Assembly: GCF_015679265.1 (NCBI RefSeq)
Contig: NZ_CP064942.1
Coordinates: forward strand, 3,390,001-3,454,000
Source: Pontivivens ytuae
GTDB taxonomy: Bacteria; Pseudomonadota; Alphaproteobacteria; Rhodobacterales; Rhodobacteraceae
DNA length: 64,000 nucleotides
Reading direction: 5' to 3'
Below are positions 1 to 64,000 of the stretch, piece by piece; within the stretch, counting starts at the first letter, position 1, and each line of letters begins with the position of its first letter. The position numbers and the translations under genes were made by a program. The notes beneath the pieces were generated by a model, which saw only the letters and a list, made by a program, of their open reading frames with translations, was not told the origin of the DNA and made no database searches.

Positions 1-16
1 TGCGATGAGAATAACC

Positions 17-38
17 GTCTCGGCCGCAGAACCGGGAC
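17..38. repeat. Copy 1 of a 22-nt hairpin repeat, left edge
   Basis: An imperfect inverted repeat with 8-nt arms (GTCTCGGC and ACCGGGAC) around the loop CGCAGA. It matches the copy at 14564-14585 at 20 of 22 positions and shares the arm pattern of the copy at 38946-38967. It lies in the 79-nt non-coding stretch beyond the 3' end of idi. One G-T wobble and one mismatch weaken the stem. Confidence 0.55.
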
Positions 39-79
39 CGTTTGATCTAGCCTCTGAGACGTCGGATCGTCGTTCGGGC

Positions 80-595
80 CTACCCGAACACCGCGGCCGC
101 ATGCTCCGCGAGGTAGATGCGCAGCCACGGGGTGAAGCGCTCCGGCGCCTCGGCGATCTCGGCGCGGAGGCCGGGCAGGGTGGTCCAGCGCACTTCCATC
201 ACCTCCTCGGGGTTCGGGGTGATGACGAGATCCGCGGGCGCCTCGGCGACGAAGATGTCGACCAATTCGTGCTCCGTCAGGCCGCCGCCGACATCGGCGC
301 GGTACTCCACGCGCGTGGCGAAGTCTGGTGACAGGCCCTCGATCCCCAGCTCCTCCCGCAGCCGCCGCACGGCGCAGGCCCGCGTCGCCTCGCCCCAGTC
401 GGGGTGGGTGCAGCAGGTGTTCGCCCAGAGGCCCGGCGTATGGTACTTGCCCATCGCCCGGCGCTGCAGCAGCATCCGCTCGCCTGTGATCACAAAGACC
501 GACACGGCGACGTGGCGCAGCCCGCGCCGGTGAACGTCAAGCTTTTCCAAGGGTTTGAGCGTGCCGTTCTCCCACGCCGGGATCATCACCGTCAT
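80..595 (-). CDS. idi: Isopentenyl-diphosphate delta-isomerase, type I
   Basis: A 171-residue protein that interconverts isopentenyl and dimethylallyl diphosphate, feeding isoprenoids to bacteriochlorophyll's phytyl tail, carotenoids and quinones. The Nudix-type fold is recognisable: the active-site region NTCCTHP lies near residues 59-65, followed by a Nudix-like helix RRLREELG. The length fits bacterial type I Idi. Its ATG overlaps the bchP stop (ATGA), so it is the last gene of a ppaA-ppsR, bchG-pucC-like-bchP-idi block on the minus strand. The same neighbour order is known from Rhodobacter photosynthesis clusters. Confidence 0.93.
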   Translation of the reverse strand: MTVMIPAWENGTLKPLEKLDVHRRGLRHVAVSVFVITGERMLLQRRAMGKYHTPGLWANTCCTHPDWGEATRACAVRRLREELGIEGLSPDFATRVEYRADVGGGLTEHELVDIFVAEAPADLVITPNPEEVMEVRWTTLPGLRAEIAEAPERFTPWLRIYLAEHAAAVFG

Positions 596-1770
596 GCGGT
601 GGCCGGGATCAAGCGGGTGAGGTGGGCGATGTTCTTGGCCATGATCTTCAGATGTGCCATCGGGCGGGCGCGCACAAGCTCCTTGTTCATGTAGGCTTCG
701 AAGGTGAGACGCTGCACGTCCACGTCGCGGCAGAGGGAGACGAAGCGTTCCCGCCGCTCGTCGGAGCGATAGTAGGCGTCCTGCATGGCGCCGAGCACGC
801 GGAAGACCGTCTTGTGCTCCTTCATGAAGCGTTTGCGGGCAAGGCGCAGATCGGCGATGCGGCCGGAGGCGAGGGTGGCCTCGGCGGCTTCGGCGGCGAC
901 CTGTCCACCGACCATGGCGTAGTAGATCCCCTCGCCGGAGGAGGGGGCGACGACGCCTGCCGCATCGCCCGCCAGCACCACGTCGCGGCCATTGTCCCAG
1001 CGGTCGAGCGGCTTGAGCGGGATAGGCGCGCCCTCCCGCCGAATGGTCTCGCAGCCCGCGAGGCCCGCGCTTTCGCGCAGGTCGGCGGTGGCGGCCTTGA
1101 GGTCTATGCCGGGCACCTGCGTGCCCATGCCGACGCTCGCCTGGTGGCCGTGCGGGAAGACCCAGCCGTAGAAATCGGGGGACACGCGGCCGTCATAGAC
1201 CACGTCGCAGCGGTCCGGATCGTAAGCGCCGCCCTCGGGCGCCGCGATCACCTCGTGATAGGCGATGACGTAGGGTATGGCGTCGCCGCCCGGCACCTCG
1301 GCCTTCGCGACGTTGGAGCGGGCGCCGTCCGCGCCGATGACGAGGCGGGTGGTCAGCCGCCGCTCCGCCCCGCTGTCCTTGTCGCGGTAGACCACGTGTG
1401 CGGCCTCGTCCCGCTCGATGCGCAGGAAGGTGCCGGTGTGCCGCTCGGCCCCGGCGGCGGCGGCGCGGGCGCGCAGGAACTCGTCGAACGGGCCTCGGTC
1501 GACCATGCCGACATAGCCGTTCTCGATGGGGATATCGACCTGCCGCCCGGTGGGGGAGATCATGCGGGCCGTGGTGATCCGCGCGACGATCTGGTCGTCG
1601 GGCACGGCGAAATCGCGGATCAGGCGGGGCGGGACCGCGCCGCCGCAGGGCTTGATCCGGCCCGCCCGGTCGATGAGGGCCACGCGGCGCCCGGCCTTGG
1701 CCAGATGCTCGGCAGCGGTGGCGCCCGACGGCCCCCCGCCCACGACGACGACATCGTAGATCATGCTCAT
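592..1770 (-). CDS. bchP: Geranylgeranyl reductase of bacteriochlorophyll
   Basis: A 392-residue flavoprotein that reduces the geranylgeranyl tail of bacteriochlorophyll a to phytyl, the last step of the pigment pathway. The N-terminus has a dinucleotide-binding motif (GGGPSGATAAEHLAKAG), an early PCGGAVP segment typical of geranylgeranyl reductases, and a second FAD motif (VLAGDAAGVVAPSSGEGI) near residue 280. I chose the ATG at 1770 because it overlaps the stop of the upstream pucC-like gene (ATGA) and places the Rossmann motif at the N-terminus. Longer in-frame extensions run into that gene. Confidence 0.95.
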   Translation of the reverse strand: MSMIYDVVVVGGGPSGATAAEHLAKAGRRVALIDRAGRIKPCGGAVPPRLIRDFAVPDDQIVARITTARMISPTGRQVDIPIENGYVGMVDRGPFDEFLRARAAAAGAERHTGTFLRIERDEAAHVVYRDKDSGAERRLTTRLVIGADGARSNVAKAEVPGGDAIPYVIAYHEVIAAPEGGAYDPDRCDVVYDGRVSPDFYGWVFPHGHQASVGMGTQVPGIDLKAATADLRESAGLAGCETIRREGAPIPLKPLDRWDNGRDVVLAGDAAGVVAPSSGEGIYYAMVGGQVAAEAAEATLASGRIADLRLARKRFMKEHKTVFRVLGAMQDAYYRSDERRERFVSLCRDVDVQRLTFEAYMNKELVRARPMAHLKIMAKNIAHLTRLIPATA

Positions 1771-3047
1771 TCTCCCGGAACCAGGCTGTGGCGTTGCCGC
1801 GTGTCGATCACGGCCATCGCCATGGCGGCGGCGGCGAGGAACAGCACCGCCTCCAGCGTGAAGACGGTGGCGAAGGCGGTGGCGTCTGGCAGGACGGTGC
1901 GCAGCACGTCGACCGCGGCGGCGCCGACGAGACCGCCGAACCCCGCCGCGATCGCCTGCGCCGCACCCCACAGACCCATTCGTGTGCCCTCACGCCGCTC
2001 GCGCCCCTCGCCCGCGAGCTTCATCATCGAGGCGATGGCGGCGACGGCGAAGGCGCCGTTGGCAAAGCCGAGGGCGACGACCGCCGCTGTGAGCGGTGCG
2101 CCCGGGCCCGCTTGCCCGAGCGTGGCGAGCGCCAGCAGAGCAGCGGCCGAGGCGACGCAGCCGCCGCTGACCCAGAGGCGCAGCGAGCCGATCTTGAGCC
2201 CGCTGGCGAGGATGCCGACGGCCACCATGCCGAGGAAGACGCCGCCGTTCTGCGCACCGGCAAGCGAGGTGGACTCGCCCGGCGTCAGGCCGAAGACGAG
2301 GCCGGCATAGGGCTCCAGGATCAGTTCCTGCATGAAATAGGCGGTCATGGAGAGGAAGACGAAGAGGGTGAAGGCGCGCGCCTGCGGCTCCGCCCAGATC
2401 TCGGCGAGGCCCTCGCGGAAGGGCGTCTCCTCCTGCACCGGTTGGGGGCTCGGGTCGAGGCGTCGCTCTATCCCGGCGGTGGCCAGGGCCGTCATAGCCA
2501 CGGCGCCGCCGCCGACGGAGGCGACGATGATGAGCAGACGCGTCGGGGAATACGGGTCGATCAGCGTGCCGACGACTCCGGCGGTGACCGCGATCCCTGC
2601 GATCATCATCAGCCAGGTGATCGTGGCGGCCGCGGCCCGACGGCGCGGGGCGGTGGCCGTGGCGAGCAGCGCCAAAAGCGAGGTGCCCGATGCGCCGACG
2701 CCCAGCCCGATCAGCGCGTAAGCCCCGATGGACAGGAGGAGCGGCAGCACGAACCCGCTCTCGAAGAGCGGCAGCACCGCCGCCGCGCCGACTGCGCCCA
2801 AGGCGAGCGCCGCCATGCCGCCGATGATAAAGGGTGTCCGCCGCCCGCCCTTGTCGGACATGAAGCCCCAGGACGGCCGGGTGATCTGGATGCCGTAGTG
2901 GAGTGCGACCAAGAGGCCCGGGAGCACCGCTGGCAGCGCGTACTCCACCACCATCAGTCGGTTCAGCGTCGAGGTCGTCAGCACCACGATCGCGCCGAGG
3001 GCCATCTGGACGAGGCCCATGCGGACGATGGAAAACCAGCTCAACAT
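1767..3047 (-). CDS. PucC-family (BCD) membrane protein between bchG and bchP
   Basis: A 426-residue polytopic membrane protein of the PucC/LhaA/Bch2 major-facilitator subfamily, whose members act in light-harvesting complex assembly or (bacterio)chlorophyll handling. It opens with MLSWFSIVRMGLVQMALG and has about 12 hydrophobic segments. The family signature GVGASGTSLLALLATATAPRRRAAAATITW lies near residues 110-140, shown here only in part by GVGASGTSLLALLATATAP. It is the counterpart of the ORF427/428 (bch2) product found in Rhodobacter. The start overlaps the bchG stop and the stop overlaps the bchP start. It is a distant paralogue of lhaA at 15302-16735. Confidence 0.88.
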   Translation of the reverse strand: MLSWFSIVRMGLVQMALGAIVVLTTSTLNRLMVVEYALPAVLPGLLVALHYGIQITRPSWGFMSDKGGRRTPFIIGGMAALALGAVGAAAVLPLFESGFVLPLLLSIGAYALIGLGVGASGTSLLALLATATAPRRRAAAATITWLMMIAGIAVTAGVVGTLIDPYSPTRLLIIVASVGGGAVAMTALATAGIERRLDPSPQPVQEETPFREGLAEIWAEPQARAFTLFVFLSMTAYFMQELILEPYAGLVFGLTPGESTSLAGAQNGGVFLGMVAVGILASGLKIGSLRLWVSGGCVASAAALLALATLGQAGPGAPLTAAVVALGFANGAFAVAAIASMMKLAGEGRERREGTRMGLWGAAQAIAAGFGGLVGAAAVDVLRTVLPDATAFATVFTLEAVLFLAAAAMAMAVIDTRQRHSLVPGE

Positions 3048-3937
3048 CACACGATACTCCTCAGGGCAACAGCGGCGACCATCATGCCCGCGACATAGAG
3101 GGTCACGCCGGTGCCGTTGTACCAGGGCGCGAGGCCCTTCGGATCGGTCAGCATCCGCCGCATGGCCAGCGCTTGCAGCGCAAGGCTCGCGGCGATCAGC
3201 GCGGCGGGGATCAGGGTGCCCCAGGTGAGCAGAAGGACGATGACCGCGACCTGCGGCACGGCCATGATCCAGCAGGCGAGGCGGGCGGCCCGCGCGGGGC
3301 CGAGCGTGACGGGCAGGGAGGCGACGCCGGTCTGGCGGTCGCCTTCCAGCGCCTTGAAATCGTTCAGCGTCATGATGCCGTGGGCGCCGATGGCGTAGAG
3401 GGCAGCGACCGCGATGATCCGCGGATCGGGCAGCCCGGCGCTCAGCACCGCGGCGCCGGTGAACCACGGCAGGCCCTCGTAGCAGAGCCCGACGAGGCCG
3501 GGACCAGCCCAGCCGGAGCGCTTCAGCCGCACGGGCTCAGCCGAATAGGCCCAGGCGGCGGCGACGGCTACGATGGTCGCGGCGAACCCCCAGGGGCCGA
3601 GCGCCTGTCCGACCGCGAGGGCCAGCAGCGACATGGCGAGCGCGACCCAGAGGCCCCAGCGCCCCGGCACGCGGCCCGACGGGATCGGCCGGTCGGGCTC
3701 GTTGATCGCGTCCACATGCCGGTCGCACCAGTCGTTGGCCGCCTGGCTCATGCCGCAGACGATCGGTCCCGCGAGCACGACGCCGAGAGCGACGAGACCC
3801 CAGCGTCCCGTGGGATCGGCACCGCTGGAGACCACGCCGCAAAGATAGGCCCACATGGGTGGAAACCACGTCACCGGCTTGATGAGGCGGAGCAGCGCCT
3901 TGGGCTCGGGCCAGGTGCGAGACTGTAAATTGGACAT
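3047..3937 (-). CDS. bchG: Bacteriochlorophyll synthase (geranylgeranyl transferase)
   Basis: A 296-residue UbiA-family prenyltransferase that esterifies bacteriochlorophyllide a with geranylgeranyl diphosphate. Both Asp-rich motifs of the family are present: NDWCDRHVDAINEPDRPIPS near residue 75 and DFKALEGDRQTG further on, among about eight membrane segments. I chose the ATG at 3937 (protein MSNLQSRTWPEPKALLRLIKP) from family length. A TTG at 3982 and an ATG at 3946 are in-frame alternatives. No strong Shine-Dalgarno is visible. Two PpsR-type sites (3924-3941 and 3964-3981) flank and overlap the start. Confidence 0.94.
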   Translation of the reverse strand: MSNLQSRTWPEPKALLRLIKPVTWFPPMWAYLCGVVSSGADPTGRWGLVALGVVLAGPIVCGMSQAANDWCDRHVDAINEPDRPIPSGRVPGRWGLWVALAMSLLALAVGQALGPWGFAATIVAVAAAWAYSAEPVRLKRSGWAGPGLVGLCYEGLPWFTGAAVLSAGLPDPRIIAVAALYAIGAHGIMTLNDFKALEGDRQTGVASLPVTLGPARAARLACWIMAVPQVAVIVLLLTWGTLIPAALIAASLALQALAMRRMLTDPKGLAPWYNGTGVTLYVAGMMVAAVALRSIV

Positions 3938-3941
3938 GACA
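3924..3941. promoter_or_regulatory. PpsR/CrtJ-type site 1 at bchG start
   Basis: The sequence TGTAAATTGGACATGACA is a perfect TGT-N12-ACA palindrome, the known recognition motif of PpsR/CrtJ. It overlaps the likely bchG start codon (3937-3935). Binding here would block transcription or early elongation of bchG. Confidence 0.65.
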
Positions 3942-3963
3942 GTCATGTGTGTAACAGTGCCGA

Positions 3964-3981
3964 TGTCAGATGAGTCTGACA
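3964..3981. promoter_or_regulatory. PpsR/CrtJ-type site 2 upstream of bchG
   Basis: The sequence TGTCAGATGAGTCTGACA is a perfect TGT-N12-ACA site, and its arms extend to TGTCAGA/TCTGACA, the strongest palindrome of the four in the window. It begins 40 bp from site 1, so a PpsR tetramer could contact both. It lies in the ppsR-bchG gap, suggesting bchG has its own promoter in addition to read-through from ppsR. Confidence 0.75.
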
Positions 3982-4046
3982 AGTCGCTTCGGCGCCGCAG
4001 GGGCGGATTGCCTGCGGATTAGCGTGGTCTGGCGGCGGGAGAAAGC

Positions 4047-5471
4047 TCAGCTCTTGTTCTGGCGGCCCAGAAGGTCGAACTTGCGGAGCTTCACGTAGAG
4101 GCTCTGGCGCGAGAGGCCCAGCATCTCGGCCGCCGCCACGCGGTTGTCGTTGGTGAGCTCCAGCGCGGTCTCGATACACATGCGCTCGATCACATCGGTG
4201 GTGGCGGACACGATCTCCTTCAGCGGGGAGGTGCCGACGAGGTCCATGACCTCGCGCATCGGCGCGGTCGCCGGGGTGGCGGGCGCCTTCGCCTCTGCCT
4301 TGTCGGTGCGGCTGGCGTCGCGCACGATCAGGCCAAAGCCCGCCTTGCCGCCATCACCCAAGGCCGTCACCGCGATCTCGACCGGCACCTGCCGGCCGAA
4401 CGCGCCGGAGAGGCGAGTGGCGTAGAGCCGCATCCGCCCGCGCCGCGCCGCGTTGTCGAGCAGCACCTTCTGATCCACGCTGCCGCGCGACAGGAGGTCG
4501 GCGAGCGTCGTGCCCGTGAGGTCAGAGACCTGCGCGACATCGCAGAGCGTCAGGAACGCCTCGTTCGCGCCGCGCACCCCGCCCTGCGCATCGGTGAAGA
4601 CGATGCCGTCCGCGCTGCGATCGAAGAGGGCGGCGAGGTCCCGCTCCAGCAGGTCCTGGGAGGCCGCGCCACCCAGCCCGCTCTCGATCCGGATCATCAG
4701 GGTGGCGTCGCCCCCAGCGCGGAAGAGCGACGGGATCATCGCCACCGGCTTGTCACCGCGGACCGTGCGGCAATGCACGGGGGCGGAGGCCGCAGGGCCC
4801 GCCCCCTCCATCAGATGGGCCAACAGGTCGCCGGACTGATCGGCGCCGAAGGCCTGGTCGAGGCGGGCGCCGATCAGCTCGGACCGGTCGAAATCGGCGA
4901 GCGTCTGCGCGCGGCCGTTCGCCTCGATCACCCGGCCGCTCGGCGCCTCGACGAAGAGGATGGGGCTTTCCACCTTCTCCATCAGCACGCGGTGGCGGGT
5001 GTCGATCTGGCGGACGACCTCGTGGTCGCGCTCCATTGCGATCTGGGCGGCGACGAGCTGTTGCTGGCTTTCGGCAAGCGGGCGCAGGTCCTGGCCCATC
5101 AGGAAGATCAGGCCGCCGGGGCGCGTGATGTAGAGGACGTAGCGGATGGGGAAGGCCCAGGCCGCGTTGTCCTCGTGGTTGAGTTCCAGCACGCGGTCGG
5201 CGTCGGAGGTGCCTGCCGCGATCTCCTGCATCCGGGCGGCGAGCTTGTCGCGGCTCTCGACCGTCAGGAACTCTTTGAGCGCGCGACCCGTCCAGTGGTC
5301 GAGGCTGCCGAGCGCGCGGCTTTCGGCATTCACGCTGATCTGACGGATCTTCGCCTGCGCGTCGATGACGATGAGGATGTCACAGGCCCGCGCCAGCGCC
5401 GCGCCGAGGTCGGAGGCGTCCAGGTCATGTGGGGCGCTCGGCGCCTGTGAGGCGATGTCCCGTCTGGTCAA
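4047..5471 (-). CDS. ppsR: PpsR/CrtJ, redox-responsive repressor of photosynthesis genes
   Basis: A 474-residue transcriptional repressor of bch, crt and light-harvesting genes under oxygen. An N-terminal PAS-like region (about 20-140), further PAS domains (about 165-260 and 280-390) and a C-terminal Fis-type helix-turn-helix (NRVAAAEMLGLSRQSLYVKL, about 445-464) match PpsR. Cysteines lie at 30, 234, 310 and 432. Cys432 sits at the front of the HTH and corresponds in position to the redox-sensitive Cys of Rhodobacter PpsR. The start appears to be TTG (5471), overlapping the ppaA stop as TTGA; no ATG is available near the N-terminus. Four cognate TGT-N12-ACA sites lie in this window. Confidence 0.93.
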   Translation of the reverse strand: MTRRDIASQAPSAPHDLDASDLGAALARACDILIVIDAQAKIRQISVNAESRALGSLDHWTGRALKEFLTVESRDKLAARMQEIAAGTSDADRVLELNHEDNAAWAFPIRYVLYITRPGGLIFLMGQDLRPLAESQQQLVAAQIAMERDHEVVRQIDTRHRVLMEKVESPILFVEAPSGRVIEANGRAQTLADFDRSELIGARLDQAFGADQSGDLLAHLMEGAGPAASAPVHCRTVRGDKPVAMIPSLFRAGGDATLMIRIESGLGGAASQDLLERDLAALFDRSADGIVFTDAQGGVRGANEAFLTLCDVAQVSDLTGTTLADLLSRGSVDQKVLLDNAARRGRMRLYATRLSGAFGRQVPVEIAVTALGDGGKAGFGLIVRDASRTDKAEAKAPATPATAPMREVMDLVGTSPLKEIVSATTDVIERMCIETALELTNDNRVAAAEMLGLSRQSLYVKLRKFDLLGRQNKS

Positions 5472-6304
5472 ACCGGCCTACCGCGGGTTGGTGCGGCTTT
5501 CGATTGCAGCGGTTTGGTCGGGTCGGAGGACATCTCAGACATCGTCGGCAGGCCGCAGAATTCGAGAGCTTCGCTCATATCGGATGTTATCAGGTCTACG
5601 CCAACCAAAGACTTCACGTTCACGTCGGGGCTCGCAACGGCGCCCCCGACGACAATCGGGCACCGTTCTTTCATCGAACCGTGCAGCATTGCAACCAGTC
5701 TCTCCGCTTCGGGTTGCATTTTTGCACTGCCCAGTGACAACCCGATCATGGAGAGGGGGCGGGCTGTCGCTATGGCGGCGACCTCCTCGGCGCTGAGGCC
5801 CATGGCCATCTGGACGCGCAGTCCGGCCTGCCGCATCCCGTCGGCGGCGAGGCAGGCGCCCAGCGTGTGCTGGTCCCCTTCAAGCGTGACGAGCAGGACC
5901 GTCTGCCCGGTTTCCGTTGCCGGCGCGTCGCGCAGCGGATGCGCGCTCAGCCGGCGGACCTGCCGTTGCAGATGGGCGGAGCCGATGGTGACCGCGGCCC
6001 AGTTGAGCCGATCCTCCACCCAGTCGGTACCGAGGAGGCGCGCGGCGGCGGGAATGTAGAGGCCCAGCACCTCGTCCACGCTCACGCCGCTGCGCAGGAG
6101 CTGGTCGATCTGGGCGCGGTGGCGCGCCTCGTCCGGTTGCACGAGACTTTCGCAGAGTGCGCGGACGGTTCGTTCGAACTCCGGAGTGGAAGGCGAGAAC
6201 TGCTCGCCCGCGACCATGGTCAGCGCAAGCTCGGCCAGCGCGGACACGTCACGTGATGTGCGCGGGCCGTCTCCTTGCTTCGAATTATCCGAAAAGCTCG
6301 GCAC
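5468..6304 (-). CDS. ppaA: PpaA/AerR, cobalamin-binding antirepressor of PpsR
   Basis: A protein of about 278 residues from the chosen GTG start. The PpaA/AerR family binds cobalamin and modulates PpsR/CrtJ in response to light and oxygen. The C-terminal half is a B12-binding domain with the segment LEGDQHTLGACLAADGM, whose His (about residue 146) corresponds to the cobalamin ligand, followed by GLSLGS and VVGGAVAS strands. I chose the GTG at 6304 because a strong Shine-Dalgarno (GGGGGA, 7 nt upstream) precedes it. A longer frame to a TTG at 6442 would start inside a PpsR site. It overlaps ppsR and is co-transcribed with it. Confidence 0.85.
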   Translation of the reverse strand: MPSFSDNSKQGDGPRTSRDVSALAELALTMVAGEQFSPSTPEFERTVRALCESLVQPDEARHRAQIDQLLRSGVSVDEVLGLYIPAAARLLGTDWVEDRLNWAAVTIGSAHLQRQVRRLSAHPLRDAPATETGQTVLLVTLEGDQHTLGACLAADGMRQAGLRVQMAMGLSAEEVAAIATARPLSMIGLSLGSAKMQPEAERLVAMLHGSMKERCPIVVGGAVASPDVNVKSLVGVDLITSDMSEALEFCGLPTMSEMSSDPTKPLQSKAAPTRGRPV

Positions 6305-6436
6305 GTCTCGATCCCCCGGCAGGGTGGCAGGTCTTCGATCGGCACGTCGTGCGGCAGACCGGACGGGAGCGTCGCGCGGGCAACCGATCGGGTTTGCCAC
6401 GCAGTCTGGGAGAAGCCTGCGCCACATCCGGGTGCA

Positions 6437-6454
6437 TGTCAATTATCGTAGACA
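6437..6454. promoter_or_regulatory. PpsR/CrtJ-type site over the ppaA -35
   Basis: The sequence TGTCAATTATCGTAGACA is a perfect TGT-N12-ACA match. On the minus strand its left edge reads TTGACA (6442-6437), a consensus -35 for ppaA. The -10 at the expected distance is weak. The placement suggests that PpsR autoregulates the ppaA-ppsR operon. Confidence 0.65.
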
Positions 6455-6582
6455 GACTGTTTGATGTTTTCCGTGTGTTCCGTCAGCGTAGGGTTAATTC
6501 GCGGTTATTGGTCTTCTTTCGATACTCACTTGGGTTTCAGGGGCTTGCTCCACGATGCTCTGCTGACATGTCAGAGTTGATA

Positions 6583-6600
6583 TGTAAATCAACGTTGACA
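6583..6600. promoter_or_regulatory. PpsR/CrtJ-type site over the bchF -35
   Basis: The sequence TGTAAATCAACGTTGACA is a perfect TGT-N12-ACA site. Its last six bases form a consensus -35 TTGACA (6595-6600), with a possible weak -10 (TACCGT, 6619-6624) 18 bp downstream. Repressor binding would exclude RNA polymerase from the bchF-to-hemA operon. Confidence 0.72.
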
Positions 6601-6657
6601 GCTTGATTGACGCAACGCTACCGTCTGAAACAGGCCGACAAATTGGGGAGTCGCGAA

Positions 6658-9878
<3,221 letters not shown>

Positions 9879-9889
<11 letters not shown>

Positions 9890-12800
9890 CGGGCACATGA
9901 CCTACCGCGTCGCCATCGTGACGCTCGACAGCCACGCGGCGGGCCCGGCGGAGCGGGTGGAAACGCGGCTGGCCCGCGACTTCCCAGGTCTGCGCATCAC
10001 GGTCCACGCTGCGGCGGAGTGGGGCGGCAACCCGGCCGCGCTGCAGGCCGCGAAGGAGGCTGTCGCTCACGCCGATATCGTGATCGCGAACCTGCTGTTC
10101 CTGGAGGAGCACGTCACAGCCATCGCGCCCGACATCGCCGCCCGGCGGGAGGCGGCGGACGCCGTCGTCGGCTGCATCGCGGCGCAGGAGATCGTGAAGC
10201 TGACGAAGATGGGCGGGCTCGACATGGCCCAGCCCGCCAGCGGGATCATGGCGCTGCTGAAGCGGCTGCGCGGCTCCAACAAGCCGTCCGCCTCCAGCGG
10301 TGCGAAGCAGATGGCGATGCTGCGCCGCCTGCCGCGGATCCTGAAGTTCATTCCGGGCAAGGCGCAGGACCTGCGGGCCTATTTCCTCGCCATGCAGTAC
10401 TGGCTTGGCGGTTCCGACGACAACGTGGAGGCGCTGGTCCGCTTCCTGATCGGCCGCTATGCGACGCGGGCCGACTGGCGCGGGCGCGAGGCGCCGCTGC
10501 CGGTGGAGTACCCGGAGACGGGGCTCTATCACCCCGCGCTCAAGGACCGGATCACCGAGGACCCGCGCGACCTGCCGAAGGCGAAGGGGCCGACGGTGGG
10601 ACTGCTGCTCATGCGCTCCTACGTCTTGTCCGGCGACACGGCGCATTACGACGCCGTGATCGCGGCGATGGAGAAACGGGGCCTGCGCGTGATCCCGGCC
10701 TTCGCCGCGGGTCTCGACGGGCGGCCCGCGATCGAGCGGTTCATGGGCGGGATCGACGCGCTGGTCTCGCTGACCGGGTTCAGCCTCGTCGGCGGCCCCG
10801 CTTACAACGACAGCGGTGCGGCGGAGGAGGCGCTGGCCGCCCTCGACGTGCCTTACGTCGCCGCGCATCCGCTGGAGTTCCAGACGCTGGGCGAGTGGTC
10901 GGCCTCCGGTGGCCTCGGCCCGGTCGAGACCACGATGCTGATCGCGTTGCCGGAGATCGACGGCGCCACCATGCCCACCGTCTTCGGCGGGCGGCATGGC
11001 GCGGGTGGCTGCGCGGGTTGCGCCCAGGGCTGCGATGGCGACGGCAAGGCCATGGCGCCGTGCTTCGAGCGGATCGACCGGCTCGCCGCACGGGTCGAGC
11101 GTCTGGCGGTGCGCCGCCGGGCGGAGGTGGCGGAGCGTAAGGTGGCCATCGCCCTCTACGGCTTCCCGCCCAATGCGGGCGCGGTGGGCTCCGCGGCGCA
11201 TCTCGCGGTGTTCCAGAGCCTCTTCAACGTCCTGCATGCCATGAAGGCCGACGGCTACGACCTCGACCCGCCGGAGAGCGTGGACGCCCTGCGCGACGCG
11301 ATCCTCCACGGCAATGCCGCGCAGTTCGGCCAGCAGGCCAATGTCGCGGCCCGCGTCAGCGCAGAAGACATCGTCGTGCGTGAGCCGCATCTGGCGGAGA
11401 TCGAGGCGCAGTGGGGTCCGGCACCGGGCCGCCACCAGTCGGACGGCTCCGGCGTCTTCATCCTCGGCGCGCAGTTCGGCAAGGTCTTCGTCGGCGTCCA
11501 GCCCGCCTTCGGCTACGAGGGCGACCCGATGCGACTCCTCTTCGAGAAGGGCTTCGCGCCGACGCATGCCTTCTCCACCTTCTACCGCTGGGTGCGGGAG
11601 GATTTCGGGGCCGACACGATCCTGCATTTCGGCATGCATGGGGCGCTGGAGTTCATGCCGGGCAAGCAGGCGGGCATGGGCGGCGACTGCTGGCCCGACC
11701 GGCTGATCGGCGACGTGCCCAATGTCTATCTCTACGCCGCCAACAATCCCTCCGAGGCAACGCTGGCCAAGCGCCGGTCCGGCGCGGTGATCGTCAGCCA
11801 CCTGACGCCGCCGCTGTCGGCTGCCGGGCTCTACAAGGGGCTGCTGGAGGTCAAGGAGACACTGGCTCGCTGGCGCGCCCTGCCGCCCGATGCGCCTGAG
11901 CGGGGCGAGATCGCGACGCTGCTCGCCGAGCAAGCGGCGGCCGTGGACCTCGACGGCTCGGACCCCGATGCGCTGTGGCGTGTGCTGATGGAAACGGAGG
12001 CGGCGCTGATCCCCGAGGGGCTGCATGTGGTCGGCCAGCCGCCGGAGGCTGCGGCGCGGGCCGAACAGCTCGACCTGATGCCGGAGCAGGGGCGACGCGA
12101 CGAACTCGACGCGCTGATGGCCTCGGACCCCGAGACGCCCGCGCTGATGCGCGCGCTGCGCGGCCAGTTCATCCGCCCGGTGCCCGGCGGCGATCTCATC
12201 CGCAACCCGGACATCCTGCCCACAGGGCGGAACATGCACGCCTTCGACCCGTTCCGGATGCCGACGGCCTTCGCCATGCAGGACGGCGCGCGGCAGATGG
12301 AGAAGCTGCTGGCGACCCATGAGAGCCTGCCACGTTCGGTGGCGCTGGTGCTCTGGGGCTCCGACAACATCAAGTCCGATGGCGGCCCGATCGCGCAGGC
12401 GCTGGCGCTGATGGGTGCGAAGCCCCGCTTCGACAGCTATGGCCGGCTGGCGGGCGCGGACCTCGTGCCGCTGGAAGAGCTCGGCCGCCCCCGGATCGAC
12501 TGCGTGATGACGCTCTCGGGCATCTTCCGCGACCTGCTGCCCTTGCAGACCCGCCTGCTGGCCGAGGCCGCGTGGCTCGCCGCCTGCGCCGATGAACCGC
12601 TCGACCGGAACTATGTCCGCGCCCACGCTCTCGCGGTGGCGGAGGCGAAGGGCCTCACGCTGGAGGAGGCGGCGCTGCGTGTCTTCTCAAATGCCGAGGG
12701 CGCTTACGGTTCCAACGTCAACCAGCTTGTCGATGCGGGCGCCTGGGATCAGGAGGACGAGCTCGCCGATGCCTACGCCGCCCGCAAGTGCTTCGCCTAT

Positions 12801-13396
12801 GGCCGCGACGGGAAGGCAGCGAAGCAGCCGGAGCTGCTGCACTCGGCACTCGCGAAGGTGGAACTCGCCTACCAGAACCTCGAGTCGGTGGAACTCGGGG
12901 TCACCACCGTCGACCACTATTTCGACACGCTCGGCGGCATTGCCCGCGCGGTGAAGCGCGAGCGTGGCGCGGAAGCGCCGGTCTACATCGGCGACCAGAC
13001 CCGCGGCGACGGCAAGGTGCGCCGCCTCGCCGACCAGATCGCGCTGGAGACCCGCTCGCGCGCCCTCAACCCGAAATGGTTCGAGGGGATGCTCAAGCAT
13101 GGCGCGGAGGGCGTCCGGCATATCGAGAGCCACGTGACCAACACGCTGGGCTGGTCCGCCACGACTGGCGCGGTCGATCCGTGGGTCTACGACCGACTCA
13201 GCGAGACCTTCGTCCTCGACGAGGAGATGCGGCGGCGCCTCGCTGAACTGAATCCGCAGGCCGGCGCGCGCATGGCCGGGCGGCTTCTGGAGGCGCATGA
13301 CCGCGCCTACTGGCAGCCCTCCGAAGAGGTTCTGGAGGCGCTGCAACGCGGCGCGGACGAGCTGGAAGACCGGCTCGAAGGCATAGAGGCGGCGGA

Positions 13397-13400
<4 letters not shown>
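9879..13400 (+). CDS. bchH: Magnesium chelatase subunit H
   Basis: A 1173-residue CobN-like subunit that binds protoporphyrin IX and catalyses Mg insertion together with BchI and BchD, which are not in the window. It commits tetrapyrrole to bacteriochlorophyll. Recognisable segments include [15 protein letters not shown] at the N-terminus, [17 protein letters not shown] in the middle and GLHVVGQ further on. I prefer the ATG at 9879 (AAGG Shine-Dalgarno, 11-nt overlap with bchB). The ATG at 9897 is an alternative that gives six fewer residues. A very long antisense ORF across it is a GC-skew artefact. Confidence 0.95.
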
Positions 13401-14478
<1,078 letters not shown>

Positions 14479-14563
14479 TGGCGCGGGATTTCGATATGCA
14501 TCCGGACGGCGCCCTACGAGAGGCCGAAGCCGGGCCTCGGGTGGGTGCTGTTGAGAGCGCACC

Positions 14564-14585
14564 GTCCCGGCCGCAGAGCCGGGAC
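14564..14585. repeat. Copy 2 of the 22-nt hairpin repeat, between bchL and bchM
   Basis: A perfect hairpin with arms GTCCCGGC and GCCGGGAC (8 bp) and loop CGCAGA. It is nearly identical to the copy at 17-38 and shares both arms with 38946-38967. A second hairpin follows at 14604-14621 (GGCCCC and GGGGCC around GGCGCA). If bchM starts at 14628, both lie in the bchL-bchM spacer, where they could act as mRNA-processing or stability elements. Confidence 0.65.
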
Positions 14586-14627
14586 CTTTCCGTGCCTGTG
14601 GACGGCCCCGGCGCAGGGGCCGGGGTG

Positions 14628-15305
14628 GTGTCGAGCTATTCCGACACACGCGCGCGGTTGGAGGACTATTTCGACCGCACCGCGAGTGCGACGTGGGAGC
14701 GGCTGACCTCGGACGCCCCCGTCTCCCGCATCCGCGCCACCGTGCGCGCGGGGCGGGACGAGATGCGGGCGGCTCTCCTCGCCATGCTGCCGGAGGATCT
14801 GACCGGTGCGCGAGTGCTCGATGCAGGCGCCGGACCGGGTGAGATGAGCTTCGCGCTCGCGGAGCGTGGCGCCGAAGTGGTTGCAGCCGATATCTCGCCG
14901 AGCCTCCTCGACGTCGCGGCCCGGCGTTGCCCGGAGGAGCTACGCGACCGGATCAGCTTCGTGCCCGGCGACATGCTGAACGCCGACCTCGGTACCTTCG
15001 ACCACGCGATCGCGATGGACAGCCTGATCCACTATCGCGCGTCCGACATCGCCGCAGCCCTCGACCGGCTGATGGGGCGGGTGCGCGGCACGCTCGCCTT
15101 CACCGTGGCGCCTGCGACGCCGCTCCTGTCGATGATGCACCTCGCGGGCAAGGCCTTTCCGAAGGCCGACCGCGCACCGGCCATCGTCCCCGTCAGCCCC
15201 GCACGGCTGGGGCGCGAGATGGTCCGGCGGGGCGCGCCCGCGCCGCAGGCCGGGCCGCGCGTCGCGCGGGGCTTCTACATTTCCCAGGCGATGGAGCTGC
15301 GATGA
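14628..15305 (+). CDS. bchM: Mg-protoporphyrin IX O-methyltransferase
   Basis: A protein of about 225 residues that methylates Mg-protoporphyrin IX with S-adenosylmethionine, making the AcsF substrate. Family segments are SSYSDTRARLEDYFDRTAS at the start, RATVRAGRDEMR, and the SAM motif VLDAGAGPGEMSFALAERGA. I chose the GTG at 14628 because it gives the family's usual length and has a GGGG run upstream. An in-frame ATG at 14478 (TGATG with bchL) would add 50 residues translated from a hairpin repeat and unlike any BchM I know. The stop overlaps lhaA. Confidence 0.86.
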   Translation: MSSYSDTRARLEDYFDRTASATWERLTSDAPVSRIRATVRAGRDEMRAALLAMLPEDLTGARVLDAGAGPGEMSFALAERGAEVVAADISPSLLDVAARRCPEELRDRISFVPGDMLNADLGTFDHAIAMDSLIHYRASDIAAALDRLMGRVRGTLAFTVAPATPLLSMMHLAGKAFPKADRAPAIVPVSPARLGREMVRRGAPAPQAGPRVARGFYISQAMELR

Positions 15306-16735
15306 AGACCGAACGGCATCCGTTGACCCAGTTCGGGATGAAGCTGCTGCCCTTTGCGGACGCGGCCTCCGAAGGGTTGCCGATGCGCCGGCTCCTGCGG
15401 CTGTCGCTGTTCCAGGTCTCGGTCGGCATGGCGACGGTGATGCTGCTCGGCACGCTCAACCGGGTGATGATCGTGGAGCTGTCGGTGGCGGCCTGGCTGG
15501 TCGCCGCCATGGTGGCGCTGCCGGTGCTGGTCGCACCGTTCCGCGCGCTGCTGGGCTTCCGGTCGGACACCTACCGCTCCGCCATCGGGTGGAAGCGGGT
15601 GCCGTATCTGTGGTTCGGCACGCTGTGGCAGATGGGCGGGCTGGCGGTCATGCCGTTCGCGCTGATCGTGCTGTCGGGCGACCAGACGCTGGGGCCGAGC
15701 TGGGCCGGCGAGGTGCTCGCCGCCCTCTCCTTCATTATGACCGGGCTGGGCCTCGCGATGACGCAGACCGCGGGTCTGGCGCTTGCGGCGGATCAGGCGG
15801 AGCCCGACCGGCGCGGGCGGGTCGTCGCGCTTCTCTACGTGATGTTCCTGATCGGGATGGGCGTCTCGGCGCTGGTGATCGGCGGGCTGCTCGTGAACTT
15901 CTCACAGCTTCGGCTGATCCAGGTGGTGCAGGGGGCGGCGGCGGCCACGCTGATCGTCAACATCATCGCCCTCTGGAAGCAGGAGCGGATGGCGCCGACC
16001 AGTGCGGCCGAGCGCGCGAGCCCGCGGCCCGCCTTCCGCGACGCCTGGGCCGATTTCGCGCGGGGCGGCCAGGCGGGCCGCCTGATCGCCGTGGTCTTCC
16101 TGGGCACGCTCGCCTTTTCCATGCAGGATGTACTGCTGGAGCCCTATGGCGGGGAGATCCTGGGGCTGTCCGTCAGCGCGACCACGTTGCTGACCGCCTT
16201 CTGGGCGCTCGGCGCGCTTCTGGGCTTCTCGCTCGCGGCGAAGTGGCTGGCGACGCACCATCCCTATCGCCTCGCCGTACGGGGGCTCCTGATCGGGATC
16301 GCCGCCTTCTGCGCTGTGGTCTTTGCCGAGCCCATGGGCCTCGCGCCTCTCTTCTTTGCCGGTGCCTTCGGGATCGGGCTGGGTGGCGGGCTCTTCGCGG
16401 TCGCCACGCTGGTCGCGGCCATGGCGCTGCCGGTCGAGGGCATCGCGGGCCGCGGCCTCGCACTCGGGGCCTGGGGCGGGGCGCAGGCGACGGCCGCGGG
16501 CGTCGGGATCCTGACGGGGGGCGCGCTGCGCGACCTGGTCGGACAGGCCGCGATGGCCGGGCGCTTCGGCGAGGTGCTGGCCAGTCCCGCCACAGGATAT
16601 TCCATCGTCTACCATGTCGAGATCGGGCTGCTCTTCGTCACGCTGCTCGCCCTCGGCCCCCTACTGACCGCCGCACGCCGGGCGGGAGAGACGGCGCAGG
16701 CCAGGCCCATTGCCCTGGCCGAACTACCGACATGA
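15302..16735 (+). CDS. lhaA: LhaA, light-harvesting 1 assembly protein (PucC family)
   Basis: A 477-residue polytopic membrane protein needed for assembly of light-harvesting complex 1. About 12 membrane segments are visible. Characteristic segments are LLRLSLFQVSVGMATVMLLG, LGFRSDTYRSAIGWKRVPY and MTGLGLAMTQTAGLALAADQ. The start overlaps the bchM stop (ATGA). It lies between bchM and puhA, as in other purple bacteria, where the puhA promoter is often embedded in its 3' part. Confidence 0.94.
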   Translation: MKTERHPLTQFGMKLLPFADAASEGLPMRRLLRLSLFQVSVGMATVMLLGTLNRVMIVELSVAAWLVAAMVALPVLVAPFRALLGFRSDTYRSAIGWKRVPYLWFGTLWQMGGLAVMPFALIVLSGDQTLGPSWAGEVLAALSFIMTGLGLAMTQTAGLALAADQAEPDRRGRVVALLYVMFLIGMGVSALVIGGLLVNFSQLRLIQVVQGAAAATLIVNIIALWKQERMAPTSAAERASPRPAFRDAWADFARGGQAGRLIAVVFLGTLAFSMQDVLLEPYGGEILGLSVSATTLLTAFWALGALLGFSLAAKWLATHHPYRLAVRGLLIGIAAFCAVVFAEPMGLAPLFFAGAFGIGLGGGLFAVATLVAAMALPVEGIAGRGLALGAWGGAQATAAGVGILTGGALRDLVGQAAMAGRFGEVLASPATGYSIVYHVEIGLLFVTLLALGPLLTAARRAGETAQARPIALAELPT

Positions 16736-16754
16736 CGCTGAACGGGAGGACAAG

Positions 16755-17516
16755 ATGACCGAAGCGTTCTTTGGTGATTTCGATCTGGCGCAACTCGCGC
16801 TCTATCTCTTCTGGATCTTCTTCGCGGGGCTGGTTTTCTACCTGCAGCGCGAGAACATGCGCGAGGGCTACCCGCTCGAGGAGGAGGACGGCAGCACGTC
16901 AAGCTCCCAGGCGCTGTTCGGCACGCCGGAAAAGAAGGTCTTCAAGATGCCGCACGGTCGCGGCGAGTTGATCCCGGAGGAGCATCCCGAGCGGGAGAAC
17001 CTGGCCCTCCGCCAGTCCTCGCCCACCGCGGGCTCGCCGCTGGAGCCGACGGGCGATCCGATGCTCGACGGGGTCGGCCCGGCAAGCTGGGCGCCGCGCC
17101 GCGACGTGCCGGAGCTCGACGGCCATGGCCACGTGAAGATCGTGCCGATGGCCCATTCGGGCAAGTTCAACGTCGCCGTGGGCCGCGACCCGCGCGGGCT
17201 GCCGGTGCAGGCGCACGATGGCAAGGTCGTGGGCTCGATCGTCGACATGTGGGTCGACGAGCCCGAGCAGCTGGTCCGCTACCTGGAGATCGAGCTCAAC
17301 GACGGCGCGGGCCGCCGCCTCCTGCCGATGACGCTCGCGCGCATCCGCGGCGACCGGGTGAAGGTGCACTCGCTCTACGGCGAGCAGTTCCCGAACGTGC
17401 CGACGCATGCCTCGCCCAACCAGGTGACCATGCTGGAGGAAGAGAAGATCTGCGGGTTCTACTGCGGCGGCAAGCTCTATGCCGATGCCGCGCGGCAAGA
17501 ACCGCAGATCGGATAA
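16755..17516 (+). CDS. puhA: Photosynthetic reaction centre H subunit
   Basis: A 253-residue H subunit that caps the cytoplasmic face of the L/M reaction centre. There is one N-terminal membrane helix (LAQLALYLFWIFFAGLVFYL), followed by the conserved QRENMREGYPLE and a cytoplasmic beta-barrel domain with VGRDPRGLPV and VGSIVDMWVDEPE. A strong Shine-Dalgarno (GGGAGGA) lies 6 nt before the ATG, consistent with high expression. It stands 19 nt after lhaA. Confidence 0.97.
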   Translation: MTEAFFGDFDLAQLALYLFWIFFAGLVFYLQRENMREGYPLEEEDGSTSSSQALFGTPEKKVFKMPHGRGELIPEEHPERENLALRQSSPTAGSPLEPTGDPMLDGVGPASWAPRRDVPELDGHGHVKIVPMAHSGKFNVAVGRDPRGLPVQAHDGKVVGSIVDMWVDEPEQLVRYLEIELNDGAGRRLLPMTLARIRGDRVKVHSLYGEQFPNVPTHASPNQVTMLEEEKICGFYCGGKLYADAARQEPQIG

Positions 17517-17528
17517 GGAGAGCCTGCA

Positions 17529-18149
17529 ATGCCCCATGACGATTTCGCCATCGAGCCGGTCAAGGGCCTGCCGGAGCTGCCGCCCGAGGGTGAGCATGTC
17601 CTCTGGCAGGGTCGCCCGCAGACCTGGCGGCTGGCGCGGGAGGCCTTCGCGCTCTACTGGGTCATGGGGTATTTCGCAGCACTTGGCGTCTGGCGGGTGC
17701 TCGCCAATCTCGATGCCGGGCTCGTCGCACTGCGCGGTTTCCTCCCGTTCGCGGTGCTGGCCCTGATCGTGGGCGCGCTGATCCTCGCCATGGCGGCGGT
17801 GCAGGCGCGCACGACGGTCTACACGGTGACGAACCGGCGCGTGGCGATGCGCATCGGGGCGGCGCTGACGGTGACGCTGAACCTGCCCTATCGCTGGATC
17901 GGCTCGGCGGATCTGAAGCTGAACCGCGATGGCACGGGCACGGTGGTGATGCAGCTCATGGGCACCACGCGGCTTTCCTACCTCGTCTGCTGGCCGCATG
18001 TCCGGCCCTGGCGCATGGCAAAGACCGAGCCTGCCCTGCGCGCCATTCCCGATGCCGAACGCGTCGCCCGCCTGATCGCGGAGGCTGCGGAGACGCGGCT
18101 GACCGAGCAGGTGGCCGAGCGCGGCGGCCTCGCGGTCGCGGCGGAATAG
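17529..18149 (+). CDS. puhB: PuhB, photosynthetic complex assembly protein
   Basis: A 206-residue membrane protein that assists reaction-centre assembly. It opens with [20 protein letters not shown] and has the bPH2-type segment [16 protein letters not shown]. Membrane segments lie near residues 40-60 and 70-93, followed by [15 protein letters not shown]. It lies 12 nt after puhA with a good ribosome-binding site, followed closely by puhC. Confidence 0.9.
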
Positions 18150-18158
18150 GAGGGGATC

Positions 18159-18617
18159 ATGGAGCTTCGAGCGAAACAGCCGCACGAGGATCGGGAGCTG
18201 ATCCCGCGGATCCTCTTGCGCGCCATGGGCCTGCTGGTCTTCTCGGCGCTGGCGATCGCGACCTATGCGAGCGTCACCGACCGGCCGCTGGCTGCGATGC
18301 CGCCCGACGTGGCGATCGTGGAGGAGCGCACCTTCATCATCTACGGCGACATGAGCGGCGCGGCGCGGGTCTTCACCACCGAAGGCAGCCTCGTTGCGGA
18401 GCTCACGCCCGAGAATGGCGGCTTCATCTCCGGCGTGTGGCGGGCCATGGCGCGGGTGCGCACCAATGCGGGCGTGGACGTGCACGCCCCGGTCCGCATC
18501 GTCCGGTTCGAGGACGGCCGCCTCGGCCTGCGCGACGATTTCACCGGATGGCGGGCGGAGCTCATCGGCTTCGGCCGGGACAACACGGCCGCCTTCGAGC
18601 GGCTCATGGATCAATAG
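18159..18617 (+). CDS. puhC: PuhC, photosynthetic complex assembly protein
   Basis: A 152-residue protein with one membrane helix near residues 20-40 and a periplasmic domain. It contains [17 protein letters not shown] before the helix and a C-terminal [14 protein letters not shown], both typical of PuhC, which supports light-harvesting/reaction-centre assembly. The ATG has a GGAGGGG ribosome-binding site and lies 9 nt after puhB. Confidence 0.9.
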
Positions 18618-18629
18618 GGAGTAGGGGTC

Positions 18630-18926
18630 ATGGGATTGTTCACGCGAAAGACCGAGGAGGCGCCCTGCACGGTGGAGGTCAGTCACCGGTTCGAGAGCCT
18701 GCATGCCCACGTCCGCTTCAACAACGGCGCGGTGGTGCATCCAGGCGACGAGGTGCTGGTGCACGGCGCCCCGGTGCTCGCGGCCTATGGCGAGGTCATC
18801 AGCGAGGACCGCGTCGCCACCATCACGCGGGCAAGTGCGCTGGAGCGGGCCTGGACCCGGCTGACCGGCGATCTGGAATTCATGGAGCTGTGCGAGTTCA
18901 GCTTCTCGGAGGAGGTGTTGTCATGA
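18630..18926 (+). CDS. Conserved PGC protein between puhC and acsF
   Basis: A 98-residue soluble protein ([20 protein letters not shown]) with a compact, probably beta-rich body containing [11 protein letters not shown]. It has no signal peptide or membrane segment. Cysteines are at residues 13 and 88. The stop overlaps acsF by four bases (ATGA). Genes of similar size occupy this place in other purple-bacterial clusters and are annotated only as hypothetical. Tight coupling suggests a role with AcsF or puh assembly, but this is inference. Confidence 0.8.
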
Positions 18927-20017
18927 ATGTGCGTGCGGATGTGAGCGACGCGGACCTGAAGGCCCTGCGCCAGAAGGTGAGCGAGACGACGGAGATGGCG
19001 GCGGAGACCACGCTGCTCGATCCCCGCTTCTACACCACCGATTTCGACGAGATGGACCGGATCGACGTGACCCCGGTGCGGGAGGAATGGGACGCGCTCA
19101 TCGCGCAGATGAAGTCCGACCCCAACCGCAACCATTTCAAGAAGACCGACGCCTGGGACGAGATCGACTGGGACGGGATGGAGCCGGAGCTGAAGAAGGA
19201 GTTCATCGACTTCCTGGTGTCGTCGCTGACCGCCGAATTCTCCGGCTGCGTGCTCTACAAGGAGATGAAGCGGCGCGGGAACAACCCCGATATCTGCGAG
19301 CTGTTCTCTTACATGAGCCGGGACGAGGCGCGCCACGCCGGCTTCATCAACGATGCGCTGCGCGAGGCGGGGATCGGGGTGAATCTCGGTTTCCTGACCA
19401 AGGCGAAGAAGTACACCTACTTCAAGCCGAAGTTCATCTACTACGCGACCTATCTGTCTGAAAAGATTGGATATGCGCGCTACATCACGATCTTCCGGCA
19501 TCTGGAGCAGAACCCGGACAAGCGCTTCCACCCGATCTTCAAGTGGTTCGAGCAGTGGTGCAATGACGAGTTCTCGCACGGGGAGGCGTTCGCGCTGCTC
19601 ATGCGCACCGATCCGAAGCTGACGAGCGGGATGAACGTCTACTGGATCCGCTTCTTCCTGACGGCGGTGTTCAGCGTCATGCACGTGCGCGACCACGCGC
19701 GGCCCGCGTTCCACGAGGCGCTGGGGGTGGATATCGACTGGTACGATCAGGAAGTGTTCCGCAAGACCTCCGAGATCTCCAAGCAGGTTTTCCCGATTAC
19801 CCTCGACATCGACCACCCGCGCTGGGCGAAGGGGCTCAAGCGGCTGCGCCGGGCCTTCGACGGGATGGACAGGGCGAAGAAGCGGGGCGGTGCCGGTGGC
19901 GCGATCGGAAAGGCGCTGTCGGGCGCCAATGCGGCGCTCGCCTTCGCGCAACTCTACACGATCCCGGTGAAGAAGAGCACGCCGCCCGCGTCCTCGCGCC
20001 TGGAACCGGCCTACTGA
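18923..20017 (+). CDS. acsF: Aerobic Mg-protoporphyrin IX monomethyl ester cyclase
   Basis: A 364-residue di-iron oxygenase that closes the fifth ring of bacteriochlorophyll using oxygen. Carboxylate/His ligand motifs typical of the family are visible: [28 protein letters not shown] and [13 protein letters not shown]. Its presence, with no anaerobic BchE in this window, fits pigment synthesis under oxygen, as expected for an aerobic anoxygenic phototroph. It overlaps the upstream small gene (ATGA) and puhE (TGATG). Confidence 0.96.
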
Positions 20018-20868
20018 TGGCGAGCCCCTGGATCGCGGCGCTGCTGGCGCTTTTCCTCTGGTGGTTCTCCACCGGGGCGATCCTCGTCGTCGTGAAGCGT
20101 GCCGACCGGCGCGGCGGCGGCGCGCATCTGCGTGCGACGCTGCTGGGCCTGCCGGTGCTGGTGATCGGCTGTGTCGGCCTCGCCCTGACGGCAGGCTCCG
20201 CGGATCTCGCGAGCATCTACCTTGCCTTCCTCTCCGGTCTCGCGGTCTGGGGCTGGTTCGAACTGGCCTTCCTCGCCGGCGTGCTGACCGGTCCCAACGT
20301 CCGGCCGCTGCCCAAGGGCGTGCCGGAATGGGAGCGGTTCATCCGCGCCTGGGGCACCGTCGCCTATTCGGAGATGGCGCTGCTCGGCTGCCTGATCGCG
20401 GTCGTGATGTTCGCGTGGGAGGCACCGAACCCGTTCGGCATGTGGACCTTCATCATCCTCTATTTCGCCCGGGTCAGTGCGAAACTGAACGTCTATCTGG
20501 GCGTGCCGAATATCAATACGGAGTTCCTGCCGGCCCCCGTCCGCCACCTCGCCAGCCACTTCCGCGTGGCGCGGATGAACGCGCTCTTCCCGCTGTCGGT
20601 GACGCTGCTCGCCTTCGCGACCGCCTGCTGGATGGAGCGGGCCTATGCCTCGGACGGGGCAGGGCAGGTGGGCTTTGCGCTGTTGGCGGCGCTCACTGCG
20701 CTCGCCCTCATCGAACACTGGGCCATGGTGCTGCCGCTGCAGGACGCGCGCCTGTGGCGCTGGATGATTTCGCATACCGAGACCGGGCGAGAGCCCCAAA
20801 CAGAACACCCAAAGGGAGGACGGTCATGGAGTTCGACCACCTTTTCACCGAACAGCTCGACGCGCTGA
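20017..20868 (+). CDS. puhE: PuhE, putative photosynthetic complex assembly protein
   Basis: A 283-residue membrane protein of the DUF3623/PuhE family with about seven membrane segments. It opens [20 protein letters not shown] and contains [22 protein letters not shown], a family hallmark. The start shares one base with the acsF stop. The C-terminal 14 or so codons overlap hemA by 43 bp in another frame, ending in a Ser/Thr-rich tail ([14 protein letters not shown]) that may be dispensable. Confidence 0.9.
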
Positions 20869-22034
20869 AGGACGAAGGCAACTACCGCATCTTCGCCGAT
20901 CTGGAGCGGCGCTGCGGCGCGTTTCCGCGGGCGAAGAACCACGGCTCGGGCGAGGAGGTCACTGTCTGGTGCTCCAACGACTATCTCGGCATGGGCCAGA
21001 ACGAGACGGTGCTCGCCGCGATGAAGCACACGCTGGAGACCTGCGGGGCCGGGGCCGGGGGCACGCGCAACATCTCGGGCACCAACCACCATCACACGCT
21101 GCTGGAGGCGGAGCTTGCGGACCTGCACGGCAAGGAGGCGGCGCTGATCTTCACCTCCGGCTACGTGTCCAATTGGGCGGCGCTCTCCACGCTGGGCGGG
21201 CGGTTGCCCAACGCGGTGATCCTGTCGGACGCGCTGAACCATGCAAGCATGATCGAGGGCATCCGGCATTCGCGCGCGGACAAGCGGATCTGGGCGCATA
21301 ACGATGTCGAGGATCTGGACCGCAAGCTGTCGGAGCTGCCCGAGGACGCCACCAAGATCGTCGCCTTCGAGAGCGTCTATTCCATGGACGGCGACATCGC
21401 CCCGATGGAGGAGATCTGCGACGTGGCCGAGAAGCACGGCGCGATGACCTATCTCGACGAGGTGCATGCGGTGGGCCTCTACGGTCCCCGCGGTGGCGGC
21501 GTGGCCGAGGAGCGCGGCCTGATGGACCGGATCACCTTGATCGAGGGGACGCTGGGCAAGGCCTTCGGCGTCATGGGCGGCTATATCACCGGGTCCGCCC
21601 CGCTGGTGGATTTCGTGCGGTCCTTTGCGTCCGGCTTCATCTTCACCACCGCCCTGCCGCCCGCCGTGGCGGCCGGGGCCACCGCCTCCATCCGGCATCT
21701 CAAGCAGAGCCGGGAGGAGCGCGCGCAGCAGGCCCGCAACGTCGCCGAGGTGCGCCGCAGGCTCGATGCGATCGGGATCCCGCACCTGCCGAACCCGTCC
21801 CACATCATCCCTGTCATGGTGAAGGATCCGGTCAAGTGCCGGATGCTGTCCGACATCCTGATGGAGGACTGGGGCATCTACGTGCAACCGATCAACTACC
21901 CCACCGTGCCGAAGGGAACGGAGCGGCTGCGCATCACGCCCTCGCCGTTGCACACGGCGGCAGATATTGACCATTTGGTCAACGCTTTGCACAGCTTGTG
22001 GAGCCAATGCGCCCTCGCGCGAGCCGTGGCCTGA
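20826..22034 (+). CDS. hemA: 5-aminolevulinate synthase
   Basis: A 402-residue PLP enzyme that condenses glycine with succinyl-CoA, the first step of tetrapyrrole synthesis in alphaproteobacteria. Segments typical of ALAS are [40 protein letters not shown] and the PLP-lysine region [17 protein letters not shown] strong Shine-Dalgarno (GGGAGG) precedes the ATG at 20826. Being last in the PGC operon, it ties supply of the first precursor to pigment demand. Confidence 0.96.
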
Positions 22035-22061
22035 GCTGATCCGCCCAAGATGAAGGCAGCG

Positions 22062-22114
22062 CTGCCCGTTCCGTGGGCAGTGCGCGAACGACACGCCCGG
22101 TTTTTGTGTCGTTC
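22062..22114 (+). terminator. Paired hairpins after hemA, likely operon terminator
   Basis: Two stem-loops follow hemA: CTGCCC/GGGCAG (22062-22080) and GAACGACAC/GTGTCGTTC (22086-22114, 9 bp, loop containing TTTTT). There is no U-tract after the second stem, so it may be a processed or rho-assisted 3' end, not a classical intrinsic terminator. Position at the end of a 15-kb operon supports the call. Confidence 0.5.
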
Positions 22115-22206
22115 CCGTGACAGGTCGCGGCGGAGCCTGCCGCCGCCGTCCGCCCGCGATTGATCGCCCTCCGTCACCCGCGTCTAACCCGTCGCGCAAT
22201 CAACAA

Positions 22207-22226
22207 GCGGCCCGCGAAAGGGCCGC
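22207..22226 (+). promoter_or_regulatory. Leader hairpin upstream of amtB
   Basis: A 7-bp inverted repeat GCGGCCC/GGGCCGC around GCGAAA ends 21 nt before the amtB ATG. It would sit in the 5' untranslated region and could influence mRNA stability or access to the ribosome-binding site. No sigma-54 (TGGC-N8-TTGC) signature was seen in this gap. Confidence 0.35.
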
Positions 22227-22247
22227 GCAGACGGGGAACATCTCAAG

Positions 22248-23453
22248 ATGAACGGAGCGGATACCGCATGGATCATCGTCGCCACGGCGCTGGTCCTCTT
22301 CATGACCCTGCCGGGTCTCGCGCTTTTCTACGGCGGGCTGGTGCGCGCGCGGAACGTGCTGAGCGTGCTGATGCAGTGCATCGCCATCGCCTGCCTTATG
22401 TCGATCCTGTGGCTCGCCCTCGGCTATTCCATCGCGTTCGGCGAGGGCAACGCCTGGTGGGGCGGGCTCGGCAAGGCCTTCCTGATCGGCATCGGGCCGG
22501 ACACGCTGTCGGGCACCATTCCGGAGGTGCTGTTCTTCGCCTTCCAGATGACCTTCGCCATCATCACCCCGGCGCTGATCGTCGGTGCGTATGTCGAGCG
22601 GATCGGCTTCGGCTTCGTGCTCACCTTCTCCGGCCTCTGGATGCTGCTCGTCTACGCGCCGGTCGCGCACTGGGTCTGGGGCGGCGGCTGGCTCGGCGAG
22701 ATGGGCGTCATGGATTTCGCCGGTGGCATCGTGGTGCATGAGACCGCGGGGATCGCGGCGCTGATCTTGGCCGCGATGCTCGGCGGCCGCCGGGGCTTCG
22801 CCTCGGGCGACGTGAAGCCGCCGCACAATCCGGGAATGGTGATGATCGGCGCCTGCATGCTGTGGGTCGGCTGGTTCGGCTTCAACGGCGGGTCGCAGCT
22901 CGCCGCAGACGGTGGTGCGGCGATGGCGCTTACGGTCACGCATATCTCCGCCGCGGCCGCCTCGCTGAGCTGGGCGGCGTGGGAGAAGCTGCGCCACGGC
23001 AAGGCGTCGATGGTCGGTCTCGTGACCGGGACGATCGCTGGCCTCGCCTCGATCACGCCGGCCTCCGGCTTCGTCGGGCCGATCGGGGCGCTGATCATCG
23101 GGACGGTGGCAGGCGTGCTCTGCCAGGTGGCCTGCGGCTGGGTGAAGGACCTGCTGCGCATCGACGACACGCTCGACGTCTTCGCGGTCCACGGCCTCGG
23201 CGGTATTTTCGGCACGATCATGGCGCCGATCCTTGCCGCCCCGGCGCTGGGCGGCGGCGGGCTGTCGGAGGGGCAGGGCGTTATGACGCAGCTCATCGGC
23301 CTCGTCTCCGTCGGCGTTTTCACCGCCGTGGGCACCGTGATCCTGGTCCTGATCGTGAAGGCGATCTTCCCGCTGCGGGTGAGCGAGGAGCAGGAATATG
23401 AGGGGCTCGACTACGCCGCCCATGGCGAGCGGGCTTACGACTGGGTTTCCTGA
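22248..23453 (+). CDS. amtB: Ammonium transporter, AmtB family
   Basis: A 401-residue channel-like NH3/NH4+ transporter with about 11 membrane segments. Conserved elements include LPGLALFYGGLVRARNVLS, the pore His segment DFAGGIVVHETAG, and the second signature DVFAVHGLGGIFGT. It is usually preceded by glnK/glnB, but no PII gene lies next to it. It stands alone between hemA and a terminator. Confidence 0.93.
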   Translation: MNGADTAWIIVATALVLFMTLPGLALFYGGLVRARNVLSVLMQCIAIACLMSILWLALGYSIAFGEGNAWWGGLGKAFLIGIGPDTLSGTIPEVLFFAFQMTFAIITPALIVGAYVERIGFGFVLTFSGLWMLLVYAPVAHWVWGGGWLGEMGVMDFAGGIVVHETAGIAALILAAMLGGRRGFASGDVKPPHNPGMVMIGACMLWVGWFGFNGGSQLAADGGAAMALTVTHISAAAASLSWAAWEKLRHGKASMVGLVTGTIAGLASITPASGFVGPIGALIIGTVAGVLCQVACGWVKDLLRIDDTLDVFAVHGLGGIFGTIMAPILAAPALGGGGLSEGQGVMTQLIGLVSVGVFTAVGTVILVLIVKAIFPLRVSEEQEYEGLDYAAHGERAYDWVS

Positions 23454-23460
23454 TCCCGGC

Positions 23461-23492
23461 AGGGGCGGCCCCGCGCCGCCCCTCGTCTTTTT
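23461..23492 (+). terminator. Rho-independent terminator after amtB
   Basis: A 9-bp GC-rich stem AGGGGCGGC/GCCGCCCCT with loop CCCGC, followed by CGTCTTTTT. It lies 7 nt after the amtB stop and is the clearest intrinsic terminator in the window. Confidence 0.85.
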
Positions 23493-23543
23493 AGTTACAT
23501 CTGCAAGCACTAGGTTCCCTGCCAAAACAGGGAGAACCGCAGC

Positions 23544-24494
23544 ATGGCAAAGGCGTTCGCCTCCGCAGGCGATCTGGAGGAGAAAGAGGTCAGCTTCACC
23601 GAGATCGGCGAAGGGCTCTGGGCCTTCACCGCCGAGGGCGACCCGAACACGGGTGTCATCATCGGCGACGACAGCGTGATGATCGTAGATGCGCAGGCCA
23701 CCCCGCGCCTTGCCCGGCTGGTGGTCGAGAAGATCCGCTCCGTCACCGACAAGCCGATCAGCCATGTGGTGCTCACCCATTACCATGCCGTCCGCGTGCT
23801 GGGCGCCTCCGCCTACGGGGCTGACCAGATCGTCATGAGCGAGAAGGCCCGCGCCATGGTCGTCGAGCGCGGGCAGGAGGATTGGGACAGCGAGTTCGCC
23901 CGCTTCCCTCGCCTCTTTCAGGGGCATGAGGAGATCCCCGGCCTCACCTGGCCCACCACCAGTTTCGCCGGGCGGATGAGCGTCTATCTCGGCAATCGCC
24001 GGGTGGATCTCATGCAGCTTGGACGGGCGCACACGGCGGGCGATATCGTCGCCTATGTCGGCGACCAGAACGTGATGTTCACCGGCGATATCGTCGAATA
24101 CCACTCCGCCTGCTATTGCGGCGACGGGCATTTCCACGACTGGCCGGGCACGCTGGAGGCGATCCGTGCGTGGGATGTGGACGCCATCGCACCGGGTCGC
24201 GGCGACGCGCTGGTCGGGCGGGAGAAGGTGAACGCCGCCATCGATTCCACCAAGGATTTCGTGACCTCGACCTACCGCTCGGTGGCCAAAGTCGCGCTGC
24301 GCGGCGGCTCGCTGAAGGAGGCGATGGCCGCCTGCCGCGAGGTCTGCGATCCGAAGTTCTCCGACTACGCGATCTACGAGCACTGCCTCCCCTTCAACGT
24401 CGCCCGCGCCTATGACGAGGCGCGCGACATCGACACCCCCCGCATCTGGACCGCCGAGCGCGACGCGGCCATGTGGGCCGAGTTGCAGGACTGA
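23544..24494 (+). CDS. Metallo-beta-lactamase-fold protein with a reduced metal site
   Basis: A 316-residue MBL-fold protein. The first motif reads THYHAVR, not HxHxDH, so the Asp and last His of metal site 2 are missing. The site-1 His (GRAHTAGD) and bridging Asp (MFTGDIV) remain. The last motif, normally PGHG, is PGRG. It probably binds one metal or acts differently from hydrolytic members. It is followed 5 nt later by a FAD monooxygenase and then DUF2783, a trio I have seen together in alphaproteobacteria in aromatic or ether catabolism, but the substrate is unknown. Confidence 0.85.
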   Translation: MAKAFASAGDLEEKEVSFTEIGEGLWAFTAEGDPNTGVIIGDDSVMIVDAQATPRLARLVVEKIRSVTDKPISHVVLTHYHAVRVLGASAYGADQIVMSEKARAMVVERGQEDWDSEFARFPRLFQGHEEIPGLTWPTTSFAGRMSVYLGNRRVDLMQLGRAHTAGDIVAYVGDQNVMFTGDIVEYHSACYCGDGHFHDWPGTLEAIRAWDVDAIAPGRGDALVGREKVNAAIDSTKDFVTSTYRSVAKVALRGGSLKEAMAACREVCDPKFSDYAIYEHCLPFNVARAYDEARDIDTPRIWTAERDAAMWAELQD

Positions 24495-24499
24495 GCGCC

Positions 24500-26035
24500 A
24501 TGCCCTTCGACTACAAACCCTTCCCCTATCGCCGCGCTCCCGGTCTCGACGCGACGGAGCCGACGCATCCGGTGGTGATCGTCGGCGCGGGGCCGATCGG
24601 GCTCGCTATGGCGGTGGATCTGGCGACACAGGGCGTGCGCTCCGTGCTGCTCGACGACAACGACGTCGTCTCCGTCGGGTCGCGCGCGATCTGCTGGGCG
24701 AAACGGACGCTGGAGATCTTCGACCGGCTCGGCGTCGGGGAGCGGATGGTTGAGAAGGGCGTGACCTGGCAGGTCGGCCGCCTCTTCGACGGGGAGGAGG
24801 AGGTGTTCTCCTTCGACCTTCTGCCGGAGGAGGGGCACAAGATGCCCGCCTTCATCAATCTCGGGCAGTATTATGTGGAGCAGTATCTGGTCGAACGCTG
24901 CCACGACTTCCCCGACCTCATCGACCTGCGCTTCAAGAACCGCGTGGCCTCGGTGACGAACGGGACCGAAGGTGTGGAGATAGAGGTGGAGACGCCCGAC
25001 GGTCCGTATACCCTCACCGCCGACTGGCTGATCGCTTGCGACGGGGCGCGGAGTCCGGTGCGCGGGATGCTGGGCCTCGACTTCGCAGGGCGCGTGTTCG
25101 AGGAGCGGTTCCTGATCGCGGATATCGTGATGGAGGCCGACTTCCCCTCCGAACGCTGGTTCTGGTTCAACCCGCCCTTCCACGGCGGGCAAACCGCGCT
25201 GCTGCACAAGCAGCCCGACAACATCTACCGCATCGACCTGCAACTGGGCTGGGACGCGGATCCGGAGGAAGAGAAGAAGCCGGAGAACGTGATCCCCCGC
25301 ATCGAGAAGGCGGTGGGCGGCAGGCCCTTTGAGCTCGACTGGGTGAGCGTCTACACCTTCCAGTGCCGGCGGCTGGAGAAGTTCGTGCATGACCGCGTCG
25401 TCTTCGTCGGCGACAGCGCCCATGTCGTCAGCCCGTTCGGCGCGCGGGGCGGCAATGGCGGCATCCATGACGTCGACAATCTGGGCTGGAAGCTCGCCGC
25501 CGTCATCAAGGGCGAGGCGACGCCGGAGCTGGTCGCGACCTACGATATCGAGCGGCGGCACGGCGCGGACGAGAACATCCTGAATTCGACGCGCGCCACG
25601 AACTTCCTGTCGCCGCCCAACGCCGCGTCGGGCCTGTTCCGCGATGCGGTGCTGGACCTCGCCCGCGACCACGCCTTCGCGCGCCCGCTCATCAATTCCG
25701 GCCGTCTGTCGCGGCCCTGTACGCTCGCGGGCCTCCTGCCGGGGGAGGAGCGGGCGGGGCCGGTGCGCGTCGGCGATCCGTGCCCGGATGCGCCCATCGG
25801 CAACGGCTGGCTGCTCGACCGGCTCGGTGGGCGCTTCGTACTGCTGGCGGTGGAGCGTGGGGTGGACGACCCCATGGGACTGGAGGTGGTCGAGGCCACC
25901 GGCGAGACCATGCTCAACCGCTACGGCCCCGGCGTCTTCCTGATCCGGCCCGACCAGCACATCGCCGCGAGCTGGGACGGGCCGACCCCGGCCGATATCC
26001 GCACGGCACTCGACCGCGCCATGGGGCGGGCATGA
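24500..26035 (+). CDS. FAD-dependent aromatic-type monooxygenase
   Basis: A 511-residue class A flavoprotein monooxygenase (PheA/TfdB/MhpA group). The N-terminal Rossmann motif is VVIVGAGPIGLAMAVDLATQ. The DG motif is DWLIACDGARSPVRGMLG. The second FAD motif is FVGDSAHVVSPFGARGGNGG, followed by a thioredoxin-like C-terminal domain. Such enzymes hydroxylate phenolic rings with NAD(P)H and oxygen. The substrate cannot be deduced. The stop overlaps the DUF2783 start. Confidence 0.87.
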   Translation: MPFDYKPFPYRRAPGLDATEPTHPVVIVGAGPIGLAMAVDLATQGVRSVLLDDNDVVSVGSRAICWAKRTLEIFDRLGVGERMVEKGVTWQVGRLFDGEEEVFSFDLLPEEGHKMPAFINLGQYYVEQYLVERCHDFPDLIDLRFKNRVASVTNGTEGVEIEVETPDGPYTLTADWLIACDGARSPVRGMLGLDFAGRVFEERFLIADIVMEADFPSERWFWFNPPFHGGQTALLHKQPDNIYRIDLQLGWDADPEEEKKPENVIPRIEKAVGGRPFELDWVSVYTFQCRRLEKFVHDRVVFVGDSAHVVSPFGARGGNGGIHDVDNLGWKLAAVIKGEATPELVATYDIERRHGADENILNSTRATNFLSPPNAASGLFRDAVLDLARDHAFARPLINSGRLSRPCTLAGLLPGEERAGPVRVGDPCPDAPIGNGWLLDRLGGRFVLLAVERGVDDPMGLEVVEATGETMLNRYGPGVFLIRPDQHIAASWDGPTPADIRTALDRAMGRA

Positions 26036-26229
26036 CGCTGGAGACGAGCCCGAATCTCGGAGCCGAGGCCGACGACCTCTATGCCGAACTGCTCGCCGCC
26101 CATGAGGGGCTGAGCGCGGAGGAAAGCGCCGCGCTCAACGCCCGCCTCGTGCTCACGCTGATGAACCATGTGGGCGATGCGGAGGCGATCCGCGCCGCGA
26201 TCGCGCTCGCCAGCGCCGCGCGGCGCTGA
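26032..26229 (+). CDS. DUF2783 small protein
   Basis: A 65-residue helical protein with the pattern DDLYAELLAAHEGLSAEESAALNARLVLTLMNHVGD, which I recognise as DUF2783. It overlaps the FAD monooxygenase by ATGA. Small DUF2783 proteins regularly accompany this monooxygenase/MBL pair, and a subunit or chaperone role is plausible but unproven. Confidence 0.78.
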   Translation: MTLETSPNLGAEADDLYAELLAAHEGLSAEESAALNARLVLTLMNHVGDAEAIRAAIALASAARR

Positions 26230-26292
26230 AACTCCTCGCACCCGCGGCACACGCTGCTATAACGCGGCGATACCGCCTGCCGGAGATGTCCC

Positions 26293-27093
26293 ATGCGTGA
26301 TCCCCTTTCGCCCGCCGACCGTGCCAAGTTCATCGCCGCCCGCGGGGCGCTCAGCCTCGTCGAAAGCGGAATGAAGCTGGGCCTCGGCACCGGCTCTACC
26401 GCGAACTGGTTCGTGCGGCTGCTGGGGGAGCGGATCCGGGTCGAGGGGATCGACGTGGTGGGCGTGGCGACGTCGTCGCGCACCGCGGATCTGGCGCGCA
26501 AGGTCGGGATCGAGGTCATGGACCTCGACGAGGCCGGCTGGCTGGACCTGACGGTGGATGGCGCGGACGAGGTCGACCCCGCGCTGAACCTCATCAAGGG
26601 CGGCGGCGGCGCGCATCTGCAGGAGAAGATCGTGGCCACCGCGTCCGACCGGATGGTGGTCATCACCGACGACTCCAAGCTGGTGCCGCATCTGGGCGCC
26701 TTCCCGCTGCCGGTGGAGGTCATCCCCTTCGGCTGGAAGGCGACGAAGGCGATCATCGAGGAGCTGCTGGAACAGATCTTGGTGGGCGGCCACGCGGTCA
26801 CGCCGCGCTATGCGGGGCAGGAGATGTTCCGCACGGACGAGGGCAACTACATCCTCGATCTGCACCTGCGCCAGATCGGCGACCCGCACCGCCTCTCGCC
26901 GCTCCTCAACCAGGTGGCGGGCGTGGTGGAGAACGGTCTCTTCCTCGGCGTCGCGGACCAGGTGATGGTCGGCTACTCCTCCGGCGAGGTGCACCAGATG
27001 AGCGACGGGGGCGCGATGCAGCCCGCCCCGATCCTCGACGATATCGACGAGCTTGCCTTCCTGATGAACCTCGTCGACGAACAGAAGGTATGA
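26293..27093 (+). CDS. rpiA: Ribose-5-phosphate isomerase A
   Basis: A 266-residue enzyme that interconverts ribose 5-phosphate and ribulose 5-phosphate in the pentose phosphate pathway. Substrate-loop motifs are present: GLGTGSTANWF near residue 32, TVDGADEVDP near 88 and KGGGGAHLQEKI near 101. It is slightly longer than the E. coli enzyme, as is usual in alphaproteobacteria. It is a single gene between DUF2783 and gor. Confidence 0.94.
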   Translation: MRDPLSPADRAKFIAARGALSLVESGMKLGLGTGSTANWFVRLLGERIRVEGIDVVGVATSSRTADLARKVGIEVMDLDEAGWLDLTVDGADEVDPALNLIKGGGGAHLQEKIVATASDRMVVITDDSKLVPHLGAFPLPVEVIPFGWKATKAIIEELLEQILVGGHAVTPRYAGQEMFRTDEGNYILDLHLRQIGDPHRLSPLLNQVAGVVENGLFLGVADQVMVGYSSGEVHQMSDGGAMQPAPILDDIDELAFLMNLVDEQKV

Positions 27094-27198
27094 GCCTGCG
27101 CTCTCACGTCACCGTGCTTGCCGGTTGAGCCTCGCGCGCTGCGGTCCTAGTTTGCCGCCCGCACGCCAAGAACAAGACCCATCACAAGGAACGGCACC

Positions 27199-28551
27199 AT
27201 GAGCGACTTCGACTTCGATCTGTTCGTGATCGGCGGTGGCTCCGGCGGCGTGCGGGCCGCGCGGGTCGCGGCGGAGGCCGGGGCGAAGGTCGCGATCGCG
27301 GAGGAGTACCGCTATGGCGGGACCTGCGTCATCCGCGGCTGCGTGCCGAAGAAGCTGATGGTCTACGCCTCCAAGTTCTCCGAGGAGTTCCACGACGCCG
27401 AAGGCTACGGCTGGGAGGTCGCGGAGCCGCCGCGCTTCGACTGGCTGAAGCTGCAGAAGGGCATCCACAAGGAGCTCGACCGGCTGGAACAGATCTACCG
27501 CCGCAACCTCGCCAATGCCGGTGCGCGCACCTTCGACGCACGCGCGACCGTCACCGGGCCGAACGAGGTGACGATCGACGGGCAGAGCGTGACGGCGGAG
27601 CGTATTCTCGTCGCCACCGGCGCGCGGCCCTTCATCCCGGACATTCCGGGCAAGGAGCACGCCCTCACCTCCAACGACATGTTCCTGATCGAGCACCAGC
27701 CCGAGCGCCTCGCCATCGTGGGCGGCGGCTACATCGCCTGCGAGTTCGCGGGCATCATGAACGGGCTCGGCACCAAGGTGGACCTCTTCTACCGCTCCGA
27801 GCAGATCCTGCGCGGCTTTGACCGCGAGGTCCGCGACCACGTGGCGCACGAGATGGAGAAGAAGGGCATCACGATCCACACGAACTGCGATGTGGAAGAG
27901 GTCGAGCGCACGAACGAGGGCGTGAAGCTGCACCTCGAAGGCGACATGACCATGGAATTCGACGAGGTGCTCTACGCAACGGGGCGCGACCCGAACAGCT
28001 ACGGCCTGGGGCTGGAGGCGCTGGACATCGAGCTGTCGCATAACGGCGCGATTGCGGTGAACGAGTTCTCCCAGACATCGGTGCCCTCGATCTATGCCGT
28101 GGGCGACGTAACCGACCGCCTGGCGCTGACGCCGGTCGCGATCCGCGAGGGGCAGGCCTTCGCCCGCACCGTCTATCACGACAACCCGACGCAGCCCGAT
28201 TACGACCTCGTGCCCACGGCGGTCTTTACCCAGCCCGAGATCGGGCAGGTCGGCATGACCGAGGATCAGGCCCGCAACACCGGTCCGATCGACGTCTACT
28301 GCACCACGTTCCGCTCGATGGCCCATGTCATCGCGGGGCGGGAGGAGCGGATGCTGATGAAGCTCATCGTGTCCCGCGACACCGACAAGGTGCTCGGCTG
28401 CCATATCGTTGGCGAGGCCGCGGGAGAGATGATCCAGATGGCCGGCGTTGCGATCAAGATGGGCGCGACAAAAGCCGACTTCGATCGGACCGTCGCGGTG
28501 CATCCGACTGCGGCGGAAGAGCTCGTGACGCTCAAGAAGCCGATCCGCTAA
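27199..28551 (+). CDS. gor: Glutathione reductase
   Basis: A 450-residue NADPH-dependent flavoprotein that regenerates glutathione. The redox-active disulfide is in GGTCVIRGCVPKKLMVYAS (CxxxxC form), after an FAD motif GGGSGGVRAARVAAEAGAK. NADPH binding is shown by GGGYIACEFAGIMNGLG, and the C-terminal catalytic His by AVHPTAAEE. Glutathione recycling fits the photo-oxidative stress genes elsewhere in the window. Confidence 0.94.
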   Translation: MSDFDFDLFVIGGGSGGVRAARVAAEAGAKVAIAEEYRYGGTCVIRGCVPKKLMVYASKFSEEFHDAEGYGWEVAEPPRFDWLKLQKGIHKELDRLEQIYRRNLANAGARTFDARATVTGPNEVTIDGQSVTAERILVATGARPFIPDIPGKEHALTSNDMFLIEHQPERLAIVGGGYIACEFAGIMNGLGTKVDLFYRSEQILRGFDREVRDHVAHEMEKKGITIHTNCDVEEVERTNEGVKLHLEGDMTMEFDEVLYATGRDPNSYGLGLEALDIELSHNGAIAVNEFSQTSVPSIYAVGDVTDRLALTPVAIREGQAFARTVYHDNPTQPDYDLVPTAVFTQPEIGQVGMTEDQARNTGPIDVYCTTFRSMAHVIAGREERMLMKLIVSRDTDKVLGCHIVGEAAGEMIQMAGVAIKMGATKADFDRTVAVHPTAAEELVTLKKPIR

Positions 28552-28576
28552 CTTGAAACGGCGGGGGGAGTATACA
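28552..28576 (+). promoter_or_regulatory. Possible heat-shock-type promoter of hflKC
   Basis: CTTGAAA (28552-28558) is followed 12 bp later by TATACA (28571-28576), just upstream of hflK. The spacing is short for sigma-70 but resembles sigma-32-type promoters, and HflKC regulates the FtsH protease. This is a sequence resemblance only. Confidence 0.3.
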
Positions 28577-28614
28577 CTTCACCGTCAGACAACTGGAAAC
28601 AGACAGGACAGGCG

Positions 28615-29802
28615 ATGCCCTACAACAACAATTCCGGCGGCCCCTGGGGTGGGGGCGGCGACCGGGGTGGAAACCGGGGGAGCGGTAATGATGGAGGCGA
28701 CCGCAATCCGTGGGGCGGTGGCAACCGTCCCGGCGGTCCCCAGCGCCCGGGCGGCGGTGGCGGCGGGCAGGTTCCCGACATCGACGAGATCGTCCGCAAG
28801 GGCCAGGAGCGCCTGCGCGTCCTGATGGGCGGACGCGGCGGCACCGGCGGCGGTGGCGGCGGCTCGGGCAACGGCGGCATCGGCAAGGGCGCCTGGCTGA
28901 TCGGCGCAGGCGCGCTGGTCGTGGTGTGGGGCTTTGCCTCGATCTACACCGTGCAGCCCTCGCAGCAGTCGGTGGAGCTCACGCTCGGGCAGTTCTCCTC
29001 CACCGGGCAGCCGGGCCTGAACTTCGCGCCGTGGCCGATCGTCACGCACGAGATCGTCGAAGTGACGCAGGAACGGACCGTCAACGTGGGCACCGGCGGC
29101 CGTGCGGGCCGCGCCGACGAGGGGCTGATGCTGACCGGCGACGAGAATATCGTAGATATCGACTTCGAGATCGTGTGGAACATCGCCGATCCCGGCGCCT
29201 TCCTCTTCAACCTGCGCCAGCCCGAGGAGACGATCGAGGCGGTGTCCGAATCCGCGATGCGCGAGGTCATCTCTCGCTCCGAGCTCGCACCGATCCTGAA
29301 CCGCGACCGTGGTCTGATCGCCGCGGAAGTGGAGGACCTGATCCAGGGCACGCTCGACAGCTACAATTCCGGCGTGAACATCGTGCGTCTCAACTTCGAC
29401 CGCGCCGACCCGCCGACGGACGTGATCGACGCGTTCCGCGACGTTCAGGCGGCCGAGCAGGAGCGTCAGACCGCCCAGAACCAGGCCGACGCCTACGCCA
29501 ACCGGGCGCTCGCAGAGGCCCGCGGTGAGGCGGCGCAGCTCCTCCAGCAGGCCGAAGCCTACCGCGCCCAGGTCATCAACGAGGCGACCGGTGAGGCCGC
29601 GCGCTTCGTCAGCGTCCTCAGCGAGTATCGCGGGGCCGAGGAAGTGACCCGCCGCCGTCTCTACATCGAGACGCTGGAGCGGGTGCTGGGCGACGTGGAC
29701 AAGATCATCATCGACCAGGCTGTCTCCGAAGGCGGCAATGGCGGGCAGGGGGTCGTTCCGTACCTGCCGCTCAATGAACTGCGCCGGGGGAACACGCAAT
29801 GA
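28615..29802 (+). CDS. hflK: HflK, FtsH protease modulator
   Basis: A 395-residue band-7/SPFH membrane protein that forms a cage with HflC around the FtsH protease. A Gly/Asn/Pro-rich cytoplasmic N-terminus (about residues 1-60) precedes PDIDEIVRKGQERLRVLM, one membrane helix (about 88-108) and the SPFH domain (YTVQPSQQSVELTLGQF onward). A long helical region rich in Gln/Ala follows. The stop overlaps hflC (ATGA). Confidence 0.94.
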   Translation: MPYNNNSGGPWGGGGDRGGNRGSGNDGGDRNPWGGGNRPGGPQRPGGGGGGQVPDIDEIVRKGQERLRVLMGGRGGTGGGGGGSGNGGIGKGAWLIGAGALVVVWGFASIYTVQPSQQSVELTLGQFSSTGQPGLNFAPWPIVTHEIVEVTQERTVNVGTGGRAGRADEGLMLTGDENIVDIDFEIVWNIADPGAFLFNLRQPEETIEAVSESAMREVISRSELAPILNRDRGLIAAEVEDLIQGTLDSYNSGVNIVRLNFDRADPPTDVIDAFRDVQAAEQERQTAQNQADAYANRALAEARGEAAQLLQQAEAYRAQVINEATGEAARFVSVLSEYRGAEEVTRRRLYIETLERVLGDVDKIIIDQAVSEGGNGGQGVVPYLPLNELRRGNTQ

Positions 29803-30866
29803 ACCGTATGATGGTCTTTCTCGGCGGTCTCCTGCTTCTGGTCATCGCCCTCCTATCCTCGATCTACGTGGTGGACGAGCGGCAGCGCGCGCTCGTGCTC
29901 CAGTTCGGTCAGATTCGCGACGTGCGGCCCGATCCGGGCATCGGCTTCAAGATCCCGATTATCCAGACGGTCGCGTACTACGACGACCGGATCCTCAGCC
30001 TCGACACCGAACCGCTCGAGGTCACGCCGCTCGATGATCGCCGCCTGGTCGTGGATGCGTTCGCGCGCTGGCGGATCTCGGACGTGGTCCGGTTCCGCGA
30101 GCGGACGGGTGCGAGCGGCGACTTCGCCGTGCTCGCCGGTCAGCAGCGGCTGGAGACGGTTCTGAACTCCGCCCTGCGGGAGGTTCTGGGTTCGGTGACG
30201 TCGAACACCGTGCTCTCCGCCGACCGGGTGGCGCTGATGAACCAGATCCGCGACCGCGCGGCAGACGAGACCTCCGAGCTCGGCATCGAAGTGGTCGACG
30301 TCCGGATCAAGCGCGCCGATCTGCCGGAGCAGAACCTGGAAGAAACCTTCAACCGGATGCGGGCCGAGCGTCTGCGCGAGGCGGAGGACGAGCGCGCCCG
30401 GGGTCAGGAGGCTGCACTGCGCGTGCGCTCGCTGGCCGACCGGACCGCGGTCGAAATCCGCTCCGAAGCGCAGCGTGACAGCGAGATCGTTCGCGGTGAG
30501 GCCGACGCCCAGCGGAACGCGATCTTCGCCGAAGCCTTTGGCCAGGATCCGGAATTCTTCGCCTTCTACCGCTCCCTCGCGGCCTACGAGCGGGCGCTGC
30601 AGGGCGAGAACTCCACCATGGTGATCACGCCCGACAGCGAGTTCTTCGAGTACCTCGCGGGTGATCAGTTCGAAGGCTCCGCGCCGCAGGTCGGCGGTGG
30701 CGAGGTCGAGATCCCGGAGGCGATCCAGGAGGCTCAGGAAGAGGCCGAGCAGGCCGTTCAGGAGCAGTCCGAGATGCCCGATGCCGAAACCGGCGAGCTT
30801 CCCTCCGAGCAGGAGGAAGACGGTGAGCTCGAAGACCTCATCGACGAGGCGGTTCCGACCCAATGA
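29799..30866 (+). CDS. hflC: HflC, FtsH protease modulator
   Basis: A 355-residue SPFH protein with an N-terminal membrane helix (FLGGLLLLVIALLSSIYVV) followed by VDERQRALVLQFGQIRDV, typical of HflC. A coiled region rich in Arg/Glu/Ala follows. The acidic tail from about residue 300 (many Glu/Gln) is longer than in E. coli HflC. It partners HflK. A DegP/DegQ protease gene often follows in relatives, but here xseA does. Confidence 0.93.
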   Translation: MNRMMVFLGGLLLLVIALLSSIYVVDERQRALVLQFGQIRDVRPDPGIGFKIPIIQTVAYYDDRILSLDTEPLEVTPLDDRRLVVDAFARWRISDVVRFRERTGASGDFAVLAGQQRLETVLNSALREVLGSVTSNTVLSADRVALMNQIRDRAADETSELGIEVVDVRIKRADLPEQNLEETFNRMRAERLREAEDERARGQEAALRVRSLADRTAVEIRSEAQRDSEIVRGEADAQRNAIFAEAFGQDPEFFAFYRSLAAYERALQGENSTMVITPDSEFFEYLAGDQFEGSAPQVGGGEVEIPEAIQEAQEEAEQAVQEQSEMPDAETGELPSEQEEDGELEDLIDEAVPTQ

Positions 30867-30916
30867 TCGCGCAGGGCGGCTTTTCGTGAGCCGCCCCGCC
30901 CGCTACTCTCTCACCC

Positions 30917-32473
30917 ATGAGTGAGCTATTCGACGATGGTGACGCGCCGGGGGAAAACGCCCCGGCGCTGTCCGTTTCCGATCTCAGCCAGGCGGTGAAA
31001 CGCGCCATCGAGGGCGGCTTCGGCCACGTCCGGGTGCGCGGCGAGGTGGGGCGCGTATCGCGCCCGCGCTCCGGGCACGTCTATCTCGACCTCAAGGACG
31101 ACCGCGCCGTCCTCGCCGCCGTGATCTGGAAGGGCGTGGCCTCCGGCCTGCGCACCCAGCCGGAGGAGGGCATGGAGGTCGTGGCCACCGGCCGCCTGAC
31201 CACCTTCGCCGGGCAGTCCCGCTATCAGCTCGTGATCGAGCATGTGGCGCCTGCGGGCGTCGGCGCGCTGATGGCGATGCTGGAAAAGCGCAAGGCGGCG
31301 CTGGCCGCCGAGGGGCTGTTCGCCGCCGAACGCAAGCGGCCCCTGCCGCCACTGCCGAAGGTCATCGGGGTGGTGACCTCGCCTTCGGGCGCGGTGATCC
31401 GCGACATCCTCCACCGCCTGCGCGACCGCTTCCCGCGGGAGGTGCTGGTCTGGCCCGTCGCCGTGCAGGGCGAGAAATGCGCACCCGAGGTGGCCGCCGC
31501 GATCCGGGGCTTCAACGCGCTGCCGCCGGACGGCCCGGTGCCGCGGCCCGACCTGCTGATCGTCGCGCGGGGCGGCGGTTCGTTGGAGGACTTGTGGGGC
31601 TTCAACGAGGAAGTCGTGGTCCGTGCGGCGGCCGAGAGCGAGATCCCCCTGATCTCCGCTGTGGGGCATGAGACCGACACAACGCTGATCGACCTCGCTG
31701 CCGACCGCCGCGCGCCGACACCGACTGCGGCGGCCGAGATGGCGGTGCCGGTGCGGGCGGAGCTTCTGTCCACGCTTGCGGGCTACGAGGATCGGCGCGT
31801 CCGCGCGCTCGCCCGCCTGCTGCGCGAACGCGGTGAGCGGCTGCGCGGGCTCGTTCGCGGGCTGCCGCGGCCGCAAGCGCTGCTCGCCGACCGCTCCCAA
31901 CGGCTCGATGCGCTGGGGGACCGGTTGCCGCTGGCCTTGTCGAGTGGGGCGGACCGGAAACGGCTGGCCCTCTCCGAAATCACCCGCGCGCTCGACCCCG
32001 CGCGCCTCGCCGCGCGTCTTGGCGGCCTGCGCGCGGAGCTGCGGGCGCAGTCGCTGGGCCGGGCTTTGGCCCACCGGGTGGAGCGGGCAAGGGATCGCCT
32101 TGGCGCCCTGCGTCCCTCACCGGTGCCGGTCGCCAATCGCCTGCGCACCGCGTCGCGCGAGTTGCAGGGCGTGGAAGCGCGGCTCGGCCGCGCCGCGGCC
32201 CGCGCGCTCCCGGACCGCCAGCGCAACCTTTCCGCTCTCTCCCGGACACTGGAGACGCTGAGCTACCACCGGACCCTCGAACGCGGCTACGCGGTGGTGC
32301 GCAGCGACGGCACCCTCGTCGGTCCCACCACCGAGCTGCCGCCCGGCACCCCGCTCGACATCGCCTTCGCCGGGGAGCGCCACGTCGCCGCCCGGGTGGA
32401 GGGCGAGGGTGCCGCCCGTCCGAAGAAGCGCAAGGCCAAGACACCCGCGCCGGAGCAGGGCCAGCTCTTCTAA
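30917..32473 (+). CDS. xseA: Exodeoxyribonuclease VII large subunit
   Basis: A 518-residue nuclease subunit that degrades single-stranded DNA together with XseB, which is not in the window. The N-terminal OB fold (ALSVSDLSQAVKRAIEGGFG) is followed by the catalytic domain with IGVVTSPSGAVIRDI, LIVARGGGSLEDLWGFNEE and AVGHETDTTLIDLAAD. A coiled-coil region and the C-terminal LERGYAVVRSDGTLV segment complete the family layout. It converges on the minus-strand secreted-protein operon with only 4 bp between stops. Confidence 0.95.
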   Translation: MSELFDDGDAPGENAPALSVSDLSQAVKRAIEGGFGHVRVRGEVGRVSRPRSGHVYLDLKDDRAVLAAVIWKGVASGLRTQPEEGMEVVATGRLTTFAGQSRYQLVIEHVAPAGVGALMAMLEKRKAALAAEGLFAAERKRPLPPLPKVIGVVTSPSGAVIRDILHRLRDRFPREVLVWPVAVQGEKCAPEVAAAIRGFNALPPDGPVPRPDLLIVARGGGSLEDLWGFNEEVVVRAAAESEIPLISAVGHETDTTLIDLAADRRAPTPTAAAEMAVPVRAELLSTLAGYEDRRVRALARLLRERGERLRGLVRGLPRPQALLADRSQRLDALGDRLPLALSSGADRKRLALSEITRALDPARLAARLGGLRAELRAQSLGRALAHRVERARDRLGALRPSPVPVANRLRTASRELQGVEARLGRAAARALPDRQRNLSALSRTLETLSYHRTLERGYAVVRSDGTLVGPTTELPPGTPLDIAFAGERHVAARVEGEGAARPKKRKAKTPAPEQGQLF

Positions 32474-32477
32474 GTCC

Positions 32478-32867
32478 TCAGACCGACGGCACCTCGCCCT
32501 CGCATTGCAGCGGTGTTGGCGAGCGGAACACGAGACGCAGATCCCGTTCCGGCCCGTCCGCACCTTCGGGGCGCGCGACGTAGCCGCGATCATCCTCGAT
32601 GAAGAACCAGCACTGCACGTCGTCCCGGTTTTCGTAGGAGAAGCAGAGCGCATCGCCCTCGGCCACCCAGACACCCCGCGCGCAGCTTCCGTCGGTGTAC
32701 TGCCAGATCACCTGTCCGCCCGGCCGGTACTGCTCGGATCCCGCCCATTGCCCGTCCTGCTCGAAGATCCAGGTCTCGCCGATCGACAGCGCGTCGAACT
32801 CGGCAGGCGGCACGATCCGCTCCTCCGCCGCTGCGGGCAGGGCGAGCACGAGGGCGAGCCACCTCAT
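32478..32867 (-). CDS. Secreted four-Cys paralogue 6 of tandem array
   Basis: A 129-residue protein with a signal peptide ([16 protein letters not shown]) and the array's core: VPPAEFDALSIGETWIF, a GSC cysteine, LCFSYE, VQCWFF and a last Cys nine residues from the end (LQCEGEVPSV). It shares the ending EVPSV with paralogue 5. It is the last gene of a seven-gene overlapping operon and its start overlaps the paralogue 5 stop (ATGA). No function is known. A DUF995-like relationship is conceivable from the GxW and C..W/Y pattern but is not established. Confidence 0.8.
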   Translation of the reverse strand: MRWLALVLALPAAAEERIVPPAEFDALSIGETWIFEQDGQWAGSEQYRPGGQVIWQYTDGSCARGVWVAEGDALCFSYENRDDVQCWFFIEDDRGYVARPEGADGPERDLRLVFRSPTPLQCEGEVPSV

Positions 32868-33262
32868 ACCGAGGGCACTTCCTCGCAGATCACCGGGTTC
32901 TCCGTGATCTTGGTGATCTCCTGCGTGCTGGGCGAACTGAGATCGGCGAAGCGGACGAAGAGCCGGTCGTCCACGCGCAGCGGCCACCAGCAATGGTCGC
33001 GCGGATCGTCGGGATAGGCAAAGCAGAGCGCGGGGCCGTCGATGAAGATCTCCCCGATCACGCAGGAGCCATCGGCGCGGGCCCAGCGGCTCTGCTCCCG
33101 GCTCAGGAACTGCTCCACCCCCACCAGCATGCCGCCGGGATAGGTCTGGAAGGTCAGCGTCTTGCCCACGGCGAGGTCGAGGAACTGGTCCGGCGTCAGC
33201 CGCTCCTGTGCGGCGGCAGGCAGCGCGAGGCAGGCAAGGATGAGCAGGCGGATCAGGGCCAT
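32864..33262 (-). CDS. Secreted four-Cys paralogue 5 of tandem array
   Basis: A 132-residue protein with a signal peptide ([20 protein letters not shown]), then [33 protein letters not shown] and a terminal CEEVPSV. The same four cysteines as in the other copies are preserved. The conserved REY/LPG motif of copies 1-3 is eroded here to VEQFLS. Its start lies inside the 3' end of the DUF255 gene (10-nt overlap). It is predicted to be periplasmic or exported. Confidence 0.8.
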
Positions 33263-35400
33263 CGGAACTCCACGGTCACGGGCAGCAGGCAGTGCGTGTC
33301 GGCGCAGGGCTGCCACGACACGGTGAGGGTATCGCCCGCGGGGCGCAAGGGCAGGGTGAGGGTGTTCTGCCAGACGGGGCCGTCGGGACCCGAGGTGGGC
33401 TCGGGCCAGTCGATGTCGGCGCCGTCGAGCGTCAGGGGGCGACGGTCGGCGCGATGCGCGCCCGCCGTCAGGTGCCAGCCCTCGGCGATGTGCAGGTCGA
33501 GGGTGAAGTCGTCCTGGGTGCGGCGCAGGATCAGCTGCACCGGACCGATGCGCCGGTGCCAGCCCGCCGCGCCGTCGGTGAGGATGCGGCTGGCGCGCAG
33601 GGCCTCCAGCCGGGCCACTGGCATCTCCGCGAGGCGGCCGGACAGGGCGGTGACCAGCGCCTCCGCCTTTGCCCGCCGTTCCGGATCGGGGGCGGCCGCG
33701 TCGAGCAGGGCGAGGAGCTCCAGCGCGGAGGACTCGCCCGACGGTACCGCGCCGTCCTCCGTCTCCAGCACCGGGCCGAGGGGGCCGTCGAGGGTCAGCG
33801 CCAGCCGCCCGTCGGTCGAGAACCGGGCGAGGGCGGCGTCGGCCATCTGCGCGGCCTCGTCGATTCGGCCCAGCGACAGAGCTGCGAGGCCGAGCCAGGC
33901 GAGATCGGAGAGGTTCGCCGCCTCCCGCCGCGTGCCGTCGAGGTCGAGCCGTGCCATCTCCTCGATCGGGCCGAGCCGGGTCATCACGGCGTCGAAGGCG
34001 CGCGCCGCGGCTTCGGTCCACTCGGGGCGCGCGAAGGCCGCGCCCGCCTCGGCCAACGCCCGGATCATCAGCCCGTTCCAGCCGCCGATGACCTTGTCGT
34101 CGCGCAGCGGGCGGGGGCGGGCGTCGCGGCGCAGGCGCAGCGCTTCGAGCCCCGTGTCCAGCCGATCGAAATCTACCGCCGCGCCGGGCGTCAGATGCGC
34201 CACCGGCCCAGCCTCCAGCGTCGGTGCGGCATGCAGGTTGAGCGTGTCGCGCAGCCAGTCGTCCTCCACCTCCTCCGGCGGCCAGACGTAGAAGGCGCCT
34301 TCCTCCTGCTTGCCCGTGACATCGAGGCTGTCCGCATCCTCCGCCGAGTAGAACGCGCCGTCGGGCGCGGTCATGTCGCGCAGCACGTAGTCGGCGCAGC
34401 GGGCGACGGCGCGGGCGAAGTCGGGGCGGCCCGCGATCTGCCAGGCCTCGGTGTAACATCGCATTAGAAGCGCCTGATTGTAGAGCATCTTCTCGAAGTG
34501 CGGGGTGCGCCAATTCACGTCCACCGTGTAGCGGTGGAAGCCGCCGCCCACATGATCGTGCAGCCCGCCCGCGGCCATGTGGATCAGCGAGGTGAGTGCC
34601 GCATCGCGCGCTGCGGCATCCCCCGTCCGCCGCCAGTGGTCCATCAGGAACAGGAGGTTGCCCTCCTGCGGGAACTGGGTGCCTTGGGAGAAGCCGCCAT
34701 GCTCCGCGTTGAAGAGCCGGACGAGGTCGGCGACGGCGCGGGTGGGCGCCTCCGTCAGCTCCGCGGGCGGCGCGCTTTGGGCCGGGATGCGCCGCATCGC
34801 GTCGGCGAGTTGGCCCGCGACGCCCTCGAACTGGTCGCGCTGGCCCCCCTGCCAGCCCTGCGCAATCGCGCCGAGGACCTGCACGAATTGCGGTTTCGGG
34901 AAGTAGGTCCCGGTGTGAAACGGCCGCCCGTCCGGCATCAGCCAGACCGAGTTCGGCCAGCCCGCGTGGCGGTGTTGCAGCATCGTCGCGAGGATATAGG
35001 CCTGGTCGACATCGGGCCGCTGCTCCCGGTCGAGCTTCACTGGGACGAAGGAGGCGTTCAGAACCGCGGCCACCTCCAGATCGTCGAAGCTCTCCTCCTC
35101 CATCACGTGGCACCAGTGGCAGGTGGCGTAGCCGACGGAGAGGAAGACGGGCCGGTCGAGGGCGGCGGCCTCCGCCAGCGCCTCCTCACCCCAGGGCCGC
35201 CAGTCCACCGGGTTATGGGCGTGCTGAATGAGATAGGGCGAGGCCTCGCGGATCAGCCGGTTCACGAAGCGCGGGCTGCCATCGGGCCGCAAGTGGTGAG
35301 TGCGCGGCACGTGGTTCACGCGGGCCGCGAGGGCCTCGTCGAGCTCGACCGCCAGCCCCGCGCTCCGCTCCGACCCGGGCGGGGTCTCGAGGCCGGTCAA
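33253..35400 (-). CDS. DUF255 thioredoxin-fold protein with DsbD-alpha-like tail
   Basis: A protein of about 715 residues. The N-terminal thioredoxin-like DUF255 domain carries [17 protein letters not shown] and the CxxC motif CHWC at residues 94-97, characteristic of YyaL/SSP411 proteins. A central alpha/alpha barrel follows ([38 protein letters not shown]). The last 110 or so residues ([15 protein letters not shown] to CADTHC, Cys699/Cys704) look like a DsbD-alpha/DsbC-corrector domain. No signal peptide is seen. The likely TTG start (35400) overlaps the paralogue 4 stop. It is embedded among six secreted four-Cys proteins, which suggests a thiol-redox role. Confidence 0.85.
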
Positions 35401-35801
35401 CCGACCTGCTCCATCCCGCAGGCCACGTCGCCGGGGACGATCTCCATCTGCAGGGGCGGCGTGTCGAGCGGATCGCCGACGAAGTTGTAAGAGTGGACGG
35501 TGAAGAGCCCGTGCTCGCCCTGCTCCGACACCTGGCACACCTCGCCGTCCCGTGCAGGCCATGCGATGCAGACCATCTCGTTCTCGACAAGGGCGATCCC
35601 GTCGTAGCATTCGCCCGTATGGTCCTGCATTCGCAGGGAAAAGCCGAAGACGCTGCCGAGCCAGTATTCCCGCCGGACGACGCGGCCCTCATCGAAGTAG
35701 ACCGCAGTGTTGCCGTTGACGGCGGCGGTCCACTCGTCGGGCGGTACCGTCTGCGCCTGCGCCGCCAAGGGCAGGGCGGCGAGCAGAAGGAATGCCCGCA
35801 T
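35397..35801 (-). CDS. Secreted four-Cys paralogue 4 of tandem array
   Basis: A 134-residue protein with a signal peptide ([17 protein letters not shown]), [26 protein letters not shown], a GEC cysteine, VCIAWP, EVCQV and a final ACGMEQVG. It keeps the DEW and REYW positions and all four cysteines but lacks the GxW tryptophan (GIA instead). It overlaps the neighbouring genes by 1 nt (upstream paralogue 3) and 4 nt (DUF255). Confidence 0.8.
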
Positions 35802-36202
35802 CAGCTCGTCAGCCCCGGCTCGCAGGTAAAGCCGCCCTCGACGATCTCGCCCTGCTGGACCGCTTCGTCGAGCGGCTGGCCGCCGGAATCCACCGGCGGG
35901 AAGGAGAGCGTGCCGTCCGCCTCTTCCACATGCCGGGCGCAGACGATGGAGCCGGGCCAGGCGAAGCAGTAGGTGCCCTCGAACTCGGTCCAGCGCCCGT
36001 CCTGGCAGAAGCCGTCCGGCGTCTGGTAGCGGACGGAGCGGCCGTCGGGCAGCCAGAACTCGCGGCCAATGTAGTTGCCGTCGATCGAGTAGTGGATCGA
36101 GTTGCCGAGCACCCGCTCCATCCACTCCTCCCGCGGAATGTCCTTGCCCTCCTGCGCGGCGGCGGGCAGGGCGACGAGGCCTGCGAGGATCAGCGCCCGC
36201 AT
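35801..36202 (-). CDS. Secreted four-Cys paralogue 3 of tandem array
   Basis: A 133-residue protein with a signal peptide (MRALILAGLVALPAAAQ), IPREEWMERVLGNSIHYS, GREFWLPDG, DGFCQDGRWTEFEG, YCFAWPG, VCARHVEE and a final FTCEPGLTS. It closely follows paralogues 1 and 2 in the GRE..LP and GxW..YCF.WPG motifs. It shares one base with both neighbours (TGATG), so translation is coupled. Confidence 0.82.
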   Translation of the reverse strand: MRALILAGLVALPAAAQEGKDIPREEWMERVLGNSIHYSIDGNYIGREFWLPDGRSVRYQTPDGFCQDGRWTEFEGTYCFAWPGSIVCARHVEEADGTLSFPPVDSGGQPLDEAVQQGEIVEGGFTCEPGLTS

Positions 36203-36618
36203 CAGCTCGTCACCGCCGGGCCGCAGGTGAAGGGGGCCACCTCGATCCGCTCGACCCGTTGCAGCGACGATCCGGTGGGCTCGCCCGTCGGCGTGACCGG
36301 CTGGATCAGCGTCTCACCGCCCTCCTCGAAATGCAGGAAGCACGGCGTGTCGCCCGGCCAGCGGTAGCAATAGGCGAAGCTCTCCTCCAGGTGGGTCCAG
36401 ACCCCTTCGAGGCACTGGCCGCTCACATGCTCGAACCGCACCGCGTTGCTGCCGGGCAGGTAGTACTCCCGCCCGAAATACTCCTGACCGATATAGTAGT
36501 AGACCGTGCGGCCCTCGGTCATCTCCTCCCACTCGTCGGGCGGGATCTGCCGGATCTTGTCCTGCGCAAGGGCGAGCGCCGGCAGCGCCAGTGTGATCAA
36601 GATAAGGAAGGCGCGCAT
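36202..36618 (-). CDS. Secreted four-Cys paralogue 2 of tandem array
   Basis: A 138-residue protein with a signal peptide (MRAFLILITLALPALALAQ), IPPDEWEEMTEGRTVYYY, FGREYYLPGSNAVRFE, SGQCLEGVWTHLEES, YCYRWPGDTPCFLHFEEGG and a final FTCGPAVTS. It is the closest relative of paralogue 1; both share REYYLPGSN and VWT.LEES. One-base overlaps flank it on both sides. Confidence 0.82.
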   Translation of the reverse strand: MRAFLILITLALPALALAQDKIRQIPPDEWEEMTEGRTVYYYIGQEYFGREYYLPGSNAVRFEHVSGQCLEGVWTHLEESFAYCYRWPGDTPCFLHFEEGGETLIQPVTPTGEPTGSSLQRVERIEVAPFTCGPAVTS

Positions 36619-37040
36619 CAGCTCAGATTCTCCGTGCCGCAAATGAAGACGTCTTTGGTGATGGATACGATGTCCTGAGGTGTGGACGGAACCGGGTCTC
36701 CCGCAGGTGTGACCGTGGAAATGGCGAGGGATCCGTCCGCCCGTTCGAGGTGGTGAAAGCAGAACGTGTCCCAGGGCCAGCGGAAGCAGTAGGCGCGGCT
36801 CTCCTCCAGATAGGTCCAGACGCCGTCGCCGCAGGTGCCGTCCGCGCTTTCGAACCGGGCGCGGTTGGAACCGGGGAGGTAGTATTCGCGGCCGACATAG
36901 CGGCCGTCCGCCTCGTAATGCAGCACCCGACCGTCCACCAGCGTACGCCACTCGTCGAGCGGAATGTGCCGCGGCGCATCCTCCGCACCGGCCGCAGCGG
37001 CACTCAGGCCGCCGATCAGCAGCACCGCGGGTCTCAGCAT
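36618..37040 (-). CDS. Secreted four-Cys paralogue 1, first gene of array operon
   Basis: A 140-residue protein with a signal peptide (MLRPAVLLIGGLSAAAAGAE), IPLDEWRTLVDGRVLHYE, VGREYYLPGSNRARFE, DGTCGDGVWTYLEES, YCFRWPWDTFCFHHLE and a terminal FICGTENLS. The ATG at 37040 has a GAGGA Shine-Dalgarno 7 nt upstream; a short extension (MYLLRLTGEDYR) is less likely. The promoter must lie in the 177-bp gap facing the NuoEF-fusion gene. Confidence 0.83.
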   Translation of the reverse strand: MLRPAVLLIGGLSAAAAGAEDAPRHIPLDEWRTLVDGRVLHYEADGRYVGREYYLPGSNRARFESADGTCGDGVWTYLEESRAYCFRWPWDTFCFHHLERADGSLAISTVTPAGDPVPSTPQDIVSITKDVFICGTENLS

Positions 37041-37217
37041 TCGGTAGTCCTCGCCTGTCAGCCTCAAGAGGTACATAGGGAGTGCGGACGCCCGCGTCCC
37101 GCCCCGATTGTCGTCTTTCGGAAACCGTGATGTCGCGTCGGCAGGGTTTGCCTGCCGCTTTTGCGCTGTCGGGCGGTCGGGCAGGGCCCTAATCTGGCGC
37201 CAACACGAGGAGACGAC

Positions 37218-38909
37218 ATGGCGTTGGACGAGCGCAAGGGCATCTGGAAATCGGGCAAGGGCAAGGGGCGCGCGACGCCCAAGGGCCGCCAGTACGACGA
37301 CGCGGCGCTGGCCGAGGTGCAGGCGCTGCTCGGCGACCGGCCGCGGCGGCGCGACCTGCTGATCGAGTTCCTGCATCTCATCCAGGATGCGCACGGCCAC
37401 CTCTCCGCTGCCCACCTGCGTGCGTTGGCCGAGGAGATGCGGCTCTCCCAGGCGGAGGTCTACGAGGTCGCGACCTTCTACGCTCATTTCGACGTGGTGA
37501 AGGAGGGGGAGACCCCGCCCCCCGCGCTGACGATCCGGGTCTGCGACTCGCTCGCTTGCGAGCTCGCCGGGGCGCAGGCGCTGAAGGCCGCGCTGGAGGA
37601 CGGGCTCGACCCGGCGGAGGTCCGCGTCCTGCGCGCCCCCTGCATGGGCCGCTGCGACACCGCGCCGGTGCTGGAGCTGGGCCACCATCATATTGACCAC
37701 GCAACGCCAGAGAAGGTGCAGGCGGCCATCGCCGCAGGCGAAACCCATCCGGTGATCCCGGACTACGAGCGTTTCGACACCTATCGCGCCGCGGGCGGCT
37801 ACGACACGCTCATCGCCCTGCGCGGCGGGGCGAAGACGCCCGACGCGGTGCAGGATGACGTACTCTCCTCCGGCCTGCGCGGCATGGGCGGGGCGGGCTT
37901 CCCGTCGGGTCGCAAGTGGTCCTTTGTCTGCGGCTACGAGGGCCCGCGCTACCTCGCGGTGAACGGCGATGAGGGCGAGCCGGGCACCTTCAAGGATCGC
38001 TACGTGCTGGAGCGGACGCCGCACAGCTTCCTCGAAGGGATGCTGATCGCCGCCTGGGCCGTCGAGGCCGAGACCTGCTTCATCTACATGCGCGACGAGT
38101 ACCCGGCCGTGCTGGAGATCCTGCGGCGCGAGATCGCGGCACTTGAGCAGGCGGGCCTCGTCGCCCCTGGATATATCGACCTGCGCCGTGGCGCGGGCGC
38201 CTATATCTGCGGCGAGGAAAGCGCGATGATCGAGAGTATCGAGGGCAAGCGCGGCCTCCCACGGCACCGCCCGCCCTATGTGGCAGAGGTCGGTCTCTTC
38301 GACCGCCCGACCCTCGTCCACAATGTCGAGACGCTGCACTGGATCGCCCGCATCTGCCGCGAGGGGCCGGGCGTCTTCGGCGACCACGGCGTGAACGGGC
38401 GGCGCGGGATGCGGGCCTATTCCGTTTCGGGACGCGTGCGCAATCCGGGGGTCTACGAGGTGCCGGCCGGGCAGACGATCGCGCAACTGATTGAACTCGC
38501 AGGCGGCATGGCCGCGGGCGAGACCTTCTACGCCTACCAGCCCGGCGGCCCGTCCTCCGGCCTGCTGCCCGCCTCTATGGACGACATTCCGCTCGATTTC
38601 GACACGTTGCAGGAGCACGGCACCTTCATTGGCTCGGCGGCCGTGGTGGTGCTCTCCGAGCGGGACCGCGCGCGCGACGCAGCCCTCAACATGCTGCGCT
38701 TCTTCGAGGATGAAAGCTGCGGTCAGTGCACCCCTTGCCGCGTCGGTTGCGAGAAAGCGGTGAAGTTGATGCAGGCCGAGCACTGGGATGCGGGCCTGCT
38801 GGAGGAGCTGTCGACCCTCATGGCCGACGCCTCTATCTGCGGGCTGGGCCAGGCGGCGCCGAACCCCATCCGCCTAACGCTGAAACACTTCCGCCACGAG
38901 GTGGAGTAG
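37218..38909 (+). CDS. NuoE-NuoF fusion, diaphorase subunit (formate dehydrogenase beta type)
   Basis: A 563-residue fusion. Residues about 30-175 are NuoE-like with the 2Fe-2S cysteines CDSLAC and CMGRC. Residues about 190-560 are NuoF-like with NADH/FMN segments GMGGAGFPSGRKW, NGDEGEPGTFKDRY and GAGAYICGEESAMIESIEGK, and the 4Fe-4S motif SCGQCTPCRVGC. The layout fits NAD-dependent formate dehydrogenase beta (FdsB/FdhB) or HoxF-like diaphorases. No catalytic alpha subunit, FdsG or FdhD is next to it; the next gene is a serine hydrolase. GAGGAG precedes the ATG. Confidence 0.87.
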   Translation: MALDERKGIWKSGKGKGRATPKGRQYDDAALAEVQALLGDRPRRRDLLIEFLHLIQDAHGHLSAAHLRALAEEMRLSQAEVYEVATFYAHFDVVKEGETPPPALTIRVCDSLACELAGAQALKAALEDGLDPAEVRVLRAPCMGRCDTAPVLELGHHHIDHATPEKVQAAIAAGETHPVIPDYERFDTYRAAGGYDTLIALRGGAKTPDAVQDDVLSSGLRGMGGAGFPSGRKWSFVCGYEGPRYLAVNGDEGEPGTFKDRYVLERTPHSFLEGMLIAAWAVEAETCFIYMRDEYPAVLEILRREIAALEQAGLVAPGYIDLRRGAGAYICGEESAMIESIEGKRGLPRHRPPYVAEVGLFDRPTLVHNVETLHWIARICREGPGVFGDHGVNGRRGMRAYSVSGRVRNPGVYEVPAGQTIAQLIELAGGMAAGETFYAYQPGGPSSGLLPASMDDIPLDFDTLQEHGTFIGSAAVVVLSERDRARDAALNMLRFFEDESCGQCTPCRVGCEKAVKLMQAEHWDAGLLEELSTLMADASICGLGQAAPNPIRLTLKHFRHEVE

Positions 38910-38945
38910 GGGCGAGGGCCTGGAGTGCCCTCAAAGAACACCACC

Positions 38946-38967
38946 GTCCCGGCCCCCGAGCCGGGAC
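38946..38967. repeat. Copy 3 of the 22-nt hairpin repeat
   Basis: A perfect 8-bp stem GTCCCGGC/GCCGGGAC with loop CCCCGA, 36 nt after the NuoEF-fusion stop. The arms are identical to copy 2 (14564-14585). It may also serve as a 3' end stabiliser or terminator here, but no U-tract follows. Confidence 0.65.
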
Positions 38968-39050
38968 CGCCCCGAACAGGCTTAGGCTGCCGACAGCCCC
39001 TACGCCCCCAGCCACTCGCGCCAGCCACCCTCCATCCCCATATCCCGACA

Positions 39051-40067
39051 ATGCGCCTCGCCCCCCTTCTGGCCCTCCTCGCCATGCCGCTCCACGCCCA
39101 GGACATCGACGCCTTCCTCGCTGAGACCGGTGCGCCCGGCGCGATGATCGTGACCTTCGACGGATCGGAGGTGGTCGAGCATGTCGCAGGCAGCCGCCGC
39201 CTCGGCACCGATGCACCGGTCGAGGAGGGCGACGCCTGGCATCTCGGCTCGATCACCAAGAGCGCCACGGCGACGCTCGCCGCGCGCCTGATCGCCGATG
39301 GCCGCCTGTCGGCCGACACGCCGCTCAGCGCCGCGCTGCCGGACGCACCCGACGCCTATGCCGACGTGATGCTAGCTGAACTGCTGAGCCACCGCTCTGG
39401 CCTGCCCGCCAATGTCGGCTTCCTGACCGCCCTGCGGCTGCAGGGCATCGATGCGGAGCGGGACCCGGTCGCCGACCGGCAGCGATACGCCACCGTGATC
39501 CTCGGCAAGGAGCGCGGCCCGCGGGGTGAGTTCCTCTACTCCAACGCGGGCTATGTCCTTGCTGCGTTGATGATGGAGCGCCTGACCGGCACCCCTTACG
39601 AAACTTTGCTGCGCGACGAGATCCTGACCCCGCTCGGCCTCACCTCGGCCGGTTTCGGCCCGCCGCCCGCCATCGAGGGTCACCGCGGCGGGCTCTTCGG
39701 GGTTCGCCCGGCGGGGCAGGGCGCCGGTGCCGACAACCCGCCGGTACTCAACCCTGCGGGTCGGCTCCACATGAGCGGGCCGGACCTGATGACCTATCTG
39801 CGCGCCCATCTCGACCGCGACCCGGATTACCTGCCGCCCGCCCTCTGGGACTGGCTGCACATCCCGCCCGAGGGCGACGACTACGCCATGGGCTGGGTCG
39901 TGCACGAGAGCGGCGCGCTGGTCCACGACGGCTCGAACACCTTCTGGTACGCCATCGCCGCCTTCTGGCCCGGCACGGACCGCGCCCTCATCCTCGCCAC
40001 CAATGATGGACGGATCGAGGCGCAGCAGCCCGCCTTCCGCACGGTCTTCGAGGCCTTCGCGCCCTGA
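39051..40067 (+). CDS. Exported serine hydrolase, class C beta-lactamase family
   Basis: A 338-residue protein of the beta-lactamase/penicillin-binding-protein-like esterase family. The signal peptide is MRLAPLLALLAMPLHAQ. The catalytic SxxK is in LGSITKSATATLAARL, the YxN motif is FLYSNAGYVLAALMMERLTG, and the third motif is HDGSN. True beta-lactamase activity is uncertain; peptidase or esterase functions are common in this family. The ATG at 39051 is chosen for the signal peptide. Confidence 0.87.
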   Translation: MRLAPLLALLAMPLHAQDIDAFLAETGAPGAMIVTFDGSEVVEHVAGSRRLGTDAPVEEGDAWHLGSITKSATATLAARLIADGRLSADTPLSAALPDAPDAYADVMLAELLSHRSGLPANVGFLTALRLQGIDAERDPVADRQRYATVILGKERGPRGEFLYSNAGYVLAALMMERLTGTPYETLLRDEILTPLGLTSAGFGPPPAIEGHRGGLFGVRPAGQGAGADNPPVLNPAGRLHMSGPDLMTYLRAHLDRDPDYLPPALWDWLHIPPEGDDYAMGWVVHESGALVHDGSNTFWYAIAAFWPGTDRALILATNDGRIEAQQPAFRTVFEAFAP

Positions 40068-40068
40068 T

Positions 40069-40102
40069 CTTCATCTTTCCCCAAATACGCCAGCGACGGC
40101 GC
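40069..40102. repeat. Rhodobacteraceae intergenic element, copy 1
   Basis: On the minus strand it reads GGCGTATTTGGGGAAAGATGAAGA after a CG-rich segment. I recognise this as the common roseobacter/Rhodobacter intergenic tail, typically a GC-rich stem followed by GTATTTGG and GATGAAG. It sits between convergent gene ends (serine hydrolase and aminotransferase) and probably acts as a bidirectional terminator. Confidence 0.55.
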
Positions 40103-40112
40103 TGCCGGGCCG

Positions 40113-41285
40113 CTACTGCAGGTCGGAGAACGCGGTTTGCAAACGCTCCACCGCCTCCTCCACCAGCGCGCGGCGGGTGGCGACGTTGAAGCGCAGCCAG
40201 CTCTCGCCGCCCTTGCCGAAGGTCGGGCCGTGGTTCGGTGCGATGCGCGCCTGCTCCTGCACGCGGGCGTTCACCTCCTCGCGGGTCATGCCCGTGCCCG
40301 CGAAATCGACCCAGCAGAGATAGGTCGATTCCAGCGCCATCGCGTTGACCCCGGGAATGGCATTCACCCCGTCCTCGAAGATCCGCCGGTTGCCGTCGAT
40401 ATATTCAACGAGATCGGTCAGCCAGTCCTCGCCCTGCGAATAGGCCGCCGTCGTCATCAGGATGCCGAAGCGGTTGGGCGAGGCGCCCGCGGCGAGGTGC
40501 ACCTTCTGGAAGCGCCGGCGCAGCTCCGCATCCTCGATGATCACGTTGCCGGTCATGCCGCCCGCGAGGTTGAAGGTCTTCGACGCAGCCGCGAGCGTCA
40601 CCAGCCGATCCTTGATCTCCGGCATGATCTTGGCGAGCACGTGGTGCGTCTGCCCCTTGAAAACGAGGTCATGGTGGATCTCGTCGCTGATCAGGATCAG
40701 ATCGTGATCGGCGCAGAACTGCCCGAGTGCCCTGAGCTCGCCCTCCGACCAGACCCGCCCGCCCGGATTGTGTGGCGAGCAGAGGATGATCATCCGCACG
40801 CCCTCGACCATCTCAGCCGCGCGGTCGAGGCTCATGACGTAGCGCCCGTCCTCGATGTCCATCTCGCACTCGACCAGCCGCCGGTCGTTCGCGTGGATCA
40901 TCTTCGCGAACGCGTGGTAGACGGGCGTGAAGAGCATGATCCCGTCGCCCGGCTCCGTGAACGCCTGCAGGCAGAGCCCCACGCCCGACACCAGCCCGTG
41001 CGTCGTCGAGATCCACTCCGGGTCGACCTCCCAGCCATGCCGGCGATGCATCCAGCCGGTGATCGCGGCCTTGTAGGGCGCGTCGTTGCCGAAATAGCCG
41101 TGGATCCCGTGCTCGACCGCGTCCGCCAGCGCCGCGTTCACTGCCTGTGGCGGCTTGAAGTCCATGTCCGCCACCCACATCGCGATCCCGTCATCGGGGG
41201 AGACGCCGTAGATGCTCTCACAGGCGTCCCACTTGACGGAGTGGGTGTTCCGGCGGTCGATGACCTCGTCGAAATTCACGGACAT
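40113..41285 (-). CDS. MalY/PatB-type PLP aminotransferase or cystathionine beta-lyase
   Basis: A 390-residue fold-type I PLP enzyme. Segments typical of MalY/PatB C-S lyases are present: VKWDACESIYGV near the start, IAMWVADMDFKPPQAV, ILCSPHNPGGRVWS, ISDEIHHDLVF and the PLP lysine in AAASKTFNLAGGMTGN. Members cleave cystathionine or other cysteine conjugates, releasing sulfide or thiols. The ATG at 41285 has a GAGGAG ribosome-binding site. The upstream gap to the ankyrin gene is divergent. Confidence 0.9.
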   Translation of the reverse strand: MSVNFDEVIDRRNTHSVKWDACESIYGVSPDDGIAMWVADMDFKPPQAVNAALADAVEHGIHGYFGNDAPYKAAITGWMHRRHGWEVDPEWISTTHGLVSGVGLCLQAFTEPGDGIMLFTPVYHAFAKMIHANDRRLVECEMDIEDGRYVMSLDRAAEMVEGVRMIILCSPHNPGGRVWSEGELRALGQFCADHDLILISDEIHHDLVFKGQTHHVLAKIMPEIKDRLVTLAAASKTFNLAGGMTGNVIIEDAELRRRFQKVHLAAGASPNRFGILMTTAAYSQGEDWLTDLVEYIDGNRRIFEDGVNAIPGVNAMALESTYLCWVDFAGTGMTREEVNARVQEQARIAPNHGPTFGKGGESWLRFNVATRRALVEEAVERLQTAFSDLQ

Positions 41286-41433
41286 GGCATGCTCCTCGAT
41301 TTCCCGCGAAGCTAGAGTGATGGCCGTGATACACAAGCGGCGAATTGTATCCTTGCACCCGTCCGGGCGAACGGTGGTGCCGGGGAGTGGGGGCGGTCCG
41401 ATGGGGTACTCGGGCCGATAAGGGGACATTCCG

Positions 41434-42483
41434 ATGGCACGAAAGAAGAAGACTCTGCCGAAGGACTTCGAGGAGATCCTGGCACGCGGCGATCTCGATG
41501 AGCTAAAGGCCGTCTTCAAGGATCGGGAGATCGACGCGGTCGGCGGTACGTCCAAGCAGACCGCGCTCGCCTTCGGCACGTGTCCCGACGCGTTCACGCG
41601 CTGGCTGGTGGGCGAGGGGGCCGACCTCGGCAGCCGGGATGCCCGGGGCCGGACACCGCTGCACACGCGCGCGGGCAGCCGGGCGGCGGATATCGCCGTG
41701 CTGATCGAGCTGGGCGCGGACGTGCATGCCTTCGACCAGAAGGACTCCACGCCCCTGCACGTGGCCGCGGGCGCGCAGTTCGCCGATCATGCCGCGGTCC
41801 TGCTGGCCCATGGCGCGGCGCTGGATGCCCGCAATCGCAACGGTCTCACGCCGCTGGAGCTGGCCCTGCAATTCGCCAGCAACGCCACGCTGCCCCGCAC
41901 GGTCGCCGTGACCCGTGTGCTGCTGGAGGCGGGCGCGGAGCCGACGGAGCGGGCCCGCGGTTTCGTCACCAAGATCGGCGAGACCTTCGAGTTCCACCGC
42001 GCCAACTTCAATCCTGAGACGGTCGAGGAGCACAGCGCAGCGCTCGACGCGCTCTACCGGCTCTTCGATGTGCCGCCCGTCCCGCGGCGCGTGCTCCATG
42101 ACGGTGTCTCGACCATCACCGTCACGTCGGAGAACTGGCCCGACCAGCACGAGGAGCTGTGGCAGATGCTGGTGCCGGGCAGCGGTCCCGCCCGGACGGT
42201 GCAAGGCGAGGTCATCCGCATATCGGGCCGCGTTGCCGATGAAATCGACAGGAATGGCGGCATCAACTGGGACGCTGACTATGATCGCATGGTGAAGACG
42301 TTCCTCCATCTTCTGGCGACGGGTCAGGCGCTGCCGACGCCGGAACTGGACGAGGCCCGCAAAGCGGCCCGGACCCTTCGGACCGGATCCGACAGCACGC
42401 GCCGCTTCGGGGAACTTGCCGTCAGATGGGTGCTGCTCAACCCTGCGCCGGCGCCGCTGCCCCCGCCCGACTACGCGCGATAG
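41434..42483 (+). CDS. Ankyrin-repeat protein
   Basis: A 349-residue protein with a basic start (MARKKKTLPKDFEEIL), then about four ankyrin repeats between residues 45 and 185 (GRTPLHTRAGSRAADIAVLI, DSTPLHVAAGAQFADHAAVL, NGLTPLELALQFASNATLP). The C-terminal half has no recognised domain. It has no signal peptide or membrane segment. It probably binds proteins in the cytoplasm; the partner is unknown. Confidence 0.8.
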   Translation: MARKKKTLPKDFEEILARGDLDELKAVFKDREIDAVGGTSKQTALAFGTCPDAFTRWLVGEGADLGSRDARGRTPLHTRAGSRAADIAVLIELGADVHAFDQKDSTPLHVAAGAQFADHAAVLLAHGAALDARNRNGLTPLELALQFASNATLPRTVAVTRVLLEAGAEPTERARGFVTKIGETFEFHRANFNPETVEEHSAALDALYRLFDVPPVPRRVLHDGVSTITVTSENWPDQHEELWQMLVPGSGPARTVQGEVIRISGRVADEIDRNGGINWDADYDRMVKTFLHLLATGQALPTPELDEARKAARTLRTGSDSTRRFGELAVRWVLLNPAPAPLPPPDYAR

Positions 42484-42528
42484 CGCTGGGCGCTTGTTCG
42501 CCCTTCAGAGATGGCTTAGATCGCCCGC

Positions 42529-43044
42529 ATGATCAGACCCATCCTCATCCACCCCGATCCGCGCCTCAAGAAGGTCGCCGATCCCGTCGCGACCGTAGAC
42601 GATGCGGTGCGAAAGCTCGCCGACGACATGCTGGAGACCATGTACGAGGCGCCGGGCATCGGGCTCGCCGGGCCGCAGATCGGCGTAATGAAGCGGATCT
42701 TCGTGATGGACTGCTCGGAAAAGGATGCGGAGCCCGAGCCGATGGTCCTTATCAATCCCGAGATCCTGAGCGTGTCGGAGGAGGAGGCCGTCTATGAGGA
42801 GGGCTGCCTCTCGATCCCCGACATCTATGCCGAGGTGACCCGGCCCGCCGAGGTCGAGATGCGCTGGCTCGACCGCGACGGCGCGGTGCGCGAGGGCCGG
42901 TTCGACGCGCTCTACGCGACCTGCGCGCAGCACGAGCTCGACCACCTCAACGGCCGGCTCTTCATCGACTATCTCGGCTCGGTGAAGCGCACGATGATCA
43001 CCAACAAGATGAAGAAGCTGAAGAAGGCGCGCGCCACCGCATGA
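42529..43044 (+). CDS. def: Peptide deformylase
   Basis: A 171-residue metalloenzyme that removes the N-formyl group from nascent proteins. All three motifs are intact: [10 protein letters not shown] (motif 1), EEGCLSIP (motif 2, metal-ligand Cys) and QHELDHLNG (motif 3, two His and the catalytic Glu). It is the active copy and is followed by a degenerate paralogue (ATGA overlap) and fmt, which formylates initiator tRNA. Confidence 0.95.
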   Translation: MIRPILIHPDPRLKKVADPVATVDDAVRKLADDMLETMYEAPGIGLAGPQIGVMKRIFVMDCSEKDAEPEPMVLINPEILSVSEEEAVYEEGCLSIPDIYAEVTRPAEVEMRWLDRDGAVREGRFDALYATCAQHELDHLNGRLFIDYLGSVKRTMITNKMKKLKKARATA

Positions 43045-43547
43045 CGGCGCCTCGCCCGTTCCTGATGTGGCCCGACAAGCGGCTGCGCACGGCCGTGCCG
43101 CCGGTCGAGGCCGTGGACGATGGCGTGCGCGCCGTGTGGGACGAGATGCTGGCCGCGATGTACGCCATGCCCGGCGTTGGCCTTGCCGGCCCCCAGATCG
43201 GGGAGATGCGGCAGGTCGCGGTGGTCGACTGCTCCGACGACCGGTCCGAGCCCGTGCGCATGGCCAATCCCCGGGTGCTCCACGCCTCGGTGAAGATGCG
43301 CGCTCACGAGGAGGCCTCGCCCAACCTGCCGGGGCTCTCGGCGGTGGTCGAGCGGCCGCGGGCGGTGACGGTCGCCTATCTCGACGAGACCGGGGCGGAG
43401 GTTGAGCGGGACTTCGTGAACCTCTGGGCGACCAGCGTGCAGCACCAGATCGACCACCTCGCCGGCAAGCTCTATGTCGATCGGCTCAAGCCGGTGAAGC
43501 GGCGGATGCAGCTGGCGAAACACGAGAAGATGCGGCGGCGCGCCTGA
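43041..43547 (+). CDS. Degenerate peptide deformylase paralogue
   Basis: A 168-residue paralogue of Def. Motif 1 is kept ([10 protein letters not shown]), but motif 2 reads EEASPNLP, replacing the metal-binding Cys by Ser, and motif 3 reads QHQIDHLAG, replacing the catalytic Glu by Gln. Canonical deformylase activity is therefore unlikely. The intact frame and tight coupling between def and fmt imply that it is maintained, perhaps as a binding or regulatory protein. It should not be annotated as an active deformylase. Confidence 0.88.
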
Positions 43548-43556
43548 GGCGGGCGT

Positions 43557-43587
43557 GCGCCTCCGGCGGGGATATTGGGAGAAGAGA
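43557..43587. repeat. Rhodobacteraceae intergenic element, copy 2
   Basis: The sequence GCGCCTCCGGCGGGGATATT followed by GGGAGAAGAGA matches the family pattern GCGCCTCCGGCGGG-(G/A)TATTTGG-AAGA. It lies in the 46-nt gap between the second deformylase and fmt and includes the fmt ribosome-binding region. Confidence 0.55.
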
Positions 43588-43593
43588 GAGCGC

Positions 43594-44505
43594 ATGCGGC
43601 TGATCTTCATGGGAACGCCGGATTTTTCCGTACCGGTGCTCGACGCGCTGGTCGAGGCGGGTCACGAGATCGCCGCCGTCTACACCCAGCCGCCGCGCCC
43701 CGCCGGACGCGGGAAGAAGGAGCGGCCATCCCCGGTCCACGCGCGGGCGGAGGGACTGGGGCTGGAGGTTCGGCACCCGAAGTCGCTGAAGGGCGAGGCG
43801 GAGCAGGCGGCACTCGCCGCCCTGAATGCCGACGCCGCGGTGGTCGTGGCCTACGGTCTGATCCTGCCGCAAGCCGTGCTCGACGCGCCCGTGCGTGGTT
43901 GCCTCAACATGCACGCCTCGCTGCTGCCGCGCTGGCGCGGGGCGGCGCCGATCCAGCGGGCGATCATGGCGGGCGATGCCGAGACGGGGGTGTGCATCAT
44001 GCAGATGGAGGCGGGGCTCGACACCGGGCCAGTGCTCTTGCGCGAGGCCAAGCCGATCGGGCCGGAGGACACGGCCGCCACGCTCCACGACCGCCTGTCG
44101 GAGATGGGCGCACGGCTGATCGTCGACGCGCTCGCCCGCCTCGATGACCTGACGCCGGAGACCCAGCCGGAGGAGGGCGTCACCTACGCCGCCAAGATCG
44201 ATAAGGCCGAGGCGCGCATCGACTGGACCCGGCCCGCGGCGGAACTCGACCGGCATATCCGCGGCCTCGCCCCCTTTCCCGGCGCCTGGACGATCCATGA
44301 TTCCACGCGGCTCAAGATCCACCTCTGTACGCCCGTCGCGGGGCAGGGCGCCCCCGGCAGCGCATTAGACGACGCGCTCACCGTCGCCTGCGGCACGGGT
44401 GCGCTGCGCCTGATCCGCTTGCAGCGGGAGGGGCGCGGCGTGCAGGATGCGACAGATTTCCTGCGTGGCCATCCCGTGCCCGCGGGCGACAGGTTGGGAG
44501 AGTGA
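43594..44505 (+). CDS. fmt: Methionyl-tRNA formyltransferase
   Basis: A 303-residue enzyme that formylates initiator Met-tRNA using 10-formyltetrahydrofolate. The N-terminal domain has [19 protein letters not shown] and the folate/catalytic segment [20 protein letters not shown]. The C-terminal OB-like domain begins near residue 205. It forms a def-def2-fmt operon. Confidence 0.95.
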
Positions 44506-44506
44506 G

Positions 44507-44764
44507 ATGTTCTTTGCCTTCTTCGGCTCGATGGTGCTCGCCGGGATCGTCGGTTATCTCGCGGAGAAGTGGGGGCTCACCCACAACGGTGTTCTGCCCT
44601 CGATCGTGATCGCGCTGGGCGGGACCTTCCTGCTGTTCGTAGTGCGGGTCATGTTCGGGATCAGCTTCGGCTCCCACGGCGTGAACGCCATCGTGGGTGC
44701 CGCCGGTGCGCTGTTCCTGATCCCCACCGAAGCGGCCTACCGCCGCCGCAACCGGCGCCGCTGA
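44507..44764 (+). CDS. Small membrane protein, transglycosylase-associated-like
   Basis: An 85-residue protein with about three membrane segments (MFFAFFGSMVLAGIVGYLAE, LPSIVIALGGTFLLFVVRVM, NAIVGAAGALFLI) and an Arg-rich C-terminus. It resembles the GlsB/YeaQ/YmgE group in size and layout, but the match is loose. It starts 1 nt after the fmt stop and so is probably in the def operon. Confidence 0.7.
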   Translation: MFFAFFGSMVLAGIVGYLAEKWGLTHNGVLPSIVIALGGTFLLFVVRVMFGISFGSHGVNAIVGAAGALFLIPTEAAYRRRNRRR

Positions 44765-44770
44765 CCCCGC

Positions 44771-44802
44771 ATCACTCTCGCCAAATACGCCCGCCGGAGG
44801 CG
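44771..44802. repeat. Rhodobacteraceae intergenic element, copy 3
   Basis: On the minus strand it reads CGCCTCCGGCGGGCGTATTT followed by GGCGAGAGTGAT, the same pattern as copies 1 and 2. It fills the gap between converging gene ends (44764 and 44803), consistent with a terminator function. Confidence 0.6.
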
Positions 44803-45426
44803 TCACCGGCGCGGCGGTCGCGCCTTGTAGACCGGCGCCTGCCAGCCGAGCGCGATGGACCCTGCCCGCAAGCCAAAGCAGGTGAGGCCGCAAGCGAGCG
44901 TCGCGAGGATCGCATCCCCGGTCAGCGCGAAGGCCGCCACATTCGCCCCAGCCCCGGTGAGCGCCGCCGTCGCGTAGAGGTCGCGGGCCTTCAGCACCAG
45001 CGGCACCTCGTTGCAGACCACATCGCGCGCCAGCCCGCCGAGTGTCGCCGTCACCACCCCCATCATCAGCAGCACCGGCCAGTCGAAGCCCATGCGCCGC
45101 GCGACCGCCACCCCCACCGGCACCGCGACGGCCATGGCGAGCGCGTCGAGCCAGATCAGGGTCTTCAACCGGCTTTCCAGAAGATGCGCGGTGAAGAACA
45201 CCCCGACCGCGCCCACGCAAGCTACCGCGATGTAGCCCGGATCGGCGATCCAGAACACCGCGTCGCGGTTCAGGACAACGTCCCGCACGGTGCCGCCGCC
45301 CACCGCAGTGAGGCACGCCACGAACAGGAACCCCACGATGTCGAGCTGCGCCCGGCTCGCCGTCAGCGCGCCCGTGAGGGCGAAGACGAAGACCGCGACA
45401 TAGTCGAGAAATTGGACGAGGGTCAT
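44803..45426 (-). CDS. TRIC/UPF0126 family cation channel-like protein
   Basis: A 207-residue membrane protein with a duplicated three-helix layout. The family signatures are FVFALTGALTASRAQLDIVG, VGGGTVRDVVLNRDAVFW and the second half's LGGLARDVVCNEVPLVL. These UPF0126/YicG/YadS-like proteins are prokaryotic homologues of trimeric intracellular cation channels. It is a single gene on the minus strand. Confidence 0.88.
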   Translation of the reverse strand: MTLVQFLDYVAVFVFALTGALTASRAQLDIVGFLFVACLTAVGGGTVRDVVLNRDAVFWIADPGYIAVACVGAVGVFFTAHLLESRLKTLIWLDALAMAVAVPVGVAVARRMGFDWPVLLMMGVVTATLGGLARDVVCNEVPLVLKARDLYATAALTGAGANVAAFALTGDAILATLACGLTCFGLRAGSIALGWQAPVYKARPPRR

Positions 45427-45516
45427 AGGGTGGCTCCGGGCGTCACGGCGGGAGCCACAGCTTGACGCCTTTCCACGCCGCCGCAAGGGTTCGGGCTCAA
45501 GAGGCAGGGACCGCAG

Positions 45517-45978
45517 ATGATTGGAAGACGAATCCGCCAGGGCTTTGCTGTGCTCGCGATGGCCACCGCCGGCTGGTTTCTCGCCTTCGCCATCTATGAG
45601 CGACAGGCGATGCTGAACCTCGTGCCGGAGATGCTGTCGGGCACGGGCATCACGCACACCATCGTCACGCGATCGGCGCCTTGGCCGATCCTATTCTCCG
45701 ATGAAGAGGCGCAATGGCACCTCCGCTTGTCGTCCGATACGGCAACGGCCGAAGCTACCCGCGCCCTTGGCCTTCGGCCCGCCGACGCATCCGATACCGC
45801 CTTCTATCGCGGCGCGTTCGCGGGTTTTTTTCCGAGGGTCGACCCCACTCAGTTTGCGGACGCCGTGGTCTATCGCGGTGACCTGGCGCGCAGCGCGGGA
45901 TGGGTCTGCACGCCTTACTGCGGGTCGGTCGCCGTGGTGACCGGACGAGACTTGTTCATGACGGCATACGCATTCTGA
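45517..45978 (+). CDS. Uncharacterised membrane-anchored protein
   Basis: A 153-residue protein with one N-terminal hydrophobic segment (FAVLAMATAGWFLAFAIY, about residues 10-27) and an extracytoplasmic body. Two cysteines lie close together in WVCTPYCGSVAVV, possibly a disulfide. It has slightly lower GC than its neighbours. I recognise no family. The coding call rests on length, a plausible start and the export-like N-terminus. Confidence 0.6.
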   Translation: MIGRRIRQGFAVLAMATAGWFLAFAIYERQAMLNLVPEMLSGTGITHTIVTRSAPWPILFSDEEAQWHLRLSSDTATAEATRALGLRPADASDTAFYRGAFAGFFPRVDPTQFADAVVYRGDLARSAGWVCTPYCGSVAVVTGRDLFMTAYAF

Positions 45979-46130
45979 CCTCCGCCAGTCGTGGCGTCCC
46001 GCACCGTCGGACCGAGACCTGATCCAGGGCGGGCCAAAGCAAAAGTGTCACTTGATTTCGCCTTTAGGTTGTGTGACCCACGGCACGTCCCGATCCACGT
46101 CATCTCATTGGTTTCGGGGCATTTTTCAAA

Positions 46131-46153
46131 ATGCACCGGGGGTCCCGGTGCAT
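46131..46153 (+). promoter_or_regulatory. Ten-base-pair leader hairpin before the 85-aa exported protein
   Basis: A perfect inverted repeat ATGCACCGGG/CCCGGTGCAT with a three-base loop GGT, ending 7 nt before the Shine-Dalgarno (AGGAG) of the gene at 46172. It would fold in the mRNA leader and may act as a stabiliser or attenuator. An A/T-rich stretch (ATTTTTCAAA) precedes it. Confidence 0.5.
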
Positions 46154-46171
46154 CTTCCACAGGAGACGATC

Positions 46172-46429
46172 ATGATCCGTATGCTGGCTCTCGCCGCAGC
46201 AGCAACCATTGCGACCGCAGGATCCGCGCTGGCCTGCACGCCGGAGGAACTTCAGGAGAAGGCGACCCAGGCCGCCACCGCGCTGCAGACGATCGCGGCG
46301 TCCGATCCGCAGCGTGCCACCGAGCTCGCGACCGAGATGCAGCAGCAGGCCGTGGCCATGCAGACCGGCGCGTCGATGGAGGAGATCTGCGCGTTCTACG
46401 ACACGGTTCTCGAAGAGGCGGGCGAGTAA
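46172..46429 (+). CDS. Small exported protein of unknown function
   Basis: An 85-residue protein with a clear signal peptide (MIRMLALAAAATIATAGSALA, cleavage before CTPEE). The mature part is about 64 residues, all-helical and rich in Ala, Gln, Thr and Glu, with one Cys near each end (CTPEELQ and EEICAFYD) that could form a disulfide hairpin. A strong AGGAGA ribosome-binding site and a leader hairpin suggest abundant expression. I do not recognise the family. Confidence 0.8.
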   Translation: MIRMLALAAAATIATAGSALACTPEELQEKATQAATALQTIAASDPQRATELATEMQQQAVAMQTGASMEEICAFYDTVLEEAGE

Positions 46430-46469
46430 CGCCGGTCCGGGCGGGGCCGGCGTTGCGCGCCGCCCTGCC

Positions 46470-46925
46470 TCACTTCGTCTTGTAAGGGGCCATGCCGGCG
46501 CGGGCGAGTTCGTCGGCGCGTTCGTTTTCCGGGTGGCCGGCGTGGCCCTTCACCCATTCCCAGCTCACCTTGTGGCGTGCTTGAGCCGCGTCGAGGCGTT
46601 TCCAGAGGTCCTCGTTCTTCACGGGCTTCTTGGCCGCGGTCTTCCAGCCGTTGCGCTTCCAGCCGTGGATCCACTTCGTCAGTCCGTCCTTCACGTAGGC
46701 GGAGTCGGTGACGACCGTGATGTCGGCGGCGCGGCCCAGTGTCTCCAGCGCCGTGATCGCGGCCATCAGTTCCATGCGGTTGTTGGTGGTCTGCGCCTCG
46801 CCGCCCTTGAGCTCCCGCTCCTTGACGACCTTCCCGCGCTCCTTGGCCTGGAGCAGGACGCCCCAGCCGCCCGGCCCCGGATTGCCGGAGCATGCACCGT
46901 CGGTATAGGCGAAGAAGTCAGCCAC
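46470..46925 (-). CDS. rnhA: Ribonuclease HI
   Basis: A 151-residue nuclease that cleaves RNA in RNA-DNA hybrids. Catalytic residues are in [16 protein letters not shown] (Asp), [10 protein letters not shown] (Glu), VVTDSAYV (Asp) and [16 protein letters not shown] (Asp), as expected for the DEDD set. The start is GTG (46925), overlapping the upstream fusion gene by 8 nt. Confidence 0.94.
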
Positions 46926-47946
46926 GCAGGGCCTCCAGGTAGAGGTTCTCGGTCGGGCTGCCGTCGTAGTTCTTGCCCGCGCCGTGCTCAAGCGTGATGT
47001 CGCGGAAGCCCGCGGCGCGAACGAGAGCGCGCAGCTCCTCGGCATCGTAATAGGTGTAGAGCCGATCCTGCGGGTCGCGGCTGGAGCCGGTGCCCGCCTT
47101 CAGCCCCAGATAGAGCCGCCCGCCGGGCGCGAGGGCCGCAGAACACGCGCTCAGGTGGCGGGGCATCCGGTCGCGGGGCGCGTGGAGCAGGGAGAAGAAG
47201 GCCCAGATCGCATCCAGCGTCTCGAACTCGTTGAAATCGGTGAACTCCGCGATCTCAACGTCGATGCCGTGGCGGAGCTTGGCCTGCGCCGCGAGGCCCC
47301 GGCTGCCGTCCATCGCGCGCACGCGAAAACCGCGCTGGCCCATCTTGGCCGCCGCCCAGCCGGTGCCGCAGCCGAGATCGAGCACCCGCGCGCCGGGCGC
47401 GAGCTTGTCCAGGAAGGCGGCAAGGCGGGGCGGTTCCGCCTCCGGCTCCGACCAGTCGGCGTAATCGGCGGCGTGGGTGTCGTAGAAGGCGAGCGTCCGG
47501 CCCGAGCGCCACGCAGCCCAGCTGCGCCGCAGAGCGTCGTGGCTCGGCGGCTGGCCCTCCCATTGCGGGACGCCCTCGATCAGCTGCACCCAGGGCAAGC
47601 GGGAGGCGGTCCAGAGCTCGGCCTGCGGCTCCAGCCCGTGGCCGGGATCGAGCGTGCCGCCCTTTATCGAGACGTAGTCGGCGCCGCTGGCGGAGACATG
47701 CATGATCCGCACGCCGCAAACGGGGCAGAAGCGCCGGATGACCTCCTTCCCGCTCGCGGCCCGGCTGCGCCACTCGGCGAGCTCCCCGGTGATCTCGATA
47801 TCGTCGAGGCGGACATAGAGCGAGAGGCCGAAGGCCGAGCCGCTCTGCTTCTGGCAGTCGGTGCAATGGCAGCGGGCGAAGCCCAGCGGCTCCCCCGTAA
47901 TGCGGTAGCGCACCACGCCGCACTGGCAGCCTCCGGTCAGGCTCAT
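46918..47946 (-). CDS. GFA (CENP-V) domain fused to SAM methyltransferase
   Basis: A 342-residue two-domain fusion. Residues 1-115 form a GFA/CENP-V zinc domain with Cys7, Cys9, Cys26, Cys28, Cys31, Cys74 and Cys77 (GGCQCG, RCHCTDC, FCPVCG). Residues about 150-340 are a class I methyltransferase with motif [17 protein letters not shown]. There is no stop or frameshift between them, so it is one product in this genome. GFA domains are linked to formaldehyde or glutathione adducts, but function varies. The ATG overlaps the DUF3429 stop and the 3' end overlaps rnhA. Confidence 0.87.
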
Positions 47947-48398
47947 GCGAAGGCTCCGATCAGGAGGCAGGCGCAGACGACGATGGTCAGCGGGATGCGC
48001 AAGCTCAGCCACCACCAGACCACGATGGTGCGCTTGGCGAACAGGCTGTCGATCAGCAGGAGTCCCGCGAAGGCGTAGGTGAGCAGGAGGCAGGAGGCTG
48101 CGGGATCGTTCGTGAGGCCGAAGAAGATGGCGAGCGGCGGTGTGACGCTGAGCCCCAGCTCCACCCACGACGGCTTGCGCCCGTGCCGCGAGGCGAAGCC
48201 CCAGAGGCAGCCCGCCATGAAGCTCAGGATGATCGTGCCGTAGCGCTCCAGCAGCAGGCGCCCGCCCTCGGGCTCGCTGATGAAGAAGCCGTAGAGCGGC
48301 ACGGTGCCCGGCGGCAGAAGAACGAGTGCCGCACCGCCGAGGAACGGCAGCAACCCGGCGAAACCGAGGATCAGGGCAGGGGTCGGTATGTCACGCAT
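47943..48398 (-). CDS. DUF3429 membrane protein
   Basis: A 151-residue protein with four to five membrane helices. The start MRDIPTPALILGFAGLLPFLGG, the segment GTIILSFMAGCLWGFAS and the C-terminal WWWLSLRIPLTIVV are typical of DUF3429 (related to eukaryotic TMEM69). Function is unknown. It is the first gene of a DUF3429, GFA-methyltransferase, rnhA run. Confidence 0.83.
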   Translation of the reverse strand: MRDIPTPALILGFAGLLPFLGGAALVLLPPGTVPLYGFFISEPEGGRLLLERYGTIILSFMAGCLWGFASRHGRKPSWVELGLSVTPPLAIFFGLTNDPAASCLLLTYAFAGLLLIDSLFAKRTIVVWWWLSLRIPLTIVVCACLLIGAFA

Positions 48399-48427
48399 CG
48401 TGCGCTCCGCTGGGTCTGCCCTTGGCT

Positions 48428-48453
48428 ATATAGCGGCGGCGAGCGGAAACAAG
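48428..48453 (-). promoter_or_regulatory. Possible promoter of the DUF3429 operon
   Basis: On the minus strand CTTG (48453-48450) and CTATAT (48433-48428) are separated by 16 bp and end 29 nt before the DUF3429 ATG. The pattern resembles RpoH-type promoters of Rhodobacter and could equally be a weak sigma-70 promoter. This is sequence resemblance only. Confidence 0.3.
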
Positions 48454-48497
48454 CACTTGTCCGGCTTGGCGGGTGAATTGAGCCCCGAAACAGATGA

Positions 48498-48766
48498 GGC
48501 CGGAGCCCGCCCCCGCGGTGCTCCGGCCCCTGATCTGACCGGTCGGATCCACCCCTGGCTCCGCTCCGGTATCCGGTTGGGAGCCCACCCCTGGCCTCCC
48601 GTCCCGTGTCGGCGCCGCATCGGATCCCACCCGGATCCTGCTGGCCGCCATCTGGTCGAGAGCCCACCCCTGGTCTCTCTCCCGATCCTGTCGCGGTGCC
48701 GGAGGCCCACCCCTGGTGCCTCCTTCCGCTTCGGTTGCCGCCCGAACGTCCCCACGCCCGGGCGGC
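48498..48766. other. Array of seven stem-loops with conserved C-rich loops
   Basis: Gap 48399-48896 has no convincing gene, but seven successive hairpins: GGCCGGAGC/GCTCCGGCC (48498-48528), CGGA/TCCG (48544-48563), GGGAG/CTCCC (48579-48600), GGATCC/GGATCC (48622-48638), GAGAG/CTCTC (48658-48679), GGAGG/CCTCC (48701-48723) and GCCGCCCG/CGGGCGGC (48737-48766). Numbers 2, 3, 5 and 6 enclose the same loop core CCACCCCTGG while the stems differ in a compensatory manner, a signature of selected structure. Overlapping ORFs on either strand lack a credible start or family. The layout recalls tandem CcsR sRNAs of Rhodobacter but with a different loop sequence. Confidence 0.7.
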
Positions 48767-48896
48767 TCCCCCTCCTGGCGGTGCGGACCCCCATCCGCGT
48801 CCCGCCTGTCGAAAGAGCAACGGGGAACCCGAAAAAAGGTTGCGGAGGACGTATCTTCAATTCTCGCGAAGTTCCGGACGGGCGGATGGAACCCCG

Positions 48897-49505
48897 TCAG
48901 CGGGTCTCGCTCGCCAGACGCAGCGCCAGCCCGCCGAAGGCCGCGGCGAAGACCCGGCGCAGCCAGCGCATGGCCGCCGCGTTGCCGAGGATCTGGCTGC
49001 GCGCAGCTGCAGCGAAGACGGCATAGAGCGCGAAAACCGCCGCCGTCATCACCGTGAAGACGAGGCCGAGCAGCGCCATCTGCGCCGTCGCATTGCCCGC
49101 CGCCGGATCGACGAATTGCGGCAGGAAGGCGAGGAAGAAGATCGAGAGCTTGGGATTGAGCACGTTGATCAGCGCGCCCCGCACTGCGATCCGGACAAGC
49201 CCGCGCGGCGCCTCCGGCCCGTCACCCGCCGTCCCCGTCTCCTTCAGCGTCTTCCACGCCATCCACAGAAGGAAGATCACGCCCGCATACTTCACGAGCT
49301 GGAAGGCGACGGCACTCGCATGCAGGATCGCGGCGAGGCCCAATAAGGCGGCCGCAAGGTGCGGCACGATCCCGAAGGAGCAGCCGACGACCGCGGCGAG
49401 ACCCGGGCTCAGGCCCCGGCCGAGCGAGACCGACAGGGTGTAGAGCACCCCGGTTCCCGGAGCGATCACGACGATCAGTGCCGTCAGCAGGAAGTCCACG
49501 CCCAT
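48897..49505 (-). CDS. LysE/RhtB-family amino-acid exporter
   Basis: A 202-residue membrane protein with six predicted helices. The signature region is MGVDFLLTALIVVIAPGTGVLYTLSVSLGRG with GLAAVVGCSFGIVPHL; ALINVLNPKLSIFFLAFLPQFV follows. The ATG at 49505 has an AGGAG ribosome-binding site 8 nt upstream; the ATG at 49520 is less likely. It is divergent from the DUF2182 gene. Confidence 0.9.
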   Translation of the reverse strand: MGVDFLLTALIVVIAPGTGVLYTLSVSLGRGLSPGLAAVVGCSFGIVPHLAAALLGLAAILHASAVAFQLVKYAGVIFLLWMAWKTLKETGTAGDGPEAPRGLVRIAVRGALINVLNPKLSIFFLAFLPQFVDPAAGNATAQMALLGLVFTVMTAAVFALYAVFAAAARSQILGNAAAMRWLRRVFAAAFGGLALRLASETR

Positions 49506-49615
49506 TGGTCCACTCCTCATGTCGGGGATGCCGCAGCATGGCACGGATCAGCCGCCCTGTCAGCGCGCAGGTCGCGGTCGGCAAATTGGATTTGCGTTTC
49601 AAAGCTTGCAGGGCG

Positions 49616-50572
49616 ATGTTCGGCGCGATGAGGACGGCAGTCAAAGATATCCTGCGCGACACCGACGGCCGGGCCGTGGTCCTGACGCGCGCGATCGCCT
49701 GGCTCGGCTTCTTCGCGGTGTGCCTGGGCTCCTGGTGGATGCTCTACCAGTCCGCGACATCCATGCAGATCGACCTCCTGGGCTTCCCGCGCATGCCGAT
49801 GGACGGCATGGCGATGGAGGGGATGGCCGCGGGCGAGATGGCGGCCGGCACCATGTCCGAAACCGGGATGGCCTCGGCCAGCGCCATGATGGATAGCGGC
49901 ATGTCCGGCAGCAGCATGACCGACGGTGCAATGACCGGCGACATGGCCTCCGGCGGCATGATGATGGACATGAGCAGCTTCGGCCCGCTCTTCGGTATGT
50001 GGTCGATCATGATGGCCGCGATGATGCTGCCGACCTTCGTGCCCACGGCCCGCGTCTTCACCGACCTGATCGAGGCGGGGCTGGCGCGGCCCATCGGCTT
50101 CGCCGGGTTCGTCTGGGGCTACTCCGCGATCTGGGTGGGCGTGGCCGCCCTCCTCGCCGCCGTGCAGGTGGCGCTGTTGCAGATCGGGCTGATCGGGGGC
50201 ATGGGACAGAGCCTCTCGCCCTGGTTCTCCGCCGGGCTCCTGATCATCGCGGGGCTCTACCAGTTCACGGCGCTCAAGGACCGCTGCGCGTCCTATTGCC
50301 GGAACCCTATGACCCATATCCTCGCCGGGTTCCGCCCCGGCCTGCGCGGCGGCGCGCGGCTCGGCCTCGTGGTCGGGGTCTACTGCGCGGGCTGCTGCTG
50401 GGGCCTGATGGCGATCGGCTTTGCGGGCGGGATGATGAGCCTCCTGTGGATGGGGCTCGCGACGTTCCTGATGGTTCTGGAGAAACTGCCGGCGATCGGC
50501 GTCTGGTTGACGGCGCCCATCGGGATCGCCCTGATCGGACTGGGGCTCTGGGTCGGCCTCGCGGCCCTGTAG
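49616..50572 (+). CDS. DUF2182 membrane protein with Met-rich loop
   Basis: A 318-residue integral membrane protein of the DUF2182 family (predicted metal-binding). After a first helix (about 25-48), residues 60-121 form a loop in which 18 of 62 residues are methionine in a Gly/Ala/Ser background. The family core follows: MWSIMMAAMMLPTFVPTARV, QFTALKDRCASYCRNPM and GVYCAGCCWGLMAIGFAGGM. Met-rich loops in other proteins bind Cu(I) or Ag(I). It is paired with DUF1326 10 nt downstream, a known partnership of unknown function. Confidence 0.85.
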   Translation: MFGAMRTAVKDILRDTDGRAVVLTRAIAWLGFFAVCLGSWWMLYQSATSMQIDLLGFPRMPMDGMAMEGMAAGEMAAGTMSETGMASASAMMDSGMSGSSMTDGAMTGDMASGGMMMDMSSFGPLFGMWSIMMAAMMLPTFVPTARVFTDLIEAGLARPIGFAGFVWGYSAIWVGVAALLAAVQVALLQIGLIGGMGQSLSPWFSAGLLIIAGLYQFTALKDRCASYCRNPMTHILAGFRPGLRGGARLGLVVGVYCAGCCWGLMAIGFAGGMMSLLWMGLATFLMVLEKLPAIGVWLTAPIGIALIGLGLWVGLAAL

Positions 50573-50581
50573 GGAGGACAC

Positions 50582-51202
50582 ATGCTCGACACCTTGCCCG
50601 AGTGGCACATCCGCGGGGAGCTCATCCTCAACTGCAACTGCACGGTCTTCTGCCCCTGCGTGGTGAGCCTCGGCGCCCACCCGCCCACCGAAGGCGCCTG
50701 CCACGCCTGGATCGGGGTGCGCATCGATGAGGGCGCGTATGCGGGCGAGGAGCTGTCGGGGCTCAACGTGGGCCTGATGCTCGACATCCCGGGCCGGATG
50801 GGCGAGGGCAACTGGAAGGTCGCCGCCTACATGGACGAGCGCTGCTCGGACGCGGCCTACGAGGGACTCCTCCAGATCTTCTCGGGTGCCGCGCGGGGCA
50901 CCACCGGCCTCTTCACCATGCTGGTCAGTGAGATCATCGGGCATGAGCGCGCGCCCGTGGTGATCGAGAGCGAGGGCCGCAAGCGCCGCCTTATCGTCGG
51001 CAAGAAGATCCAGGGCGAGATCGAGGAGATCGCGGGCGCCGATGACGGCCCCGTCATGATCCGCAACTCCCAGTACTGGATGGGCCCCGACATCGCGGTG
51101 GCGCGCGGCACCAAGAGCCGGGTGCGCGACTACGGCCGGGTCTGGGACTTCGGCGGCCGCTCGGCGGAGATCGTGAAGATCGACTGGTCCGGCCCGAACT
51201 GA
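50582..51202 (+). CDS. DUF1326 protein
   Basis: A 206-residue soluble protein that opens with a Cys-rich segment (LILNCNCTVFCPCVVSLG), a hallmark of DUF1326 proteins, and contains GHERAPVVIESEGRKRRL. The clustered cysteines suggest metal or redox binding. It follows the DUF2182 gene with a GGAGGA ribosome-binding site, so the two are co-expressed. Confidence 0.85.
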   Translation: MLDTLPEWHIRGELILNCNCTVFCPCVVSLGAHPPTEGACHAWIGVRIDEGAYAGEELSGLNVGLMLDIPGRMGEGNWKVAAYMDERCSDAAYEGLLQIFSGAARGTTGLFTMLVSEIIGHERAPVVIESEGRKRRLIVGKKIQGEIEEIAGADDGPVMIRNSQYWMGPDIAVARGTKSRVRDYGRVWDFGGRSAEIVKIDWSGPN

Positions 51203-51292
51203 GCGGCGCGCGCGTCGTCTGCGGCGCGACGTGAGTATTTCCACGAATTCGAAAGCGGCCCGGCAAGGGGCGGCATCTTCAGGGAGACAGAC

Positions 51293-52285
51293 ATGAGCTT
51301 CAACGCGCTGGTCGTCCGCAAGGGCGATGACGGAAAGACCTCCGCCGCCGTCGAACAGGTGGAGCTCGACCAGCTTCCCGCGGGCGAGGTCGTGGTCGCC
51401 GTCGAGTACTCGACCGTGAACTACAAGGACGGGCTCTGCATCGGGCCGGGCGGCGGGCTGGTGCGGGACTATCCGCATGTGCCGGGCATCGACCTCGCCG
51501 GAACGGTGGAGAGCTCGGAGGACGACCGCTACAAACCCGGCGACAAGGTCGTGCTGACCGGCTGGCGCGTCGGTGAGAACCGCTGGGGCGGCTATGCGCA
51601 GAAGGCGCGCGTGAAGGCGGACCACCTCGTACCGTTGCCCGATGGCCTCACGACGCGGCAGGCGATGGCGGTGGGCACCGCCGGGTTCACCGCCATGCTG
51701 GCCGTGATGGCTCTGGAGGATCACGGGCTGGAGCCGTCGAAGGGCGAGGTGCTGGTCACGGGTGCCGCGGGCGGTGTCGGCTCGGTCGCCACGGCCATCC
51801 TCGCCAAGCGCGGCTACCAGGTCGCGGGCGTGACCGGGCGGCCCGAGACGGCGGACTACCTCAAGGATCTGGGGGCCACGAAGATCGTCGCACGCGAGGA
51901 GATCAACGAGACCGTCAAGCGTCCGCTGGAGGCCGAGACCTGGGCGGGCTGCGTCGATGCGGTGGGGGGCGCGATGCTCGCCCGCGTGCTCGGCCAGATG
52001 CAGTACGGGGCGAGCGTCGCCGCCGTGGGCCTCGCCGGCGGGGCAGGGCTGCCGGCCACGGTGATCCCGTTCCTGTTGCGCGGGGTGAACCTGCTCGGCA
52101 TCGACAGCGTCATGCAGCCCTATGACAACCGCCTGCGGGCCTGGAAGCGGATCGCGGAGGATCTGCCGATGGACAAGCTCGAGGCGATGGTCCAGCCCGC
52201 GACGCTCGCCGACCTTCCGAAGCTGGGGGCCGATATCCTCGGCGGTCAGGTCCGGGGCCGCGTGGTCGTCGATACGAACGTCTAG
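51293..52285 (+). CDS. acuI: Acryloyl-CoA reductase (AcuI/YhdH family)
   Basis: A 330-residue zinc-independent medium-chain reductase. The start MSFNALVVRKGDDGKTSAAV, substrate region STVNYKDGLCIGPGGGLVRDYPHVPGIDLAG and NADPH motif VTGAAGGVGSVATAILAKRGY match AcuI. In roseobacters AcuI reduces acryloyl-CoA to propionyl-CoA and detoxifies acrylate from DMSP. A MarR regulator and a BCCT transporter follow. DMSP genes such as dmdA or dddL are not in the window. Confidence 0.9.
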   Translation: MSFNALVVRKGDDGKTSAAVEQVELDQLPAGEVVVAVEYSTVNYKDGLCIGPGGGLVRDYPHVPGIDLAGTVESSEDDRYKPGDKVVLTGWRVGENRWGGYAQKARVKADHLVPLPDGLTTRQAMAVGTAGFTAMLAVMALEDHGLEPSKGEVLVTGAAGGVGSVATAILAKRGYQVAGVTGRPETADYLKDLGATKIVAREEINETVKRPLEAETWAGCVDAVGGAMLARVLGQMQYGASVAAVGLAGGAGLPATVIPFLLRGVNLLGIDSVMQPYDNRLRAWKRIAEDLPMDKLEAMVQPATLADLPKLGADILGGQVRGRVVVDTNV

Positions 52286-52321
52286 CTTTCCGTAGGGTGA
52301 GATTAGTTGTACCGTAAAGCA

Positions 52322-52345
52322 ATCCGGGCGGATCTTCGCCCGGAT
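52322..52345 (+). terminator. Hairpin after acuI
   Basis: A 9-bp perfect stem ATCCGGGCG/CGCCCGGAT with loop GATCTT, 36 nt after the acuI stop. There is no U-tract, so it is a probable 3' stem-loop or weak terminator. The rest of the 274-bp gap to marR is comparatively AT-rich with a TGACG-TGG-CGTCA palindrome at 52459-52471 that could be an operator. Confidence 0.45.
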
Positions 52346-52559
52346 GCAAAGTGTTTCCGCGCATCTGTCGCTGTTGCCATTTTGCCAAGGTTTCGGCCGA
52401 TAGCAGATACCGAGAGGTCCTAAGCTATGACGTCGCCTTCGCTTTTTCGGATTCTTCGTGACGTGGCGTCACCATCGAGACGAATTTTTTGCAAAAAGCA
52501 TCACTCTGTCGCCGCGGGACCCTTTGACGAACGCATTTTGAAAGCTTCCTTATCAGGTC

Positions 52560-53042
52560 ATGAACTCGCTCATTGATCGAGAGAGGTTCGCAGTGGGGGG
52601 CCCTGCGAACCTGATCGGCGCCGGGCGGGCGGTTCAGGCCGCTCTCGACGCCGTAGATGGATCGATCGCCCGCAGGCTGGGGCTCAACCGGCAGGATCTG
52701 CGGTGCATCAATCTCCTCGACACCGGACCTCTTACCGTACGCCAGATCGGTCGCAGGACCGGTCTTACCAGTGGTGCCGTCTCCGCGATGGTGGACCGGC
52801 TCGAGGCCGCGGGCTTCGTGCGACGAATGCGCCTGCAGCGCGACCGGCGCTCGGTCTCGGTCGAACTCGTCGCCGCCAAGCGGCTGGAGATTGCCCAGCT
52901 CTACGATCAGATGATCGAGGCGGTGGAGGCGCGCTTCGCCAGCATTCCCACGGTCCAGTGGGACATCGCCGCCGACGCGATGCTCGCCTTCGCCAGTGCC
53001 TGCCGGGTGGCTGAGACCGAGCTCGACAACGGCGAGGGCTGA
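52560..53042 (+). CDS. MarR-family transcriptional regulator
   Basis: A 160-residue winged-helix protein. The DNA-binding part is LTVRQIGRRTGLTSGAVSAMVDRLEAAGFV, with a wing at RRMRLQRDRRSVSVEL. Long helices on either side serve dimerisation. It probably regulates the BCCT transporter downstream or acuI upstream. No ligand can be inferred. Confidence 0.85.
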   Translation: MNSLIDRERFAVGGPANLIGAGRAVQAALDAVDGSIARRLGLNRQDLRCINLLDTGPLTVRQIGRRTGLTSGAVSAMVDRLEAAGFVRRMRLQRDRRSVSVELVAAKRLEIAQLYDQMIEAVEARFASIPTVQWDIAADAMLAFASACRVAETELDNGEG

Positions 53043-53168
53043 GACTGCCGCCGGATCGGATGTCGTTTTCGGCATCCGATGCCGCGGATGTCGCGGCCTC
53101 GACATCGGCGTCTTCCGTGACACTTTCGAGACCGAAATGGTCAACACCGTCACGAGGAGCAGGATCCG

Positions 53169-54791
53169 ATGGCAGATATATCGGCGGAACCGGACGTTCC
53201 GAATGAAATCGAGACCGATTACGAGATCGGTCAGGACAACATCACCACTCAGATCGGGCCGGTCGGCGTCGATATTCACAATCCGGTCTTTCTGATCTCC
53301 GGCCTGTCGATCGTCGCCTTCGTCTTCCTGACGCTCACCTTTCAGGAGGGCGCGGCGGAGATCTTCAACGGGATGCGCAACTGGCTGACGGCGACCTTCG
53401 ACTGGTTCTTCCTGTCGGCGGCCAATCTCTTCGTCCTGTTCTGCCTCGCGCTCGTCGTGCTGCCCTGGGGCAATGTGCGCCTCGGCGGGCCGGATGCGAC
53501 GCCGGACTTCTCCTATCCGGGCTGGTTCGCGATGCTGTTTGCCGCCGGTATGGGCATCGGGCTGATGTTCTACGGCGTCAGCGAGCCGATCAGCCACTTC
53601 TCGAGCGCCATGGGCGGCACAGCGGCCGAGGGCGGCGCGCGCACCGACTGGGCGCCGCTGGGTGCCGCGGCCGGCGATGCGGAGACGGCGACGTCCCTCG
53701 GCATGGCAGCGACCATCTTCCACTGGGGGCTGCACCCCTGGGCGATCTACGCGGTCGTGGCCCTCGCCCTCGCGCTCTTCTCCTACAACAAGGGGCTGCC
53801 GCTCACGATCCGCTCGGCCTTCTATCCCATCCTCGGCGACCGGGTCTGGGGCTGGTGGGGTCATATCATCGACACGCTGGCGGTCTTCGCCACGCTCTTC
53901 GGCCTCGCCACCTCGCTGGGCTTCGGGGCGGAGCAGGCCAATGCGGGGCTGGAGTTCCTGTTCGGCATCCCAAACGGCGACATGTCCAAGGTGCTGCTGA
54001 TCCTCGCGATCACCGCCGTCGCCACCGTCTCGGTCCTCGCCGGCCTCGACGGCGGGGTGAAGCGATTGAGCGAGCTCAACATGGGCCTCGCCTTCCTGCT
54101 CCTGGTCTTCGTCTTCCTCGTGGGCTCGCCGATCTTCCTGCTCACGACCTTCGCGGACAGCCTGGTGAGCTACGTGAGTTACCTGCCCGCACTCTCCAAC
54201 CCGTTCGGGCGGGAGGACGTGAACTTCTCGCAGGGCTGGACGGCGTTCTACTGGGCGTGGTGGATCTCCTGGTCGCCTTTCGTCGGCATGTTCATCGCGC
54301 GGGTGAGCCGCGGGCGTACGGTGCGGGAGTTCGTGATCTGCGTCCTCCTGATCCCCAGCATGGTCTGCGTGCTCTGGATGACCGTCTTCGGCGGCACCGC
54401 CATCGCGCAGGTGCAGGCGGGGATGACGGACGTGGCCGATGCAGCGCTGGAGCTCAGGCTCTTCGTCATGCTGTCCGAGCTGCCGCTGGCGGGCATCACC
54501 TCCTTCATCGGGATCGTGCTGGTGATCGTGTTCTTCGTCACCTCGTCGGACTCGGGCTCGCTGGTCATCGACACGATCACGGCCGGCGGCAAGGTCGACG
54601 CGCCGATGCCCCAACGGGTGTTCTGGTGTATCTTCGAGGGGCTCGTGGCCATCGCGCTGCTGCTGGGCGGCGGGCTCGCCTCGCTGCAGGCCATGGCGGT
54701 GTCCACCGGCTTTCCGTTCACCATCGTCCTCCTGGCACTGATGGTCGCGATCGCAATCGGCCTGCGGGATGAGCGGCGCGGCGTGTGTTAG
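53169..54791 (+). CDS. BCCT-family transporter (betaine/carnitine/choline/DMSP type)
   Basis: A 540-residue transporter with 12 membrane helices. Family hallmarks are GWFAMLFAAGMGIGLMFYGVSEP, FHWGLHPWAIY and the aromatic segment WTAFYWAWWISWSPFVGMFIARVSRGRTVREF. Members import betaine, choline or DMSP with Na+ or H+. Proximity to acuI makes DMSP or glycine betaine plausible substrates, but this is inference. The 3' end overlaps the minus-strand gene by 4 nt. Confidence 0.92.
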   Translation: MADISAEPDVPNEIETDYEIGQDNITTQIGPVGVDIHNPVFLISGLSIVAFVFLTLTFQEGAAEIFNGMRNWLTATFDWFFLSAANLFVLFCLALVVLPWGNVRLGGPDATPDFSYPGWFAMLFAAGMGIGLMFYGVSEPISHFSSAMGGTAAEGGARTDWAPLGAAAGDAETATSLGMAATIFHWGLHPWAIYAVVALALALFSYNKGLPLTIRSAFYPILGDRVWGWWGHIIDTLAVFATLFGLATSLGFGAEQANAGLEFLFGIPNGDMSKVLLILAITAVATVSVLAGLDGGVKRLSELNMGLAFLLLVFVFLVGSPIFLLTTFADSLVSYVSYLPALSNPFGREDVNFSQGWTAFYWAWWISWSPFVGMFIARVSRGRTVREFVICVLLIPSMVCVLWMTVFGGTAIAQVQAGMTDVADAALELRLFVMLSELPLAGITSFIGIVLVIVFFVTSSDSGSLVIDTITAGGKVDAPMPQRVFWCIFEGLVAIALLLGGGLASLQAMAVSTGFPFTIVLLALMVAIAIGLRDERRGVC

Positions 54792-55120
54792 AGTTGCCGA
54801 CCATCCCGGGCGAGGCGCATCAGCGCCTCGTCCCATCCCGGCGGCGCGTCGGTCGTATAGCCGAGCACCCGGCCCGTGCCATGCCGCCGCCAGCCGCGCA
54901 TCGCCCGCCGGTGCGCGGGACCGGCGAAGAAGCGGCGCATCGCCGCTGCATCCTCCCACACCGTCAGCGTGTGATGCGTCCGCCCGACCTGCCGCGCGTC
55001 GAAGGAGATCAGGCCCTCGCTCCGCCGCACGCTCGCGACACTGGCGAGCGTATGCCGCCAGAACCACGGCAGGTGCCACGGTCCCTTCAGCGTGAGCCCG
55101 GTGATCGAGACATGCGGCAT
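54788..55120 (-). CDS. Small ABM-like (ferredoxin-fold) protein
   Basis: A 110-residue protein with THHTLTVWEDAAAMRRFFAG and the pattern HRRAMRGWRRHGTGRVLGY, similar to proteins of the dimeric alpha/beta-barrel (antibiotic biosynthesis monooxygenase-like) superfamily. The family name is uncertain. The start ATG (55120) is divergent from the photolyase gene and its sigma-E-type promoter. Confidence 0.7.
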   Translation of the reverse strand: MPHVSITGLTLKGPWHLPWFWRHTLASVASVRRSEGLISFDARQVGRTHHTLTVWEDAAAMRRFFAGPAHRRAMRGWRRHGTGRVLGYTTDAPPGWDEALMRLARDGRQL

Positions 55121-55192
55121 CGCGGATCCTCCAGTTCTCCGCCTACGCTGCACCTTCCGGCCGGGATCAGTGCGACCACCGGCCGCCGCGTG

Positions 55193-55221
55193 TGATCCGA
55201 GCCCACATCGCCGCCGTAAGC
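55193..55221 (+). promoter_or_regulatory. Sigma-E (RpoE-ChrR)-type promoter of the photolyase operon
   Basis: TGATCC (55193-55198) is followed after 18 bp by TAAGC (55217-55221). Rhodobacter sphaeroides sigma-E promoters have a TGATCC -35 and a TAAG -10 at nearly this spacing. It lies 33-60 nt before the photolyase GTG, and the operon content matches the singlet-oxygen regulon. Confidence 0.7.
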
Positions 55222-55253
55222 GGTTTCGACACTTCAGACGGAGAGCGTTCCCG

Positions 55254-56657
55254 GTGCCTTCACCCACCATCCTCTGGCTTCGCCGCGACCTGCGCCTGTC
55301 CGACCACCCCGCCCTGGTGGCGGCGATCGGCCGGGGCGGGCCGGTCATCCCGGTCTTCATCCGGGACGGGCAGGTGGACGATATGGGCGCGGCACCCAAA
55401 TGGCGCCTCGGCCTGTCGCTCGACGATCTCGCCAAGCGGTTCGAGGAGAAGGGCAGCCGGCTCATATTCCGCTCGGGTGAGGCGCTCGACGTCCTGCTGA
55501 AGCTGGTGGAGGAGACCGGGGCCACCGCCGTGCACTGGTCTCGCCTCTACGACAGCCGCTCCATCGACCGCGACAGCAAGGTGAAGTCGGCGCTCAAGGA
55601 CACCGGCATCGAGGCGGTCAGCCACGAGGGCCACGTCCTGCACGAGCCCTGGACGGTCGAGACCGGCACCGGCGGCTTCTACAAGGTCTACACGCCCTAC
55701 TGGAAGGCGGTGAAGGACCGCGACGTGCCCGAGCCTGAGGCGACGCCGTCCACCGTCCCCGCACCCGACACCTGGCCTTCATCGGAGACACTCGAGGCGT
55801 GGGCCCTCGGCACTTCGATGCGGAGGGGGGCGGATGTCGTGGCCCGTTACGTGAGTGTGGGGGAGGAGGCCGCCCGCGGGCGTCTCGGATCCTTCATGGG
55901 CCACGGCATCCACTCATATTCGGACGAACGCGACCGGCCCGACCATGACGGCACATCCCGGCTCAGCCAGCATCTCGCACTGGGCGAGATCGGCATCCGC
56001 ACCGTCTGGCACGCGGCCTACCGGCAGTTGCATGACAAGGGCGGGGCAGGGCCCGAGACCTTCCTCAAGGAGCTGGTCTGGCGCGACTTCGCCTGGCATC
56101 TCATCCACCACACACCCCATATCCGCGACACCGCCTGGCGCGAGGAATGGGCCGAGTTCCCCTGGCAGAAGGACAATGCCGAGGCGACGAAGTGGAAGCG
56201 GGGCCTCACCGGCGAGCCCATCGTCGATGCAGGGATGCGCGAGCTCTACGTCACCGGCTACATGCACAACCGGGTGCGCATGATCGTCGCCTCCTACCTG
56301 ACCAAGCACCTGATGACGAGCTGGCGCGTCGGCCATGACTGGTTCGAGGATTGCCTCGTCGATCACGACCCGGCCTCCAATGCGCTGGGCTGGCAGTGGT
56401 CCGCGGGCTCGGGCCCCGATGCCACGCCCTATTTCCGGGTCTTCAATCCGCAGACACAGGCGGAGAAGTTCGACCCGGACGGCGTCTACCGCAAGCGCTG
56501 GCTCGACGTGGATGCCAGCGACGAAGCGGCCGCTTTCTATGACGCCATTCCCGAAAGCTGGGGCCTCTCCCCGGACGACGCCTACCCCGAACGCATGATC
56601 GGACTGAAAGAGGGCCGCCAGCGAGCCCTCGACGCATACGAAGACTTCAAGAACTGA
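55254..56657 (+). CDS. phrB: Deoxyribodipyrimidine photolyase
   Basis: A 467-residue FAD photolyase that repairs UV-induced pyrimidine dimers. The N-terminal antenna domain is ILWLRRDLRLSDHPALVAAI. The FAD-binding domain has GTSRLSQHLALGEIG, FLKELVWRDFAWHLIH, WKRGLTGEPIVDAGMREL and the ending NALGWQWSAGSGPDATPYFR. The GTG at 55254 is chosen because it places the family's ILWLRRDLR at the N-terminus. It is the first gene of an apparent sigma-E operon. Confidence 0.94.
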   Translation: MPSPTILWLRRDLRLSDHPALVAAIGRGGPVIPVFIRDGQVDDMGAAPKWRLGLSLDDLAKRFEEKGSRLIFRSGEALDVLLKLVEETGATAVHWSRLYDSRSIDRDSKVKSALKDTGIEAVSHEGHVLHEPWTVETGTGGFYKVYTPYWKAVKDRDVPEPEATPSTVPAPDTWPSSETLEAWALGTSMRRGADVVARYVSVGEEAARGRLGSFMGHGIHSYSDERDRPDHDGTSRLSQHLALGEIGIRTVWHAAYRQLHDKGGAGPETFLKELVWRDFAWHLIHHTPHIRDTAWREEWAEFPWQKDNAEATKWKRGLTGEPIVDAGMRELYVTGYMHNRVRMIVASYLTKHLMTSWRVGHDWFEDCLVDHDPASNALGWQWSAGSGPDATPYFRVFNPQTQAEKFDPDGVYRKRWLDVDASDEAAAFYDAIPESWGLSPDDAYPERMIGLKEGRQRALDAYEDFKN

Positions 56658-56673
56658 ACGTGGGACAAAACCT

Positions 56674-57960
56674 GTGAAAATCGCCGTCATCGGATCCGGC
56701 ATCGCCGGGATGGGCGCGGCTCTCGCCTTGAGCGAGGTTGCCGACGTCACACTCATCGAAAAGGACAGCCGCTTCGGTGGTCACGCCAACACGGTGGAGG
56801 TGGACGGCCAGCCGGTCGACACCGGTTTCATCGTCTACAACCACGCGAACTATCCGCACCTGACCTCGCTCTTCGAGCATCTGGACGTGCCGACGCGCGC
56901 CTCGGACATGAGCTTCGGCATGTCGGTCAATGGCGGCCGCACGGAATATGCCTGCGACAACGTCTGGAAGGTCTTCGCCCAGCCGCTCAACATCCTCTCG
57001 CCCCGCTTTGTCGGCGGCGTGCGGGAGATCCTGCGCTTCCACCGTGAGGCACAGTCCGATCTCGTCGAGGGGCGGCTGGAGGGGCTGAGCCTCGGCCAGT
57101 ATCTCGAGGCCGGCGGCTATGGCGACTGGCTGCGCGACTGCTTCCTGCTGCCGATGGGCGGGGCGATCTGGTCGACGCCGACCGGTGACATGCTCGATTT
57201 CCCGGCGGAGAACTTCGTCCATTTCTTCAAGAACCACCAGCTTCTGAACGGCAACGGGCCGGGGCACCGCTGGCGCACGGTCGATGGCGGCTCCCGCGAA
57301 TATGTCCGCCGCCTGATCGGGCGGCTGCCGACCGCGGTCGCGGGCATTGGCGTGGCGGAGATCCGGCGGCCCGGCGGGCGGCCCCTTGTGCGCTTCACCG
57401 ACGGGTCCGAGGCGAGCTTCGATCAGGTGGTGCTTGCGTCCCACGCGCCGCAGTCCCGCGCGATAATCGCCGATCTGGATGCGGAGGAGCGCGATGTGCT
57501 CTCCAGCTTCCAGACCTCGCGCAACATCGCCTGGCTGCACTCCGACCCCGCGCTGATGCCGAAGCGCAAGCGCGTGTGGTCGAGCTGGAACTTCCTGTCC
57601 GACGGTAACGACACCGACCGGCCCGCGCCGATCACCTATTGGATGAACCGGCTGCAGGGGATCGAGGGCCGCGACTACTTCGTCTCGCTCAACCCCGCCC
57701 AGCCGCCGGAGCGGGCCCATGCCCGCTTTGAATACGCGCACCCGCTCTTCACCCAAGCCGCGTTCGACGCGCAGGGCCGGATGGACACGATCCAGGGCCG
57801 CGGCGGCGTGTGGTATGCAGGGGCATGGCTGGGCTACGGCTTCCACGAGGACGGGCTGCGCGCCGGTCTGCGCGTCGCCGCGGCACTGGGTGCGACCCCC
57901 TCCTGGGCGGGCGAGCCGATCGAACCGATGGCCACACCGCTGGCCGCAGCGGCGGAATGA
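56674..57960 (+). CDS. Flavin amine oxidase-like FAD oxidoreductase
   Basis: A 428-residue flavoprotein. The Rossmann motif is IAVIGSGIAGMGAALALSEV and the second is KDSRFGGHANTVEVDGQPVD. The C-terminal FAD segment is GGVWYAGAWLGYGFHEDGLR. Proteins of this type lie beside DUF1365 and Cfa genes in many alphaproteobacteria and are implicated in modification of membrane unsaturated fatty acids, including methylated furan fatty acids. The exact reaction here is not deducible. It overlaps DUF1365 by ATGA. Confidence 0.87.
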   Translation: MKIAVIGSGIAGMGAALALSEVADVTLIEKDSRFGGHANTVEVDGQPVDTGFIVYNHANYPHLTSLFEHLDVPTRASDMSFGMSVNGGRTEYACDNVWKVFAQPLNILSPRFVGGVREILRFHREAQSDLVEGRLEGLSLGQYLEAGGYGDWLRDCFLLPMGGAIWSTPTGDMLDFPAENFVHFFKNHQLLNGNGPGHRWRTVDGGSREYVRRLIGRLPTAVAGIGVAEIRRPGGRPLVRFTDGSEASFDQVVLASHAPQSRAIIADLDAEERDVLSSFQTSRNIAWLHSDPALMPKRKRVWSSWNFLSDGNDTDRPAPITYWMNRLQGIEGRDYFVSLNPAQPPERAHARFEYAHPLFTQAAFDAQGRMDTIQGRGGVWYAGAWLGYGFHEDGLRAGLRVAAALGATPSWAGEPIEPMATPLAAAAE

Positions 57961-58685
57961 GCGCGATCACCCTATATCGCGGGCATGTCATGCACATGCG
58001 GCTGCAACCGAAGCGCCACCGCTTCCGCTACCGCGTGTTCTCCTGCCTCTTCGACATTGACCGGATGGAGGAGGCGATGGCTGGCTCCCGCATCTGGGAC
58101 CGCGTGCTGCGCTTCGACAACCGCGACCACGGCGCGCGCGACGGCTCGCCCCTTCGCCCGTGGGTGGAGCGGCGACTGGCCGAGATCGGGCTAGCCCCAC
58201 CCGAACGGATCGAATTGCACTGTTTCCCGAGGCTTTGGGGCTATGTCTTCAACCCGCTCTCTGTCTATTTCTGCTACCGCGACGGCGCGCTCTACGCCAC
58301 GCTCTACGAGGTGAAGAACACGTATGGCGGGCAGGAGGTCTATGTCCTCCCGGCCGAGGCACGGGACGGCATGGTCCGCCAGCGGCAGGACAAGACCTTC
58401 TGGGTCTCGCCCTTCATCCCGATGGAGCAGACCTACCGCTTCGATCTCGCGGCCCCGGGGGAGAAGCTGGCGCTCCGCATTCGCCAGAACGGCGACGACG
58501 GCGAGATTCTGATCGCGACCCATACGGCTATCGGCGAGCCCGCGACCGACGCGGCCCTCGCCCGCGCCGTCGCGGCCCACCCGCTGATGACGCTCAAGGT
58601 GATCGCCGCGATCCACTGGCAGGCGCTGCGGCTGGCGCTGAAGGGCGTGAAGTTCCTCGGCACCTCCGACCCCGCGACCCGCTGA
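57957..58685 (+). CDS. DUF1365 protein
   Basis: A 242-residue protein with the family start ITLYRGHVMHMRLQPKRHRFRYRVF, then LHCFPRLWGYVFNPLSVYFCYR and the VKNTYGGQEVYV segment. It is always found between a flavin amine oxidase-like gene and a Cfa-type methyltransferase in the loci I know, suggesting a shared membrane-lipid pathway. Confidence 0.88.
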   Translation: MSAITLYRGHVMHMRLQPKRHRFRYRVFSCLFDIDRMEEAMAGSRIWDRVLRFDNRDHGARDGSPLRPWVERRLAEIGLAPPERIELHCFPRLWGYVFNPLSVYFCYRDGALYATLYEVKNTYGGQEVYVLPAEARDGMVRQRQDKTFWVSPFIPMEQTYRFDLAAPGEKLALRIRQNGDDGEILIATHTAIGEPATDAALARAVAAHPLMTLKVIAAIHWQALRLALKGVKFLGTSDPATR

Positions 58686-58747
58686 CAGGTTTACTCGACA
58701 CCCGAACCACTTACAGTCGGCATGAAGACCGACGGGAGGCTTCACCC

Positions 58748-59959
58748 ATGACTCACCTCACCTCCACCGCCGGACAGACCGATCTGCCGCGCTGGTTCGC
58801 CCGTGCCTTCGACACGCTCTGCGGCATCCGCGCCGGCACCATCGATATTGAGCTGCCCGATGGCCGCGTGTTCCGTGCCGCGGGGCCGGAACCCGGTCCC
58901 TACGGCCGCATCGACGTCAAGGACGGCGCGATGTTCTCCCGCGTCGTTCGAGACGGGGAGATCGGGTTTTCCGAGGCCTTCATGGACGGCCAGTGGGACA
59001 CGCCCGACCTGCAATCGCTGCTCGATGTCCTGCTCCTCAACAATGACGAGATCGGGCGGCAGACGCCCGGCATGGCGCTGGTCCGCGTCTGGGAGCGGAT
59101 CAACCACCTCCTGCGCCGGAACTCCAAGGTGCAGGCGAAGAAGAACATCAGCTACCACTACGATCTCGGCAACGATTTCTATTCACTCTGGCTCGACGAC
59201 ACGATGAGCTATTCCAGCGCCATCTTCACCGAGCCGCAGCAGAGCCTGGAGGACGCGCAGACCGCCAAATACGCCTCCATGTGCGACCAGATCGGGGTGA
59301 AGCCCGGCGATCATATCCTGGAGATCGGCTGCGGCTGGGGCGGTTTCGCCGAGTACGCGGCGAAGGAACGCGGCGCGCGCGTCACCGGCCTCACCATCTC
59401 GAAGGAGCAGCACGACTACGCGGTGGAGCGCATCCGCCGCGCCGGGCTCGAAGGGCAGGTGGAGATCGCGCTGCGCGACTACCGTGACGAGACCGGCACC
59501 TACGATGGCATCGCCTCCATCGAGATGTTCGAGGCGGTGGGTGAGCGCTACTGGCCCGCCTATTTCGACAGCGTGCGCGAGCGGCTGAAGCCCGGCGCGA
59601 AGGGCACCTTCCAGATCATTACCATCGCCGACCGCCTTTTCCCCGAATACCGCAAGGGCGTGGATTTCATCCAGAAATACATCTTCCCCGGCGGCATGCT
59701 CCCCTCGATGAGCGCCCTGCGGGAGCAGGTGGCGAAGGCGGACCTCGCCGAGGTCACCAATATCGAGTTCGGGCAAAGCTATTCGGAGACGCTGCGCCGC
59801 TGGCACGAGACCTTCAACGCGAAGTGGGACGAGATCTCGGCCCAGGGTTTCGACGACCGCTTCCGCCGGATGTGGAACTTCTACCTCACGAGCTGTGCCG
59901 CGACCTTCCAGCAGCGCACCACGGATGTGGTCCAGCTCACGGTGACCCGCCCCCGCTGA
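58748..59959 (+). CDS. Cyclopropane-fatty-acyl-phospholipid synthase family methyltransferase
   Basis: A 403-residue SAM-dependent methyltransferase that acts on unsaturated phospholipid acyl chains. The catalytic domain begins YHYDLGNDFYSLWLDDTMSY, with SAM motif LEIGCGWGGFAEYAAKERGA and the conserved EMFEAVGERYW and QIITIADRLF segments. The product could be a cyclopropane or a methylated precursor of furan fatty acids. The ATG at 58748 follows GGGAGG. It is co-transcribed with DUF1365. Confidence 0.9.
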   Translation: MTHLTSTAGQTDLPRWFARAFDTLCGIRAGTIDIELPDGRVFRAAGPEPGPYGRIDVKDGAMFSRVVRDGEIGFSEAFMDGQWDTPDLQSLLDVLLLNNDEIGRQTPGMALVRVWERINHLLRRNSKVQAKKNISYHYDLGNDFYSLWLDDTMSYSSAIFTEPQQSLEDAQTAKYASMCDQIGVKPGDHILEIGCGWGGFAEYAAKERGARVTGLTISKEQHDYAVERIRRAGLEGQVEIALRDYRDETGTYDGIASIEMFEAVGERYWPAYFDSVRERLKPGAKGTFQIITIADRLFPEYRKGVDFIQKYIFPGGMLPSMSALREQVAKADLAEVTNIEFGQSYSETLRRWHETFNAKWDEISAQGFDDRFRRMWNFYLTSCAATFQQRTTDVVQLTVTRPR

Positions 59960-60067
59960 ATGCGCCCGAGCCGATGTGAGGCGCGAGCGCTTCCCATCGG
60001 CCTCGCGCGGCCCACATAGAATGCGAGTTCGCGCGGTCCGGCCGCCGACATCACCGGGGGGTTGACC

Positions 60068-61369
60068 ATGAGACTGCCGCGCAGCGTCCTCGCCGCCTAT
60101 GCAGCACCTGCGCTGCCGCTGGCGGCGATCTACCTGCCGGTCTTCGTGTTCCTCGCCCCGTTCTGGTCGGGTGAGATGGGTCTTTCCGTCGGCGCGATCG
60201 GTGCCGTGTTCATCGCGATCCGCCTCTTCGATGCCTTCAGCGACCCGGCCATGGGCTGGCTCAGCGACCGGCTGCCCATCGGCGGGCGGCGGCGCAAGCC
60301 GTGGCTGGTCGTTGCCGTGCCGGGCATCGCGGTGGCAAGCTGGGCGCTGCTCGCCCCGCCCGACGGCGTCGGGATCGGCTGGTTCGCGGGTTTCCTGCTG
60401 ATGCTCACCGTGTCGTGGACCATGTTCCTGACGCCTTACTTCTCCTGGGGTGCGGAGCTTTCCGGCGACTACTCCGAACGCTCCCGCATCACCGTCTGGC
60501 GGGAGACGGTGGGCCTGCTCGGCACCGTCTGCGCCATGCTGCTCTATGGCACCGCAGATCCGGGCTCCGGCCTCGCGCGCGTCGCCCTGCTGGTGGCCGT
60601 GGGCCTGCCGATCCTGACGCTCATCGCGATCTGGAAGGCGCCCGAGCCCAAGGCCGGCCGCGGCACTCCCGCCGCCCGCACGCTGCTCCGCGTGATGCGA
60701 GAGGAGCCGGTCTTCGCCCGCCTGATCGTCGCCTACCTCATCAATGGGGCGGCCAACGGGCTGTCGGCGACGCTGTTCCTCTTCTTCGTCGAGTTCCGCC
60801 TCGGCGCGCCGGAGGCCGGGGGCCCGCTCCTTATCCTCTATTTCGGGGCCGCCATGCTCGGCGCGCCGATCTGGATCTGGTCGGCCCGCCGCTTCGACAA
60901 GCACCGGGTCTGGTGCCTCGCCATGATCTACGCCGCGACGGTCTTCACCTGGGCGTTCCTGCTGGGGGAGGGCGACGTGATGCTCTTCGCCGTGATCTCG
61001 GGCCTCGCAGGACTGGCGCTGGGCGCCGATCTCGCGCTGCCGCCCGCGATGCAGGCCGACGTGGTGGACCTCGACACGGCGCGCAGCGGCAAGGCGCGGA
61101 CCGGCGCCTTCTTCGCGCTGTGGTCGGTGGCGACCAAGGCGGCGGTGGCCGTGTCGGGGGGCGTCGCGCTCCTGATCCTCGACATGGTCGGCTTCTCGGG
61201 GCAGGGCGGCAATGACGAGACGGCGCTGATCTGGGTCGCCGCCCTCTACGCCCTCGCCCCCGTCGCGCTGAAGCTCACGGCGGTCGCGATGATGTGGAAC
61301 TTCCCGCTCAACCGCGCCCGCGTCGCCGATGTGCGCGCCCGGATCGACGCTATGGCGCCGGCCGAGTGA
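60068..61369 (+). CDS. MFS transporter, GPH (sugar/cation symporter)-like
   Basis: A 433-residue transporter with 12 membrane helices. The GPH signature region is FDAFSDPAMGWLSDRLPIGGRRRKPWLVV, followed by YFSWGAELSGDYSERSRITVWRE. Homologues sit in the same operon as Cfa/DUF1365 in Rhodobacter; the substrate is unknown. The ATG at 60068 has a GGGGG ribosome-binding site; a TTG two codons upstream is in frame. The 3' end overlaps the lipoprotein gene by 20 nt. Confidence 0.88.
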   Translation: MRLPRSVLAAYAAPALPLAAIYLPVFVFLAPFWSGEMGLSVGAIGAVFIAIRLFDAFSDPAMGWLSDRLPIGGRRRKPWLVVAVPGIAVASWALLAPPDGVGIGWFAGFLLMLTVSWTMFLTPYFSWGAELSGDYSERSRITVWRETVGLLGTVCAMLLYGTADPGSGLARVALLVAVGLPILTLIAIWKAPEPKAGRGTPAARTLLRVMREEPVFARLIVAYLINGAANGLSATLFLFFVEFRLGAPEAGGPLLILYFGAAMLGAPIWIWSARRFDKHRVWCLAMIYAATVFTWAFLLGEGDVMLFAVISGLAGLALGADLALPPAMQADVVDLDTARSGKARTGAFFALWSVATKAAVAVSGGVALLILDMVGFSGQGGNDETALIWVAALYALAPVALKLTAVAMMWNFPLNRARVADVRARIDAMAPAE

Positions 61370-61835
61370 CCAGCGGGCCCAGCGTCGCGATCACCGAGCG
61401 GGCGTCGTAGGCCATCACGTCCTCCGCCGGTTTCTCCCCGTCGAAGACCACGATGTCGGCGAACGCTTCGTAGCGCGTGATCGGCCGCGTCGTGACGGTG
61501 TCGAGCCCGGCGAGGCCCGGGCGATGGAACGGATAGCCAAACCGGTCAAAGCCCGTGCTGGTGCTGCGGAACGACGTCTCCGCCTCCGTCCCGCGATCAG
61601 CGATCCGGAACCAGTCGTGACCGGAGGCGAGCGTCACCTCCGCCGCGCGGAAGAGCATGTAGGACTCCACCGTTGAGCGGTGCGTCAGCGAGTTGCCGGA
61701 GAAGGCGATGCGGTAGCGGCCGTCCTCCAGCGCGGTGTCGGTATAGCCCGTCCCGCCGCTCGCAGGGGCATAGGCCGTGGGTCCGCCACAGGCGGCCAGC
61801 AGCAGGGCCAGACCGGCAAAGACTGTGATACGCAT
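61350..61835 (-). CDS. Lipoprotein, CC0125/CC1285 family
   Basis: A 161-residue lipoprotein. The lipobox is LALLLAACGG, with Cys17 as the modified residue. The mature part has the family pattern DGRYRIAFSGNSLTHRSTVESYMLFRAAEVTL. Its function is unknown. It is convergent with the MFS gene (20-nt overlap) and may be part of the same stress locus. Confidence 0.85.
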   Translation of the reverse strand: MRITVFAGLALLLAACGGPTAYAPASGGTGYTDTALEDGRYRIAFSGNSLTHRSTVESYMLFRAAEVTLASGHDWFRIADRGTEAETSFRSTSTGFDRFGYPFHRPGLAGLDTVTTRPITRYEAFADIVVFDGEKPAEDVMAYDARSVIATLGPLVTRPAP

Positions 61836-61898
61836 GGGACGCCTCCTCCCCTCACAGATAGGGGGAGGGGGCGGTCCCGCCAATCGATGCGTGCTAAA

Positions 61899-62825
61899 TC
61901 AGGACGCGCGCCGCCGCCGCCGGCCCTCACGCCCGCCGCGGGCGCCAGCGGGTGCCTCGCCCGGCGCCTTGTTGGTGCGGATCCACTCCGCCCCGTGCGG
62001 GTCGTTGTTCATCAGGAAGTTGGCGGCGCGCACCGCCTCCATCTCCTGCGGGCGGATCGGGTTCATGATCGCGGACGTCATCCCCGCCTGGATCGCCATC
62101 GGCAGGAAGGCCGCGCCCAGCCCGTGCCGGTTCGGCAGCCCGAACGAGATGTTGGAGGCGCCGCAGGTCGTATTCACCCTCAGCTCCTCGCGCAGCCGTT
62201 TCACGAGCGCGAAGACCTGGAGGCCTGCAGTGCCCATCGCGCCCACCGGCATCACCAGCGGATCGACCACGATGTCGTGCGCCGGGATGCCGAAATCGGC
62301 CGCGCGCTCCACGATCTTCTTCGCGACGGCGAAGCGGACCTCGGGATCCTCGGAAATCCCGGTGTCATCGTTGGAGATCGCGACGACCGGCACGTTGTAT
62401 TTCTTGACCAGCGGCAGGATCGCCTCCAGCCGCTCCTCCTCGCCGGTCACCGAATTGAGCAGGGGACGACCCTCGGCCGCCTCCAGCCCGGCCTCCAGCG
62501 CGCCGGGCACGGACGAGTCGATGCAGAGCGGCACGTCGGTCAGCCCCTGCACCAGTTCGATCATCTGCCGCATCAACGGCGGCTCGGTCTCGTTCGGGTT
62601 GGGGTTGGAGTTGTAGACAACGCCCGCGTTGACATCGAGCATCGTCGCACCCGCCGCCACCTGCTCCAGCGCATCCTTCTCCACCGTCGAGAAGTCGCCA
62701 GCCTCCAGCTCCGCCGCGAGCTTCTTGCGGCCCGTGGGATTGATCCGCTCCCCGATGACGCAGAAGGGCTGATCGAAGCCGATGATTGCGGTTTTCGACT
62801 TCGACTCGACGACGGTCTGCGTCAT
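61899..62825 (-). CDS. Pterin-binding methyltetrahydrofolate:corrinoid methyltransferase
   Basis: A 308-residue TIM-barrel protein of the MetH-pterin/AcsE type. Recognisable segments are IGERINPTGRKKLAAELEAG, VEKDALEQVAAGATMLDVNAG and DVPLCIDSSVPGALEAGLE, and the last 30 or so residues are an Arg/Ala-rich tail. It transfers methyl groups between tetrahydrofolate and a corrinoid protein. The corrinoid protein and trimethylamine methyltransferase-like partners are presumably beyond the right edge. Confidence 0.88.
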   Translation of the reverse strand: MTQTVVESKSKTAIIGFDQPFCVIGERINPTGRKKLAAELEAGDFSTVEKDALEQVAAGATMLDVNAGVVYNSNPNPNETEPPLMRQMIELVQGLTDVPLCIDSSVPGALEAGLEAAEGRPLLNSVTGEEERLEAILPLVKKYNVPVVAISNDDTGISEDPEVRFAVAKKIVERAADFGIPAHDIVVDPLVMPVGAMGTAGLQVFALVKRLREELRVNTTCGASNISFGLPNRHGLGAAFLPMAIQAGMTSAIMNPIRPQEMEAVRAANFLMNNDPHGAEWIRTNKAPGEAPAGARGGREGRRRRRAS

Positions 62826-62838
62826 GGGCTGTCTGTCC

Positions 62839-63750
62839 TCAGGCTTGAGCCGCGCGGGTCGGGGCGGCCCCGTGCGCGGACGTGAACTCGGCGGTCGTGG
62901 TGATACCGCCCAGCGGGAAGAAGTGCACGGCCTCGATGCCGAAGGCGGGATTGGCGGTCTTGTGCGCTGCAAGCTCGCGCAGGAAGTCCTCCGGCGTGAA
63001 GGGCAGCACCAGCTTGGTGAGGTCCGCCGCACGGCGCTGCAGCACGCGCAGAGACGGGCCGACACCGCACATCATGGCGAACTTGATGAGGGTCTGCAGC
63101 TTCGCGGGCCCCGCCACGCCGATATGGATCGGCAGGTCGATCCCCTCGGCCGCGAGCCGCTCGGCCCAGGCGATGACGGGTTTCGCTTCGAAGCAGAACT
63201 GCGTCGCGATCGCCATGCGCGCGTCCGTCCGCTCCGAAAACGCCTGCTTCCAGCCGAGCGCGGCGCTGACATTCGCGTCCGAGCCGTCAGGATCGATGTC
63301 CCTGTTGCCCTCCGGGTGTCCCGCGACATGCAGTCGGGTAAAACCGTGCGCATCGAACAGCCCGGTCTCCAGCAGCTGCATCGAGGTCTCGAAGTCGCCC
63401 TTCGCCTCCGCCACGCCGCCCGCAAGCACCAGTGCCTGATGCACGCCCAGATCGGCATAGCCCGCGAGCCAATCGTTCAACTCCGCCTTGTTCGCCACGA
63501 TCCGCGCGGGAACATGCGGCATCACCTCGAAGCCTTCGTTCACCAGCCGGGCGGCGGTCGCGCGCATCTCCTCGATCGGCGTGCCGTCGATATGGGCGAT
63601 GTAGACGCGGGTGCCCGCGGGCAGCAGATCGCGGAAATCGGCGATCTTCTCCGCCGTGCGCGGCATCACTTCGATGGAAAACCCGTCTAGAAAGCCCGCA
63701 AGCCCCGCAGGAGCAGGGGCCTTCCGCCGAAAGCTCAGAATGTTGCTCAT
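62839..63750 (-). CDS. Methylenetetrahydrofolate reductase-like protein
   Basis: A 303-residue MetF-fold protein, one domain of TIM-barrel type (RVYIAHIDGTPIEEMRATAA, HVPARIVANKAELNDWLAG, FDAHGFTRLHVAGHPEGN, DLPIHIGVAGPAKLQTLIKF). It probably oxidises methyl-THF derived from demethylation. It is not the methionine-pathway MetF in context, because it is linked to the pterin methyltransferase and the next gene. The start overlaps the upstream stop by ATGA. Confidence 0.85.
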   Translation of the reverse strand: MSNILSFRRKAPAPAGLAGFLDGFSIEVMPRTAEKIADFRDLLPAGTRVYIAHIDGTPIEEMRATAARLVNEGFEVMPHVPARIVANKAELNDWLAGYADLGVHQALVLAGGVAEAKGDFETSMQLLETGLFDAHGFTRLHVAGHPEGNRDIDPDGSDANVSAALGWKQAFSERTDARMAIATQFCFEAKPVIAWAERLAAEGIDLPIHIGVAGPAKLQTLIKFAMMCGVGPSLRVLQRRAADLTKLVLPFTPEDFLRELAAHKTANPAFGIEAVHFFPLGGITTTAEFTSAHGAAPTRAAQA

Positions 63751-64000
63751 GACCGCGCCTCCGCCCATCCTTCGTTGGCGATCAGGGTGCGGAGCCGGTC
63801 CGCGTCGTATTCCGCGTCGAGCCGGGCGGCCTCAGCCGCGGCAACGTCCGACTGCTCACCGTCGACGGCATAGGGCTCGGCCCGCCGCCATTCGGCCAGA
63901 TAGTCGTCGGTGCCCGCCGCGCCACCCTTCATGGCGGCCCGGTCGATGGCCTGCTCGAAGCGCTCGGGCAACTGCACCTTCGCGCCGCGACGCCCCTTGC
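63747..64000 (-). CDS. Virulence-factor-family small protein, 5' part beyond the edge
   Basis: A partial gene: the minus-strand frame runs off the right end, so its start is missing. The visible C-terminal 84 residues begin KGRRGAKVQLPERFEQAIDR, then DDYLAEWRRAEPYAVDGEQ. I recognise the PF13769-type virulence factor pattern; despite its name, the family is found with corrinoid/methyltransferase genes in roseobacters. An apparent start inside (63977) reads GTG but continues upstream in frame. Confidence 0.72.
   Translation of the reverse strand, partial: KGRRGAKVQLPERFEQAIDRAAMKGGAAGTDDYLAEWRRAEPYAVDGEQSDVAAAEAARLDAEYDADRLRTLIANEGWAEARS

Follow-up and report, generated by a model that had tools for sequence, protein, structure and literature searches.

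Among described bacterial RNAs, the closest counterparts of the locus analysed here are the CcsR1-4 or cuckoo RNAs (CIN1) of Rhodobacter sphaeroides, in which serial hairpins on variable stems display a constant C-rich loop (CCUCCUCCC) and to which RS0680a belongs. According to the excerpted text of one report, each of the two loops of RS0680a carries an anti-Shine-Dalgarno motif (PMC3927594); in that of another, an RpoHI/HII promoter drives a transcript shared by a DUF1127 gene and the CcsR RNAs, with a Rho-independent terminator at its end (PMC10253847). SmelA075 and SmelA099 of Sinorhizobium meliloti have three and four hairpins, respectively, with CCUCCUCCC loops and variable stems; the SmelA075 transcript was detected, and the excerpt makes no mention of a 40-nt period for either RNA (PMC3927594). 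In Caulobacter crescentus, the C-rich hairpin loop of GsrN, its single such loop and located 5', pairs to a G-tract of katG mRNA; GsrN is under sigma-T control, and its homologs typically lie near general-stress regulator genes, according to the part of the source available (PMC5869019).

The locus described here, an array of eight C-rich-loop hairpins flanked by LysE and DUF3429 genes, was found in a 64-kb stretch ("the window"; C1:3390001-3454000) of the 4.2-Mb single-contig genome of Pontivivens ytuae. In our best reading, the array would be a lineage-restricted multi-hairpin noncoding RNA, acting through C-loop/G-tract pairing or as a multivalent binding platform. Like the CcsR/cuckoo RNAs, it is alphaproteobacterial and combines several hairpins, a constant loop and variable stems; a sequence-only reading of the window had drawn this parallel while calling the loop different, and both points hold, as the array has CCCC, CACCC and CCCCCA loops and contains neither the CCUCCUCCC loop sequence nor CCTCCTCCC. 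The neighbours differ as well: an upstream DUF1127 gene and a terminator mark the CcsR locus, whereas DUF3429 and LysE flank the array, which has no clear terminator. The SmelA RNAs resemble it in their serial same-loop hairpins and differ in their anti-Shine-Dalgarno loop and fewer units (PMC3927594, in part), and GsrN presents one C-rich loop where the array has eight units (PMC5869019, in part). By analogy, the array looks like an undescribed cousin of stress RNAs with C-rich hairpin tips, for which the CcsR/cuckoo RNAs would be an apt working model. No C4-tetraloop array is named in the titles and abstract openings of open-licence PMC papers, and Rfam 15 returned no match in the window at the gathering threshold; the only match up to E 1, mir-1909 (22.8 bits against a gathering score of 80), was taken as chance.

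Type III (ToxI-type) antitoxin RNAs also consist of tandem structured units, of about 36-45 nt. This identity was rejected, with no ToxN-like gene beside the array and no PADLOC match, as was a cluster of intrinsic terminators, given that T-runs follow none of the hairpins on the plus strand and one, weakly, on the minus strand.

The features of the locus are collected in Table 1. GC content across the 700 nt upstream of DUF3429 is 0.70. The gap had been described as gene-free. Open frames span it, including one of 276 codons across the array, but four of these had no Pfam match and the two searched against a protein collection had no relative at E<=0.001. A coding repeat is further disfavoured by the spacings between copies of the recurrent motif CCACCCCTGG (36, 79 and 43 nt), two of which are not multiples of 3. 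The RpoH-like promoter is directed at DUF3429 rather than at the array. Its pattern was also matched at DUF3429 in one genus mate (G002) and unmatched in two others (G001 and G003) and in G018; upstream of DUF3429, G001 and G003 have in common a related block, CTTGTCCA...GCGTGTAGCGAAGGGG (by eye), within which G001 carries a 7-bp CCCC hairpin. Promoters of G000 and G001, when compared by eye, showed suggestive AT-rich ends, too slight to rely on.

Table 1. Coordinates, in the window, of the hairpin array and the features around it.
Feature	Position	Strand	Description	Basis
DUF3429 (PF11911) gene	47943..48398	-	Transcribed away from the array; positional anchor for comparisons	
RpoH-like promoter of the DUF3429 gene	48426..48453	-	CTTG-N17-TATATA type; RpoH is presumed as the sigma factor	Pattern match
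Terminator-like site	48513-48496	-	Weak; overlaps H1	
H1	48498..48528	read on +	Outer stem of 9 bp and inner stem of 4 bp, separated by a T bulge; CCCC loop	Local fold
H2 with outer extension	48538..48570		Core 48544-48563 CGGA t CCA-CCCC-TGG c TCCG; CCACCCCTGG at 48549-48558	Local fold
H3 with outer extension	48574..48606		Core 48578-48601 TGGGAG c CCA-CCCC-TGG c CTCCCG; CCACCCCTGG at 48585-48594	Local fold
H4	48622..48638		GGATCC-CACCC-GGATCC; sole unit of the eight without CCCC in its loop	Local fold
H5	48658..48679		GAGAG c CCA-CCCC-TGG t CTCTC; CCACCCCTGG at 48664-48673	Local fold
H6	48701..48723		GGAGGC CCA-CCCC-TGG (T bulge) GCCTCC; CCACCCCTGG at 48707-48716	Local fold
H7	48737..48766		Outer stem of 8 bp, AA/CC internal loop (2x2), inner helix CGT/ACG; CCCC loop	
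H8	48777..48806		11-bp stem, 2-nt bulge, loop CCCCCA	Local fold
LysE-type translocator (PF01810) gene	48897..49544	-	Other flank of the array	

Local folding (pair span <=36 nt) gave eleven hairpin loops in the gap, eight of them C-rich (48498-48806; CCCC in 7/8, CACCC in the other), with three small hairpins (loops ATCT, CCT and CTT) interspersed among the C-loop units. The array of seven hairpins previously proposed is thus real but has eight C-loop members, H8 lying beyond 48498-48766. Its description as successive stem-loops holds for the local fold, which forms every one, but not for the unconstrained 391-nt plus-strand fold, the minimum-energy structure of which closes 6/8 loops rather than all eight at once. 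Consecutive C-loop centres are separated by 41, 36, 40.5, 38.5, 43, 40 and 39 nt (mean 39.7, sd 2.2, range 36-43). H2, H3, H5 and H6, as well as a further copy near trpF, have one plan in common, namely a 4-6 bp outer stem, one mismatch or bulge, CCA/TGG and CCCC. As claimed, the core of these four array hairpins is invariant and their differing stems (CGGA/TCCG, GGGAG/CTCCC, GAGAG/CTCTC and GGAGG/CCTCC) remain paired; the view of the whole of CCACCCCTGG as loop has to be abandoned, as CCA and TGG form an inner 3-bp helix that closes a CCCC tetraloop, with only CCCC unpaired, followed by a pyrimidine mismatch or bulge and the variable outer stem. H1 and H7 set CCCC atop inner helices other than CCA/TGG. 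The seven spacers are slightly alike (35/1000 shuffles do as well), and Tandem Repeats Finder reported no repeat for the array.

The array is a real and unusual feature, for which a chance origin is unlikely. The window holds only four copies of CCACCCCTGG, against a shuffle mean of 0.15 (0/100 shuffles reach four). CCCC tetraloops with at least three inner pairs number 6 in the gap (shuffle mean 1.09; 0/1000 reach 6), and those with at least six pairs, one mismatch being allowed, number 3 (mean 0.17; 1/1000 reaches 3); of the 256 tetramers, CCCC alone appears more than once as a loop closed by at least five pairs, and does so both here and in the corresponding gap of G001. In 20 stretches of 20 kb from the same genome (400 kb, both strands, 117 C-loop hairpins), the maximum density was two C-loop hairpins per 320 nt, compared to six in the array under a rule that misses H4 and H7. 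Spacing as even as that of the array was so rare that its share of 200,000 random-gap placements prints as 0.0000 (fewer than about 10), a test that is descriptive, the hairpins having been partly selected by their C loops. The four CCACCCCTGG copies, by contrast, were selected without regard to stems, and their flanks pair 4, 6, 5 and 6 bp, as compared to random places in the genome, where pairing of at least 4, 5 and 6 bp occurs in 8.3%, 3.4% and 1.4% of draws. Arm swaps between the copies pair a mean of 2.9 bp, with at least 4 bp in 4/12 combinations because the stems are related, as expected of diverged duplicates. In an alignment of seven hairpins from two species, all 10 pair positions vary on both sides and 77% of cells pair (50% when shuffled, 27-43% when slid), although this comparison is biased by the picking of hairpins for their pairing, and of its five measures, two fall short of being extreme (reached by 18/500 and 61/500 shuffles).

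Three genus mates were compared at DUF3429, the protein of which matches that of the window at 67%, 73% and 62% in G001 (of the Pontivivens nitratireducens type; L053), G002 (L055) and G003 (L054), respectively; L053 and L054 were assigned to their genomes by identical hairpin sequences, and L055 by identical upstream sequence. The G001 gap upstream of DUF3429 folds unusually well (z -4.05) and carries CCCC hairpins at L063 2204 and 2241 (strong) and 2146 (weaker), with stem letters unrelated to those of the array. A fourth, at 1986, lies in the spacer of the likely DUF3429 promoter (by eye) and may have another cause than the array hairpins. With this one set aside, G001 has 2 C4 tetraloops with at least six pairs (mean 0.029; 0/2000 shuffles reach this) and 3 with at least three inner pairs (mean 0.187; 2/2000 reach this). 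Other hairpins of the gap have loops such as CATT, TTCT and GACA, which makes G001 less uniform. G003 has a single hairpin with a six-C loop in a fold that is not unusual (z -1.27). No array was found at DUF3429 in G002, where a PEP carboxykinase gene adjoins, or in G018, the best DUF3429 match outside the genus, where lysE-like sequence lies beside it (by eye). Absence from relatives had been proposed as an argument for chance or a mobile repeat, and the outcome is mixed: the CCCC hairpins persist in G001, but G003 keeps only the one loop and G002 none, and gap DNA searched against 61 genomes matched its own copy and, in the 60 relatives, 25 nt of one (G008).

The core is not restricted to the array: genome-wide, CCACCCCTGG has 11 exact matches (8 forward, 3 reverse; 3 + 3 for the reversed control pattern), four of which lie in the array. 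One at C1:1185059, downstream of trpF (PRA isomerase by Pfam), has the same hairpin and plan (GGCGG t CCA-CCCC-TGG c CCGCC) and is crossed by a 502-codon open frame, with two further C-rich-loop hairpins nearby (by eye); another, at C1:1583730, lies within an open frame of 225 codons and has a five-pair flank and a weaker hairpin. The remaining five, with 1, 1, 2, 4 and 2 flank pairs, fold differently. Across the four genus genomes, the trpF site of G002 has an 11-bp hairpin with a CCCCAC loop and, 36 nt on, a second with CCCCACT (by eye), whereas the printed trpF-trpB gap of G001 and G003 contains no CCCC. Two places in the genus thus seem to gain and lose C-loop hairpins. Separately, about 130 nt between trpF and trpB (the latter recognised by eye) are strongly alike in all four genomes (L118-L121; CACACGCGGCAGGACGCACCACCGACCTGCCTATCG and others, by eye) and include a GC hairpin and T-run that would terminate a transcript on the strand opposite trpF. 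This stretch has no Rfam match at gathering scores (chance-level E 0.12 in 2/4 loci) and resembles an undescribed, conserved small RNA.

Wider searches returned scattered C-loop hairpins. Counts of C/G runs in the 700 nt upstream of DUF3429 covered loci from 29 of 33 matching relatives, eight of which were inspected beside the window's own. A scan of 84 loci (L002-L086 without L033, own and LysE paralogue loci included) was notable at DUF3429 for G001 (L053; three hairpins on one strand) and G003 (L054; one), with scattered matches in many loci, up to four in L041, and a few of them near the start of DUF3429 (such as L011 and L084). A covariance model, R1, built from seven hairpins of the array and G001, recovered in the window the four hairpins on which it was trained and, at E 0.08, H6, which had been left out of training; three further matches were at chance level, and H1, H4 and H8 were missed. 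Its 24 matches in the genus include the array, the trpF copy and three G001 training hairpins; the remaining 15 fall within frames 240-770 codons long, although at such GC long frames are weak evidence of coding, as the array and the trpF copy are themselves crossed by them. In the family, R1 gave 50 matches at E<=0.1, spread over 40/295 genomes and including five in the own genome. Three C4 hairpins per 320 nt occur in none of 29 family loci (L122-L150, with L137 truncated at the end of its contig); the three of L130 are spread across 1,008 nt, and L122, L123 and L136 have two each, the L136 pair 26 nt apart. In L123, a perfect 10-bp C4 hairpin precedes CTTTT, so that the C4 loop also occurs in a likely terminator. 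L122, from the fragmented genome of G007, has GGGCCGGTCGTGGCCCT-type words recurring around its best match, perhaps a dispersed repeat of that species. The double pattern CCACCCCTGG-N16-46-CCACCCCTGG occurs in 3/385 class genomes, own included; the other two cases fall in long open frames, HTH protein-like and sulfatase-like by eye, and were set aside. The former (L191 of G476, a 403-codon frame) has in-frame repeat DNA that forms CCACC(C)CTGG hairpins and was taken as coding and unrelated. If the array is transcribed, RNAs of this kind would elude both blastn and Rfam wherever nothing but the loop and the pairing is conserved.

That the gap encodes a structured noncoding multi-hairpin RNA, with a functional C-loop RNA from the plus strand, is given a probability of about 0.45. 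None of 100 dinucleotide shuffles folds as well (z -5.49 on plus, -5.94 on minus). The earlier proposal of a new multi-hairpin RNA or an array of protein-binding sites is best supported as to the structured RNA, and only partly supported overall, as no sigma-70-like promoter was found around the array on either strand and only the one weak terminator-like site appeared (none on plus; 1 found against a shuffle mean of 0.3). In the 391-nt fold, closing-pair probabilities on the plus strand range from 0.30 to 0.99, with H3 at 0.30 and H6 at 0.31, while 7/8 closing pairs reach at least 0.89 on the minus strand, a comparison that lowered the plus-strand estimate from 0.50 to 0.45. The strongest alternative, though unlikely, is function on the minus strand, where A-GGGG-U loops in an independent RNA, or in the 3' region of lysE, would form a G-rich hairpin array (protein-binding sites or G-quadruplex-prone RNA) that would end at the strong H1. 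In keeping with this, lysE, the array and DUF3429 are colinear on the minus strand, as are the LytB/ispH gene and DUF3429 with the G-loop strand of G001; the minus fold is slightly better relative to shuffles, the sole terminator-like site lies on that strand, and H7 is fully paired only there, its internal loop turning into two G.U pairs (by eye). Against it, H2 does not form on the minus strand (0.00), and the G001 hairpin at L063 2204 forms in the local plus fold but not in the minus fold; internal U.G pairs keep the stems of H8, of that G001 hairpin and of the G002 trpF-side hairpin intact on plus only (by eye), the terminator score is near the shuffle rate, and the known loop-seed RNAs, GsrN and SmelA075/SmelA099, have C-rich loops in the excerpts of their sources.

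It is improbable that the array is a selfish or REP-like palindromic repeat, locally multiplied and devoid of a regulatory role, with template-switch mutation at quasipalindromes maintaining its pairing. Together with their 5' spacers, H3 and H5 are indeed 82% alike across 33 nt, a single copy sharing the core is found downstream of trpF, the trpF site of G002 also bears a C-loop hairpin, and the four R1 matches in G007 possibly belong to a dispersed repeat of its own; yet only one further strong CCACCCCTGG hairpin exists in 4.2 Mb, the 400-kb sample held no extra array, plasmids and phages gave no match to gap DNA at E<=1e-5, and CCCC recurs in G001 although the stems differ. A CcsR/cuckoo (CIN1) member that lost its DUF1127 gene would account for the shared plan, but this is very improbable: the array has no CCTCCTCCC and no adjoining DUF1127 gene (this genome has its six DUF1127 matches at other places), and DUF1127 genes occur elsewhere in all four genus genomes, with adjoining TCCTCCC-loop hairpins in G001 (L172), G002 (L178, also with a CCTCCTCCC hairpin) and G003 (L171). 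These DUF1127 loci are probably the cuckoo/CIN1 loci of the genus, with the hairpins following the gene; in the window's own genome (L180), a long hairpin with the C-rich tip CATCCCTCCCTGAACCTCC follows DUF1127. The word CCTCCTCCC is useless by itself as a CcsR test, since it occurs 178 times genome-wide, against 175 for its reversed control. Equally remote is the idea of a GC-rich gap that merely happens to fold: high GC makes hairpins common, and R1 matches outside the own genome (45 in 294 genomes at E<=0.1) do not far exceed the roughly 29 expected from rough E-values, but the shuffle, density and spacing controls and the G001 hairpins speak against it.

On the preferred plus-strand reading, a hairpin unit of about 40 nt would have been repeated eight times, its spacers and stem letters diverging while pairing and the C4 loop were kept. 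If the strand with CCCC loops is transcribed, every hairpin would display the same short C-rich seed and could bind G-tracts in mRNAs, such as AGGGG Shine-Dalgarno-type sites; alternatively, many RNAs or loops held by an RNA-binding protein would make it a sponge or platform that draws its strength from copy number. Of 168 roughly called genes, 16 are preceded by AGGGG, which is present at 2/168 farther upstream (GGGG, 29 against 15); the main Shine-Dalgarno word, GGAG, found in 55/168, has no match to CCCC. That C4 matches AGGGG and not the commoner GGAG favours a protein partner or pairing to a subset of G-tracts over a role as a general anti-Shine-Dalgarno element. The covariation claimed within the locus is real but moderate, since quasipalindrome-templated mutation could also give compensated changes between duplicated copies. 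A bolder and rather doubtful proposal is that the array represents a noncoding RNA of a new kind, restricted to this lineage: eight C4-tetraloop units of 40-nt period in which the exposed CCCC is the sole conserved feature, serving as a multivalent sponge for G-tract RNAs or a C-loop-binding protein, with stems rebuilt from entirely different sequence in sister species. If the array is transcribed, the range of C-rich-loop RNAs in alphaproteobacteria would widen from the CCUCCUCCC cuckoo RNAs to a minimal C4 loop, displayed up to eight-fold, and the genus would provide a graded set of natural variants (eight units here, one sister species with two or three, and another with none at the locus) in which seed copy number may be related to sponge strength.
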